Shown here piece after piece: positions 1-64,000 of a stretch of DNA of 64,000 nucleotides. The notes below the pieces were generated by a model that was not told the DNA's origin, did not search any database, and saw only the letters and a program-made list of their open reading frames with translations. The stretch is from the NCBI GenBank assembly GCA_950295325.1, contig OX485808.1:35544527-35608526 (forward strand), given 5' to 3'. The translations under genes were made by a program, and so were the position numbers. Each line of letters opens with the position of its first letter. Position 1 is the first letter of the stretch. The DNA is from Polytrichum commune. Its lineage: Eukaryota > Streptophyta > Polytrichopsida > Polytrichales > Polytrichaceae.

Positions 1-1928
1 AGCACCTTCTTTAGGCGGTTTCAATCTTGGAGGCTTAGGGTTAGGGTCAACCGCAGCTCCCTCTGCAGCCCCAAAGACAAACATTTTTGGAAACTCATCC
101 CCATTTGGTACACAGCAAACCTCGTCATCGTTCACTTTAACGTCGCCGCAAGGGCAGCTCTTCAGACCGGCAGCGTTTAACTTACCCTCTGCTCAGTCAC
201 CTCCACAAGCCAGCGGAGGATTCGGTGGTCTCGCAAATTCAATGCCACAGCAAAGTGGAGCCACTCCATTTGGGTCAGGCTTTGGAGGTGGGGCTGCCAG
301 CAATCCTTCCAGCGGAAGCCCTTTTGGCACAAATGCAGGAGGGTCCAATCCAGCATTTGGAGGAGGGTCTAGCCCAGCATTCGGAACCCCTGCGCTGCCT
401 GGAGCAGGAGGCGGTTTTGGGCAGCGTGCTCAACTAGGACCTGGCCAACAAGCCCTGGGGAGTGCGCTCGGAACATTTGGGCAAACTCGACAAATGGGTG
501 CTGGGTTGGCAAGTCCATTTGGATCCACACCCAGTGGAGGTTTTGGCAATGCTCCATCAGGAGGGGGTTTTGCCAGTGCTGGCACTGGAGGGGGTTTTGC
601 GAGTGCAGCTACAGGAGGAGGTTTTGCCAGTGCTGCAACTGGAGGGGGCTTTGCAGGTGCAGCTGGGGCTTCAGGTGGTAAGTGTTTCATTTTCACGTAC
701 TCATTAATCTCTGCTTCTTTGGAAAAATTAAGATGTCCACTAGTTTCGTGCAGTTGTCGTGATATTTGATACCAGCTGGGTCTATATAATGGAGATCTTT
801 CTTTTCGTGATACCATTTGGGTACAGATATTTAAAGAGGAACAATATATTTGATACCAGCCAGGTCTATGTACCTTGCAATGACCTCAACATTAGGGCCA
901 AAATACACATGAATCTATATGGTATTGAGCCAAGTTTTGAGTGTGGTATAAGAATATTATTCAATCTCGTGATGACAACTGGGAAACAATCTTGAAATTT
1001 TTGATACCAGTCAGGCATGTTCACATGCCATTGCACTGGACCTAGGTGAGATCCAATGTACCTGCACAACATCGGTATCCACTTTCAGGACAAGTATGCA
1101 CCTCAAGGAGTCAACTATGCTATTGATTTCAGTAGATTTCAGCTTGGGATACTTGTCCTCTAAACCCTAAACCCTAAACCCTAAACCCTAAACCCTAAAC
1201 CTTTCTTTCAGGAAGTAATCTATTAGTTCTTCAGCACTGGTAAGCCTTCTCTCTGGAGATCTACAGTTCAAATAGGAAGCAATGAATACTGGTCTTGTAT
1301 TTGAAAAATGTGAGTTCTCTGCTAGCCTACTCCTCATTGATGGAGGTAGACAGAATTTGTCTTTGCAGGGCTTTGCAGAGAAATCATGCAAATATGTTCT
1401 TCCATGTAGATATCTGACACTATGTAGCTAAGCACATCACTAACCCTTAAATCCATATATCAACACTGATTTCACATTGTTTTAATCACATCAAGCTATA
1501 GCATGGAATCAATGCCTACTATACATCAGGTTGCAATTTTGATCTTCTGTTTCTATGCTTTGTAGTTGCAAGACTTTAAAGGTTGAATCATGAGTTGATT
1601 CAGTGTTGATGAATGGATCATTATCTAAATGTTGAGTCAGCACCAAAAAGATCTTAAACCCTGATGGGTATCTATTAACCACTGACTTACCATTAAACGC
1701 CAGTCATTTGCATTTTGAAATGTGAATCCAATTTCTGACCCTTTCTGTGCTATGTGGATAGGTTTTGCTGGCGCGAGTGGAGGTGGAGGTTTCGGTCAAG
1801 GATTTGGTGCAAACCAAAGTGGGGGTGGTGGGTTTGGCCAATTCTCAGGGTCAGGAGCATCTGGATTTGGCAACAGCACAAGCCCCCCAGCTCAAACTAA
1901 CAACCTCTTCACTCAAATGAGAAAATAG
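1..1928 (+). CDS. NUP214: FG-repeat nucleoporin, 3' end (Nup214-like)
   Basis: The reading frame is open from base 2, so the gene starts left of the window. Exon 1..677 ends in a GTAAGT donor. A 1084-bp intron follows and the last exon is 1762..1928, with stop TAG. The protein is rich in Gly, Ser, Ala and Phe, with many FG, PFG and GGGFA units, for example SPFGT, GGGFGQ and GGGFASA repeated in tandem around 580-660. That is the natively disordered FG domain that lines the nuclear pore and binds transport receptors. The last residues, NLFTQMRK, resemble the C-terminus I associate with plant Nup214 (cytoplasmic face of the pore), but this rests on memory of the family. Other FG nucleoporins remain possible, because the diagnostic N-terminal beta-propeller is outside the window. 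Confidence 0.75.
764..1070 (+). repeat. Imperfect GATACCA(G/T) repeats in the intron
   Basis: Four spaced copies of TTTGATACCAGYYRGG or close variants begin near 765, 806, 849 and 1000. Most are followed by a GGTCTATRTA or GGTACAGATAT segment. They look like a decayed local tandem array. No coding meaning is seen. Confidence 0.5.
1160..1202 (+). repeat. Interstitial telomere-type repeat (CTAAACC)n
   Basis: About six uninterrupted CTAAACC units, the standard plant telomere repeat, lie inside the nucleoporin intron. A short array at an internal site is usually a break-repair scar or a telo-box-like element rather than a chromosome end. Confidence 0.9.
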
Positions 1929-3379
1929 CTACTTAAAACCCACCAGTAACTTCCTTGGTGTATTGCAAATATTTCTGCATCCATCAAGAGCCTTATTGCA
2001 TTATGCCTTTCGCTTGCCGTTGGTCACCATTCAGGTTCACAGAAATTTGACAGAACCAGAACCATTTTTGTAGATTGATAAATTATATTCTTGAAAAAAA
2101 TTTAGAGAAGCTATTGAGCAGGTTTAGGTACGTGAAATTTCCATAGCTGTCTTGAAGAGTGCAGTTGTTAACACTGGAGGCAAAAGTAATATTTGCCTCT
2201 GATCCACTGGCGGATTGTGGCTTGGGCACAAAGTTGTCCTCACCACGACCATATTCACTTTTTGTAGAAAAAAAACTGAACTCTTCCTGTACACTGTTTA
2301 GTTCCATATTTGCTTCATCACATAACCTACTAAGTTCTGTGACTTTTTCCTTATTGATCATCTTGCTGCACCTTAATGTCCGGGTCCAAGAAACTTGGGG
2401 TCCAAATCACTCCATAAACCTTACTTTTGGACTCTAAGATTGAACCCAAGCTTGAAGTTTGGTTCCTCAAATTGGGTGTAGTATTTTCTTGACTTGGGAT
2501 TGTCAAGATTTGGTGGGAAAGTGGTGTCATATTAACAGAACTTCATTTTCCAGTGGACTTAGACCCTAGTGTTCACTACTTTAGTCCAATTTGTTTTGCT
2601 CTCAACCAATAGGATTGCTCAATTTCATAGTTTTTTTGGTTGTGGACCCGTGTTTAAACCCACTCTGAGCATGGTCTCTCAAGATTTTGTGATCGCATTG
2701 GCAATATGTCTCCAGAAAACTTTGAGGTTGGGAAGAAAATTCAAATCTTCAGTTATATGTGCAAGCTTCAGCCCCTGACCTCACTTCCAATGAAATGAAT
2801 GAAATTGTTTTTGAAGTCCAGAAAGCTGAAAGGCTAGTAGGACTGAAAGTACATCAGGATGGTTTCAAACCAGCTAGTTTTGTAGAGTGGTGGAGTGTAG
2901 TAGCCTCCGTGACATGGAGGCTAACATCAACTTGGAGTCAATGGTTGCTTCAAGTACAATTCATATTTGTATTTGAGAAAATCCTTGAGGTGGAGGTAAT
3001 CTAGTTTCTTTCCTGAGAGATATAAAGAGTTCCACTAATTTTTATCAAATTGGCTCATGACAACTACCATGGGGGGAACCTTAAAAACATGTAAATCCTT
3101 GGTTTGTTGTTAATTCATTTGATTGGGTCCCACAATATTGATTTTGGGATTTGTGACCTGCTTCAAGAGTCAATTTGACTACAAATAACATTATCGGGGT
3201 TATACAATTGTTTTGTGATTTCATACTCCCCCACAAACCTTTACCCATTTTAATCAAGTTATTGTGCATATTGTTCCGAGGATGTATCAATTGAGCTCAT
3301 TACATTGCTTTGGGGGTAAACCCTAAACCCAAAATCCATGAAACAACACTTGAAATTGATGGGAAAATGGCATTAGATT
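1929..3379. other. Nucleoporin 3' UTR and gene-less stretch
   Basis: The first few hundred bases are the likely 3' UTR. A 92-codon minus-strand frame at 2083-2361 (start MINKEKVTEL, then acidic and Ser-rich) and an 81-codon plus frame at 2759-3004 have somewhat protein-like composition. I recognise neither family and see no splice partners, so neither is called as a gene. A short telomere-like CCCTAAACCC occurs near 3319. Confidence 0.4.
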
Positions 3380-3399
3380 CACGAATAAAACGTTTGGTC

Positions 3400-3895
3400 T
3401 AGAGACAATGCACATTATCGACACAAACCACATTCATTTGAAGGAATTGGATTCTCTCATCTCTAACTTAGAGACATATATCACAACATCAAAGTCTTCC
3501 AACACCCCTCGCATGTCAAAGTTAGAAAGTGAGATAGTTGTACTACAAGACCACTTAAAAAGCCTTGAAAAAGATGCTATCATATGGGCATGTAGACTCA
3601 AAGATCTTCTCTTCATGATTAAACAAGACAACACGTAACTGAGATTATTGGAGAGGGGAAAAACGTAGCCTACACCTACGATTGAACAATATGGCAAAAA
3701 GCAAACATGAGAGCACTCTACAACTCACCCAAGGATTTTTACGATACACATTTGGAGGTGCACTACGTATTACCGAAGCTTAGTAGGGTAGAATATTTTA
3801 ATCAAACTAAGCCTTGCTCGATTATTCTTAAAATGCTTCAATCGGGAGATGAAAATAGCCTACTTGTAAAACCACAAGAAACTAGCACATAAATT
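3400..3895 (+). mobile_element. Decayed LINE fragment (linker between endonuclease and RT)
   Basis: The frame 3408-3638 has a coiled, charged segment followed by W..R......Q.DNT. This is the pattern of the LINE stretch between endonuclease and reverse transcriptase (usually W..R......GD.NTK). A second open piece at 3707-3892, after an in-frame stop, could continue it. No catalytic motif survives, so the assignment rests on this pattern alone. Confidence 0.4.
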
Positions 3896-4895
3896 GGACT
3901 AGATGAAAATGGGACACCAACACAAAGGGATGATCTTTGATGAAAAAAATATCAAAATATCAAAATGAAAGAACTTCAAAAGGCAGGGAAAATAATCAAG
4001 CTCATACATGGAGAAATTGTAGTACTTGAAGATGGGACAAAAAAACTAGTTGGCAGCACAATACACAAGCTTCAACGTCAAAATTTGTGCCACATTTCAT
4101 GTGCATGTTGAAATTGTAGAGGTCATTGTATGCACGACAATATTCTAATAATAGATATTTTTTAACAAGAGATCTAATATCCTTAGTAGAAACTTGGTAA
4201 AAACATTGAATAAAAATAGCAAAAACATTTGGTTATTTCATTTCTATGTTACACAATATAAATCTAACAACATACAATCAAGCACCATTACTTGAGGACA
4301 TGAAGTTATTGTGGTATTTATTAGGAAGTCTATATGTAGATGTGTCTCACATCTCCTTTCAACTCACATGGACACACATATGTGGATTTCAATACAACAA
4401 GGATTTGGAATATGATAAGGTTGTTATATGTGTCTATATTAGGCGCTAACGCCTTGTACATTGATATGTGCAATTGTGTTGCCTTTGTGAACATGTTGCC
4501 TCTTTACCCATGCAAATCACCTTGGGTCAAAAACAAATTACACAAAATTGTAACTTTGTTTATTCATTTGTATAACAACTACAACCCAAAAGAAAACAGA
4601 TCTTTATATGTTGCTACTACAGTAATAAATATCCAAAATAGTGTAACATGCCGATATATTTGCATGGGACAAATTAATTGCACAATTTTTGTGAATGAGA
4701 TTGTGAATGGTAGAATGTTGTCCCAATTGTTTTGGTGTAAATCAATGAACATGGAGAATTGACTGCTTAGTTACAAATGAACCAATTGAGTTTGAGAAAT
4801 AGCAGGTTGAGGCTCAAGACTTCATGAAATCAAGCAACCATTATAGAGAAATCTATGGAGCATGCATCAAATTCAATAAAGAAAAACTGAGAGAT
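3896..4895. other. AT-rich stretch without a recognised gene
   Basis: Frames at 4246-4449 and 4340-4762 are short and AT-rich and match no family I know. This is the left flank of the Mutator-like element. Confidence 0.4.
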
Positions 4896-4904
4896 CACAA
4901 CATG
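4896..4904 (+). repeat. 9-bp target-site duplication, left copy
   Basis: CACAACATG directly precedes the left terminal inverted repeat and is repeated exactly at 9316-9324. Nine bases is the usual duplication made by Mutator-like transposases. Confidence 0.92.
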
Positions 4905-5176
4905 GGGTCTGTCTAAACCTCCTCTACGAGCGTAACACGGAGCCCTTTCGTGGCCAGGGGCAGCCCGTCGCTCCCCGACCCTCCCTCTCCCCGACCCTGG
5001 CCGTCCCGAGCCTTGGCCGTCCGCCCGCTCATCCACCGGAATGAACTTTCATCCCGTCGCGCTTACTCTCGGGTCTCGCGCTTACTCTCGGTGAGCCGAC
5101 CCGACCACCAAGAGATCACACTTAAACAGAATAGGGGGTCGATCATTTCGCGGCGTGGAGATCGGGGCTTCGAGAG
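4905..5176 (+). repeat. Left terminal inverted repeat of the MULE
   Basis: It starts GGGTCTGTCTAAACCTCC and matches the reverse complement of 9062-9315 almost base for base. It contains an extra copy of about 19 bp around GGGTCTCGCGCTTACTCTC (near 5070-5095), absent from the right TIR. It is much more GC-rich than the surroundings. Confidence 0.93.
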
Positions 5177-5342
5177 ACGCATGGAGGTTGCGTTGCTTCT
5201 TTTGTTTCTGCAGAGCTCGAAGCCATCTTCAAGGAGGCGACCATCGCGATGATCAGGTTTGAGAACGAGCACCTGAACACGTAATCCGAGCTCAGGTCCG
5301 CGCTCTAGCGGCGATTCGCATCGAGCCCCACTCACGGGGTCA

Positions 5343-5523
5343 GTCAGAGAGATTGGCTCCGGGAACCATTTCGCGGTGTGGAGATCGGAGTGTTGTCGGG
5401 CTTACAGGGATCCCGGTCTCAACTTGGATTCGAGTCAGAGAGATTGGCTCCGGGAACCATTTCGCGGTGTGGAGATCGGAGTGTTGTCGGGCTTACAGGG
5501 ATCCCGGTCTCAACTTGGATTCG
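5343..5523 (+). repeat. Two 91-bp tandem copies inside the MULE
   Basis: The copies at 5343-5433 and 5434-5523 are virtually identical. The unit includes TTTCGCGGTGTGGAGATCGG, which also occurs at the inner edge of both TIRs, so the array looks like an internal duplication of TIR-edge sequence. Confidence 0.9.
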
Positions 5524-7517
5524 CTAATCACCTCGCACTAATCAACCCAATTCAGCGGTTGAAAATGGCATGAATTTGAGGTGCTTTGAGTGTCAAGTTC
5601 ACTGCAGAGTGTCAAGCTTCGATTGATTTTCACAGAAATCTTTATGTGAAGAAATCCTTCCTGGGGTTGCCAAGACAAAAAGGAACATTTTGTTTTCGAG
5701 CCAAGACCTTCACATAAGAGTGTTATCCGGGAGTGGCAATCGAAATGGCACTTTGATGCAAGGATTGCATCCAAAACCATGCAAGACAATATTGTGCAAT
5801 TTCATTAAGCCATTCTGATTTGGTGAGAAACAGCATGTGTGAAGGCTTAAGTACAACTGAATATTTTAAGATAAGCTCATAAGAGGGTGAGGAGTAATAG
5901 GAACTCGCCTTTTGACTAGGCTCGCCATCTTTTCCTACAAATACACACCCTAACTCTTGGAGATTTGTTCCTCGAGTCTCAATAAAAAGGGAATGTTGAA
6001 AGTTTGTTTTGTTGAAAATTTGAATGCTGCAACAACCATCATAAACACGGGAATAGGTAGGTTGATTCTCTCTGACAAGAGACATATTTCTTCTTGAACC
6101 TGATCGATCGATTGCCTACCCAAATTATTTAGTTGACCATATGACATTTTCTGAGTGATGTGAATGTGCTTGAAAGTGTGGTTCATCATATGAAACTTCA
6201 GGTGGAAAATATAATCTCTTCTGATTATAGTGATTATATTTTAAGGTGAAGAAATTGTGAATGCCTGCACAAACCATAAACAAGGGAGTACATATAGAGT
6301 CTCTCTGTGACACATTTCCCTTTGAAGTTGTCAATCTTGTAGGCAATTTCATTCAACCATATGACATTTTCTGAGTGGTGAATGTGAGTAAAATCAAGTG
6401 AAACTGTGCACAACCATGCACTGAGCAATGTCCATACATTCTTTGTCAAGTGATGATTTTTGTTTTTTCAAAATCAAAATTTGATTTTTCCAATGACTTC
6501 TTCAATGTTGCCAGTTCTGTTGAAGTCTGTCATGTGGATACTCTTGTGGCAGTTGTATCATTACGTAACGCAATGCAGGATACAACTGTTACATGCAAAA
6601 CCTCTGCAGGGGTACTGTTTTTTAGCACGCAGTGACAATGAATATCAGGATATTAGCACAATGGTTTGAAAGCTAGCCGTCCGTTCCGAACAAAGAAGGC
6701 AGAAAGAGCTGATATTGCGCATTACACATTGTTTATGTTAGAGGGAAATGTTGAATTTCTTGCACTGGTTGCTGAATATTTAGTGTCACCAATTCTAATT
6801 GTCTTGCTCAATATGAATTGTAAACTGCGGTGGAGTGCCACCAACACTAAATGTTAACCCAACATTATTTGTCATTCGTTAGTAACTTATTTGGGGGATT
6901 TTAAATTTACAGTGTTGCAATTCCTGTCACTTACCCAATGATTTTCAACCATCCATGACAATTATCATCCATACGTTGATGACAAGGTAGGGTTTTGGCC
7001 AATAGATGAACTTATCCATCATCCATGACAATATTTGTGAACTTATTCATAAGAAGTGTCATCCAACAGTTGCTATAGTGACATTAAATACTATATGACA
7101 CTAAATATCATATTTAGTGTAGACGACCACCGTAATTGGACCAATGAAACCATAAGTCAATATTAGCCTTTCCCTCACAGAAGCTAGAGCACTGCACTAC
7201 TATCTTCATGTACTTTTAGTCCTGTAAGCCTTTTGCATTCCCGGACTTTAAAATCAACTTCATTTCATAATGCACCTATAGATATTTGAGGCATGAAATA
7301 CCAGGTTTGTATAATATAAAGATTGCTGCTGGTACAGAGAAATGGTAATGAAATGCATATCAAACCTGTTGTGTAACATTCTTGGGTGCATTCAAATTGT
7401 GATTCATGGGTACTATATGCAAGCTACACATGCCTAAAAAATGGTCGAAATTTGGAACCCCCTGCTCCTACATTCTTGATATTGGGATAACTTCAATCAG
7501 GCAATGCAAGAGTGTGG
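5524..7517. other. MULE interior with no recognised gene
   Basis: This is AT-rich non-coding sequence between the left tandem repeat and the last exon of the ARL2 copy. An imperfect duplication of about 220 bp is visible: ACCATATGACATTTTCTGAG occurs at about 6136 and 6357 with related flanks. The segment 7020-7125 is a dispersed repeat that is also found, inverted, near 45540-45645. The interior may include further captured DNA whose source cannot be seen here. Confidence 0.5.
7020..7125 (+). repeat. Dispersed repeat with palindromic end, copy 1
   Basis: The segment contains ACTTATTCATAAGAAGTGTC and ends in a perfect palindrome, ACACTAAATATCATATTTAGTGT, around 7101-7123 (11-base arms). The reverse complement of 45540-45645 carries the same order of motifs. 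It is probably a MITE end. Confidence 0.6.
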
Positions 7518-9008
7518 TCACTCTAGCATGTAGATGCGAGAGCCCACATCAGAAACTAGCCAATCAAAGCCAGCTAGGAGGCCCTCCCCAGACACTGCAC
7601 TGCATCCAACAATTTTTCAGTGCCAGCTCTTGTCCATCACCTCCAGGTTCAACACCTGACCAAAGAGAAAAAGAAATTAGGCTTAGAAAACCCTTCGTTC
7701 AAAGGTGGAGTTGCTATTCAATTTGCACAAAATTGACATAAGTTGCACACAGGGATATGACGAAGTGATTGCAAACTATTAGTTATATACATAAACACTG
7801 ACAGGGAAGGGTCATCAAGGATTGTCTTAAGTATCCATTGCTATGTAAGTAAAATCTGGACAGAATCTAGCACTCATTCATATACTTATGCTCCTTCAGA
7901 AAGATTGAGCGACATCATCCTAAATTGAAGAAAAGCTGGAATACAATGGAGGGGTCTTTGATACAATATTGTCAGTTTAGGAGTTGTAAGTAAGGATTTG
8001 GCGGATTATTTTAAAACTATTTACACTATAACATTGCTTTGTGCACAGTTTCAACCCAAATTCAGCATATCACATAATGGTCCTTCCAAGGTTAAAATGA
8101 CACGATAAGTTCACCTTCGCAAGCTCTTCAGGTTGAAGTGCACCTTTGATATCTTGCTTATTGGCAAGGATCAACAACGACGCCCCTGTCAATTTCTAAG
8201 CATGCAACCAGGAAAATCAGTTTGGGTAAATAAAGCGCAAATATAAATCAACACATAAATATGTAGCTGCTCGATAATTCGAGTGTTGTATGCAGACACT
8301 TTCAGAATTATAAAAGTGCGTGCGTGCGTGTATGTGTGTCTGTGTGTGCGTGCGTGCGTGTGTGTGTAAGTGCTTGCGTGCGTGTGTCAAATTCAGGATT
8401 CACAGGACACTCAAACTATGAACTCGGGGAAAACTACATGATGTTCACACTGAACGATTCAAGGTGAAACACTCGAATCCTTCAAAACGAGCTAATTGCT
8501 AAGACTACTGCTGTCGAAAACACTTGACAGATTTGGTTTAGGTGGAGATTGACCTAATTCACCTCTTCTTTAAGAAGGCCATGAAGCTCATTTCGGCAGT
8601 CATCCAATCGTCGGTAGTCTGAGCAATCGACTACCCACACCATGCCATCGGTCTGTTCATAATAATTTCTCCAATATGATCGCAACGTCTTTTGACCCCC
8701 GATGTCCCAAATGTTGAGGCGGAAGCTGCAATCCGCTCACATTTTGTCCTCACATCAGAGCACATTTTCCAAACCTTCGAGTCCGAGGATGCATCATTAT
8801 CACATCGTCACATCGTCGCATCATCATATGAGTAGCAAAAACAGGATGGAAAATGTCTGAACCAAAAGCCTCATGACCACAAAGTTCGGACAAACCTATT
8901 GTACTGCATAGTTTTGATATTGAAACCAAGAGTGGGGCTGATTTTACTTGTGTCTTCGCCATTGATGCGCATCACGATCGTTGTCTTACCCGCATTGTCC
9001 AATCCTCT
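7518..9008 (-). pseudogene. ARL2: ARL2/TITAN5 small GTPase copy, truncated and nonsense-mutated
   Basis: Four exons are readable on the minus strand: 9008..8896 ([10 protein letters not shown]-loop, then [18 protein letters not shown] with the switch I Thr), 8725..8563 ([11 protein letters not shown] switch [21 protein letters not shown]), 8195..8115 (LILANKQDI, guanine specificity) and 7655..7518 (VGCSAVSGEG, then SRIYMLE and a stop). All have GT and AG borders. Together they match plant ARL2 (TITAN5/HALLIMASCH), a GTPase needed for tubulin-cofactor-dependent microtubule assembly. Two lesions make this a pseudogene. The first exon (Met, basic N-terminus and the strand before the P-loop) is missing, because the right MULE TIR begins about 54 bp upstream of the P-loop exon, inside what should be intron 1. 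In the last exon a conserved Trp codon (the HWKIVG motif) reads TGA at 7619-7617. Retained introns show DNA-level capture, not retroposition. Confidence 0.9.
8316..8388 (+). repeat. TG/CGTG-rich microsatellite
   Basis: An alternating GTGCGTGC and TGTGTG tract lies in the second-to-last gap between ARL2 exons. Alternating purine-pyrimidine sequence of this type is expansion-prone. Confidence 0.85.
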
Positions 9009-9061
9009 CTGCCACCACACAAGAAAGTTACGCATTTGAATCATGCATTATCCTCGACATC

Positions 9062-9315
9062 CCTCTCGAAGCCCCGATCTCCACACCGCGAAATGATCGA
9101 CCCCCTAATCTGTTTGAGTGTGATCTCCTGGTGGTCGGGTCGGCTCACCGAGAGTAAGCGCGACGGGATGAAAGTTCATCCCGGTGGATGAGTGGGCGGG
9201 CGGCCAAGGCTCGGGACGGCCAGGGTCGGGGAGAGGGAGGGTCGGGGAGCGACGGGCTGCCCCTGCCCGCGAAAGGGCTCCGTGTTACGCTCGTAGAGGA
9301 GGTTTAGACAGACCC
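9062..9315 (-). repeat. Right terminal inverted repeat of the MULE
   Basis: It is the reverse complement of 4905-5176 apart from the 19-bp insertion in the left copy and a few substitutions. The outer end reads GACAGACCC on the plus strand. It lies immediately upstream of the truncated ARL2 copy. Confidence 0.93.
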
Positions 9316-9324
9316 CACAACATG
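9316..9324 (+). repeat. 9-bp target-site duplication, right copy
   Basis: CACAACATG is identical to 4896-4904 and abuts the right TIR. Confidence 0.92.
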
Positions 9325-9850
9325 TAACTAGTTGGACTTGGAAACACTAGGATTTTGACCAATTACGCCCAAAAGTCTCCCCCGGATTTTTGGGCATAAC
9401 CGGTTACATATTGTGATCTTTTGGTGTTTTTCTTTATTGATGTGGGGGCATGTTCTATAGATTCTTTTACAATAATGGGATTTTTATCCTTGAAGTCTTC
9501 AACTTCAACCGGTTATTTCTCAAAGTCAACGGGTTCACCCATATGAGGAATCTAAAAGCCAACCGGGTTTGACTCTCACACAACTAGCAACCATTCAACC
9601 AAGACCCAACTCGCTCTCTCTCTCTCACACACACACACCTAGCTTACCAAAGGCCACGTTCCATGGAGCCTTCATGGCCCACTTGATGATGATGTCATGG
9701 TGCGGGTGCAATGACTTTCCATTTGAGCAAGATGATCCCACATGAACAGAGAAAGGGAATTATCGCACACGAGCATATCTCTCATTCATCCAACATTCAT
9801 CCAACATAAAAGTCATGTAGAATAGTTTGCATCATGGAAGTTATATTATA
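9325..9850. other. Gene-less stretch with MITE debris
   Basis: A CT/CA microsatellite lies at about 9612-9637. Sequence at about 9750-9800 (GGGAATTATCGCACACGAG, then CATATCTCTCATTCATCC) matches the ends of the MITEs at 11294 and 26901. No coding frame is supported. Confidence 0.5.
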
Positions 9851-10472
9851 GGGGAGGTCACTGGCGAAAATCGTAGAAACAACGTGCGATAAAAAATAGG
9901 GTCTAATATATTCATTGTAGATAGATTTTGCATAAAAACGTACATATAATATAGGGGGTTTTGAAATAATGAAACATGTTTACATGTAAAATACTATCAC
10001 GTATAATGGCATTTTTTATCAAATCAGTACATGTAAAATAGCGTGGAAACAATTACTAAGGGTAGCGGGTCTAGGGTAGGGTCTGTGCTAGTGGATGAAA
10101 AGAGGTAAGTTTCTGTTGAAAAAGCTTGGATGGATGGCTTCGCAGGTTGGTTGGCTTGAACTTTATTGAACCAACGTATCCAATGTGGAGTTAATGTTCT
10201 CTACCTACTTGCCGGGAGGGAAAATTTTAACGCGCTATTTGAATTGCAACCTTCTTTCCAATTTTCTTTGGCATTACAAGTAAAATAGGGTATTTCTAAA
10301 TTATTACCCCCAAAAATATATAATTACTGATAGGGTGTATTAAAATACAAGCATTTACCTTTATTCTGAAAAATACCATACCTTATAATTTTTTTCAACA
10401 AGGTAAATAGCCCCCGATAAATAGGTCTTGAGTGCACATGTATGCATTAATTAAAGAGGGAGTGACCTCCCC
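9851..10472. mobile_element. 622-bp inverted-repeat element, family A, copy 1
   Basis: It begins GGGGAGGTCACT and ends AGTGACCTCCCC, perfect 12-bp terminal inverted repeats. A direct copy with the same internal order lies at 54783-55401. Shared blocks include GGGTCTAATA, GAAACATGTTTACATGTAAA and ATGTGGAGTTAATGTTCTC. It has no coding capacity and fits a MITE. I could not identify a clear target duplication. Confidence 0.75.
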
Positions 10473-11293
10473 AAGATTATGTTTTTAAGTTGACTTGATA
10501 TATCGGAATTGTCTATGACGATCATGGTTAAGTATAGTCCAAGTCATTTCAGATGATTCGGCCACAAACTTACAAGGGATCAAGTTTTTATGTTGGATGG
10601 ATTAGAGGTATTTGTATACATAATGATTATCTTCTCTCTTGCATGAACCCACAATTGGAAGGGAGAAACAACAACTTGTTTGCAAGACTTTGCAAGGTGC
10701 ACCCTTATTAAATTGAACACGTGGTATTTTATCATTTCTTGTTAGTTGGTATATAATCCCCCCCCCTCCCCCTATTTGCCATGTGAGGATACCGCTCCAT
10801 TATATATGCTCTCATATAAAATACAACAAAAACAATGTACATGTATACTATTTGATTATATTTTGTATTTTGTATTTATTTTTATATAAGAATTGCTCAA
10901 TCCATTGATATCACTATGTTGTTTCACACTAAATAGTGTCATTAGTGTGATCAACACTACTTTCTCTAACATTTCATAAATGTCTATAAATAATTGGTTT
11001 ATTATGATGGAAACTGGATCATTGGAGAAGTTTTACTAGAGAAAATCAATTATTATAATAAATAAGTAAGAAGTAACACGGTTTCACGTGGCTCCACGTT
11101 TCAAAAAGTGTAATTAGTATCTTTGAACCACAAGTCGACACAATAAGTCACTCTATTACGAAGGTCACACTCATGACCATGTTTGGTGTAGGGGTCCATG
11201 GTAAGGTACAAATGCCTCATGTGGGTACTCTTCTTGATTGAACACCTACATTATGAGCACAATTGGCAGGGCCTATGTGATCACTTAGAGATG
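10473..11293. other. AT-rich stretch, no gene seen
   Basis: It holds a C-rich tract near 10758. Partial similarity to the 12886 repeat family occurs at about 11200-11290 (TTCTTGATTGAACACCTAC). Confidence 0.4.
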
Positions 11294-11442
11294 AAGAGAG
11301 GGAATTATTGCACACAAACATATCTCTCATCCATTCAACGTAAACACTTGACCCCCTGTAGATTTGTGGCCAAATCAAGGTTCACATATGAGCTCACATC
11401 TATGCTTAAAGCTGAGGTGTCCCTCATTCATGCCACAACTAG

Positions 11443-11489
<47 letters not shown>

Positions 11490-11640
11490 GGCTTGGACTC
11501 AACTAAATCGGGGTCTTGAAGCAAATTCCAGTTGCAAATCAACTAAAGAATATAACCTTCATGTTTCATATTATTTTATGTTTTTTACATTGGATGAATG
11601 AGAGGCACATTTGTGTGCGATAATCCTTCTATCCCTTAGA
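11294..11640. mobile_element. MITE of about 350 bp, family D
   Basis: The left end (AGGGAATTATTGCACACAAA, then CATATCTCTCATCCATTCAAC) is mirrored by the right end (GTTGGATGAATGAGAGG-like, then ACATTTGTGTGCGATAATCC). The inverted arms are about 50 bp and imperfect. A related element is at 26901-27131 and a fragment near 9750. No ORF is present. Confidence 0.65.
11446..11485 (+). repeat. (TC)n microsatellite
   Basis: An uninterrupted 40-bp TC tract lies inside the family D MITE. The related element at 26901-27131 also abuts a CT tract. Confidence 0.95.
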
Positions 11641-12336
11641 GAGCAAGCAAATTTTCACTTTGACCTCTTTGACATAACTTATGCAACTCTACTCTAACTT
11701 TGAAACTTAAAACGACAATCTTCATGATTTGTAATAAGTGCTAACTAGATGAAACAATTTTAAGTCCAATCCAACGGTCAAAATTGTTTGTGAAGTTGAT
11801 AGTGCCCAAAATAGGGTCACATACCTTACATATCCCTACCCCACCCCAACTTCAAACCCCAAGAGGACAAAATGTTTGACTCCTATTTTCATTACAACAC
11901 TTGCAATTGCATTGGCAACTTCACTCCAACACAATCAAACTACTCTTGTCCAAAACTAAACCTAAGTGTGCTCTCTTTGAGATCTTTGGAGGGAATGTTT
12001 TTTAAAAGGCAATTAAATAATTAAAATGAAGAAGACAAATAGATTGCATTGATCCAAACATATTGTCGGGCTGGCAATTGTCAAGGACAATGATAAGGTA
12101 AGTGCCATTGTGATGACTGGGTCTGAAATAGACAAGTTATGAAACACTTGACACTTTGACATGCAATAAGGGCCAATTCGCACACGAGACTGAGAGCCCG
12201 TGACCATTGCACTTCAAGCACTCTCATTGGTGGAAAAGGTGGAGCCGGTCCAAGTTCACTTCACACTACTCTTGAGGGACCAACGGAGTATGTGAATGCA
12301 AGGGATGTAAAGTCTACATGGATTCCTACATAGCAT
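11641..12336. other. Gene-less AT-rich stretch
   Basis: Only short frames without protein-like composition are present. No repeat copy is recognised within the window. Confidence 0.4.
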
Positions 12337-12545
12337 CGAATGGATCATGTTTCATGGTTACTTGGACTATTTTCAAAAACCATCTTCTGGAGGTTGCCCT
12401 AACACAAAACCAGGAGACCATGACACTCTGAACGCTCACAACCGTTGAATTATCCTATTTTATTATGTGCGAGGACCCGCATTAATAGAAAATCACTGAT
12501 ATAGCATTTGGTTGAGGGCCCGGTCACATATGACTTCACCTAGAG
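12337..12545 (+). repeat. Dispersed direct repeat B, copy 1
   Basis: The copy at 28650-28853 shares GTTTCATGGT, CTTGGACTATT, TGACACTCTGAACGCTCACA-like, GAGCATTTGGTTGAGGG and GGTCACATATGACTTCAC in the same order. It is about 80 percent similar by eye and probably a transposon fragment. Confidence 0.75.
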
Positions 12546-12885
12546 GCAAAGTCCCAACGTTGGAGCCTTAAGAAATCATTAAAATATTCTAATTATCATT
12601 AAAGTAAGATCTTGATTAGTTTATGCAAAAATATTTGTGGGACTTGGGTTGAGAGTTGGGTCTAGCTTTTTGTTCAACTTGACTCTCAACACAAGTCCCA
12701 AGCCTCACCTCCAAAAAGTGTTGCCATGCAGACGTCCATGTCATACTTATTTAAAATCGACTAAATATCATTTTCATCAAAATTCTCATCATCGACAAAT
12801 GACAATAGTCCACATATGAAGAGATTCTCCATTTATGCATGCTTCTCTAATAACTAGTAGTCCTATTTGTCTTTCTATCTAAGGT

Positions 12886-13100
12886 ATGCGGGTGTTATTC
12901 AATTACTCTTCTTCATTGGACACCTATTTGATTGGTGTGTGGTTAGGTGAAATCAAAGAACAAACACCATATATGCACATGCTTATGAGAGATTGGATTA
13001 CGTTTTCAAAGTTTACTAGCTTCTCCACACTCAACAGTGAACACGATTGGGAGGGCCTTTGTAATCAGCTGAGGGATGAACAACACATGCATTTCCAATA
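12886..13100 (+). repeat. Dispersed repeat C, copy 1
   Basis: The family is defined by TTATTCAATTACTCTTCTT, TTGGACACCTATTTGA, TGTGTGGTT, AGAGATTGGATTACGT and CTCAACAGTGAACAC. Related copies are at 46957-47190 and 53530-53715 (+), and at 14960-15085 and 63428-63560 (-). It is non-coding and probably derived from a MITE or LTR. Confidence 0.65.
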
Positions 13101-13419
13101 ACCACAACTCAATCATGGGAGATTCGCTTTCAATCCAACTTTTTCTAATACTCCATCATAGATTTGCTAATCCAACAACACAAAGTTCCATTGTGTTAAT
13201 CAAATCGGTAGAAGTTGGAAAGCATGAAAATTGAACCAAATGACATCCACCTACATTATTCATCCATCCATCTTCATTGAAATGTACTTGATAAAATGGA
13301 AATTCACAAATTCATTCAATGCAAACAAAAAGGAATGAGTCGGTTGTCAATTTTTTTTGTCAAAATCGCTTCGGAAAGCCTAAAAGAAAAGTGGTGAAAT
13401 AAATGTTACTTTCCACAAT
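13101..13419. other. Distal upstream region of the 14160 gene
   Basis: AT-rich sequence with no gene seen. Confidence 0.4.
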
Positions 13420-13588
13420 ACGTGGCTATAAGTAGTCCAATACAACTACAGGCGCCCAACAATTCACTTTCCATAGCCCAGCACTGAACCGACTCTCGTA
13501 ATCCGACGTGGCATGACTCAGCTGCCCATAGGGGTCCATCACCCACCTAGCTGGCACCAGTGTCCGGACCTGACACCAACCACGTGGC
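13420..13588 (+). promoter_or_regulatory. Cluster of three ACGTGGC elements
   Basis: ACGTGGC occurs at 13420-13426, 13506-13512 and 13582-13588; the last is a full CACGTGGC G-box. A TATA-like GGCTATAAGTA overlaps the first. ACGT-core boxes bind bZIP/bHLH factors in light and ABA/stress responses of plants, which would suit the stress-type thylakoid gene downstream. Function and the transcription start are inferred. Confidence 0.5.
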
Positions 13589-14159
13589 ACCCACTTCCTC
13601 CCCCGCGTCGTCGTCTTTGCCTTTCTTCTCCTTTTCGCGGGCTCCTTCGCTTTTCGCCTCGAAACTCGAAACCCCAGGCAAGTTAGACTTGCGTTCTCGC
13701 ACATCAGATCACTCCCATTTCCACACATCATTTTCCTCTTCGAACTTTCCGATCCGCAAATCTCCATTCGCCTTTCCTTCTCACGTATCCATTGACATCC
13801 CCGGTGCATTTTCTCTCTTCCAATTCGGTGCACGATTGGAAGAACTCGAAGGGCGGAGTGGTGGTGGCCATTGCAGGGCGTTAGACTCCGGTTTCGACTG
13901 GATCGCAACCTGCTGTGGCGGAAATTGTGGAACGATTCTATTCCTGACTCGAATCGTTTGTGACAACTTAGTAGGATTGTGGCAGTTAAGTAGGGGAGCC
14001 TTCAACCGTGGGAGCTTCTGATCTGGTGTTTGGCTTGAGGAGGGACGAGTTTGATATTAGGAGATTTCAAGAGCATTTTCCGACAGGTTTTGGTCGTATA
14101 CACGCAGGTTCTTGGTGCATATTTGTGTCCGTGGTTTAAGATTTGAGGATTTTTTAGTG
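13589..14159 (+). other. Promoter and 5' leader of the plastid gene
   Basis: This is a C/T-rich then mixed leader without a supported coding frame. Frames on both strands here overlap each other and have no recognisable protein content. An upstream intron is possible but not resolved. Confidence 0.4.
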
Positions 14160-15917
14160 ATGACGACTCTTCTTACGGCACAGAGTTTGGTTACGTCAAG
14201 CACTTCGTTGCATGGATTGACGAACTTGCCTGAGAGAAGGATCCGATCCGAATGTGTCCGTTGTTGTTCTTCTTTCTCGAGTTCTTCTTTCAAGAAGTTT
14301 ACGGTTTCCAGGCGCAGACAAAGAGATTCTGGATCCAGAAGAAGTGTTGTACGTGTCGTATGTGAGGAGATCAAGAACGAGTCGTCATTGGAGTCTAAGG
14401 AAACATCATCATCATCGGCGGAGGATGTAGATTTGTCACACATAGTTCTGAGCTCTGCCTCGGACGTTGACCTTCTTGAAAGGTCGTCGAAAAGCCAAGA
14501 CTCTAAGATTCACGGTGATCATCCAGTCCGACCACCGAAGTTCTCCACGCTCAGGGCCTTCGGGGAAGGAGGAGAAGGTGTAATAAGTGGCCTTGAAGGT
14601 TCAGTTTTCGAGCTTCTTGTCGCGAACATAAAGGCAACCGCCGATTTACGCAAGTAAGAATCCTCTCCTTGTGCTCTGGTTTGAACGAATGGGAGAATAC
14701 TTCTCCAATGTCCATCGCTCTGTATAAGGTGAGCGGGAATTAAATGGTCACTTTAAGCTCTGCACCCACTTCTGCGAACACGTAATTAGTGTGGGATGAT
14801 GGACAATTCCGGATTGTGTGTCCGTAGCCGTTTTCCTCGTAATTTTCGCAGCCCATGTGAATATTTTGTTCTTCGTCAAAGCGAAGATTCTCGATGACAT
14901 TAAATGGCTGTATAGGTCCATTCAAATATGTTGATGGCAATTGAGCCTAGATTGGCTTACATGTTTTGAGCATGTAGTTGAATCTCTTCACTCACACGAT
15001 GTCTTTTTGTGTCCGTTCTTAGATCCACATCTAAGCATGCATCATTCAAATATAGGTGTCCAATTAAGATAAGTGACCAAATTAGGCTCGCTTAACGGAG
15101 TTGATACGAGTGGAGCATCGTGAAATATCACTGTCTATGTTTGGTCCATTTTTTGGAATTTTGCCTCAAATCTTGGCTCCGTGTGCATGATCTTGGTTGT
15201 TAAATAGTGTCATTCTCTAACTCAATATGACTTTTGGTCAGGAGTTGATTGTTTTGCATGCCACACCTTCCTTGTGAAGTAAGTTTGCGTTGCATCCTTG
15301 GAGGTAGTTGTGTGGAGGTTTGAACGAAGAATATTTTATATCGGTTATGCTCATTGAGGGTCAAACTCATTTTGGGATGCCAAGAGGTGCTAAATAGAGT
15401 TTGTCCCTCCATGGACCGGAATGGATTGCTCTATATTCAAAATTAAACACTCGTTCTGAGCATGCACTACAAGTGGATATAAATTATTTGATATTGTATG
15501 CTAAAATCGTTGGGAAGTAATCCTGATGAAAATTCTCATTGAGTTAAAGGATAACTCTAGTATGTGAATGGAGACAGCATTACGGTTGAAATCTTCTTTG
15601 TAGCTAACAGAAGATTCTGTCGCAGGTTTGAAACCCTTACAGGTCGCGTGGCCATGTTGGCTTTCTTCTTTGCAATTGGGGTTGAGTTTGTAACTGCCAA
15701 CAGTGTGTTCGATGGTCTCGACATGAAAGAACTTGCCTTCTGGGCAGCCCTTGCAGGTGCATCGGCAGTTACTGCAGCTGGATTCGCTTTTGTATGGCAA
15801 TCAAGGACTAATGTGGCTTCTTCGTTGTCCAAGGGTGCCCTTAAACTAGTTGACTCAACCCTGGACAAAGTTATTGATGGACTTTTCTACGATGAGGAAG
15901 GCCAGTACAAGCTGTGA
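14160..15917 (+). CDS. Plastid stress-enhanced / light-harvesting-like protein with LHC-type helix
   Basis: Exons are 14160..14653 (donor GTAAGA) and 15626..15917 (acceptor TCGCAG). The joined frame is 261 codons. The start ATG at 14160 opens MTTLLTAQSL and a Ser/Thr/Arg-rich, acid-poor leader typical of a chloroplast transit peptide. Exon 2 begins at F-E-T-L-T-GRVAM-LAFF, the ExxxGRxAMxxF signature of the chlorophyll a/b-binding first helix, followed by a second hydrophobic segment (LAFWAALAGASAVTAAGFAF). This is the layout of two-helix stress-enhanced/LIL proteins, which sit in the thylakoid and are thought to bind chlorophyll or carotenoid for photoprotection. LIL3 has a different sequence around the helix, so I give no symbol. 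Three ACGTGGC boxes lie upstream. The conserved helix starts at the exon border, a common arrangement. Confidence 0.8.
14654..15625 (+). other. Intron of the plastid gene
   Basis: A 972-bp intron, GTAAGA to TCGCAG. It contains a minus-strand copy of repeat C (14960-15085), so part of it is transposon-derived. Confidence 0.75.
14960..15085 (-). repeat. Dispersed repeat C, inverted copy in intron
   Basis: CAAATATAGGTGTCCAATTA and AAGATAAGTGACC are the reverse complement of the TAATTGGACACCTATATTTG core shared with the copies at 12886, 46957 and 53530. The copy at 63428 is in the same orientation. Confidence 0.7.
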
Positions 15918-16200
15918 AGGCTTCGATGGTTCCAAGGTACTGTACCTATGGAATGCAGTCCTGGATAAGGTAATCGGTGGACTTTTTTTACAGTGAGGAA
16001 GAGATATTCATGCAGTAAGCAACTCTTTGGTGCTTTCGAGGTTGATGCAGCCCTGGACAACGCAGTTGGTGGGCATTTTGAAGTTGGGGACGAGATATTC
16101 ATGCAGTGTGCCATAATTTGGTGGTTTACTGAAAGTAATGCAGCCCCGGACAACATGATTGAGCAGTTCAAGAAGTAAGCAACAATTCTTCGGTGGCAAT
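15855..16200 (+). repeat. Degenerate tandem copies of the plastid gene's 3' end
   Basis: The last coding segment (CAACCCTGGACAAAGTTATTGATGGACTTTT region from 15858 through the stop) recurs three times downstream: CAGTCCTGGATAAGG near 15950, CAGCCCTGGACAACG near 16050 and CAGCCCCGGACAACA near 16140. Each copy is followed by GATGAGGAA- or GAGATATTCATGCAG-like sequence and TTTGGTGG-like ends, with a period of about 90-95 bp. The copies lie after the stop codon, in the presumed 3' UTR, and have diverged. Confidence 0.75.
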
Positions 16201-16564
16201 TTTGTAACTAGGCACCAATGCCTTTCAAGACTGAAGTCATTTCTTTAACAAGTCTGTGTAATCCACACAATTGTATATAGATATCAGGATAATCACATTT
16301 AAAGAGGAGACACCAGGATAACTGTCTTATTAGTGTACAGTCTATAATTCAAACATATTGATTTCCTATTCAGCCGTTTTTAATTTCAGTGCTGAAGCAA
16401 CTACCAATTCTTTGCCATTGCACCCCTGCTGATTAGTATCAATTCAATAGCAAGAGGGCACTGCATTTTCTGTTGGCTCTTTATGGTTCAAATATGCCAG
16501 TCTTAATACCAGAGAGGCAGAACGAAGAGTTTTAGGAGGGAGAAGAGATTATACACTTCTCATG
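16201..16564 (+). other. Downstream flank of the plastid gene
   Basis: AT-rich sequence, probably the 3' UTR end and beyond. Nothing else is seen. Confidence 0.4.
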
Positions 16565-16890
16565 CTTGTGTAGATACATTTTTCAAATTCAATCGAAGCT
16601 TTTACAAGGATTATCATTTTCATATCCTGTTTCTCAACATGAAAAGGTTTGCAGCAGTCACATGCAGTGTGCAGGGAGCCTGTGTCAGAGAGATCTGGTA
16701 AGGTCATGCGTATGTGATTCCCATCTTTGTGTAGATACACTGATCAAAGTAAATTGAAGTTTTTACAGGGTTTCTCATCCCATATAATTTTTACTTGCAA
16801 TGGAACAAATTGCAGCAGTTACATGCCATTTGCAAGGACCCTGTTGGAGAGAATCTGGTAAGCAAGCTTGGGGGCATGTGATCCTATTCA
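16565..16890 (+). repeat. Two tandem copies of about 163 bp
   Basis: The unit runs from TTGTGTAGATACA through TTGCAGCAG, ACATGC and GAGA.ATCTGGTAAG to CATGTGAT or TATGTGAT. Copies are at about 16565-16728 and 16729-16890, with moderate divergence. Confidence 0.75.
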
Positions 16891-17545
16891 TGCCTTTCCT
16901 ATACTATTTCTTACCGCACATTATTCTACCCAAGGTTCGGATTTTTAGTGTCATGTGGAGTGCATGAAAGAATCTCAAGTTACTGCATGAACAACACATA
17001 CCTATACCTACTTATCAGCAAAAGTGGTGTTGCATAACCACCCACTGGAGGGATCTGTCAGCTCGAGAGATCTGGGAGGTTACCAGTTATTGGGAAAGTG
17101 TACTTCTGCACCTTTCTCACTTTAGAATCGTAGGTGAACTTTTTCCTTCAAATCTCCATGTTCATGAATCATGTCTGCAAGCAAAGTGGAAAGTTGCGTT
17201 TTTTCATTGGAGGAGGAGAGTAAGCAGACCTAGAGTAGAGGCGCCCTTAAATGATCATTTAAGAGATTTTACACCAAATCTGGAGAAGTATAAGGGGGTG
17301 CAATTTTTTCCCATGTAGGAAAATAAAAATCAGAAGGGCCGTAAAATATTTGGTAATCTAATTCCTTCATTTGAAATTTTTGTGAATTTTTGAAGCCAAA
17401 AGTTGGTCTGAACACAATATCAATGTCTAGAATCTACTATCATAACCACTCATTTTTAGACGAATTCCTCCTCACTTTAGCACTCAAAACCGGGGACATG
17501 TGTTACGGCACTATCGATTCCCTAGTGATACCCAAATTTGGAGAC
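16891..17545. other. Gene-less stretch
   Basis: No supported coding frame or repeat copy. Confidence 0.4.
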
Positions 17546-17664
17546 TAAGGGTTAGTTTCCATCTAGGTTGCTTTTTCTAGTGGAAATGTAGATTCCACTT
17601 GGTGGCATCTATATTTCCACTAGAATTTGGTGAGCAAAGCAACCTACATGGAAACTAACCCTTA
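17546..17664. mobile_element. 119-bp fold-back MITE
   Basis: TAAGGGTTAGTTTCCATCTAG at the left is mirrored by ACATGGAAACTAACCCTTA at the right. The arms extend inward (AGGTTGCT / AGCAACCT and CTAGTGGAAAT / ATTTCCACTAG), so nearly the whole element can fold into one hairpin. Confidence 0.85.
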
Positions 17665-20600
17665 GAAACCTTGAACCATGGAACCTTTATTTGATTATAC
17701 ACAAATGGAAATTACCGAAATCAATCCCAGCTTCATCGAAACTATGGCATCCTATAGATTCTTGATAAGAAATAGGTGGCTCTATTCTAGCTCCAACATA
17801 ACTCTAGAGGACTAACCATATGCTTTGAAAATTTTTAGTCTTTCACCACACGCAACTTGTACACCGTTTATGGTATTTAGTATGACTTACTATTTGGAGT
17901 TATGCATTTCTGTAACAATTTATTGCTAATGTAATTCTTTACTAAGTAAAATGCTAATGTTCTATAATGTCCAAACAACCAATTTGACCTTTGTTGGTAA
18001 AAAAATATCTATAACAAAAAGGTATAGCACAATGTAAGTGCAACCAGTATGTGACACTAAATAACATAAATAGTGCAGTGATGAACTTCACTTTGCAAAA
18101 ATTTATTGTTCGAAACAGAAAGGAGGGTAACTAAACCTCCTTAATGGAGTCACACAAAGCATCATTTTATTGGCTTCGTCCCAAACTTGGGATAGAGGCA
18201 TTAGGAGAACAACACTTGAGTGGGTACAAGGAGTGGAGAATGAAATGTAGGATGAATGTAAAAGAGCATAGTAGTGTAAAGCATAGTAGAGTAGGAGGTA
18301 AAATATAGACTAGAGGATAGATCCAATTGAATAAGACAGAGCCTCTAGTAGTGAAGTTGCAGTTGTTTGTTTTCATTTATTTTAATTTCTAAGAACACGG
18401 CATTGCCTTGACCTAACGAGACCTTGGTGTTGACAAGATGATCGCCAAGTCAAGCTATACATAAGGAAGAGGACACTTGACGATTCATGAGAAGGTTTGA
18501 ATTGGTTTATGTCGGCCCATGGGACTTGCAAGCATTGAGGACAAGATTTTTGACTTTTGATAAGTCATTCAAAGACCTCCCTAAATTCATCATATATGAT
18601 GCGTAAGTTAAGGACCCACTATTGACATGGTTGGAGGATGATCATAAGTTTCGGGCCATAAGTTACACTTCCACAATGTGACAACCTTTGTGTTATGACG
18701 AAATAACCATCACCAAAGTCAAGTTTATTTCCATGCAATTAAAGATATTGTTCCTTTGGTCACCATATTTATATATTTCCAAGCCATATTGTTATGCTAT
18801 CTATTTTTGTCATGTCAGTGCCTCGTATACCACATAGAATTCCAAATTCATATGTTTGTATGGTGCATCTTTGTCAATATGTTGTGATAGATGATTAAAT
18901 CCAAATATCATTAAGGGTGTGTTCATACAACTAGAGTACTTCCTACTTATAGTTCATGAATCCATCGTTCATTACACATCCTTAAACACAATGAGTATAG
19001 AGTCCTTTATGACCTAAACACACACACCACAAAGAGAGAGATAAGTTAGAGAGAGATTGTTCCTACTACATGGTATTGAAAGGTTCTGCAAGCTTCCCAT
19101 TATGAGACCATTATACTTCAAAAGTTCTTTACAAAACTTGATCATTGTAATGTATCACGCACAAGGGTTTGTGCCCATGAATACTATAGTTTGAATTTAC
19201 ATTAGGACAACCTTTCAACAAATTCTTCGTGCTCATAAAGTAAGTTTGTGCACACAAATGTGATGAAATTGTGGGTGCGTAGGGTTACTTGCATGGTATA
19301 ATTCCACATTGATAGACTATGGATCACAATTGCTAACCACGTTGCCATAAAACTTACTTGCTTAACTACCATTTTTTAGTTGATGACCGTTTTATTGTTG
19401 TGGTCGCTAGAGATAGCTTCATGGCACTAAAGGTCTAGGAGAAACTTTAGAGGAGGTTTACCCTTTAGCACTGCCTAGTGCCTTATACCAATAGGTATGA
19501 ATGATATCTCACCTTGAGTCCTTCTCACGTTCATGGGTTCAACCAATGAAGGTGTTGTAAACCATGGAGGAACCTATGGTGTATGAATGATTGAGTAAGT
19601 TATGGTCCAAGGCCGACCACAAGGGCAACATGGCTTTAAATACTTGTCAAGGTCAAGAGTTGGCCCCACCAAAAGTATGATTCTAGGTGTAAACTCTACT
19701 ACCAACTTCAACCAAAGCTTTTGAAAAACCAAAGTTGTCATTCTATTGCTAACACTTTGGCAAAATTTGTGATTGATCCAATTTATTTGCCAATTGTCTT
19801 GTTAGTTTAGCTTGTCAAATGAATCCAGAAGTCATGCAATTCACAATAGTTGAAACGTATCTCAAATTCGTATAAAAATAAAATTTAGTCATGATATTAC
19901 AACATCCGTTGTGGTCATATAGGGGTAAATTTAATGTGTGCTACCCATCCCATTGAAGTGCATAGTAATCAAAAGAGTTTGACCCTACTGATGTTGGAGC
20001 CTCCACTCATTTGTTTTTTTATTTAGAGTTCTATCTAAGGAATAAACCACATCTCCAAGTTATTGGAGAGACTCAGTCTACACCTACCCCCCCAAAGGTG
20101 GAGGTATATATATATTGGTGTTTCTCACTACAGTTTCTCTTTTTATGACCCCCCCCCCCAAATCCCTTAAGAGAGCGACTTTGCTTAGGTTCTACATAGC
20201 TCTGCAAGACCTTAGGTTTTTGTATGCGAAGATCACGATATGCAATTCATTTGGCTTAAATGCTTTTGGAACCATGCAACATATGTATGGTGTACATTAT
20301 ACCCTTCATTTCAGGTGTTCCAAATAGGTCACAATCTTAAATAAGGGCACTTGTCTTACAAAAATGGACATGAAATATGTCAATTCAAGGGGAATTGAGG
20401 TTGATGGAGCTCAATCCTACATCTTGAGGAAAGTGGACCCACCTTGCATTGTGAACTATTGTGGATATCCAATGACGGTGTATGAAAAGACACATACCAT
20501 ATGTAATATGGGTTTCAAAGAACTAAAAACCAAGTGGAGGCATTGTGACCTATGTTTACACATGGCATGTTGATTGCGTGGCATATAATTAGGACCATAA

Positions 20601-21420
20601 CTTGGCAATTATGTAATCTAAATGAACTACACTTAGGGCATCATAAGCAAGTGGGGCATGTCCCTTGTGGTACCACATTCTCACATTGATCTTGTGGTTA
20701 TGGCAAGAAGAATTTACTCAAGAAGCACCCCATCCCCCACAAGCTTGGTGGGCCATGACCCATATTAGTAACACAAATGGATGGCTCAATATGACCACAA
20801 AAGGTATGTGAATATTCTAACTTAAATATTTCGTAACAGACTAAGATGTGCTCCATATACAATGACACTTTGAAAGGCTTGTCCAATAAGACAATAACAC
20901 AAAATATCACACAACTCCATCATTTGTGTGAAATGTTGCACAACATTTGTGCGCAACAAAAACAAAAAATTATTATTTTTTAATAAAAAAAATTCCATGT
21001 CTTGATGACACTTCCAATCTCAAATGACAAAATTGAAAGGGTAGGTTTTCCTAAAGATATTACTCCAATTGAAACATGTTAGTTTGGACCTTATAGTATC
21101 CCAATTGTGATCATAATTATAGCAAATTCTAGCCACTTTAAAATACCTACACATTGCATCGAGTGGTATGAATTTTGACACACATAGACCTTCACCATCA
21201 TTATATACGTTTTGTAGAAGTTCTACAAACCTTTGAATTATTAGCATTTGCATTGGACCACTACCATTTCTTATCCACATCGATGAACAACATTTTTTCA
21301 CCATCATCTCTTGACACATCATAAATATGCGTGTGACCAATGCATCAATAAAAGATGTAAGCTAAATGCACGTTGTTCAATTCTAAGGAGTTAATTTAGT
21401 TTGAAACATGAAATCGCTTA
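17665..21420. other. Long AT-rich stretch without recognised genes
   Basis: The segment 18400-19990 reads like a very decayed retroelement. Around 19730 one frame gives a broken C-x-C...H-like knuckle, too weak to call. Poly-C runs occur at about 20085 and 20150. A 69-codon frame at 20364-20573 has six Cys but no known domain. No gene is supported. Confidence 0.4.
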
Positions 21421-21904
21421 ATGGAGTTCACCAACATTTTGGATAGAGTGGCTTGGGATTTCATGTTTAAAGTTTTGGAAAAAAAATTGGAAATCCAAAT
21501 GTATTTTTTTATATGGTTCGCCCTCTTTCTCAAAAAGTTAATGTGTCAATTAACATCAAGAACCGGGTTAAAAAGGCTTTTGAACTTCATCGGGGGGATA
21601 GACATGTTTGATCTTTGACTTCCTATCTTCTTAGTATTGTTGCGGATGCTCTTAATATGGTGGTTAAGGCGGCAATTAGAAACAATTCCACGAGGGGACT
21701 TGATCTTCCTAGTAGCTTAGTGCAACATATTATCAACCAATGTGCAAATGACACTTATTTCATAATGAAGGCGGAGAAACCTTACGTGGATTAACTTGGT
21801 TCGGATTCTCCAAACCTAGAGTATTACATTAGGCTTGGAAATTAATTGGACAAAAAAAGTAGCATGTTGGCGTGGACTGGGGAGCAAACCCGCATGGCTT
21901 GCAA

Positions 21905-22041
21905 GAAGAAGAAGAAGAAGAACTCCGGTCTCCGGAGGAGGCCGGAGTGACTAGAGTGTTTGTTCGTAAAACATCCTTAATCATGCCCTAGGGCAGTGGT
22001 GTTAGATGTAGAACTACTTCACCCTTTTCTAGGAGTAAACA
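21905..22041. mobile_element. 137-bp retroposon-like insertion with 14-bp target duplication
   Basis: The insertion is flanked by identical CGCATGGCTTGCAA at 21891-21904 and 22042-22055. Removing it restores the LINE reading order. The left edge is a (GAA)n run, so the element is probably on the minus strand with a (TTC)n tail. It contains a CCGGTCTCCGGAGGAGGCCGG hairpin-forming stretch. A 14-bp duplication with a simple-repeat tail is typical of LINE-mobilised SINEs. Confidence 0.75.
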
Positions 22042-22184
22042 CGCATGGCTTGCAACATACCAATGAAAATGTGTAAACATAGGTAATTTGTCAAAGTTGT
22101 TGGATAATGTCCTTGGGCTCCATCTTGGCATGCAACATGTTGATAATTTATTGGTAAACAAGGTTCACACAATAAATTGATGTA

Positions 22185-22661
22185 CAATAATCTCCCGCTT
22201 AAGTACACACCCGTTTAAGTACACATCCCAGTTAAGTGCGCAAATTTTTTTGACAAAAATTAGGGTTCATACTTGATTGTTTGAACATGTCATGCAGAGT
22301 CATTTGTCGCGAATGCATGATTTTTTTACGCTTGACATTCAATGTCAATTTGTTAATGTTTAGCTGAAACGTCTCAAACGATCGTCGCAATTCGTCATAC
22401 ATTTGTCCAACTTCCGTTTGAACATCAGAGCAAAGCAATTGGTCACTGATGTTGAGGACAATGTTGTGTATAACTTCGAAGCCTTTGAAGTTGGTGGCAC
22501 TTTCAGATTCGGTCAAGCGGGTTGTCTTAGGTTTCATCCGTTTTCTGTTGCGATTCATCGAATCAGAGGTTCTAGAAAGCGATGAGTAAAGTACGCACCT
22601 ACCAAATAAGTGCACACCAATGGCTCCGGTTCAAAGTGCGTACTTAAGCAAGAGACTACTG
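22185..22661 (-). mobile_element. 477-bp pogo-like deletion derivative
   Basis: The ends are CAATAATCTCCCGCTTAAG at the left and CTTAAGCAAGAGACTACTG at the right, inverted matches flanked by TA on both sides (22183-22184, 22662-22663). TA duplication plus a CAGTAGTC-type terminus fits the pogo/Tigger branch of Tc1/mariner. A minus-strand frame (22615-22232, 127 codons) could be the C-terminal tail of a transposase (basic KRKRMKPK-like stretch, RQMTLHDMFKQ near the end). The catalytic DDE part is absent, so it is non-autonomous. Confidence 0.7.
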
Positions 22662-22887
22662 TACTGGAGCATGACACATTTGTCTTTGGCGAGACGGATC
22701 CTCATTGTGAATCATGTGTTAATGTCCTCACTATGATATTCATTGCGGTGTGAGTTGAATCTAGGAAAGTCTTGAGACGAGTAACGACACTCCTCCACAA
22801 CTATCTATGGTCCGGAAGGGAACACACTACCAAAGCAAGGGTTTAGCTGGGATGACTGCACGATCTTAAAGAATGCAAGCGGACTTA

Positions 22888-23393
22888 GGGCCGCTTTACA
22901 CCTAGAGGCCGGGCCAATTTATTGTGTAAGAGGCTTGAAATCCTCACTTGTGATTGGCCAAAAGGTTGAAATCGACCCCAACCCCTTTACACCTAGAGGC
23001 CAGGCTGATTTGGTGGTATAAATTTTAATCAAAAAATGCATGGTTTGACACGGCCCGAGCTCATTAAATTGGGTGCACCCAAAATGAAAGGCCAATGCCA
23101 AATTTCAATATTTTTTTAAAAAATGATTCTTTTAGCGAATCATATCCGTTGGATTATGTGGAAATTTGAACGGCTCTATGCTAGATTATGCTAGACCCGT
23201 TGGATTATGCTAGATTTATTGAATTGGCCTAGCTTCTTGACCCTAAGGCCTTTACATATGGGAAAAATTGACCCCTATTATAATCTTATTATAACATGTG
23301 TAGTTGAGGCCAACCTCCAACCCAAAAGGAGCTGAAATTTCATGCAATCGGCCTCAAGGGGAATTGGCCCGGCCCCTAGGTGTAAAGCGGCCC
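22888..23393. mobile_element. 506-bp Harbinger-like MITE
   Basis: The inverted ends are GGGCCGCTTTACACCTAG and GGCCGGGCCAATT with their mirror images at 23360-23393. The flanks are TTA (left) and TAA (right), compatible with an insertion at a 3-bp TWA site as in PIF/Harbinger, though not an exact direct duplication. A second internal copy of the left end (CCCTTTACACCTAGAGGCC) occurs near 22982. It interrupts the LINE. Confidence 0.7.
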
Positions 23394-23640
23394 TAACTCT
23401 CCAATGGCACATGATTGGGTGGGACTTTACACACACAAAGAGGATGCAACTTCAATGTGGATTGGAAAAGGCGGTTACATGAGGGATTTCAATTTTGGAC
23501 CAAGCCATTTCACTGCTCAATCCCTCGCCTTAATAACGGAGATTCACTCGGATCGGGTCACATGGCGCTTGGGGACAAATTTCATGGCTGGATGTGTAAA
23601 GCGAGAGTTGATTCCATGTGCTTTTTGGAAGAGAAGATGA

Positions 23641-24389
23641 GCTTCATTTTGACCTAACTCGATGGTAGTGGCCATGTGCCACCCTCTTCCTTGATTTCTC
23701 CACTAAATTTAGTAGGAAGTGGCTTACTAAGCAAGAGGAACTCCTCAAAACTATGACTAACAAATGAGAGTACACCCTAAATTCTGTAATATCAACCTCC
23801 ATAATGTTACACACTCTCTAATACCCCGAAACCCTAGGGAACGGATGTTCATAGTTCAAATCTCACTCCTTATTGTCATATTTCTCTCCTTTAATACAAC
23901 AAATTTTGCCATCAATGCAAATCACCCAAGATGTCAACCCATATCCTCGCATTGCACCATGTGTCAACATGTGGAGTGTCTTCTGCTTCTTCTTCTTCTG
24001 CCACTTGTTGAATGTTGGTGCACGCGGGAGAACGAATTCAAATTGTCCTCACATTTCCTTTATGTTTTATGTTATTCCATAGGGTCACATGCTACACTAA
24101 TTCTATAGTATCACGCATTCATGTTAACACTACAAAACTCCGTAATATCACGTGCACCTTGGTTGCCACAAGTGTGATACTATGGAGTTTAGAGTGCATT
24201 ATTTCCTAATTGTGGTTAGGTCTCAATGAAAATTTATTAGTTACAAAAATCAAACACGGAAGAAAACAAAGCTTCTTTGGTCGGTCCTTCACAAAGTGGT
24301 GGTAGTCAATGGTTGGTGAGGCCGTATTTCAGATGAGGCGGATAAAAATTTGCATGCATTGTGGGCTTTAGTGTGTGGAACCGGTGGAG
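23641..24389. other. Gene-less AT-rich stretch
   Basis: Several overlapping short frames near 23764-24108 are present. None has recognisable protein content. Confidence 0.4.
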
Positions 24390-24600
24390 CGCAAGTTCTA
24401 TGACTAGGCCTTTGGCACAACATAGTCTGAGATGGCCCCTAAACTACTAGGTGATAGTGGAGAAATACCCATTTTCGAATGGAGTGGTTGGTGGTTCAAT
24501 TCATGTTGTGAAATCTTCTCTCTATTTGATGGGGGGGAGGGGACCCTAGCTAAGTGGGTAGGAAGCCAAGAGCCCACAGTAAATCTCACACTGCACCAAG
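24390..24600 (+). mobile_element. Possible tRNA-derived SINE fragment
   Basis: A box-B-like GGTGGTTCAATTCATG is followed by TTGTGAAATCTTCTCTCTAT and TTGATGG. The same 40-odd bases recur at about 61450-61495 with a perfect GGTTCGATTCC box B. A tRNA-like promoter linked to a shared downstream body is the SINE hallmark. The 5' end and target duplication are not resolved. Confidence 0.4.
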
Positions 24601-25206
24601 AGGATTCTTGAACATGATAGGGCCCACGGGCTCAAATTCACGTCAGATTGCCCAACATTGGTTATTTATTTATTTGGCATAACATAGTTGGAGATATTTG
24701 GGCAACATTGTCTTGCAACTGCAATTTAAGTTTAGTCGCATGGGGCTGACAAAATCGTTCTCTTTGCTCCAATGTCTCTTCCATAAGAATTCCCCCTTAC
24801 CAACTCAAAAAGCATTATAGGATTTGGTTCTTTCTACGCAATAGTTTGCCTTGGATTTTTGGGAAACATAGGAATGACCTTGTTTTTAATGCACCTTGAT
24901 TACGGTAGAATTGAGTAGCAAAGGACACTCAAGAACCTTAAGAAAGCCCCTCATGTGGCTTATAACGATGTTATAAAAGACTTTGATTTGATTTGGTGTG
25001 TTAGAGGTCTCATTGCCACTAGAAGTAAATTAGTGGTTATGTGGAAGGTTAGACCCAATATAAGAATTATTTCATGATGCCACGCAAGTTCCTTGGTTTG
25101 GACTATCCTCGTGGTGGTAGTTGCATGGTTCCCTTTGCAATTGAGTTTGTTTGATTTATACCCCTTAAAATAATAGTAATAAAATAATATATAAACATAC
25201 TTGGAG
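24601..25206. other. Gene-less AT-rich stretch
   Basis: No supported feature. Confidence 0.4.
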
Positions 25207-26875
25207 TTCACTAACGTTTTGGAGGGAGGGCTAGTAGTGCGTGTGGGAAATTAGTGAAGGTGATACTAAATTTCTTTACGCTATGAAATTAGTGCCACCA
25301 AAAGAATGGAAATATTGTTCATCCCGGAGCTATTCACTAAACAACATTATTCATAGCATCACTATTCATTGAAAAACTGGTAATATTCATCTTGGCACTA
25401 TTCATTAACAATAATATCACCATACATTATCCATATCTAAACACTTTGTGTCACTTCCATGTCACCTTTTCATCCATTTTCTAACATGCTCACCCATGGT
25501 CACTTTTATTTTAGGTGACCAAGTGTAGAACAAAGTGGGACCGCCACTCATTTTCCATCAATAAGAGAGATTTGGGAAAGTGGCGGTCACAGTCATTGGT
25601 CACCATTGTAAACTTCTCTTAGATAACGAACACCCTGAACCCACCACATCTCGCTTTGTATAAAGATGTGAACAACTCGTTCTTTTTAAAAAAAAATGGA
25701 TGGATAGTGAATTGGTTTTGCAAGCGAATTGAGGAGTTGTTGAAGTATGATGAACATACAACAAGATTTAAAAACATGGTAAAACAATATAGGCACCTTT
25801 TGAATGTGATGTTCATTATAATGTATTTTCCTTGTTGTAAGCATGTTATAGGTAAATTGTTGGGCTTATCGAATGTTGACTCATTAGCATTAGTTCCCCT
25901 TCCCCCATGCCAAAAACGTTTAGCAAATTAAAAACATTCACACAAAGGACCTCGTCATGATAAAAGTTTGGTATTCCCCAACCACGTGGTTTATAGCCCA
26001 CCCACAATTACTGGTGCGGGTCACTAGTAAACGGTTCCTATCAACACTGGTTACATTTAGTGGCTTTCATTGGCTAAACCAACTCTAAAAGTGACCCCTG
26101 ATGGTAGGAATTGTTCACCTGTGGCCCGCACTAGTAAGTGAGGGTGGTCTTTTACATGCAAACTTGTAAATGCAACACATTATTTGATGATATTTAATGT
26201 CACAAATAATGTGTAGCCTTGGAGTAGTAATTTTTTTCGCTTATAATGCAAGTTCGGTGATACAAGTAAGGTTGTTTTTGGTTCTATAGTGTCCTAACAA
26301 CTCATTTGACCTTGGTTGATATAATAGAAAATCTAAAGCAAGAAGTTGTAACATTGCATAATTCCAATTAGCACGTGACTTCAAAAACTACAAACAATGT
26401 AATGCTAAGAATTGATTCTCTTGCTTGCTTATACATGTGCACTATTGCCTTTTCACTTCTCAAGCATAAGTTCCACTAATTAAGCTTCACTAATTATCTC
26501 AATTAGTGCATGTGATACTAAATCCCAACACACACTATTTTTGTCTAGTCTCAAAATTTATGAAATACATTGCTAATCTCGGCAATGAATACATGCTCGT
26601 TTATTATATAATTCAAGATAATCAATGTGTGCTCTAAGGTGCTTGTAGAGTGATAAAAGAAATGGCTACACATGCTTGTTAATGAATAATGCCATGATGA
26701 ACAATGTTAGTACTTTTAGTGAATAGCGTTGCTATGAATGTTGCCGAGATGAAACATGCTTCCTATATTTTTTTCAGTGGCACTGATTTCATAATGTAAA
26801 GTAATTTAGTATCATCTTCATTAATTTCCCACGCTCACTTTTAGCCCTCCTCATTAATTGGGATAATCAATGTAG
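25207..26875. mobile_element. Inverted-repeat element of about 1.67 kb, family E (long arms)
   Basis: The left arm (GGGAGGGCTAGTAGTG, GTGGGAAATTAGTGAAGGTG, ATACTAAATTTCTTTA and ATGAAATTAGTGCCACC) is mirrored at 26780-26855 (AGTGGCACTGATTTCAT, TTTAGTATCATCTTCATTAA, TTTCCCACGCTCACTTTTAG and CCCTCCTC). The arms are about 75 bp or more and imperfect. The right edge carries the ATTGGGATAATCAATGTAG terminus of the family represented at 52382 and 53992. A family F fold-back element is nested at 25996. There is no transposase. Confidence 0.7.
25996..26147. mobile_element. Fold-back element of about 152 bp, family F, copy 1
   Basis: The ends CCCACCCACAATTACTGGTG and CACTAGTAAGTGAGGGTGG are inverted. 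The internal order CCTATCAACACTGG-like, GGCTTTCATTGGCTA and GGTAGGAATTG corresponds to the copy at 62234-62385. Confidence 0.75.
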
Positions 26876-26900
26876 TTGAATATCATTTTCCCTACGTTAT

Positions 26901-27128
26901 TCCCTATGGATAGATGGAATCACCACAAACGAGCGTACCTCTCATTCAACCAACACAGTAACTTGACTTGTGTAGGTTTGTGGGGGATTCATCTCAAATG
27001 ACTTAGACTACACTATTTTTGGGTCTTTAAAGCTAATTTTGGTGTCAAACCAACTTTAACAAGCAACATACATGTTAATGCTATTTCAAGGGTTTTATGT
27101 TGGATGAGTGAAAGGTATGCTCATATGC

Positions 27129-27131
<3 letters not shown>
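26901..27131. mobile_element. MITE of family D, copy 2
   Basis: The left end ACCACAAACGAGCGTACCTCTC then ATTCAACCAACA is mirrored by TGTTGGATGAGTGAAAGG and ATGCTCATATGCAA at the right. It corresponds to the ends of the 11294-11640 element. Confidence 0.6.

Positions 27132-27164
<33 letters not shown>
27131..27164 (+). repeat. (CT)n microsatellite
   Basis: A 34-bp CT tract abuts the family D MITE. Confidence 0.95.
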
Positions 27165-27169
<5 letters not shown>

Positions 27170-28440
27170 CATTCATTGCGGGCAACTATTATGGAGGCCA
27201 ATCTATTACATCTTGTGACTAGGAATTGCTAGAATTTATAATTCACATGGAATTCAAATGGTGTTTACCGGTGTAGGACTGACAAATGACAAAGTTGAGG
27301 AGAAAATATTAATTTTTTGTTTTGATATCCATACGTGGGGTGCATGTTCATAACACCTACCATTGGGGAGGGTGAAAACTTTGGTTCCTATGTGGAGCTT
27401 GGAGGTTACTATTTAAGTCAAATTAACACCTAAATCATAGTAAGAGACCCTAAATTACCCTTGAAGTTAGTTAAATATGATTAAACAATAACCATGTACT
27501 TGCAACCCTGGTGGTAGGAGTTGGGAAACAAAATATCCATATGTGGGGTTCAAAGTTCACTTGCAAGTGGTGGCCCTACGGTGGTTCACAAGCCATGGCC
27601 AAGGCACCTCTTTGACCTAGCCCCCCACCACTATCACTCGAGGTGAAACCAATGGGAAGTTGACTATAACATATAGATATATGTATATATATAGACTCGG
27701 ATAGATAGATAGATATATATATAGAGATAGATATATAGATATATATACACACACACATTGGAATACTTAAGCTTGAAATTAGCATTAGAGGCCCCAAAGT
27801 AATTTAGAAGGACCCACTTTGAGATGAACATACCAAAAACCTATCGGGGTTGTGTTTTTACTATACCCCCTTTATCTTGATTATAGTGGTTGGGGCCCAA
27901 CTCAAAGAGGTGTTTCACATGGTTAAATTAACCAACAACCCAAAAAATCACATACCTACATTTCTCCTCTTATAGTGCCTAAATCTAGAGTAACTAATTA
28001 AGCGGGTAATTGCAAGTGTGCTCTTCCCTAGTATTATTTATGCAAATGTAGCTAATTTTGGTTAGATGTATGAATAATACCAAACTTTGGCTCATTTTAA
28101 AGACCACTTTACATGAAGTAACTCGGATGGTATGGACCACGAGTTGGGATAATCAATGTAGCAATGTGGCTTGTTGCATTGCAACTTAGATTCTTTTATG
28201 CCATTAGGATGTGAATCCATATTATACTTAATATGTTTTATGTAAAGATATGTGGTGGAATCAACTACGAGGTAGCTTTTTAACCAAATTTGAATAGCAC
28301 ACATCACATGTCAATTAAATCGATGGGGACACTAAATTTCATAATTATCAACTTAAGTTATCCAAGACGATCGTTATACACCTTTCACAAATGACCTCAA
28401 TTTCAAGTTAAGTTATCCAAGATGACCATTTGAACACCGT
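27165..28440. other. AT-rich gene-less stretch with a GATA/TATA-rich tract
   Basis: An impure ATATATAGATAGATA tract spans about 27670-27760. No coding frame is supported. Confidence 0.5.
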
Positions 28441-28445
28441 TCCCA

Positions 28446-28468
28446 AACCCTAAACCCTAAACCCTCAC
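28446..28468 (+). repeat. Short interstitial CCCTAAA tract
   Basis: About three CCCTAAA units interrupt non-coding sequence, a second internal telomere-type tract in the window. Confidence 0.85.
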
Positions 28469-28649
28469 CCCCAACACGGATGGTTTGCGACCTTGACCGA
28501 CCTCATCAGCTTGCCTCATCCACTGGCATTGAAACAATATGCTTGGTGGATGCCATGTGCCCAATGGTCTTTGAAATGGGCCAAAGTTTGGCAACCAACC
28601 AAAGCCAACCATATATGATGTTAGTAACTTGCTCTTCAAGTGGATGAAA

Positions 28650-28853
28650 TGGATCACGTTTCATGGTCGCTTGGACTATTCTCCAAAAACCACCTCTTGG
28701 AGGTAGGCCTAACACAAAACTGGGAGACCATGGCACTCTGAACGCTCACAATCATTGATTTATTCTATTTTATCATGTATGAGGATCTGCATGAATAGAA
28801 ATTTATTGAAAGAGCATTTGGTTGAGGGCTCGGTCACATATGACTTCACACTA
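28650..28853 (+). repeat. Dispersed direct repeat B, copy 2
   Basis: Same motif order as 12337-12545. Confidence 0.75.
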
Positions 28854-29200
28854 CACTTGAGGGTCCGTGACCACACTACATGATTTTGGAGGGTGTGTTG
28901 GGACGGCTTTTTGGACACTTTCTTTTGGGCTCTCACAATCTCATGGTCACGGCTCTCGGCTTGTGTGTGAAGTGCACCTCATTGGGATATTGAGCGGTGT
29001 TGTATTTTTTATATGGGGCCTATAGTTTAGAAACAACTTCATGCTACTTATAAATGTTAGTTCTTTTAGTTTAATGAAGGGATCCGGAGGCCCGGGGGGG
29101 GGGGGGGGAGCTGTCCTAATGGGAATGCATCTCAAGTTTCAATTTTCCCACCTCTTACTCCATCGGATCCCTACCTAGACACCGAGGCAGGGCCACCGAC
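28854..29200. other. Gene-less flank with poly-G tract
   Basis: A G run of about 13-14 bases lies at 29094-29108. Otherwise nothing is seen. Confidence 0.5.
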
Positions 29201-29844
29201 CAGAGCGGTAAATACCCCAGGACAACCTGACCGTCCGGTCACCGCCTGGAACCTTCCGCTACATAGTCGTTCTTACCCTTTCCCAGGCCACCGCACCTTC
29301 ACTTCTCATTTCGTCCGCCTCGCCAAACCCCAAGGGTCGCTTCTCGCTTGTTATCTGTATATGACCATCGCGCACACATCTCTCAGCGTTCAGAAAGTGT
29401 TTGGCGGTCGACCGAAACGCGTGTTGTGAGCTGCCGTTGGAGATTGTTGAAGTTTAGTGAAATTTTGCGAAGTTTGGTGGCTGCTTGTGGCCGTGGGAGC
29501 AAGGAGCTTGACTAAGTCGAAGAGAAGAGAGGCTACTTTGAAACCCTTGTTGAAATTCTTGGCTGTGACCTTGATCGTCCTGCTGCTTTGTGCTTCTGGT
29601 TGGCTCTTGTTCTGTAGAGCCGATTTATTGGTGCTCTGTTTCTGTTTGACAGAGGCGGAGAGAGAGAAGATCTGCGTCTTGGAGCCCAGGCAGGCTTGAG
29701 AGAGCGGGGTCTCTCTTGTGGTCTCTCGACATTTGTGGAAGTGTTCCGACCTTTCAGTTCTATACAGCTCTTGTTTGTTGAAGAGATTAGAGTACTTCTT
29801 TCCATAGCGTTCGAGCAATAGTTGTGTTGAGCTTGTGTGCAATC
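29201..29844 (+). promoter_or_regulatory. Promoter and long 5' leader of the 29845 gene
   Basis: It is less AT-rich than the flanks. C/T-rich blocks at 29270-29360 are followed by a GT/TG-rich leader. Frames on both strands here are open but overlap and lack protein-like content, so I read it as 5' UTR. The transcription start is not visible. Confidence 0.4.
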
Positions 29845-30711
29845 ATGGATGCTATCATGGCTATGACTGGTCAGCAAACTGGTTACAGAGTTCCGGCAAG
29901 AGGAGGGCCATCTGTGCCGCGGAAACGGCAGTGGAGAAGTAAAGAACAGCAACAACAAAACCCTAGGTACCATCGGAAGAAGGCGAAAGTCCAGCATGGA
30001 GGTGAGGTTGCGGCCCCTGCTGGCATGTACGATCCACCTAGGCTTCGGGACTTGCAGCACCAGAATCGGATAAGAACCAGGAAGCATTTCCCGAAGAGGA
30101 GGAAAAGCGTGCCTTGGGCGCCTTTCAACAACAGCTCGTTTTTGATGAGAGTTCGTCAGTCAGGCGGTTTGGCGTCGGCTGTTTCCCCTGCCACCCCTAC
30201 TACTTTTCTTTCTACGCCTGTCTTTTCATCATCTCCTGCCCTTCAATATAGGGAGAGTGTTGTGCAGGAGGTTAAGGATCTTGGAGTGGACGGCTATGGC
30301 TCTATGGCCGGCCTTATCCATCTCCGTTCTTTTGATGATGATGAGAAACCAAGTACTAGTGGCGCCGGAAACGAGTGCAGTAGTCTTATGTCCGATGTGG
30401 AAGCTCAACAGTCTCTGAAGGAAGTAGATAAAAGGCAGTTAGAGCAGCAGGATGTTGTTAGCCGGTTTGAAATGACATATCCTGCAGCGAATGGTGTTAG
30501 TAATAAGACATCACAGCTTATGGAAGTCCGTCTTGCAGAACAGGAAAGCCACATAGCGTATCTGGAGGACGAGAATTTGACCCTGAAAGAGCGACTATTC
30601 TTGGTGCAGCAGGAGGTTAACGAGCTACGACAAAGGTTACAGGGAGGTTCTTGTGATGGTGTGGTTGATGAGCATGAGGATGCCTGTTCTGACTATGGCA
30701 GTTCAGATTGA
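29845..30711 (+). CDS. Basic, C-terminally coiled-coil plant protein of unknown function
   Basis: This is a single uninterrupted frame of 288 codons. ATG at 29845 (AATCATGG context) is preferred over an upstream non-ATG extension. Residues 20-95 are very basic and polar with a short Gln run, ending in PKRRKSVPWAPFNNSSFLMR. The NNSSFLMRVRQSGG block and the following YRESVVQEVKDLGVDGYGSM with GLIHLRS look like conserved islands of a plant-specific family that I cannot name. The C-terminal 70 residues (MEVRLAEQESHIAYLEDENL, then LKERLFLVQQEVNELRQRL) form a clear heptad coiled coil, and the tail is acidic. A nuclear location is plausible from the basic stretches. Nothing points to an enzyme. Confidence 0.75.
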   Translation: MDAIMAMTGQQTGYRVPARGGPSVPRKRQWRSKEQQQQNPRYHRKKAKVQHGGEVAAPAGMYDPPRLRDLQHQNRIRTRKHFPKRRKSVPWAPFNNSSFLMRVRQSGGLASAVSPATPTTFLSTPVFSSSPALQYRESVVQEVKDLGVDGYGSMAGLIHLRSFDDDEKPSTSGAGNECSSLMSDVEAQQSLKEVDKRQLEQQDVVSRFEMTYPAANGVSNKTSQLMEVRLAEQESHIAYLEDENLTLKERLFLVQQEVNELRQRLQGGSCDGVVDEHEDACSDYGSSD

Positions 30712-31700
30712 TAACAAATCCTTGTACATTGATAATGTTCTGTTTTGTGTTGTTGACCCTTGAGGTTGTCATCACAATGGAGCTGCCGCTGGCCCGCGAG
30801 AGCTGTCGTTGGCGGGGTGGAAATTCTGCGACGTACCCTCGATTCTCCATGTAAGTGTGGGTGTTGGGTATTGGCCCCACTTTATTATACCATGGACATG
30901 TGGCCGTGGCTCTGCTACCACACTTTTGAAGAGAGAATCTGAAGGGTTCTGGATGAATTGTCTCACAGGTGACATACACGGGCGAAAGCAGGCTCTGCCT
31001 TTTACCTCGATATCGATGACCATTGCTGGTCATACCTGGTAAGGCCTGGTATTGGCATGTGAATTACTCTGAAGATAATTTACTCTTGCGAATTCTTTAG
31101 TGTTGATGTTAAGAGGCCTGTAGGATAAATTAATGTCGAATTACTGTACAGCAATTTTTTCTTACAGGGACATGAAGCAATCATCCCTTCATCAATGTAC
31201 AATATCACCAACATGATACATTTCCTTTTTCAAATGGACCTTTTTCAAATCCTGTGAGTTGTGATTTTGGGTTATGTGAATTGATGCACTTGGACATTCA
31301 ATTTTTTGTTTTATCTGGCAATCCCGCAGGCTTGTTAGCACCATACAAGTGTCGGTGTGCGTTTCTCTGGAAATTTTTGTGGTCTCTCCATGGCTTCAAC
31401 TCAAACCTGGATCTATGGATGTTCTATATTTGCACGTTCCTAAATGTGGGTGACAATTCAAAATTATTATGCTTTTTCTGTTTATACTTTGTGCAATGTG
31501 TGTATAATGTTTGTCTCTCTGATGGTATCTGTTGTCTTATCATCTCAGCCAATGCATGGTTAACTGAGGGAAAAGGTTTAATATGCGAGTTCACATCAAC
31601 CGACCAATGGCGATGAACAGGTGAATTATCTCGGCTTATGTAGTGAAGATCTTGAGCATGGTTTCGGGTTGATATTTCTTACCTCTGCTTCTGTTCCTTC
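30712..31700 (+). other. 3' UTR and possible untranslated exons of the 29845 gene
   Basis: A GTAAGTG donor-like site lies at about 30851, after a 25-codon frame starting at 30777 (MELPLARESC). ACAG acceptors occur downstream. These could mark a spliced 3' UTR, but no coding exon is recognisable. Confidence 0.3.
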
Positions 31701-32799
31701 CTTTTTAACTGGCTTGCTTGTGCTGGAATGCTGCAGAGTGTTGGGATATCATTGACAAGATCCACTGAAGCCCAGGTTTTTGAGGGTAGTGCCACACATC
31801 ATTGTAATGGTGGGCAGCAAGCTGCACTGCAATGAAATTCATTTTGTTGACTGAACCAATTGTGTAATGGATATGTTTTCTCCTGACCATATATATGATA
31901 CATATATCTACTCATATATACTCATCATGAGCTCGTCACTCAAGACATCTTATTGTTCCCTACTTGTTAGAGTTAGGCTACAGACGATAATCAGTGTATG
32001 GTAAGCGGACATTTGGTGTCACTTTTCCTAATCGTGCAATATAACTTGGGTGCTATGTGGGTATGTATTCTTGCAAGAACGGGCCTCAAAATGGCAATGA
32101 ATATATTTTTTACGCAGTCAAATTACATTTAGCTTTGACTAATGCTAAAAACCAACACCCATCCAATTGGCAACATTCTGCTACCTTTGAACCGTTTCCC
32201 ATGCTGTTAAGTGCATGTAGTGACGGTTTTAGATGCCACTAGTTGCGCCATCTCTGGCTTTAAGACATTCAAAACCTAAACACCGTAAGATTAAAATCAC
32301 ACTCCTTGAAACTTGAATACATTTTTATCACATACCTCCCCATTAAAACACATAATCAATCTAAGAAGACATAAATCCTATTTATTGGAATATTAACACT
32401 GCTTCCAAATCTATAATTTCATAGTAGCTATTAGTCCCAACAATTTGCTAGGCAGCTAGATCCAATTACAGTCCTTAGATGAGTTGAAGTCTCACAAATG
32501 CCTGTTTCAACGTAAAGGACCTTCCCATCGCAAATGACCACAATGTTGAACCCACCAACCTCCCCCAACACAACTGCCTATGAATATTTTAATCAACAAA
32601 TCACTTACGGAAGATATATCGCACCACATTGACTTCAAAACTTCCCATTTATCCCAAGTCAATTGATCAACAAACTCATGAAATGATGGTACCCCATAAC
32701 CAAACCCAAACATTACCCTATCAACACATCCACCACCACAAACACAACCCACACAAACCTTCACCGTACATATTACATGGACCGCATACCCTATCAGCT
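31701..32799. other. Gene-less stretch
   Basis: No supported gene. From about 32450 rightward the plus strand becomes strikingly C/A-rich, probably the 5' part of the LINE relic. Confidence 0.4.
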
Positions 32800-34620
32800 C
32801 CAATCTCCGGGCATTATGTGACTGATAAGAAACATAAAAGACAAACTCACCATTATTCTACTACAAGAAACCAAGCTCTTAATCTAACACCTACATAGAC
32901 AATTGATTCTCACAGTAGAAAATCCTCGATAATCACACAAATGATATAAATCTACAGAGAAACCCATAGTTCACAACATCTGAATCCCCAAGAGGTGGCA
33001 CCCTTGCCATGATCCATAAAAACATATACTTTTATGAAAATATTACCAAAATCCCCACATCAAGTAACATATCACCATAACTACTAATGTTTAAAATATC
33101 CAATAAACCACGCACACCACTACTTATGATGAACCTATACATGCCCTCACATCCCATTGACCTCTCATTCATCCCAATAATCAAAGACCAAATCAAAATC
33201 CTCACAAAAAACAACCCTACATACAAAGCGGTATTAGCAAGGGACTTCAATAGAGACATCCTCCTAGTTGGTTGCCTACATGACGGCATTCTCTAAATCC
33301 CTAACCAAGAGGACAAAGATTGGGCACAATTCATGCAAGACCTAGAGCTTCACCCCATCCACAACAATGAAACCTTCTCACGACAGGGTGGCCATAACTA
33401 CACTACCACTAGCCTTATAGATGGCTTCTACACCAACATCCCACTTCACACCTTAACAAAATGCCAAAGTTTAACTAACCAAAATCAAGACTCAAACCAT
33501 TACCTAGTCAACCTCACAATCATTCCATACAACCGGCCTGAAAATCACACCAATCACTAGAATACCAACCAAAAATTACCTACCCAATCCCCTAGGAAAA
33601 CATACAAACACTCCTCATTAAGTTCCAAGAAGCTACCAATCTAGAATCACAAATGCAAATCACAACTATGCAAAAATCCATAAATGACATCCACTGAACA
33701 TGACTTTGCCCAAGACATCATAAACACACTCAATACTTGCATCGGAGAAACATGTAGAAACAAACAAGCCCCTTCTCCCTACCACACCATACGTGCCATT
33801 AAGGAGGTTTCCTTCAAACAACATTTTTTTTGGAAACAATACCTAAATACATACCATCTCGTAAGGAAAGCCATACGCATAATGAACACCCAACTCTACC
33901 CTATTTGAATTGCCCACTTAGATATACAACAACTATAACCCTCCCAAAAATCATCCTACCACCTACCCCACAATATAACTTAACAATACAATAACGAGTC
34001 AATGAACTTGCCAACATAGGACATACTGGGCCTTATAACTTCCCCAAGGAAATTCTCAAAGCATTACCCAAAACCTTTCATGACATGCTCTTCCTTATTT
34101 TCCGGCAATGCTATCTCCAAAAGAACATCTAATGCTACTAGAAAATACAACACATACCACCCCCTAATAGCGCTCCAAAAATGTTGCAGAACACCCCATA
34201 CCACATGGTCATGTCACACATCAAACCCTAGATACACCTACTTAATCATGACCACGTTACTACCCCGATACACTTATGTAGCAAAATGACTAAACAACCC
34301 ACAATCAACTTCACCATGTCCAACAATTACTTTTGGTCACCACCCCAATGTGTTGATGCAAGAAAAAACACACCCTTAAACTCAAGTATGGACAAGACAT
34401 GGGCAATCAAAGAAAATACACCATTTGGCCCATCCAATCCCCCCCCCCCCCGCTTCCCTTTTTCTGCAACCTTTGCACACTATAGAAAGCCAACACATGT
34501 CTCCACCTCCTCTCTATGCGCACTAATACCACCCTCAACAACATATGAACATCCAAACACAACAAAACGGTATGGCAATCACACAAGCCTTCCCAATTGT
34601 GTAAACTACTGGACCTAGAA
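32800..34620 (+). mobile_element. APE-type LINE relic (endonuclease and start of reverse transcriptase)
   Basis: The endonuclease start reads KDKLTIILLQETKLL near 32840. The body has NLYMPSHPIDLSFIP and LARDFNRDILLVG (33130-33270), then RQGGHNYTTTSLIDGFYTN and NSNHYLV-like (33380-33520). These match the apurinic-type endonuclease of non-LTR elements (GDFN and SDHYPV boxes, here slightly altered). Near 34000 ELANIGHTGPYNFPKEILKA followed by FLIFRQCYLQKN matches the start of the RT domain, and YHPLIALQK near 34165 the NYRPI.L box. Frameshifts and stops are frequent. The coding strand is strongly G-poor. Confidence 0.85.
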
Positions 34621-36060
34621 CAATGTCGTTTTTTGAGCACATACTCCAATTTCATCGTAACATATGTTGTTTTGGTGTCCATTCTTGACTACAAGCTTCA
34701 TAACAAAGCTCTCAAACAATGATCTTGATGCTCATTGGCCTAAGTTTAGAACTTGCTTGAATGAGAAACACTTTATTTTTCTGCAATGTTAGTTGTTTGT
34801 CGTATTTGAAATTCACAATTGTTTGTGGATGCCCACATGTTGTATTTGGGTAAATAATAACATTTTCATTGGAGGTGGTATGAAACTAAGGCAAAAGTGG
34901 GAAAAAAAAAAAAAAAAAAATGTCATGTAAAAAAAAAACGAGGGGTTTCTAGTAGGTTAGGGAATTTTGTGATAAGCTATGGGAAAATCTTTGTTACCTA
35001 AGTACAATGCATTTCAACACATCACTTGAATGTGGTTTTATTTCCGAAGCTTGCGAGGCCCCAACCGTACTTGCTACCTCCAACGAGCCCATAAATCAAC
35101 AATTGACATTTAAATAAATTTGCACAAATCACTTTACAAAAAAATATTATGGGATATGCAGTTATCGGAACAAAAACATGAAATGACAACACCACAACAA
35201 CGATGACTTTGATTGTTTGGTATCCATGTCCAATCCATGGCACCAACCACCATATGTGTAGTTTCAGGATCTATTGTACGTCATATTGGCAGTTGGAATT
35301 ATCCAAAATTCATGAATAAGTCCGAATGCACTTAAATTCTAGTTCAACTAAATGGGTGGGTAGTTTAAAAAAACGAGTTTGGAAAATCCTAGCAGTGGAC
35401 GTTCTTCAAATGTCATCTAATGCTACCATATGCAATTTTAGCCCAATCGCATAAAATCTGCTATTAGAAATAAAGTGATGATAGGTGAAACCGCCACAAC
35501 TCTCCCACGCAAATTGCCATCGGTTCAATGAGGTAACATCATGTTTCATTGAAATGCTTAGTGGTGGCAGTTTGGGCACGTGGCATGACCAAAGGCGCAA
35601 CCCCTTTCCCAACATCAAAATATCGATAGGCCGTTGTTTTTTTTTTCCTTTTCATCAAATTCTTTAGGCAGAATATGCTTCATTACTACATTTATTTTTT
35701 TGCCAAAAAATGAGACATTTTGGATAATTTGACTATACAAATCAAAGAATTAAATGAATCTTGGGTTCATATATGACTCCAAAATGCATGAGGCTAATTT
35801 GTAGCAACTTTTACCCAACAAACAAATAGAAGAGGACCCTCCTAGTGAATGTACAATATATTGCGGAAATCCCTAGGTGACTTCTAACTTTATTAGTTCA
35901 TTAATGCTTATATGTACCGTCTTTCATGATTATGCGATTCTATGGATTTTTTTGTCTCTTTGAAGTTTATTTTTAAATGACTTGCTTGAAAGTGCACAAG
36001 TTGCTAGAAGTGTTGCTTTGTGTTTCTCATCTACCTACTCATATACATCTTTACACAATT
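34621..36060. other. Gene-less AT-rich stretch
   Basis: Poly-A runs lie at 34901-34920 and 34928-34936. No gene is seen. Confidence 0.5.
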
Positions 36061-38056
36061 TTAAGTTTTGGAGGCCCGTGACCACCAAAGATTGAGTTTT
36101 AATTTCTACATGGGACGGGTTTTGACTGAGATTCAAGGGCCCTTACAATTGCATGGTCATCATTGGCCTTTGGCCAAGCGACCTTCAAGAATGCAAGGGC
36201 AATGGTTTTTTTTGAAGTTGGGCGGGACGGGCAGCCGTTTTCGGTCAGGTTCGAAAATTTCCCTGAAGGCCTGCCCCGCAGCCCGGATTTGACACGCCCG
36301 AAAGTTCGTGCAGGGTGTTTACTGTCCTGTCCGCCTTGGAATTGTTTACTGTCCTCACAATCACAAAGTCTGTCGGCGGCCAGAGAGTGTTGCAGACAGC
36401 AGAGGCCTTCTTCACTTTGTATAATTGCGTGTTGCAGACAGCAATCCCCTTCACCTCCGCTCCAGCTCCGAATGTCACCACGAAACACGCCAAGTTAGAT
36501 GGCCAAATATAGCCTGTGTTTTGACACAGTTTGGCGCCACGAATCCCGACTACTTACAGGGATTGTTGCTCTAGAATATAAGCCAGAACGCTCTTCCCAC
36601 ACATCACACTAGAATGCTCTCCACACCACACTCACCGGAGTTCCTCCTCGCCCGATTCCATATCAGGAGCCCCTGTTTTGCCTTGCCGACTCCGTGTACC
36701 TGAGAAGCTTCCATAGCGAAGGGCAGCCATCTGACACAGCACACATTGCCTGCGGAAGATTGGAGGAGTTGTCATCGAAGCTTGGTGGCGGATCTGCGAA
36801 ATTGGCACACGCACTTTGTCTGTGCCAGGTGCACACGGCAAGCTCACAATTCGTGGTCGCCGGGCTAGGCTAGGCGACAGGCGTCCCACAACTGCAGACA
36901 CGGTCAGTCCTCAAGGCCGCACAACCTGCATCGGGATGCGCTCCCAGTATGTACAGTCAACATGCGGGGAGCGTTTAGGTCTACCATCCCCAATTCCCGT
37001 CCCCGTGAGGCATTTCAGTGACGTTTTAACGCTGCTTGAGCCTTTTATGATATGGTGAGTGCCCATTGTACGAAGCTTTGAAAGTTTTGAGTTCTAGTGA
37101 TGTTTTATGGTCAAGGTCATGCAATTCACAAGAGAGCCTGAGGTCAAGGTTGCAAGTGCGTCGGAGAGTGATTGTATCTTTAGATGAATCCATGTTGGTC
37201 ATTTCAGATCTTTGAGGATTGCATACACTTGAGGTATGTTTCACAATAGAATAGAATGCTCCAGGGAATCAGCAGTAAATTGGAGCCCACTTTTTCATGG
37301 CGTAATTAGAATATATTTACTTACCCCTGGAAAAATGGGACCGAGCTCCTTTACGATCATAACTACACCGCCATCCTTCATAAGATTCCTTTTTTTTCTT
37401 TTGGTGGGTTTCTTATACTCTAGATTCTAAATCTGTAGCTGTGGTGATTTGGAGATGAAGCCAATTTTCGAGCACTGGGCCACTGGCAGGATGTGGGAGA
37501 GCAAGGCTCTTGAAAAAGAATTGCTCCACAAGTGATGGCTATCTGGATCTTGTTATTTCTTCTGTGTGGCAGATGCATCTTGTGACCCCAGGTGGCCAAA
37601 TGTACACATGATATCTGACGTTGAGAGTCCAAACAGGCGTTCGACTTCCTCAATCTTATCAATAATCCTAAGTAGCCTCAAGAATCTACGCATTAGGTGG
37701 ATTTATACTGAATTTGTACAGCATGCCGTCAATTTATCTCTTTGTAAATGAACTTCTCCAAAAATTGTGGAGTCGACAATTCAATGAGCTGGGTATGTTC
37801 TCTACATCCATGTGTAGTTTGAAAGTCTATTGCAGCAGCAACAAAACTTATTTTCTTTACCAGTAATGAGGGAGACAATACTGAAAGTATTGTAATTACC
37901 ATAAAAAAGAGAGCTTATTTATGATGTCATCAGCATACATACTTTTACAGAGGTGCAAATCATATCCTTGTGAACTGTTTAATCTTTAGAGGGTAGATAT
38001 GTGCTAATAAGAGTGGTTTATTTGTATCAATTACTTATCAGCATGTTGAAATGCAG
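36061..38056 (+). other. Upstream region of the kinase gene, possible 5' exons
   Basis: The kinase exon starting at 38057 needs an upstream exon donating one base of a codon. Candidates are unproven. The frame around 37452-37535 (MKPIFEHWATGRMW, then ESKALEKELLHK and a stop) and that at 37566-37751 are protein-like, but neither has a donor giving the required phase. The segment 36310-36460 contains two copies each of GTTTACTGTCCT and GTGTTGCAGACAGCA. The GC-richer block 36600-37020 may be promoter or leader. Confidence 0.35.
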
Positions 38057-38134
38057 AAAGCAAACCGCCCAAGAATTACCTGGAGCTTGCTGAAGAAAGC
38101 GAACCGCCCAGGAATTACCTAGAGCTTGCTGAAG
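38057..38134 (+). repeat. 39-bp in-frame duplication in the kinase exon
   Basis: 38057-38095 and 38096-38134 differ at only a few bases and encode ESKPPKNYLELAE and ESEPPRNYLELAE. The first copy begins exactly at the exon border. Confidence 0.85.
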
Positions 38135-40882
38135 CACATGCGAAGGAAGTCCGGAAATTGGTTTCACCAAATTGTTCTCCTTCACCAAAGATTCACCAAC
38201 TACAATGTGAATTCCTAGGTGATAAACTTACACAGGTACTCAAGTATTTGGGCGACCACCTTCTAGATCTGGGGAGCTATTCTTCACGTGATGCTCACAG
38301 CAAACAATGTGAACACATTTTCAAGGGTCTCTGTGTAGTTTCCAAGGAGGTCAAGACATTCGTAATCGATTGCTGCAAGGACCAATGGATACAAGCTGCT
38401 CTCATGATGGGAGATCAGGTAGAATATGTGTGCTTACTATCTTCTCAACTGGATTTTTACGAAGAAGTTTTCGTGGACAGTTGTTGGATCGAAGGCATTG
38501 GAATGACCAGGAACAGATCGGAAGAATTTGACCGACGAAGGGTCTGTGATATTGGCATCATCAGACAGAAAGCTTCTCTTGATAGAGAGAAATTGTTGTC
38601 AGTATTGGCCACTCTAGATCCAAGGGAATGTAGTGGCGATCAATACACCCTAGGATCAAACCTGCTGAAAAGATTACAGTGTGGATATTCGGGAGGTGAT
38701 GCCGGGGAACCAAGAGTCATCAATGACATCCGCGCCTGGGAAATAAAATACCAAGATTTGAAACGACTGGCTCGATTGGGGATAGGTGCTTCTGCATCTG
38801 TATATAAGACAACATGGATGGGAGAATCACTTGCGGAGAAGAGTTTTACAAATGATGAGCAGTTCTTCAAGCTTTTTATGAACGAACTTTCCATACTGAT
38901 AGGGTTGTCCCATCCAAATATCTTATCCTTATATTGTTACGCTTCCAACTCGCATAGTTGTTCTCTTGTTGTCAAACATATGGACGATGATCTATGTAAT
39001 TTTATTGAAGAGAAGATGCGGAAAGATGAAACTTTGACTGCTCCATTTGACATTCTTGAAGCAGTAGGCATCATGCTTCAAATTGCTGAAGGCATGCATT
39101 ACCTACACAACAACAAGATTGTTCATAGAGACTTGAAGTCAGCCAATGTACTTGTGAAGCTGGTCAATGCAGAGGGGGAATTTGACGTTGACTATGTGCA
39201 TGCAAGGGTGGCTGATTTTGGGCTCTCTAAAATTAAGGAGATGAGCCGCACATTCTCCACTCAGACCTTGAACATTGGCACAACCAGGTGGATGGCTCCA
39301 GAATTATACACCGCTTCACAACACGATCACATGAATACATCAACCTCTGATGTAAAGTTGAGGTATCCATTTAAGGTCGATATTTACAGCTTTGGCATGC
39401 TTTGTTATGAGATTTTAACCGGAAGAAGGCCATTCTATAATATACCTCTGCTGACTGAATTGCGGAAGAGGGCACTCGAAGGTTTGCGTCCAGAATTACC
39501 TGAAGCATGTCCAAGTATTTTGGCCACTATGATAAAGAGGTGTTGGGAACCCGACCCAAGTGCACGGCCTAGTTTTTCGGAGATTTGCGAGGACCTGCGA
39601 TACCAGAAAGCTTTGCTCATTTTAGGTATGTAAATATAATCTTACAAAGTGGCGTGTTTGCTTGCTCTGCTTATGGTTGTTCTTAATTATTGTTACATAT
39701 TTCCTACATAGTGTTTCAAAAGTTTTCGAATCCTGTCTGGAGGAGAATAAACTTGGTATCAATTGGCAAATACGGATAATTGGTCTTGTCTTGTTTTTTT
39801 CATAACTACCTATTTGAAATTATGTCCAAGGGATCGTTTGTGTGTTTCTTATGTAAGTAGCAAAATGGTCCGAACAACTTTCATTTTCCAAATTTAAGGT
39901 CTTATTGTTTGATGGTTGACCTTCTGGTGAACCTACATAGATATATGCAGTCTCACATGTTCGTAATTTTAATTTTCGTACCTTCATTCTTCTGGGAATT
40001 GCATTCATTAAGTTTCAAGTCAACTTAAGCACATGAAGTGATATGATCATTGCGTAATCTTCTAAGAGACATGATGTTTATCTTCACCCAGGCCAACAAG
40101 ACGCAGAGTTCTGCACAGATGACTTGGAACTAGCAGCTTTGACCAGCGAAGGTGCATCTGGAAAGCTTTACCGTGGAAATTTACATGGTCGTTTACTAAC
40201 ATTTATGAACCTCATGGTGGCTAAACGGAAAGCAACCACGAGTTCCTCTGTCGTTCTCCCGGATTTAATCAATCCAACAAGTGCCAAATTCGATCAGGAT
40301 ATGCCAGTGTGTACTGCTGCACGTGGATTGTTTCAGAGAGCTGAACCTGGACCTTCTCAGGTATGAGAGTGGATTTACAACACTGGATCACCTGCCTCTT
40401 ACTATCTACCAATCGTAAAGTGATTAGGTTCTCGACAATGCTGAAAATCATAGAAGTGTTTTGACTTGCTTTCAGATGCAGATTATTTTGAAGGAAATCC
40501 TGAAATTGGCACGTGAGAATAGCTGTTTACAATACTTTGATTTTGAAAGTTGTCGTAAGCAATATTCAAGGTATCTTCTGCTTGTGATGGATTAACTGTT
40601 CAAGGCAATTGTTTGCTAAACATAAGGGGTGGAGGATGAAGATTTCACCCGTTTGTGTGTATCTGCAGGCAACAGCGTGGCTTGATGGAAAGAACATTGG
40701 ACCATGGCTTGATCGTAAGAACATTGGACCGTGGCTTGATCGTAAAAACATTGGACCGTGGCTTGATCGTAAGAACATTGGACCGTGGCTTTGATCGTAA
40801 GAACACTGGAACATTGGATCCTCGATTGGAACGGGGCGAGTATGATCCTAAGCAAGCTGCTCCCTTGAGTCTCCGTTTCTGA
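38057..40882 (+). CDS. Tyrosine-kinase-like (TKL) Ser/Thr kinase with helical N-terminus, 5' partial
   Basis: Exons are 38057..39625, 40092..40360, 40476..40570 and 40669..40882, all with GT-AG borders and conserved phase. Counting the Met-equivalent codon at 38158 as 1, residues 15-150 are helical and Cys-rich (CCKDQWIQAALMMGD), like the N-terminal helical bundle of plant kinases of this layout. The kinase domain spans about 203-486: glycine loop GIGASASVY (208-216), Lys228 in LAEK (usually VAVK), Glu243, HRDLKSAN (323-330), DFG (353-355), RWMAPEL (377-383) and CWEPDPSARPSF. The key catalytic residues are present, so activity is likely. Exon 2 adds a segment resembling the start of a second kinase lobe. 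The last exon carries a 27-bp in-frame repeat. The true start lies upstream and is unresolved. A role in cytosolic signalling is inferred from the family. Confidence 0.85.
40092..40360 (+). other. Kinase exon 2: truncated second kinase-like N-lobe
   Basis: The translated exon contains DLELAALTSEGASGKLYRGN, then LHGRLLTFMNLMVAK. This follows the pattern of a TKL glycine loop (G.SG.LYRG) and a beta-3 strand ending in Lys. It is followed by low-complexity sequence and no catalytic loop. It may be a remnant of a tandem kinase arrangement. Confidence 0.5.
40680..40795 (+). repeat. 27-bp minisatellite within the last kinase exon
   Basis: The unit CTTGATCGTAAGAACATTGG plus ACCGTGG is repeated about four times with near identity and stays in frame, giving TLDRGLIVR repeats. 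The length is a multiple of three. The array is also open in several other frames on both strands. Confidence 0.92.
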
Positions 40883-43500
40883 CAACCTTGATCCTCATAT
40901 GAAGTATTGTGAATTTCATTTCTATGATGCCGCACTCCCTTATGCCTACGTTCAAGACATGGCTCGTTCCCCCACTCGTTGTCTACTATGCTTAAACTTC
41001 TTGTCTGCTTATTGTATTCGTCTTACAGAAGGAGTAAGATGTGACTGGCCCTCTATTAGGAATGAAGATAGTAACAGTTTGTGTCTTAGTTGTGAAACTA
41101 CAGATGGCAATAGCGGCGGGTAACCTACAACATAGTATCAAACCACCTAAACCTGTTAACAAAGTCTTACTTGAATACCAACAACAAACAACTAGCTTAA
41201 CGACTCCGCCGACCTTAGGTTGAACATGAATCAAAATTGGGAGTGGCTAGATACTTAGTTTAGCACAGCAATTAGAAAATGAATGATGAGTGTAGGTAGT
41301 GGACTAGTACTTAGTAGAAGCACAACTGTTGAATATAGATTTTGACGTAGCAACACTTTCTTTCCTACGCAATACAAGGTAGGTTAGCATTGCAGCAGTT
41401 CAATCTTGAATTAGGGAGGTTGAATGACTCCATGTCAATAGCGGGAGTCATTTCCATGGAGGTCAATCAACCTTTCAATCCAGTAAAAGGTAATATAAAA
41501 ACACTGAGTTTGCAAACAACACAACAAAGAGATGAAGAAATCCTGGCAATTGCAAGTCCAAGGATGTTCAGGGAACCATTTCATTTGTGTTCTTGTTGCG
41601 TTCTTGAAGAATTGGTTAATTTTAGCAAGGGTTGGGTTTTGACACAATTAGCTCAATATGGAAGATGTTGTCCAAATAGAATTTTTTTGCAGATGGAGAC
41701 ACTCATATATTATTGGGCATGTCAATTGCTTAGGGGTGTAGAGCTCAAAAAGCATGTTTTAGCCCCTGTGAGATTGTTTTTTTGGCTATCGCCTAGCCGA
41801 ATTAGGCCATTTTCGAAATCTGATGATAATCATCCAGCAATTCGACTGTACCTGGCGTCGGAGAATGACAGTTGGCGGCTATGGGCGTCAAGAAGTGGTT
41901 ATCGCCTCCAACCGTCTCCTCCTCCTTCGTCGTCATAAGGAGGAGGCGAACCAGTAGAAGGCAGGCTATTTTCCCAACGTAGAATTTGACGTAGTCTCCC
42001 AGTTAGCAATAGGCTTAGCGACATCAGATTTCTGTGATAGAGTCTGAGGGCTATTAGCAACTCCGTGATGGAGTAGTAACAGTAGGCACAGAAGAACTGA
42101 GTGATTCAGTTGTTGACAAATATACTTTGGAATGTTATGGAAGCAATTCTTGGATGAGCAATAGTCGTGTAAGCATGTGTTGTGTATCTTTAGGTCCTAA
42201 ATAATCATGAGACAGCGGTAATAGTCGAGATCAAGGCGAGTTGTCTGGAGTCGAGTCGAGTCCTCAATGAGGGCAAGAGTTGAGATGTTTAGGTTGCAGT
42301 TTGAGTGAGAGAAGTCTGAGGGCAATTACATGTTGCGAAGAACCTGGCTAGAGACTGATAGAGAAAGAGAAATGTGATTGAGTCAAGGACTCAGAGAAGG
42401 CAAAGCCTATTGAGGCAATAGTCTTTATGAGGTAAAGACGTAGTCATGTGCCGGAAGGGCAATAGGCTGTAAGGTCCGAGAGCGGACACATGAGCAAGTA
42501 GTCAATTTTGTGGAAGAATGTCATATTCTTGGCAAATGGCCATGTAGTAGAGTCTGAAGATGTGAGAGGGTTCAGTCGAATGTGAGCGGACGAAGTTTGA
42601 GCAGGCGATAAGCTGCAAGATAATCACTTACCCTGTGAGGGGGGAGTGAAGACGAACAGACGGCAGTAAGGCCATATTCTGAAGCCGTTGGTGAAAAGAC
42701 ATGACCGCTGAAGGGTCTAGACGGAAGTAACTCCATGAGGGAGATGAAAGGGCAATTGGCCTAAGGAGAAATCTGTGGCGATAAGCAGAGAGGACGCAGC
42801 CTAAGCCATAGGGCGATGGGCAGAGAAAAGAAAGTACAGGAGAGGCCTGAGATGGGCGAGACAGTCGTTGAGAGAGGCTGATGGGCCATAGCCAGTGCAA
42901 GGTAGCATGAGAGCTATAGACTTTACCTTATGGTAGTTTTCCTGAGAGAGGATATCGCCTGAGTTAGTTAGCCGCATATCGCCAGCCCGTTGTAAGCAAT
43001 TAGGCAAAGGTTGACGTAAGCCTGAACTACAAAGTCAGAGAAGAGGCAGATTTTACCTTGTGAGATAAGACTATTTGCATGCACTTATTTTGGATAATAA
43101 AGCTTGTTGATCAAGGGATATAGCCTGATAAATTTATACATATCTAATGTATTGACGGAATGGATATTCTTTGAGATGTATCGCCAGGTCTATCGGAAGG
43201 TGATGATGGCGGTTACAGTCTTTTGAAGAATTATCAACAGATGGAAGTAAGTATAATCATAATTAATTTGAATTACATGCAAAACATAATTCATCACAAA
43301 TAAAGACGAAGATGGTTACTCAAAAGATGTTGCCCCGGACACGTTGTCCTGCCTATGAGTTACTTGACAACTTGCCAAGCTTTTGAGCTTCACGACTGAA
43401 ATAGGTCAAGACATAGAGTGATAGGAACTTACCCCAAAGATAGGATAGAATCACCCACGACGATAGAAGCACAAAGGAACCACAAGAGTGGGGAAATGAA
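40883..43500. other. Kinase 3' flank and unclassified stretch
   Basis: A 182-codon open frame at 41390-41938 starts without ATG and has no recognised domain, so it is not called as a gene. 42000-43300 is G/A-rich on the plus strand, with recurring GAGTC, AGTCTGAGG and GGCAATAG words. It may be untranslated retroelement sequence, but no LTR or PBS is visible. Confidence 0.35.
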
Positions 43501-45539
43501 TGGAATTAAGAAGGAATAAAGGAAGAAAAACCCTAATATGTTATTAAGATCCTTAATCCAATGTGACATTAACCCTTATAGACACTATCTCAGTCTTCCT
43601 GGAGACTTTGTTCCCTGGGTTTTGTTGTTTTGAGCCAGAGCAAAAACTTACTACAGCCCCACTAGGGTTACACCAAATGGGTCTCTACTATATGTTCTTT
43701 AGGTTCAATGGGGCAAGACCTAGTGCTTGATTCATCATATCTATTCAAAATCTTATTGACCACCTATTATGGCATGGAGGAGGGATTCTAAGAACCCTAC
43801 AACTCATCGAATAACCTCACATTTTATAAGACGTCTCCTCCATGTTATAATCGGTGGGCAATGCACATTTGGATATAAATGATGTGAGAAAATATTTCCA
43901 TAATGCCCCATTAACCCTCAACTTCTTCGAATGTATTTTGGTTTGTGTAGATCATCTTAAGAGTAAGCTTCCAAGAGTTCAATTTTTATTGGACCTAACA
44001 TAAAAGTTGTGACTAATGACTTCAAGATCACATCAATATGGCAGCAATATTTAGTATTTTCCTAGAATTTTAATAATAGATTTAGAATCATTTAACATCA
44101 AGAAATTATGATAAATATATGCAATAAAATTTTCAAGAGTACATTGAGAATAGATATACATTGAGGTAACAAAAAAAAGTTTATAGGAAATTGACACTTT
44201 TCAATCAAATTAATATAAAGTTACTATATGTGGTAGTGTATCAACAAAGGAAAAATTAGGTCATTCTTGACTTTGAGAACCTCTTGTGGACAACCATCTT
44301 CTCATAGTGGAATGGGATCATTGCCTTTGATAAGAAAATTTCATGAGGAACATAATGATATTTGTTGTGACCTTTCTAGCAGCTTCTTCCGGGATGAAAT
44401 TGCCTTCAAGAGTCATTCATAAGCCCAACACATGCTTCTCAGTTAGTTAAGGGTTAGGATTGAAAACTGATTGTGGACTTGAACCCTTTGGTGTGCCCCG
44501 GTTACAATGCTCTTACCTTACCTACCTTGCCACATTCAATGTGGTTTAGTAAGTTATGGTCTACCAAATTCTATGTCAAGCCACCTCAAAAAAGTGGGTC
44601 TTACACAAAGTAGTAGACCATGACACTTCAATCTACAAAATAGACTTTTCATGAAATAACATTAAATTGAGAGATCAGTTGTGTTTAAATGTCATCACAA
44701 TTCCATGTGCTAGTTGTTCTAGCAAAACAAAATAGACTTTCGCAATATTGGCAAAGCATTCGCCAATATCGTCTAGTATATATTTGGCCAAACACTTTCA
44801 TGTAAGTAGTTGGGGGTGGGGGGGGGGGGGGGATGTTCAAATGACTAGGTTTGTCTTGTTGTCATATAATTCTACCGATTATGGTAATCACCTTAATTTT
44901 TTATTTGAATGTTATAGAAGAAGTCTGTTGAGGAATGAATATCTCCATGTATGTATCTACCATTTTGTTAAATTACATATACATTCCCTATACATTTCAC
45001 TACAAGATTTGAAATTGCATGTAGAGAGCACTATTGAATTTCTCAAAGGACCATAAAATAAAATGAACTTCATAATTTACTACAATTTTTTTATGGTGAT
45101 AATTACAACAATAGTATGCATATCAACAGGTCAAAGCTCAACATTTATGTCTTAAATGGTTTATGCAAGACTATGAACAACATGTTGTCCTACATATTAA
45201 ATTCATGTTATATGTCTACATGTTTCATGAATTTATTTCAATCACCATCAAATTATGATGTGTAACCATGTGTGAACAATAGATTTAGCCTTTGAAATTT
45301 AGACTTCACCCGCACAATTGGTCTATTGAGAAATATTTATATGACATTGGCTTCAACATGACATGACAAACATTTCACCCAAGCTCTTCATGTCATCATT
45401 CAAAGAATTTCAAAAGAGGACCCCCCCAACCTTCGCATTGCTCAACATCATTCCTCGAGAACTACGAAGCGCGCTCATCCCACACTCGTACCCAAGATCT
45501 TCTTGTATAAAGATTTGACAATCTAGCACTTCAATACAG
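43501..45539. other. Gene-less AT-rich stretch
   Basis: A G run of about 17 bases is near 44815-44833. No coding frame is supported. Confidence 0.45.
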
Positions 45540-45645
45540 AAAGTGTAAAACTACACTGAATATTGTATTTAGTGTCATATGGTATTGTATGTCATTAGGG
45601 TGACTTTTCTAATGACACTTCTTATGAATAAGTTTACATGTATTG
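45540..45645 (-). repeat. Dispersed repeat, inverted copy of 7020-7125
   Basis: The reverse complement contains ACTTATTCATAAGAAGTGTC and ATATGACACTAAATACAATA in the same order as the copy inside the MULE. Confidence 0.65.
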
Positions 45646-46956
45646 TCATCCCACCACACATTTCACGGTCCCACAAATGTTGTTGTGCGGTGGAGGGATA
45701 CTAAGATAGACACGAGGAGTAGGGAGAGAGAAATCGAGGACCAAGGCATGGTTCACACCCATAAGTATCTTTTCTTAACATCGTGGTTATTTTTAACTAC
45801 ATGCACACTTGGCCCATTGTGTCATGTCACTTACGAGTTGTAAGATATCTCCCACTCTTTTAGAACCCAGGCCACAAACGGTTATGGGTGTAGATATAAC
45901 TGTTGGTCACATACATGGCCCCTATTGTGGACACTTCCAACTCCACAAGACAACTTCGACTGTTAGATAGAATTGGAAATTGTCTCATCTGTCTAGCGAA
46001 TGCGAATCACAATAGTTGTCATTTCGAGTTTCAGAAACGTCCTACTTTCCATGCTTCAATTGAGCCGCACAAAATCCTTGTGATTGAGCAAGTCTGACTT
46101 GATCTTTCATGGAAGTTTTCTGGAGGAGAGGAAATCTTATCACACAGAAATAACTGTCGACCCTGAAACTCGCATTGTTTACAGTTCTTGCACTTTCTCG
46201 TTACTGTACTAACAGGAGGGGCAAGCAAGTGACCAGTACATCCTCTTGATTTCAATGATAGGGATCATTATGTTTTGTAGCCTGTGCAATTAGATGCAAC
46301 CGAAATGAGTAGATCGATTAAATGCAGATCAGAGTCCAAATTCCACTGTTGTAAGTAGTAGCTGTTCTCTCCGAGGAGGAAGTATACAAATATTAGAATT
46401 CTATAGACTAATAAACGCCAGAACACACAACAATAAACCAACCTGATTCAAGAATACCTAACTGGATACTAGAATGCACATGTAATAAGTCGCCATGGCA
46501 ATGCCTAGCAAAACTAAGACCCGACGTACCATGCATATTAGGAGCACCCAATCAAAGTCCAATAGCAATGCTCTCGTCCCTATTCCTCACAATACAATTC
46601 ATAAAGTTCATATACTGCCATGTAGATACCCAAAACAAGCCAGCACACACAAATACATCAAATATGACCCACTCATAACAACACTAAGATAGAAAGGATG
46701 GAAAAAGAACCCCCTCATTACGGCACAACAACGGGAGTAAGAGGCCATCCCCCCCCCCCCAAACTTGGCTCTAACCTACTTGTCTCTAACCTTCATACGT
46801 TGAGCCCACCTTCCACAAGAAAGCCACAACACCTTATCTCGCATTAGGGTTAACATGATCAACATAAGGCCAACAGGCTCACATTCATGTTGTTGCTAGA
46901 ACACATGCATTTCTTTTCTTTTCTTTTTCTTTCTTTACAAATATTAGAGATATAAG
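45646..46956. other. Gene-less stretch
   Basis: A C run of about 12 bases lies near 46750 and a TTTCTTTTC-type tract near 46910-46936. No supported gene. Confidence 0.4.
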
Positions 46957-47190
46957 ATATGCGTATGTTATTCAACTACTTTTCTTGATTGGACTCTCAT
47001 ATTTGATCAGTGTGTGATTAAGTGAGGCTGAAAGAACAAACACCATAAAGACACATGTTTAAAAGAGATTGGACTACGTCTTTAAAAAATTTAACTACTA
47101 CACACTCAACAGTGAACATCATTGGGAGGACATGTGTGTTCAAGTAAGGAATCGACAAACATGTCTTTTCAATAACCATAACTAAATCAA
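46957..47190 (+). repeat. Dispersed repeat C, copy 2
   Basis: TATGTTATTCAACTACTTTT, GAGATTGGACTACGTC and CTCAACAGTGAACATCATTG follow the order of 12886-13100. Confidence 0.7.
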
Positions 47191-48081
47191 TGTAGGCCTC
47201 ATTTTTGTTGATGCTTCATTATAGATTTGCTAATGCAACACAAGTCTCATTATGTATATCTAATTGGGAGATGAAAAAAAACCAAATAACACACATATAC
47301 CTTATGCGTTACCTGTGCAATCCACACACCCTCCCCACGTTAACTCAAATAATGTTGTCAACCAAAAATGTAACACCTTGAGAACATGTGATACAATAAT
47401 ATGATAAAATGATTTGAAGGCCTAATCCAAGAAGAGGAGAATTGTTTTGAGCATGTAACTTGCATTGGATTGAAATATCCTGCCACTCCATATCTATCAT
47501 ATTAAGATCCTTCGCTTGAAGTTGTGACACTTTTGATTGATTGAATAAGCTCAAATTGTCTACAAAACTTTAAGTGCTTTAGAGCTGACTTGAGCCAGAG
47601 ATTTAGATATCATGAAGAACTAAAATTCAATAGCTCAGGCAGTCTCAGTTTGAAAGTAGATCCATGTTCAACCCTTCAATTGCATGGGCGCACTCAACTG
47701 TATTGGGTGCATGTTCAAGAATGGCCATGTGATAAGAAACTTGCCATTATCAAAATCAAGCAAACCAAATTCATGAGATGATGGAAAACTAATGCAACCT
47801 GAAGGCCAAGTCATGTTTTAAGTCTAGTAAAACTGGTAAAGCCATAAGATAGGAGAGATACTTACAAAGTGTGGTACCCAACTGGCATAGGTTAATGTGT
47901 GGTGTACATGACAGTAACTTTCTATGCAAAGTATTTAACAACAATACAACTGTTACTTGAGCTGTAAAACATCACTTCGTCTATTTTCAATATAAACAGA
48001 TCACTGTGACCAAAATGGTTGATAAATTCCCCATCAAATGCCAGAATTGTACACATTCCATCACAAAGTTCGACATGAAAG
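47191..48081. other. 3' flank of SEC20 and unclassified sequence
   Basis: A 63-codon plus frame at 47590-47781 (ends IKIKQTKFMR) resembles nothing I know. The last few hundred bases are probably SEC20 3' UTR (minus strand). Confidence 0.35.
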
Positions 48082-50701
48082 TCACAGTTCTTCATGATAT
48101 GTCGGATTGTGTATAGGATCTTCACTTTGAAACATAACCTCTGGAGCACTTCGAGCAGTTGGAATATTTGAATGTGCATCCTGATGCTCATGATATGGTG
48201 GAACACTCTTGGACGTGTGGAGACTTTTGTGAAAATCCAGCTGCTCACTTCCTCCGGATGAAAAATGTTGTGAAGAAACTTTTGGGACAGGAGCTGGTGG
48301 TGGGGGCACCTTCACAGGAGTTCGATACACAGGCAAAACAGGAGCTGTCTTTGTATGCTTTAAAAATGGCAGCCGTCTCAAAGTGATGTAGAAACAAACC
48401 ATCAAAAAAATGAAGACAAAGAAGATCACCAGTGCCCTGGTCCAAATTCCCACCAAGATCTATCAGTGGTTCATTCTAAAGGTGTAAAAATGCAAGCACA
48501 GATTCATTTTCAGAAAGTAAACTATACAGTTTGAACCCTACATCCTGAAGAGTGCAGATTAAGAAACAATACATATGTTCAACATGCAGATACTGGATGT
48601 TACCAGTTTTGAATGCCACTTAATTGGAGGTATGGTACCTGTCAATAAGATCTTGACGTTGCATGGTGGTCAATTTGGAACGGGTAATGCCCAGGATGGA
48701 ACGTTGGCCTTTATACTCTGTATCGGCCATCCTCAATGTCTTGTTTGATTGATCTGACAAACAACATTCAAATCACAAAACGAAAACAGTCGCAATATGC
48801 TTCCACATTGATGTGATTTTAGAATGTGCCACCACACATGGTCTCTTGCACCAGTGAGAAATATCTAACCCTCAATTCCACATGAAGAGCTTTGTAGATT
48901 TCATAGATAGAATCATGAGAACAGTGATGAGGTAAAGTGAACCTACCTAGCGCAGTCAATGTGGCTGCATTTCGTTCCACCTCCTACATGCCCAACAGGA
49001 TGTATGATCCGTTAACAGTCCCTAACCCACATCAGAAAACCCTTTTGCAGGAAAGCAGAATATTGAAAAGTATACAACACATTGTCAAGCGTATGCACTC
49101 TTCCATTGTATGCATGGTTCCAATTCACACAGCTCATGAACCTTTTGTGTCAACTTGATGTACACTTAGAATAAGCTCATTATTGAAACAACACATCTGT
49201 CAAGAAATTTTTTATATGTGAGATTCTGTATCTGCACGAGTGTGTACTGAAGTGATAAACATGGAGATTTCCTGTGTGAAACAATAAGAGCAGAGGAACA
49301 GTAACATTTTCTACAGTTTCTAGACCAGATTCAGACCTTCAGAAGCCAAAAGGGCATTGTGGAATAAATGGTCAATTTTTATTTGTCTCTGAAGATTGTA
49401 TTTCTGAAACGGACCTGGACCATCATTTGACGGGTGCGACGCAGTCCATCCGTGATACCCTCAGCAGCAGAGGACAATCCAGCTTGAGTCCTTCATTGCC
49501 ATATACAACCTTACAAAATTATTTGCACTGCCATCTAGGCACTTTTCCTCAGCTACCTGATGAGTTAAACAAACTATTCATCTGACAAAAACCACAATCA
49601 CTTCTATCTTGGGGAGCTCCAATTATATACAGAAGCCAAATGATGCAATACATGATATCCATTCAAACCACTGAGCAAGAGATTTACTGCAACTGCCGGC
49701 GCCGGGCATTAGCATCCTGTCCACCTGAAAGGAGCTCCTCTCTCTGGAGGAAAAAAAATTCTTATGAGAACTGAGAAAGACACATCTTTATGTGAGAAAA
49801 ATAGACCTTCCAATGCATGTTTTCAAGGCGTGTGGTCATCCTCCCACCAATCTGCAAACCCAAGAGTTTAAAAATGCTGGAAGGATCACAGCTGAGGATG
49901 AAATATGGTCTAACCTCATTCATTGCAGCTTGGTCAATGTTTCGTTTAGCCAGGACATTGGCATTCCTGGCACTCATACGCAACCTGCAGATGTAAGCAA
50001 TACATTTCATGAGAAACAAATCAACACAAGAGAGCTCTATACAATGACAAAAGCTGTCACATGCATCCCTAATTCATGTAAATGTCACAGACAAATAACA
50101 CTAGCAGAAAGGATTCAAGAATTGTGATGGCCAATTTTGCACAACCAGATGCATCAGTTTGAAAGTTTGCAATAGAAATAAAATTCAGCTAATGTTTATA
50201 TTATAGAGTAACAGGTTGTGATGGACCCACGCCTGAAATTGATCTTTCCACTCCTGCAGCGTCTTCATACCAGCCTCAACACCTTCATCACTGCACCAAA
50301 TCACCCAATCATCCAATCACCAAATCAGATTTGACACAATGAGCAGCAATTCACAAGAATATGTGCCAAAATTCAAAGCTCAGTAAATTAATTGGCAACA
50401 AAATCAAGCAAAGAAAAGAATACAGAAGAGCACATACATACCTTGGATATTGCTGAGCAATCATCTCATATCGCAGTAACAGGGTTCTCAGCTTCCCCAT
50501 GGAATCCTGCAACAATGCATTCGTTCGCGGAACCATAGCAGCATCCGCAACCCCGGCCACAGTCCCACAGGAAGACAGCGCTTGCATCTGCTTCTGCACC
50601 TCCTCTGTCGTCTCTGCCCACATCGTCTCCACTTCTTTGCCCATGGCTACCACATCGCCATCATCCAGCTCCATCTCCAACTCCCTCTCGTCTTTCTCCA
50701 T
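48082..50701 (-). CDS. SEC20: SEC20-type Qb-like SNARE of the ER-Golgi retrograde pathway
   Basis: Eight exons on the minus strand: 50701..50442, 50290..50231, 49984..49915, 49743..49688, 49490..49415, 48983..48947, 48753..48639 and 48459..48082. ATG at 50701 (MEKDERELEMELD) is preferred to the longer non-ATG start. The product has an N-terminal helical region (LRTLLLRYEMIAQQYP, TLQEWKDQFQALRMSARNAN). The Sec20 SNARE core follows (GLSSAAEGITDGLRRTRQMM, then EVERNAATLTAL, YKGQRSILGITRSKLTTMQ and RQDLIDR), then a single membrane anchor (LVIFFVFIFLMVCFYITL) and a Pro-rich lumenal tail ending HEEL, an HDEL-like retrieval signal. SEC20 acts in the ER SNARE complex that receives Golgi-derived COPI vesicles. 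All junctions join in phase except exon 7 to exon 8, which is off by one base with canonical sites. Confidence 0.9.
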
Positions 50702-52075
50702 CTTAAACACACCTCCCCTCACCTTGTCTCACACCAAAGAAAAAACAATGCCTACAATCTGCGACAGAAAATTTCACGAAACCCTAATTTTAACAAACAG
50801 CAGGAACTCATGAATGAAATTGTGAATGAGTTTCTTAAAATCTACAGGTCCTTTTCAACAGTGTATGTTCTATGTCTGTTAATTTAAATCTCCCTCAAAT
50901 GCATGCAGCGCTTAAAACCTTGAGGAGAAATAAATTTAACTATCAATCTACTCCCATTCAATTGAGGTGCTTCTCCCCTCCAAATTACCAATCCTCTAGG
51001 CAGGGAGAGAAATTTCTTTTGGATAGATTCACCACCCTCAACGTCAACAACATCCAAGGAATTCAGGTTCCGAAACTTAACTAGAACTTGAATTTAGTCT
51101 GAATTTTATTTTCAAATGTAGAAGTGCCCTCTAAGTTTCTTCTGCTTTCTTACACTCTTCTATAGTCGGCTAGAACGCTGTGACACGTATCGTTTGTCTA
51201 CCGAGAGCTGCAACTTTGAGAAAGTGAAAAACCCTAAACCGCAAAACCTCTGGACGAACAACCCCACTACATACGCAGCTCCCAAAGAAACTGATTAAAC
51301 TCGATGTGTCCTAACATAAAGCTTGTAAATCCAATGCAAATACAGAACTTAAACCACACAAAACCAACTCAATCTTTCAAAAGCCCTGCCAAAGTTAGCC
51401 TACATGGCAATTTCGAGTACCGAGGTTAAACCCTAGGAATGATAGTAAAGATAGTAATGATACTGACAAAAATTGAGTTTCTGCAACTCAGACAGCACAT
51501 GAGGCATTTGCCTGGTATTTTCAAGACGACGTGATTGTTCTGCTCCCAAGAGCGGCATTACTTCAGGCAATTCTGATCCTAAAACCCTCTGTCATTCGAC
51601 CCTCAACCCTAATCCAAAGAAAGACCCATTCACAGAGCCTCTTTCTATACCACTCGAGGGCGCCTGAACAATATAGAAGGGGATTCCTCTCCGGAGTCTC
51701 AACAGGAATGATCTCATCAGAAATCCCTGTGGCCATACAAGACAGTACGAGATTCTTCGTCCATCTTGAAGTCTATGGCCTTCCTTACAACCTTGATCTA
51801 AGGAATCTCATAAATGTCTGCTCACGTTTATGAAAACCCTAACAACGGGATGCAGTTGCGCACATTCATTCTTGAACGAAGCCAATTCCAAGAGCAGGCA
51901 TAACATGTATGAACTGTTGCAGAGACTTACTAGAGAGGTGGAGTCGGAGGTGGCAAAATGGCGGAGGGAGAGTTAGCATCCACTGCGAGCGACAACTTCA
52001 GCAAGAGAAGCTTGCTTCTCTGATGAATTCGAGAGCCTGTTGTTGCGTGCATCCGCAATGGAACTTAGACAACCC
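50702..52075. other. SEC20 promoter side and unclassified stretch
   Basis: Frames at 51531-51833 and 51909-52268 lack recognisable domains. AAACCCTA telo-box-like words occur at about 51231 and 51430, often seen near plant housekeeping gene starts. A divergent gene start is possible but unsupported. Confidence 0.35.
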
Positions 52076-52140
52076 TTACTCGGTTACTTATAATCCCTTA
52101 TTCGGTTATTTGTACATCCCTTATTCGGTTACTTATGCAA
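52076..52140 (+). repeat. Three-copy minisatellite of 22-24 bp
   Basis: CCCTTATTCGGTTACTTAT and variants (near 52076, 52095 and 52119) repeat three times. A related TTATTCGGTTACTT begins the repeat C copy at 53530. Confidence 0.8.
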
Positions 52141-52381
52141 GCTTGTTTATCTACCTTAGGCATGGTCCACATCCGTGGGTATTTTTTCTTGACATTGTGG
52201 TTCTTTTTATCAACATTCACATTTGGTCCATTGTTAACTTACCTCATACATTAAGTTATCATCACTAAGTTCAGTTTACCACATAGTTATAATCTAACAA
52301 CACATCTAATGTGTAATTTCAGTGGTAACTCACCACATGTGTATTGGAATGGTTGGTTAAATGTAAAGACAATGATAGTGA

Positions 52382-52753
52382 CTACACTAAATATCCCAAT
52401 TAGTGAGGGTGGGAAATTAATGAAGGTGATATTAAATTTCTTTATTATATGAATTAGTGAGGGTGGGAAATTAATGAAGGTGATATTAAATTTCTTTATT
52501 CTATGAATTAGTGACGCCAAAAGATTTAGGAAGCATTGTTCATGCCAACGCTTGGCACTATTCGTTGACAAGCATGTGGCACGCACTAATCACAAGCACA
52601 CACTAATTTTCTTCAAATCTATGGTTAATGAACATAAAGTTTACCATATTCATGAATTTAGTGTCACTTGGTAAGAATTTCAACTCTAGGTAACTTTGGC
52701 TAGAATGTGCATGTGACTTGAATTAATACCATCCTCACTAATTGGGATATGTA
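52382..52753. mobile_element. MITE of about 372 bp, family E
   Basis: The left end CTACACTAAATATCCCAATT then AGTGAGGG is mirrored by CCTCACTAATTGGGATATGTAG at the right. Internally a 54-bp unit (AATTAGTGAGGGTGGGAAAT then TAATGAAGG..) is duplicated in tandem at 52398 and 52452. The body matches the arms of the 25207 element and the element at 53992. Confidence 0.8.
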
Positions 52754-52852
52754 GTGACTTTCTAGTGATCACATGACCATGTTGACATGATGACACATGG
52801 CAAGCAAGGTGAGTTTAATGATGCCATAAATATAAGTAGTAACGCACTCTAA

Positions 52853-53379
52853 GGGCGGGTTTAGACTTGGAGTCAGGGCTCAAAAATGGGCTGGTGTGCA
52901 AGAAATCCACTCCTCTCATTGGTAGAGAAGCTAGGACTCACCTCTTCAAGTTTACACCATGAGTTGGGGCCAATTAACAAATAATTTATTTTATTCATCA
53001 TGACAATGGCCTCAAGCCTTGGAAAAGAGAGCTCCCAACCTTGTGGACTCTTTCCCTCTAGTTGAGGCCATTGTCAGAGCTTTTATTTGCTTGTAGTAGT
53101 TTATTCTTTGAGCATTGAATAGGAGGGGAGATATTCTAAATTTATTATACTTTAATCATTATCCATATAATAGTTCATGAGTACGTGGATACGTGGATAA
53201 GCCTCTCATAATTGCAGCCTCCAAATGGCCCCAACCCCACCTAAATAGGTTTACACATGAAAGCAATGAATGGAGTTAGGTTACTTTCTTATTAATGGCC
53301 TTGGGGGCCCATTTGCATGCCACATGGGACATATTGGCCTTCGTTCCCAATGGCCTTGGCCCTAAGTCTAAACATGCCC
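52853..53379. mobile_element. 527-bp Harbinger/Tourist-like MITE
   Basis: It is flanked by exact TAA duplications (52850-52852, 53380-53382). The ends GGGCGGGTTTAGACTTGGAG and GCCCTAAGTCTAAACATGCCC are inverted and imperfect. TAA duplication plus a GGGC-type terminus fits PIF/Harbinger MITEs. It has no transposase. Confidence 0.75.
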
Positions 53380-53529
53380 TAAATAGGTGACCTCTTTGGT
53401 AAAGTTGCCTATAGATGCAAATGACATGACATTTAGGTAACTTTAAGTTAGGTATTTTACCATTAAGATTGGTGAGTTTAGCAATCACATTGAGGACTTA
53501 CTCGTAGGTGTGAACTATCCCTTAGACAA

Positions 53530-53715
53530 TTCTTATTCGGTTACTTTTCTATTAGGACACCTATATTTGAGTGGTATGTGGTTTGTTATGGTTCCATAAC
53601 AGTTCACAAAAAGACACGTGTTTAACAGACCTTAGACTACATCCTCAAAATATGCTAACCATTCCAAGTTCAATACTCAACATAATTAGGGGCATCTACA
53701 TGACCATTTAATGAG
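53530..53715 (+). repeat. Dispersed repeat C, copy 3
   Basis: TTATTCGGTTACTTTTCTAT, GGACACCTATATTTGAGTGG and ACACGTGTTTAACAGA follow the order of the other copies. Confidence 0.65.
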
Positions 53716-53991
53716 CACAATAATCTTCACTTTGATAATGAATAAAATATCCATCTCAGCTCCAAAAATCATGAGGAGAATGGCTAGGCCTTGATGTGGA
53801 TTTCCTAATCATATGACTGTACTTATTGCATGTTTCATGCCCCACAAGAAGTAGGATAGTAGGAAAAAAGAACGATTTAAGATCTCAATCTAGGATATAA
53901 AAGTTAAGTTATAGCTTTCTTATTCTTATTTCTTATTCATATGGACACAAAATCTTCTTCATCAAGGATTTTGTGGTTTTGTTGCATTTAG

Positions 53992-54388
53992 CTACACTAA
54001 ATATACCAATTAATGAGGGTGGTACTCTTTCAAGTCACATTCACAATCTAGTCAAATATCTAAGTTACCAAGGGCTAAAGTTGCTACTGAGTGACAACAA
54101 ATCCATGAAGACGGTAAATTTTATGTTCATTTACAATAGATTTCAAGAAATTTAGTGTGTACTTGTGATTAGTGTGTGCCACATGCTTGTCAGTGAATAA
54201 TGCCAAGTGCCAATACTTTTAGTGATCAGTGCCAAGTGTTGGTTGCCGTACTTTCATGCCAAGTGTGATACTTTAAGTGAATAATGTCAAGTGCCGAGAT
54301 GAACAATACTTCTTAGATCTTTTGGTGGCACTAATACATAGCGTAAAGGAATTTAGTATCACTCACTAATTGGCATATTTATTGTAGT
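53992..54388. mobile_element. MITE of about 397 bp, family E, second short copy
   Basis: The left end CTACACTAAATATACCAATT then AATGAGGG is mirrored by CTCACTAATTGGCATATTTA then TTGTAG. The interior shares AATGCCAAGTGCC and TACTTTTAGTGA words with 26690-26740. Confidence 0.8.
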
Positions 54389-54782
54389 GAAAAGTGTTCA
54401 CCAATTGCACACCAATTTTTTTTATTGGGGTGGAAATCAAGGCATTGGGAGTTAGCATGTACATGAATGGGTCAAATGTGATTCAAAGAAGGAGATTTAA
54501 AAGAAGCCATGTGATCACTTGAATTTGCCAATACTAAAGCTTTGATTTTTTTATTATAGATATTCCGTCAAGAAAAAAATATCGATATTGTCCTATATGT
54601 GCATATTCAAATCTAATTGAATATAATTGAATATAATTGATTGCCAAAAGTAAACTTCGAAAAAATTGAAACAAGTGTTGCAACTATGTTACAATGTCTG
54701 CACCATACATGTGTATTGAAAACGTGTTCTTATTTTTGCAAATGTCACATAATGAATCCAAATAAACACATATAGACACCCC
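54389..54782. other. Gene-less AT-rich spacer
   Basis: Nothing is seen. Confidence 0.4.
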
Positions 54783-55401
54783 GGGGGGATACTGGCGAAA
54801 ATTGTAGAAACAATGTGCGATAAAAAATAGGGTCTAATACATTCATTATAAATAAATTTTGTAAAAAAAGTACATATAATACATGGGGTTTTAAAATAAT
54901 GAAACATGTTTACATGTAAAATATCATCACATAGAATGGCCTCTTTTATATAATCTGTACATGTAAAACAACGTGAAACAATTACTAGAGGTAGCGGATC
55001 TAAGGTAGGGTATGTGCTAGTAAATGGAAAGAGGTAATTTTTTTGTTGAAAAAACTTAGATGGATGACTTCACATGTTGGCTGGCTTGAAAGTTATTGAA
55101 CCAACGTATCCAATGTGGAGTTAATGTTCTCTACCTACGTGCCGGGAGGGAAAATTTCAGCACATTATTTAAATTATAATCTTCTTTTCAATTTTCTTTG
55201 GTAGTATAAGTAAAATAGGGTATTTAAAAATGATACCCCAAAAAAATTTCTAACTACTAATAGGGTGTATTCAAATTCAAGCATTTACCTTTATTTTGAG
55301 AAATACCATACCTTATAATCTTATCTACAAGGTAAATAGCCCCCCGATAAATAGGTCATGAGCGCACGTGTATGCATTAATATAAGAGGGAGTGACCTCC
55401 C
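54783..55401. mobile_element. Inverted-repeat element of about 619 bp, family A, copy 2
   Basis: Its internal sequence follows 9851-10472 base for base over long runs. The left terminus has decayed (GGGGGGATACTGG instead of GGGGAGGTCACTGG), while the right end keeps AGTGACCTCCC. Confidence 0.78.
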
Positions 55402-55981
55402 TGAGGTTTTTTTTTGTATTGCAGTGATCCTATTCTTAAATATTTTTATGTTGCAATGCATGTTGCTCTTTTTGTACTTAGTTTATGTCATTGAGATTTG
55501 GTTTCATTGTTCTTGTTTTCTGTTCTACACTGGTCATTTTTGGGTGACAACATGGAGGAGGCTTTCTAGGCCTACCATGTGTTTTTGTTTTTAATTAATT
55601 TAAGAAAGAAAGGTTATGGTTATGGAGAACTTGATTTTTCTATTGGGTTTGGAATGTTTGCTCAAGGTTTATTGTTAATTAATAGGAAATTCATTAAATT
55701 AGAAGGTGTGTACGGGTATTTGACATCAATGGAGATATTAAAGCATGTGTGCAACGGCAATTTAGTCCAAAATGGCTGAAAAATCCAAAATTATCTAACT
55801 ACGTTGAGTTTTTGTCATTGTTTTATCAACGACACACAAGTTGACTTTGTACTAGCTAAGCAAGTGTTGTCATTTTTATGTCAATTATGTTGCACTACAT
55901 ACATAACACAATATTTTTGAGTGTGGACTTCGCATCCAACACCCCAAACAACCCAAAAGCCGCAACATTCATAGTTCGTGT
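55402..55981. other. Gene-less T-rich stretch
   Basis: No recognised feature. Confidence 0.4.
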
Positions 55982-56591
55982 GTGAGAACATTGTCTAAAT
56001 TGTTATTGCAAACACACCTATCAAGTAACCTACAGGCAAGTACTCCATATTGGATGAGCGAATTTGTAAAGGGTCTATCTCACTGGGACACCCATGACAA
56101 CCCCACCACATCTAAACTAACATATGATGATATCAAGGAGGTTTTTTTGGGTCAAAGAGTGGAACTCTTTCCATCTCTCAGGGAAGAAACTACATCACCT
56201 CCGCCTAAAGGATTTTCTCAAATACGAATGTGAACTATACTTGAAGTAACATTTGACACCACCACAACGCAAGATCATTGTTGCCTTCCACACCTGGAAT
56301 CATAGACTTGCCAGTGGAATTGGACGATGGACGACTATCCCCATGTCTAGGGATACTAGACTATGCCACTTTTGCTCCTATAACACAATTGCCAATGGGG
56401 CACATTTCATGTTGGAATGTCCCCTATATAAGCCCATTAGAGATAAGTTTCCATCACTATTTGATAATGTAATTCTAGGGAACCTCAAGTCTTTCATTCA
56501 ATTGGACCACCAAGTTGACATTAGCCTCTATCTCACGGAGGTTACCGCACTCCGCCACTCTCGAGAATTAGTTGGTTTGATACCATCATGA
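55982..56591 (+). mobile_element. 3' end of an APE-type LINE (post-RT and zinc-binding region)
   Basis: The frame 55982-56233 (YWMSEFVKGLSHWDTHDNPT) is followed, after a frame change, by 56253-56591. That frame has LTPPQRKIIVAFHTWNHRL-like sequence, then RLCHFCSYNTIANGAHFMLE and CPLY. The C..C...H...C spacing is the zinc-binding motif found after the reverse transcriptase of many plant LINEs. It is only the 3' part, 5'-truncated as usual for LINE insertions. Confidence 0.82.
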
Positions 56592-56689
56592 TGTCGCAAT
56601 TAGCCTTTTAGGCTTCGTGGAGTTTGGGATCAATTTCATTTCTTTCATTTCATTGAAACTTGCCAAAGTCCAACATTCCGACCCTCAAC

Positions 56690-57050
56690 CTTGTTGCCCT
56701 TTGCATCCAACACGGAACCAACTGCAGGTGGGTATGTCCGGGGCTGCCTAAATACCCCTGACGAGCGTTGCACTCGTCGGGCGGTGGGCAAGGGCAGCCC
56801 CAAGAAACGTTCGAGGCTTGGTCAGCCCCGAGCCTGCCCACCCCGCCCTGCTGGCCCCTCCCCGCCGGCCCGCCCTCCCCGCTCCGACGCTCCTCTATGC
56901 TACGTGGTGTCGTGCTGATGTTGCTCCCTGGTGCAGTGCTATGTTGCTGCCGCTACTCCTTGCTGCTCTTACAAGTAAGGTATTGCTGCTCCCAGTGCTT
57001 TTGTATTGCTCCGACGTTGTTGTTGTAGATGCGCCAGTGGTTTGGTAGGA
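56690..57050. other. GC-rich island of unknown origin
   Basis: It is much richer in GC than its surroundings, with CCCCGCCGGCCCGCC-type runs. A short hairpin GACGAG-CGTTGCA-CTCGTC lies near 56760. Open frames on both strands are explained by composition. It could be an element end or a captured gene piece. Confidence 0.4.
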
Positions 57051-57104
57051 TGCCAACACATGAGCATGGTGGTTTATGCCATTATGTGAGGCCATGGAGT
57101 TCAT

Positions 57105-57135
57105 GGCTACACTAAATATATCAATTAGTGTAGCC
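57105..57135. repeat. Perfect 31-bp palindrome (family E terminus)
   Basis: GGCTACACTAA, a 9-base loop, then TTAGTGTAGCC. The sequence equals the terminal motif of family E MITEs. Confidence 0.85.
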
Positions 57136-57264
57136 AAATGCCCATCAGCAGCGACCTATGCCGACCCATGCCCACACATAGCATGACATGTGCCCACCCA
57201 TGCCCACCCATGCTATTCAAATTGCGCCCATGTATTCAAAAATTGTGTAATGTGTATTACCTGC

Positions 57265-59199
57265 CTACACCAAGTCTTGGTTGGATCGGACAAATAAAAG
57301 GTCGTTCACTATCGTTGGCTTCAGCCCGGAGCACTTCTTGGTTAGCGCATTCCTTGCATCCGAGAAGTTTGACTCCGATTTGGAGTTGGATGCAGGGATG
57401 CACAAAACCGAACGCGCCACGCGCGACATGATGGGGAATGTGGGGGCTCCTTTCAGCTTCCACCACAAGAAAATACTAAATTTAATATTTGTATCCCGAT
57501 TCATTGGCAATGCTAAGCTCACCGTTGCAATGATCTCATTTTTTTCGAGATCAGTGATCTTGTATGTCTCATACATACTGAACTCAAACTCAATACGTGC
57601 GTTGAAATTGCTAACAACTACGATCTCAACCCCATTTTCATGAATCTCTTCTAATTCATCCTCAAACTCCTTGTACATAGACGTTGTGTCATCATTACGA
57701 CACTTCTTTTGTGGTGGGGCCAGTGCATCATCTTTCTTGTGATCCAAATTAGCTAAAACCTCCCCTGTGCCAATCGAGCGCATAAGCTCCCTTAGTTTTG
57801 CTTTCGCCTTAATAACTAAAGCGTCGGGGACCTCCATCTTGCGCATATGGTTCTTCATAACGGGATCCAGAAGTGTTGCTACGACATGGAGCACGTCGAG
57901 GTCCATCTTCTCTTGCACTAGTGGTGTCAAAAGGCACTTACAAACTATGATCGAAGGGGAGTCTTTGCTTGTCCTGACGGTACCATCGTCATTAATCACA
58001 TTGTTCATAACATGTTTTAGATGCTTCAACAGTTGAAATCGCCAAAATACAACATTGTGCAGTGTCGGCTCTTTGAATTGTTCGAGATCCAAAGTTGCCT
58101 TCTAAAATGATGCCAACAAGTCAATTAAGTGTTTCCAACATGTCTTTGAGATTGAGGCAACTTTCCGCAGTGCATCCTTCTGCTTCAGTAGATCGATCAC
58201 CTCAATTAGCATTTCAAAAACACTAAGCAGGCAATGGTATAGCGAGTTCCATCTGGTTGCATTCTTTTGTTTCAACATTTTCGACAACTTTGATTGAAGA
58301 TTTGACTTTTTTAAGTATGCGACCAAACTCTTATAGGCGTCAATGAGAGTGTATAGGGCCGCCATGCTAGGCTCATCAAGGTATCGGTAAAAATGCTTGT
58401 TCTTCTTACCATCTACATGTTTCGTAGTCTTGTTGAGTACGTAGGTCAGACAATTCGCGATTTTATGATCAATGCACCCTAACAAGTCAAACTCGCTTGA
58501 AATGCCATCTTCGGCGACGATGTTTGATCCACAATCCACCACAACAGTAATTTTATCGAACACCAAATCCTTGATAGTGAAGATGTCCAGAGTTTCCTTG
58601 AACTCGTCCAAAACCATAATGGCGGTGTGACTCTCATCGCGAATATGCTTCACATGCAATGTTCGATCAAACAGAGCAAACTCTTCATCGATGTAATGCG
58701 CCGTGACAAATACATAAGCTACCTTCTTGATACTGTCCGTCCAGAAATCAAGGGTGTTTGCCATGGATACGTCAGTAGCAATGTGTTTTTGAAGACGTTT
58801 TGCCACTATAACGCGCCCCGCTGTCGCGCGAGTCTCTATATTGCGTATGGCGGTAATTGGTAGACACAACAGGTCATCAACCATGAGTCGCTTATTGCTT
58901 GCAACATCGATGTTCAAAGTTGTTTGAACAAACCCTTTCAAACCTTGTCCGGCTATCGTTTCAAATGTTCGGAGGTCAATCGCGCAGAAGTTGGCAGCTG
59001 CAAGCGTCATCGTTTTCTTATCATGTGTGGTGGGGACGCCCTTTGTTGCAAATATGTTCATTGCTCCACTCCCCGATCTTTCAACCTTAGGACACTTATG
59101 ATCACTCATGGTGCTGGTACCCGTGGTTTTCTTGAACGTGTATACATTCTTGCAGCTGAAGCACGTTGCGTACTCGCAGTCCTTACCATGTTGTTGCAC
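57265..59199 (-). pseudogene. hAT transposase with one in-frame stop
   Basis: One frame of about 645 codons is interrupted only by TAG at 58104-58102. The N-terminal part has a BED-type zinc finger (C13, C16, H34, C36 counting from 59199), LDFWTD with the first Asp (151/155), VVDCGSN with the second Asp (222), and ATRWNSLYHC (315-324). After the stop come the second half of the domain and the hAT dimerisation region at the C-terminus (SVLCIPASNSKSESNFSDAR, FVRSNQDL) with the candidate catalytic Glu. The frame upstream of 59199 has no ATG before a stop, so the zinc finger's first part or a 5' exon is missing. Apart from the amber codon it looks young. Confidence 0.85.
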
Positions 59200-60970
59200 G
59201 ATGCCACCATCTCAATAAACACTAGTCACTCACTTGTGGGCGCTAAATTTGTGCTTTGCCTCGATGAGATTTGCCCTAATTCATGTTCAAATAAAGTTTT
59301 CCCACAGTGCACATGATGAATCAGACATGTCTTTTTATGCGAAGACGGACCGCCAAATCTATTGACACACTCATGGCCAAGTGTCTGATGAATTGAGTGC
59401 AGAATGCACGGCTAACTTATTAAAGCTATTAACTTATTAATGCACGGCTAACTTATTATCCAGTTTCCGATGTAAGTTAATCGTGGACATATCAATTCAC
59501 TCAAAAAGCGAGTTCAAAGAATTTGTATAAAGATTGGAGTAGTCTCAAGTTCTCATCATACATTGCCAAGCATGTATGTATCCGCCATTGAACATGTGAC
59601 CTAGTCATCAACATTGAACAAACGGCTTAGTCATCAACATTCTATGATGATTTCTTTCCTCACTGAGTTCAAATTACATGCTGATTGATGAGTAGATGTA
59701 CATACCTAATACCGATCTGCGAGATTTGAAGGAGAAGAGATTCATGAAGGTAGACTCAATTCACCGTGTGCTCTAATGTGGCGATCACAACACCCCTACA
59801 CCGCTGCATCCAACAAAGAAAAAGAACCTTAGACCAACATATGTAGTAGTCGCTCTTCGTCTGAATTCAGGGGCTAACGCTTTGAATCGGGGTATATTCT
59901 ATAAATTCCTCTAAAATGATCGGTAATTTTCCAGCAGTCTTCAACTTCAACGTTTGGAGCACAACAAATTACAAACATGCCAGACAGCCGTCATCATTGT
60001 GCACAATATTAAAGAGACGTTTTGTCCGCCGATCCCGCATGTCAATATTTCATCAGATTCTCAAAATGCGACAAACTGTTGTGCTCAAGAATGCAAGTTA
60101 TGAGTAATTTGTGAAAAATTGCGGAGAATTATGACCAAAGGTCCCACGATTCCAAATGAGCAAAGAAATATATGGATTCAAGCCTGATTCGAGAACTCAT
60201 GTTTGTGGAATTGAATCAATCTCTCATGGAGTTGAGACCTCATTCTTGGACTACTCACTAGGTGCGAAAGATGGATTGGGTGTTCAAAGAACTTGTGATT
60301 CCATCATCTCACTGTCTGAAATGCAACAAAACACAATACTTACAAAGTGGATGTTGAGATCGTCGGCGGCGAGGGAGTTGTTTCCGGCGGCAAGGGAACG
60401 TGCTGCAACTTCGAAGCTTTGGCGACGGCAGATGTGGATCGCTTAGGAGCTCCAAGCTTCGACCCACAATTTCCCCTCCACTTCACACTCTGGACACCAA
60501 CTCAAAACCTTTTCTTCTCAGGCCACAAAAATTGGGTTAAGGATTGCGGGTGCAAAATTGCATCGACAAATGGAGAGAAATTGGGGAAGAATTTGCAACC
60601 GGATTCCACCGTAGTTGTTTCCGGTGGCGAGGGAGTTGTTTCCAGCAGCAGGTTCCGTCCTGATTCACAACATTTTTTCCTCTCGCTCCCTACCACTTTA
60701 CAACATCCTCTCTTTCTTGAGTTTTGGAATCCTCTTGGCAGGACTGGGTTTAAGGTAGGGTGGGAAAAGCATAAGCACAAGAAAGTGACAATAAAGAGAC
60801 CGAGGATTCTTGGGAGCCCAAGGACACACTCAAGAAGGAGGAGGAGGAGAACAAGAAGAAGACACATTGAAGGATGGACTCACCTTACTGGGTGAAGGTG
60901 ATTCGGTGTTCTTACCCTCGAAAGCATTGAATGAGAGCTCATTCAATGAACCCTTCCAATATGCTTTGTT
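59200..60970. other. 5' region of the hAT element
   Basis: The right part (60340-60900) is richer in GC. It contains two related GTTGTTTCCGGYGGCRAGGG segments (near 60380 and 60617) and a 182-codon plus frame with no recognised domain. It may be captured host DNA. Confidence 0.4.
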
Positions 60971-61362
60971 TTAGCCCATGCTCATCCATGAAAAATAATA
61001 TCAAACCTATGTCCACCCATTATAATATCGAACCCATGCCCACCCATGAACAATAATACCGCACCCATGCCCACCCATGAACAGTAATATCGCACCCATG
61101 CCCACCCAAAACCCATGGGCATGGGTGGGCATGGGCATGGGTATGGGCACCCAATGTAGGGCTCTATGGGAAAGTGAATGTATGAATTTCACTATTTTGT
61201 CAGAGTCGTTAGTTCCAATCGTGCCTCCAACATAATATGCGTACTAATTAGTACTCTATCACTTGCTCAAATAATTCAAAAAATCGGCTGAAAAAGTAAC
61301 GCAGTAAAAAAACTGAGTGAGAATAAATACTAGGTTGTACAAGAGTACGAAGTCTATGGTAT

Positions 61363-61896
61363 TAACAACCATTTCACACTATGGCCGTCCAAGTCGAGAG
61401 GCCGTGGGATTGAATGGCCAAACTTTGTTGAGAGTCCAAAGAAATGGGTTCAATGGTTCGATTCCCGGTTGTGAAATCTCCTCTCTACTTGATGGAAAAC
61501 TTGCCAAGTGGTGTACTGCCTCCTGTGCTTTGGTGTTGGCATGTCGGCCTTCTGTCTAATTTTATTTTTAAAAAAAACTGAAAATATCCAATAAAATATA
61601 GGAATTGGACCCTTTCGGCTGGGCACATTGTCGGAATTGGTTTTTTTTGTGAAAGAAAATTGATGGCCTCTTGACTATGGTGTGGGTTTCCATTACTGTC
61701 CGACCCAAACTTCCTTCGAGAGTTCGTCACCTTGGTAAAAAAGGTATTGCCATGTAGGCATTTTGGAGGGTGATGGTCTTTGGGACTTTGGCCTTTAGTT
61801 TGAAGGGTTGAGAGGCCGAACGCTTGGTTTCTTGCAATATGATTGGTGGAGATCGACAGCCTCTTGACCTTCGGCCATAGTGTGAAGCGGTCCTTA
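61363..61896. mobile_element. Inverted-repeat element of about 534 bp with a SINE-like internal piece
   Basis: The left end TTTCACACTATGGCCGTCCA then AGTCGAGAGGCCGTGGGA is mirrored at the right by GACAGCCTCTTGACCTTCGG then CCATAGTGTGAA. It is flanked by TAA at the left and TTA at the right. The interior at 61440-61580 carries a perfect box B (GGTTCGATTCC) plus the body shared with 24490, ending in an A-rich tail, as if a SINE had inserted. Confidence 0.6.
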
Positions 61897-62233
61897 GTGG
61901 CACGTACACTATTTTGCAAGTGGGCGTAAAACTAGATGTCTAGAGGCCTCAAAGTGTCACGTCCGCTAATTACCAATATGATATTATTTGTGGAGATATG
62001 TAATTTTTTAAAGTGAAAATATATTTACAATATGACATTTCACGTAGAACATTGGGGATACTTGAGATGATAGTTTCCTGTTTAGTATGAAAGGGAAGAT
62101 ACTATTGTGCATAGTGATGGCAAGTGTCATGTGTTTACATTTAGTATGCTACAGGTAGATATTCTTGAGCATACCAATGTCAAGTGCCATTTATGTACGC
62201 TTTAGTCAACTTATGGGCCATTGTGTAACATAT
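61897..62233. other. Gene-less AT-rich spacer
   Basis: Nothing is seen. Confidence 0.4.
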
Positions 62234-62385
62234 GGCCCGCTCACACTTATTGGTGTGGGCCACTAACGATGGCGCCTATCAACAGGGCCACATTTCTCTC
62301 CAATTTGGCTAGTGAGAGCCACTGGAGGTAACTAGTGTTGGTAGTGGCCGTTTATTGGTGGCCTGCACCAGTAAGCGCGGGTGGG
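62234..62385. mobile_element. Fold-back element of about 152 bp, family F, copy 2
   Basis: Same layout and length as 25996-26147. The ends GGTGTGGGCCACTA and GTGGCCTGCACCAGTAAGCG are inverted. Confidence 0.75.
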
Positions 62386-63427
62386 TTTATAGGCATACAC
62401 CTCATAACACTACAGAACACACTCTTGCTAGGATATTGGTTAACGCACTTGAATGCCAAGTGTCATGAGGTGACGCTAAACTATGAAAGTTATTGACCAT
62501 TAGTGCAACCTAACATACGCCTCAAAATAGGGTGATTGACATTATTATGGACGTGACACTAAATACCATAAACGGCGTCCTACAGTAATTCACATAGTAG
62601 TGGGTTCTGAAAAAGTGAAAACCGGTCTTCCTTGCTAATGTTAAAAAGTTTAATTGTTGCCTTCTTCTGAGTCCGGATTGAAATATTGGAGCTCATAGAT
62701 ATTAGCGTGCACTTCCCTCTAATGTGGAATCTACTTACCGCGTAGATGTGGTTTTTTCTTTTCCTAGTCCCCCGGGGCCGGGATGTACACTACATTACCG
62801 TAGCTAGATTCTATCATGTGGTGTGTGTGTTCTCGGGCTTCGTTCCTTGGATCTTCCAAGGACTAGTAAAATATAATAAGACTGTTGTTGTATGCCATTC
62901 CGTGAATTTAAGTATTGTTTTGCATTTGGTACATGAGAGTTCTTCTTAAAACTGTAGTGGTTTCTTATTGGCTCTACACCATACCATGAGATAGAGGCAT
63001 TGTGGAAACTGTCTTTGAGTGGTAATAGGGTCTGAGTAATGCATGTCATAACTTAACCGGTGAAGCTCGGTGAAATTTTCAATTTAATGAAAAATCTACA
63101 TGGCACCAAGTGGATGATGATTCATGGTCCGTTTGGATATTACAACAGGCCCATCAAAAAGAGGTGAATCTAAGGCAAAGCCAGGGTTTGTGGTGAGCAA
63201 TTAGATTGCCATTGGCTCCCATAAGTATGATATTGTCATGGCAAGGTCATGGGATTACCAACTATTTTGTATTGTCCATAAATTATGTTGTGGTCCATAG
63301 CCACTATCCTTATAATATGTGGAGCTCATATGATTATCTTATTCATCATCTAAGTGAGAGATTTGGGTGCTCATTAAATGGTCATATAAATTCCCCCCAT
63401 TTGTGTTGACATTGAACCTAGAATGCT
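62386..63427. other. Gene-less stretch
   Basis: No gene is supported. A GACACTAAATACCATAAA motif near 62549 resembles the repeat at 7100. Confidence 0.4.
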
Positions 63428-63560
63428 TATCATATTTTGAACACGTTATTAAATCTCTTCTAAACACATGTCCTTTTGGTATATGTTCTTGGAACCACAT
63501 GAAACCACACACCGCACGCTCAAATATAGGTGTCAAATTAAGATAAGTAACCCAATTTGG
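63428..63560 (-). repeat. Dispersed repeat C, inverted copy
   Basis: AACCACACACCGCACGCTCA, AATATAGGTGTCAAATTAAG and ATAAGTAACC are the reverse complement of the repeat C core. Confidence 0.7.
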
Positions 63561-64000
63561 CATGTGTACCTTCGTACTAATCGTGTGTTTGATATCCCTA
63601 GGCGAAGTGGGTTACTCCCCCCCCCAAAAAAAAACATTTAAAACCACCTACCTTAGGTGTCCATTTAATAAAGGTAATTGAATTAGGCCCACGAACCCCA
63701 TCTCTTCATTTGCATGCATCCTCAACCGCCTTCTCTTGTGTGACTGTGTTCGTGGTCATATTTCATTCCACTTGTTTTACATAACATTACTCTCTGTGCA
63801 ACTCTCGTTTTGTGCACCCTCAACATATAATAATGAGATGCTCAAAAAATTGCATAAGAAAGTTAGGTTCAAACTAAACTCCCAACATTCCACTGTTACA
63901 TTTTGAGGGCCCATGTCCACCAAATATAATATATTTAATTCCATCCTCCCCTTTTCTAACGAATCCACTAAATCTGGTAGATGTACATCGTCTCCCTCAA
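63561..64000. other. Gene-less right edge
   Basis: It holds a CCCCCCCCAAAAAAAA junction near 63617-63634. No gene is seen. Confidence 0.4.

Follow-up and report, generated by a model that had tools for sequence, protein, structure and literature searches.

The analysed window, a stretch of 64,000 nucleotides of moss DNA, contains at positions 4905–9315 a Mutator-type element with terminal inverted repeats (TIRs) of 272 and 253 bp, flanked by an exact target site duplication and enclosing part of an ARL2 gene. Its features are listed by window position and strand.

4896–4904, unstranded: left target site duplication (CACAACATG), an exact match to the right copy
4905–5176, plus strand: left TIR, 272 bp
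5074–5410, plus strand: 91% identity to C1:7730087-7730425, overlapping the inner TIR
5342–5523, plus strand: exact 91-bp tandem duplication, single-unit in copies L006 and L007
5524–6385, unstranded: filler, with matches outside the copies (best 40 of 71 candidates)
6386–9063, minus strand: captured ARL2 segment with some of intron 1, exons 2–5 and ~1.1 kb of downstream sequence, 81–88% identical to C5:44.4628–44.4655 Mb
6776–7122, unstranded: dispersed repeat, found in many places at 82–85% and also in the resident ARL2 locus (76%)
7518–7655, minus strand: ARL2 exon 5, interrupted in the window copy by an early TGA (codon 153, numbered as in the resident protein)
8115–8195, minus strand: ARL2 exon 4
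8563–8725, minus strand: ARL2 exon 3
8896–9006, minus strand: ARL2 exon 2, P-loop GLDNAGKT intact
9063–9315, minus strand: right TIR, 253 bp
9316–9324, unstranded: right target site duplication (CACAACATG), an exact match to the left copy

The two TIRs align in ungapped arms of 97% and 96% identity (90% overall, gap included), and their measured lengths agree with the original prediction of about 255–270 bp bounded by an exact 9-bp duplication. In the left TIR, the outer ~155–178 bp are common to related elements and the inner ~100 bp resemble a locus at C1:7.73 Mb, where the matching stretch (C1:7730087-7730425) lies upstream of an open frame; a Pfam search with one 385-residue frame ~3.4 kb from the first C1 frame returned no match. 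Within the filler, 6045–6347 (86%) and 5596–5677 (93%) match C5:49.7409–49.7416 Mb, and the remaining non-copy matches among those listed (best 40 of 71 candidates) are short or weaker (67–94%). The match at C5:49.741 Mb lies near a place matching 62 bases of a related 11-kb element. As predicted, no transposase is encoded inside: the element holds no open frame of at least 130 residues, and no MULE-domain match falls within it among the best 150 of 271 candidates.

The ARL2 cargo comprises exons 2–5 with three introns, whose splice signals are all retained in the eight full copies of the element found in the genome; these introns rule out a retro-copy. Exon 2 starts 57 bp inward of the right TIR, close to the anticipated ~55 bp. 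The segment captured in the window copy does not reach exon 1, and in 8/8 copies the reading frame preceding exon 2 fails to encode it. In exon 5 of the window copy, TGA replaces Trp153 and Arg151 is changed to Trp (resident protein numbering). The premature stop at 153 is shared by five of the eight copies (the window copy and L001–L004), and L006 and L007 (2/8) carry Asp66>Gly at a key Asp, so that a damaging change is present in 7/8; L005 retains an open frame, still without the exon-1 residues. A complete frame with the N-terminal exon and the GTPase motifs was found in none of the element copies, and a functional retained ARL2 duplicate was rejected as a general explanation on the damage in seven copies and the missing exon-1 residues of L005.

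Mutator elements generate 9–11 bp duplications, and those of plants can carry captured genes. A search of the 408-Mb genome with the TIR, which the original prediction had proposed, revealed eight full copies derived from seven insertions on five contigs, together accounting for 16 of the 23 TIR matches; the places L012 and L013 bear a single TIR. Every full copy is flanked by an exact target duplication of 9 or 10 bp (8/8, seven different sequences), which rules out a chance origin, and the terminal 19 bases are unchanged at both ends in all eight. L002, L003 and L004, located on C5, C3 and C2, are identical over 4431 bp and have different target duplications. These three identical copies show recent movement of the element, which transposes as a unit: seven insertions have their own duplications.

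A relative with TIRs, 11 kb long and located at C3:5.529–5.540 Mb, harbours a MULE transposase gene. Its TIRs resemble those of the window element over the outer ~155 bp only, with 91–93% identity at its left end and a match in two pieces (85% and 96–98%) at its right end; its target duplication agrees at 8/9 positions. PF10551 is hit by its spliced frame with a score of 45 bits (cut-off 27.6). The SWIM match (PF04434) is weak, 18.2 bits and so below the cut-off of 19.6, a SWIM zinc finger being common, not universal, in MULE transposases. Long TIRs are thus common to the window element and an element with a MULE-type transposase gene, albeit one with an in-frame stop. The transposase frame of the 11-kb element contains a TAG where three relatives have Trp, and no active source was found, the related transposase genes or their parts not being intact as assembled.

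Being non-autonomous, carrying part of the genomic sequence of an ordinary gene (ARL2 exons 2–5 with introns) and having a homologous ARL2 copy elsewhere with no listed TIR match nearby, the element at 4905–9315 is, with high confidence, a non-autonomous Mutator-like element of the Pack-MULE type, as originally predicted from its TIRs, 9-bp duplication and exon–intron ARL2 copy. Pack-MULEs are an already known kind of element; the one in the window is recently mobile.

The resident ARL2 gene, at C5:44.465 Mb, includes exon 1 and is the sole intact ARL2 among the matches (67/67 candidates scored). A parental gene itself enclosed by the same TIRs would have told against capture; in the one genome searched, none of the TIR matches listed lies near the resident locus. 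The captured locus is 81–88% identical to it, with less change in exons than in noncoding sequence. Exons of the resident gene and L005 differ at 11/493 positions and noncoding sequence at 126/1297 (9.7%; P 7e-9), a figure that omits two more poorly aligned regions whose inclusion would raise the divergence, a stretch of intron 1 (30/102) and the 3′ flank beyond 400 bp (31/192, 37/190, 21/181, 39/200). One codon differs, and two nonsynonymous changes are observed against 20 expected under neutral capture from the resident gene (P 5e-7), an expectation calculated without an outgroup and with half of the path neutral; it falls to 9.9 with a quarter neutral (P 0.003) and to 6.0 with 15% neutral (P 0.06). 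Because noncoding sequence is 9.7% apart yet a single codon differs where ~20 amino-acid changes are predicted, direct capture from the resident gene is improbable. The prediction of a DNA-level duplication of a host ARL2 holds for the exon–intron copy, but exon 1 is missing, seven copies are damaged and the resident gene is doubtful as its immediate source. Among the eight copies themselves, variable columns number 6/493 in exons and 72/3776 elsewhere (P 0.37), and five of the six exon columns alter the protein, which suggests with moderate confidence that, once the family had spread, its copies diverged with no visible constraint.

Other cargo and a second transposon family bear on the same question. 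The 11-kb element contains pieces of ARL2 and GMD, which are neighbours in the resident locus, and sister elements carry GMD and SufB fragments with little amino-acid change in both; judged from sequence, the two appear to follow the pattern of ARL2, SufB less firmly. SufB noncoding divergence (31/688) is below that of ARL2 (126/1297; P 2e-5), so one common age for the cargo fits poorly. The same ARL2 variant also occurs in a DDE_1 transposon family. In a comparison over 559 columns covering 6/8 MULE copies and four partial copies of this second family, the resident gene is set apart from every transposon copy at 45 columns; no column is MULE-specific and three are specific to the second family.

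These data are best accommodated, with somewhat better than even confidence, by a donor that was a functional ARL2 absent from the assembly, either a paralogue since lost or the ARL2 of a related lineage through which the element arrived. Such a donor would, with moderate confidence, have been ~10% diverged from the resident gene in noncoding sequence. Against its absence, the donor could lie in an assembly gap or in a stretch withheld from the search. If the donor was instead the resident C5 gene, captured long ago, selection would have had to preserve the copy inside the element until its recent spread. Strong exon constraint between resident and element and the splice sites retained in 8/8 copies would fit, but the present copies show no visible constraint when compared with one another (6/493 versus 72/3776), exon 1 is absent, and the GMD and SufB fragments of sister elements likewise show few amino-acid changes; we consider this improbable. 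Another alternative would be an ordinary segmental duplication of ARL2 lying between repeats by chance. L006 and L007, whose target duplication is the same and whose 140-bp flanks are identical at either end, do represent one insertion that either spread within a larger duplication or was doubled in assembly; the seven different exact target duplications are nonetheless decisive against this origin for the family, the constant ends oppose it too, and its probability is negligible.

The two forms of an absent donor differ in where that gene resided. It may have been a second ARL2 of the same lineage, a local or homeologous duplicate since lost, a possible but doubtful source. That a single intact ARL2 was found agrees with such a loss, and the adjacency of ARL2 and GMD in the resident locus means that a whole duplicate locus could have supplied the 11-kb element. 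The loss of unlinked duplicates would be required as well, however, and the few searches bearing on this give no sign of a recent genome doubling: outside the elements, no second long ~90% match was obtained for the GMD exon, the SufB and TIP_N pieces or a kinase gene of the window (40 of 45, 5/5 and 10/10 candidates scored). Recent doubling as the origin of a second ARL2 is thus unsupported at these few loci. Alternatively, and only tentatively, the family may have acted as a courier, with ARL2 (and GMD and SufB in sister elements) captured in another moss lineage at ~9–10% synonymous divergence, entry by hybridisation or horizontal transfer, and a subsequent burst. Were this so, the donor's genes would survive in the cargo as a dated fossil, and the DDE_1 family would owe its ARL2 variant to that source too.

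An ancestor element probably acquired a genomic ARL2 segment reaching from intron 1 to the 3′ flank, as well as host DNA resembling C1:7.73 Mb that became part of both TIRs. Uptake may have proceeded by template switching in gap repair; the FoSTeST model of the Pack-TIR authors is reportedly one of template switching. The transposase of a relative presumably mobilised the element. Transcription from the right TIR, if any, could yield a chimeric product of 143 or 176 residues with a new N-terminus, or an RNA acting on ARL2; the cargo is predicted most likely to be a silent or RNA-producing passenger.

Pack-MULEs are mainly known from flowering plants, and the open-literature listings searched showed no study of such elements in mosses. 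The window element resembles those of rice, tomato and Arabidopsis in its long TIRs, 9–11 bp duplications, unlinked gene pieces and lack of a transposase. It differs in its moss host, in carrying four exons of a single gene together with three introns, in the presence of the same ARL2 variant in a second transposon family, and in that its direct donor was not found. Multicopy forms are common among rice Pack-MULEs (36%, 481/1337; PMC8277862). The tomato PM-ZIBP family is similar in that a single captured gene fragment gave rise to numerous copies (13 with tandem TIRs, one with one TIR pair), and captured sequence incorporated in extended TIRs is mentioned in the same paper (PMC3310237). PM-ZIBP elements group with the parental gene found in their own species, whereas here the resident gene differs from the compared transposon copies at 45/559 columns. 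Animal Pack-TIRs are likewise TIR transposons that capture genes, for which the authors name the FoSTeST model; 56.9% of them are found no more than 15 kb from their parental copy, and multicopy forms are rare (3/23 even in frogs), in contrast to the seven insertions on five contigs seen here (PMC8277862).

These findings place a Pack-MULE with very recent movement in a moss genome. Comparing how exons and introns changed before the spread and after it suggests that cargo need not derive from a gene now in the genome, and transposon cargo could then preserve traces of genes that are lost or foreign. A plant host is supported, at the sequence level, by a LEAFY-type exon on C7 whose best match is PDB chain 4bhk (226 bits; next 173), which we take to be a Physcomitrium protein.

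The element spans window positions 4905–9315 (4411 bp), with inverted ends (TIRs) of 272 and 253 bp and an exact CACAACATG on both sides, bearing out the original prediction of long TIRs, an exact 9-bp duplication and ARL2 exons with no transposase-type cargo. It is a Pack-MULE by these features. Inside it, on the minus strand, lie ARL2 exons 2–5, separated by three introns whose splice signals are intact; the predicted exon–intron copy is confirmed. Exon 1 is absent, and ARL2 homology stops at base 9063, the inner TIR edge. The protein of the only intact ARL2 found (resident ARL2, C5:44.465 Mb) has ARL2 structures as its best PDB matches (264 bits; best ARL3, 202 bits).

The host genome comprises 408 Mb in 64 contigs, of which seven (C1–C7) are large (42 to 78 Mb where lengths are known; C4, at least 57.8 Mb). 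Queried with the left TIR, this genome yielded 23 matches, with all 23 candidates scored.

Places matching the left TIR, and elements discussed below
16 of 23 matches: both ends of eight full copies (the window copy and L001–L007)
4 of 23 matches: ends of two related elements, L011 and the 11-kb element (L009 and L010)
2 of 23 matches: single TIRs, L012 and L013
1 of 23 matches: C1 locus
C3:5.529–5.540 Mb: the 11-kb element, related TIRs, 8-of-9 duplication
L020:3675–7228 (C5:41.178 Mb), with L019, L021 and L022: second-family element, short inverted ends, TA at both borders

The other family members sought by this search were present, exact 9–10 bp duplications flanking 8/8 full copies. One duplication is common to L006 and L007, whose 140-bp flanks are identical, so the eight full copies represent seven insertions. 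This one insertion appears at C6:30.056 Mb and C6:30.477 Mb, ~421 kb apart, either as a recent segmental duplication or as an assembly duplicate. Movement of the family is very recent; L002, L003 and L004, each with its own duplication and each on a separate contig, are identical across 4431 bp.

The 11-kb element carries a spliced frame with a MULE domain (45 bits), in which an in-frame TAG stands at a position that is Trp in three relatives; this frame is therefore not intact as assembled, and a working source was not found. In L011, a C-terminal part was the only transposase-like frame found. No duplication was detected directly at its TIR ends; TAGTGGCCTT flanks L011:147–5977 (C6:19.246–19.251 Mb) on both sides, 5 and 14 bp off the TIR ends, as though additional bases had been inserted beyond the TIRs. 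Genome searches with the PF10551 profile (at least 142 matches; 150 of 271 candidates scored) and the first transposase frame (at least 115 matches; 115 of 461 candidates scored) indicate that MULE transposase genes are common.

Several captured pieces are represented in these elements. Window 5074–5410 matches C1:7.7301–7.7304 Mb (91%), and ~100 bp of this stretch falls in the left TIR and recurs in the right TIR, so host DNA probably lengthened the TIR. The C1 match sits a few hundred bases 5' of the first ATG of a same-strand open frame and may be a promoter or 5' leader. Filler at 6045–6347 (86%) and 5596–5677 (93%) matches C5:49.741 Mb; this locus (C5:49.7409–49.7416 Mb), also linked to the 11-kb element by 62 bases, is possibly another shared donor. 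The 11-kb element also holds a last-exon piece of GMD, the neighbor of ARL2 at the resident locus, and L011 holds SufB and TIP_N pieces.

As for the ARL2 donor, the proposed alignment to the genomic locus succeeded, region 6386–9063 matching C5:44.4628–44.4655 Mb at 81–88%, but the resident gene is probably not the direct source. Compared without an outgroup, resident ARL2 and L005, the least damaged copy, differ by 9 synonymous and 2 nonsynonymous changes (dS 0.09, dN 0.005), the latter both in one codon (Leu96>Tyr), and at 126/1297 noncoding positions across introns 2–4 and the 3' flank up to 400 bp. Free decay from the resident gene, with half of the path neutral, predicts ~20 nonsynonymous changes against the 2 seen (P 5e-7; 0.003 with a quarter neutral, 0.06 with 15%). 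The other seven copies show 8 synonymous and 3–4 nonsynonymous changes (stop codon uncounted), the extra ones being later changes. The present copies show no visible constraint among themselves, with 6/493 exon columns variable versus 72/3776 others (P 0.37), and 5/6 of the variable exon columns alter the protein. The same pattern is seen in the pieces of GMD (62 codons, with 4 synonymous changes and 1 nonsynonymous) and SufB (180 codons, with 11 and 3, respectively); for SufB, the result is strong when dS is used (P 3e-6) but weak with its own noncoding rate (31/688, P 0.013), which differs from that of ARL2 (P 2e-5). With moderate confidence, these comparisons suggest that ARL2 was captured from a functional gene that searches of the present assembly did not turn up; assembly gaps, withheld stretches and capped searches limit how firmly its absence can be stated. 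It may have been a lost paralogue or a gene of a foreign lineage; the few loci searched gave no sign of genome doubling, which slightly favors the latter.

An in-frame ATG in the right TIR predicts a new N-terminus fused to exon 2, giving products of 143 residues in 5/8 copies and 176 in 3/8. Two of the three 176-residue copies carry Asp66>Gly in the G3 motif. The copies are most likely silent or RNA-producing passengers.

At four places (L019–L022), pieces of the same ARL2 variant as in the Pack-MULE are bounded by CCCTACCTCAACGGCAGG-like ends that have TA on their outer side. These include portions of exons 3 and 5 together with intron fragments, and the compared transposon copies agree against resident ARL2 at 45 of 559 columns. 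The frames of L020, taken from these four for a domain search, encode part of a DDE_1 transposase (PF03184, 30.9 bits against a cut-off of 22). Gene capture by DDE_1-type transposons seems unusual in plants.

PMC8277862 and PMC3310237 already describe multicopy Pack-MULEs and TIRs that include captured sequence. The main text of a eukaryote-wide survey of Mutator elements (PMC6446971) lacks the words moss, Physcomitrella and bryophyt-. Among the papers listed by literature searches for Pack-MULEs with mosses, bryophytes, Physcomitri- or ADP-ribosylation factor-like genes, and for Mutator-like gene capture in bryophytes, none was on this topic, PMC4054914 included. Elsewhere in the window, two adjacent minus-strand frames (58102–59199 and 57265–58092) are hAT-type transposase-like by eye, and 32001–34000 shows a strong GC skew of -0.42 across 2 kb. 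LEAFY-type matches lie at C1:40.57, C1:62.30 and C7:8.64 Mb, and the closest PDB match of the C7 one is 4bhk.
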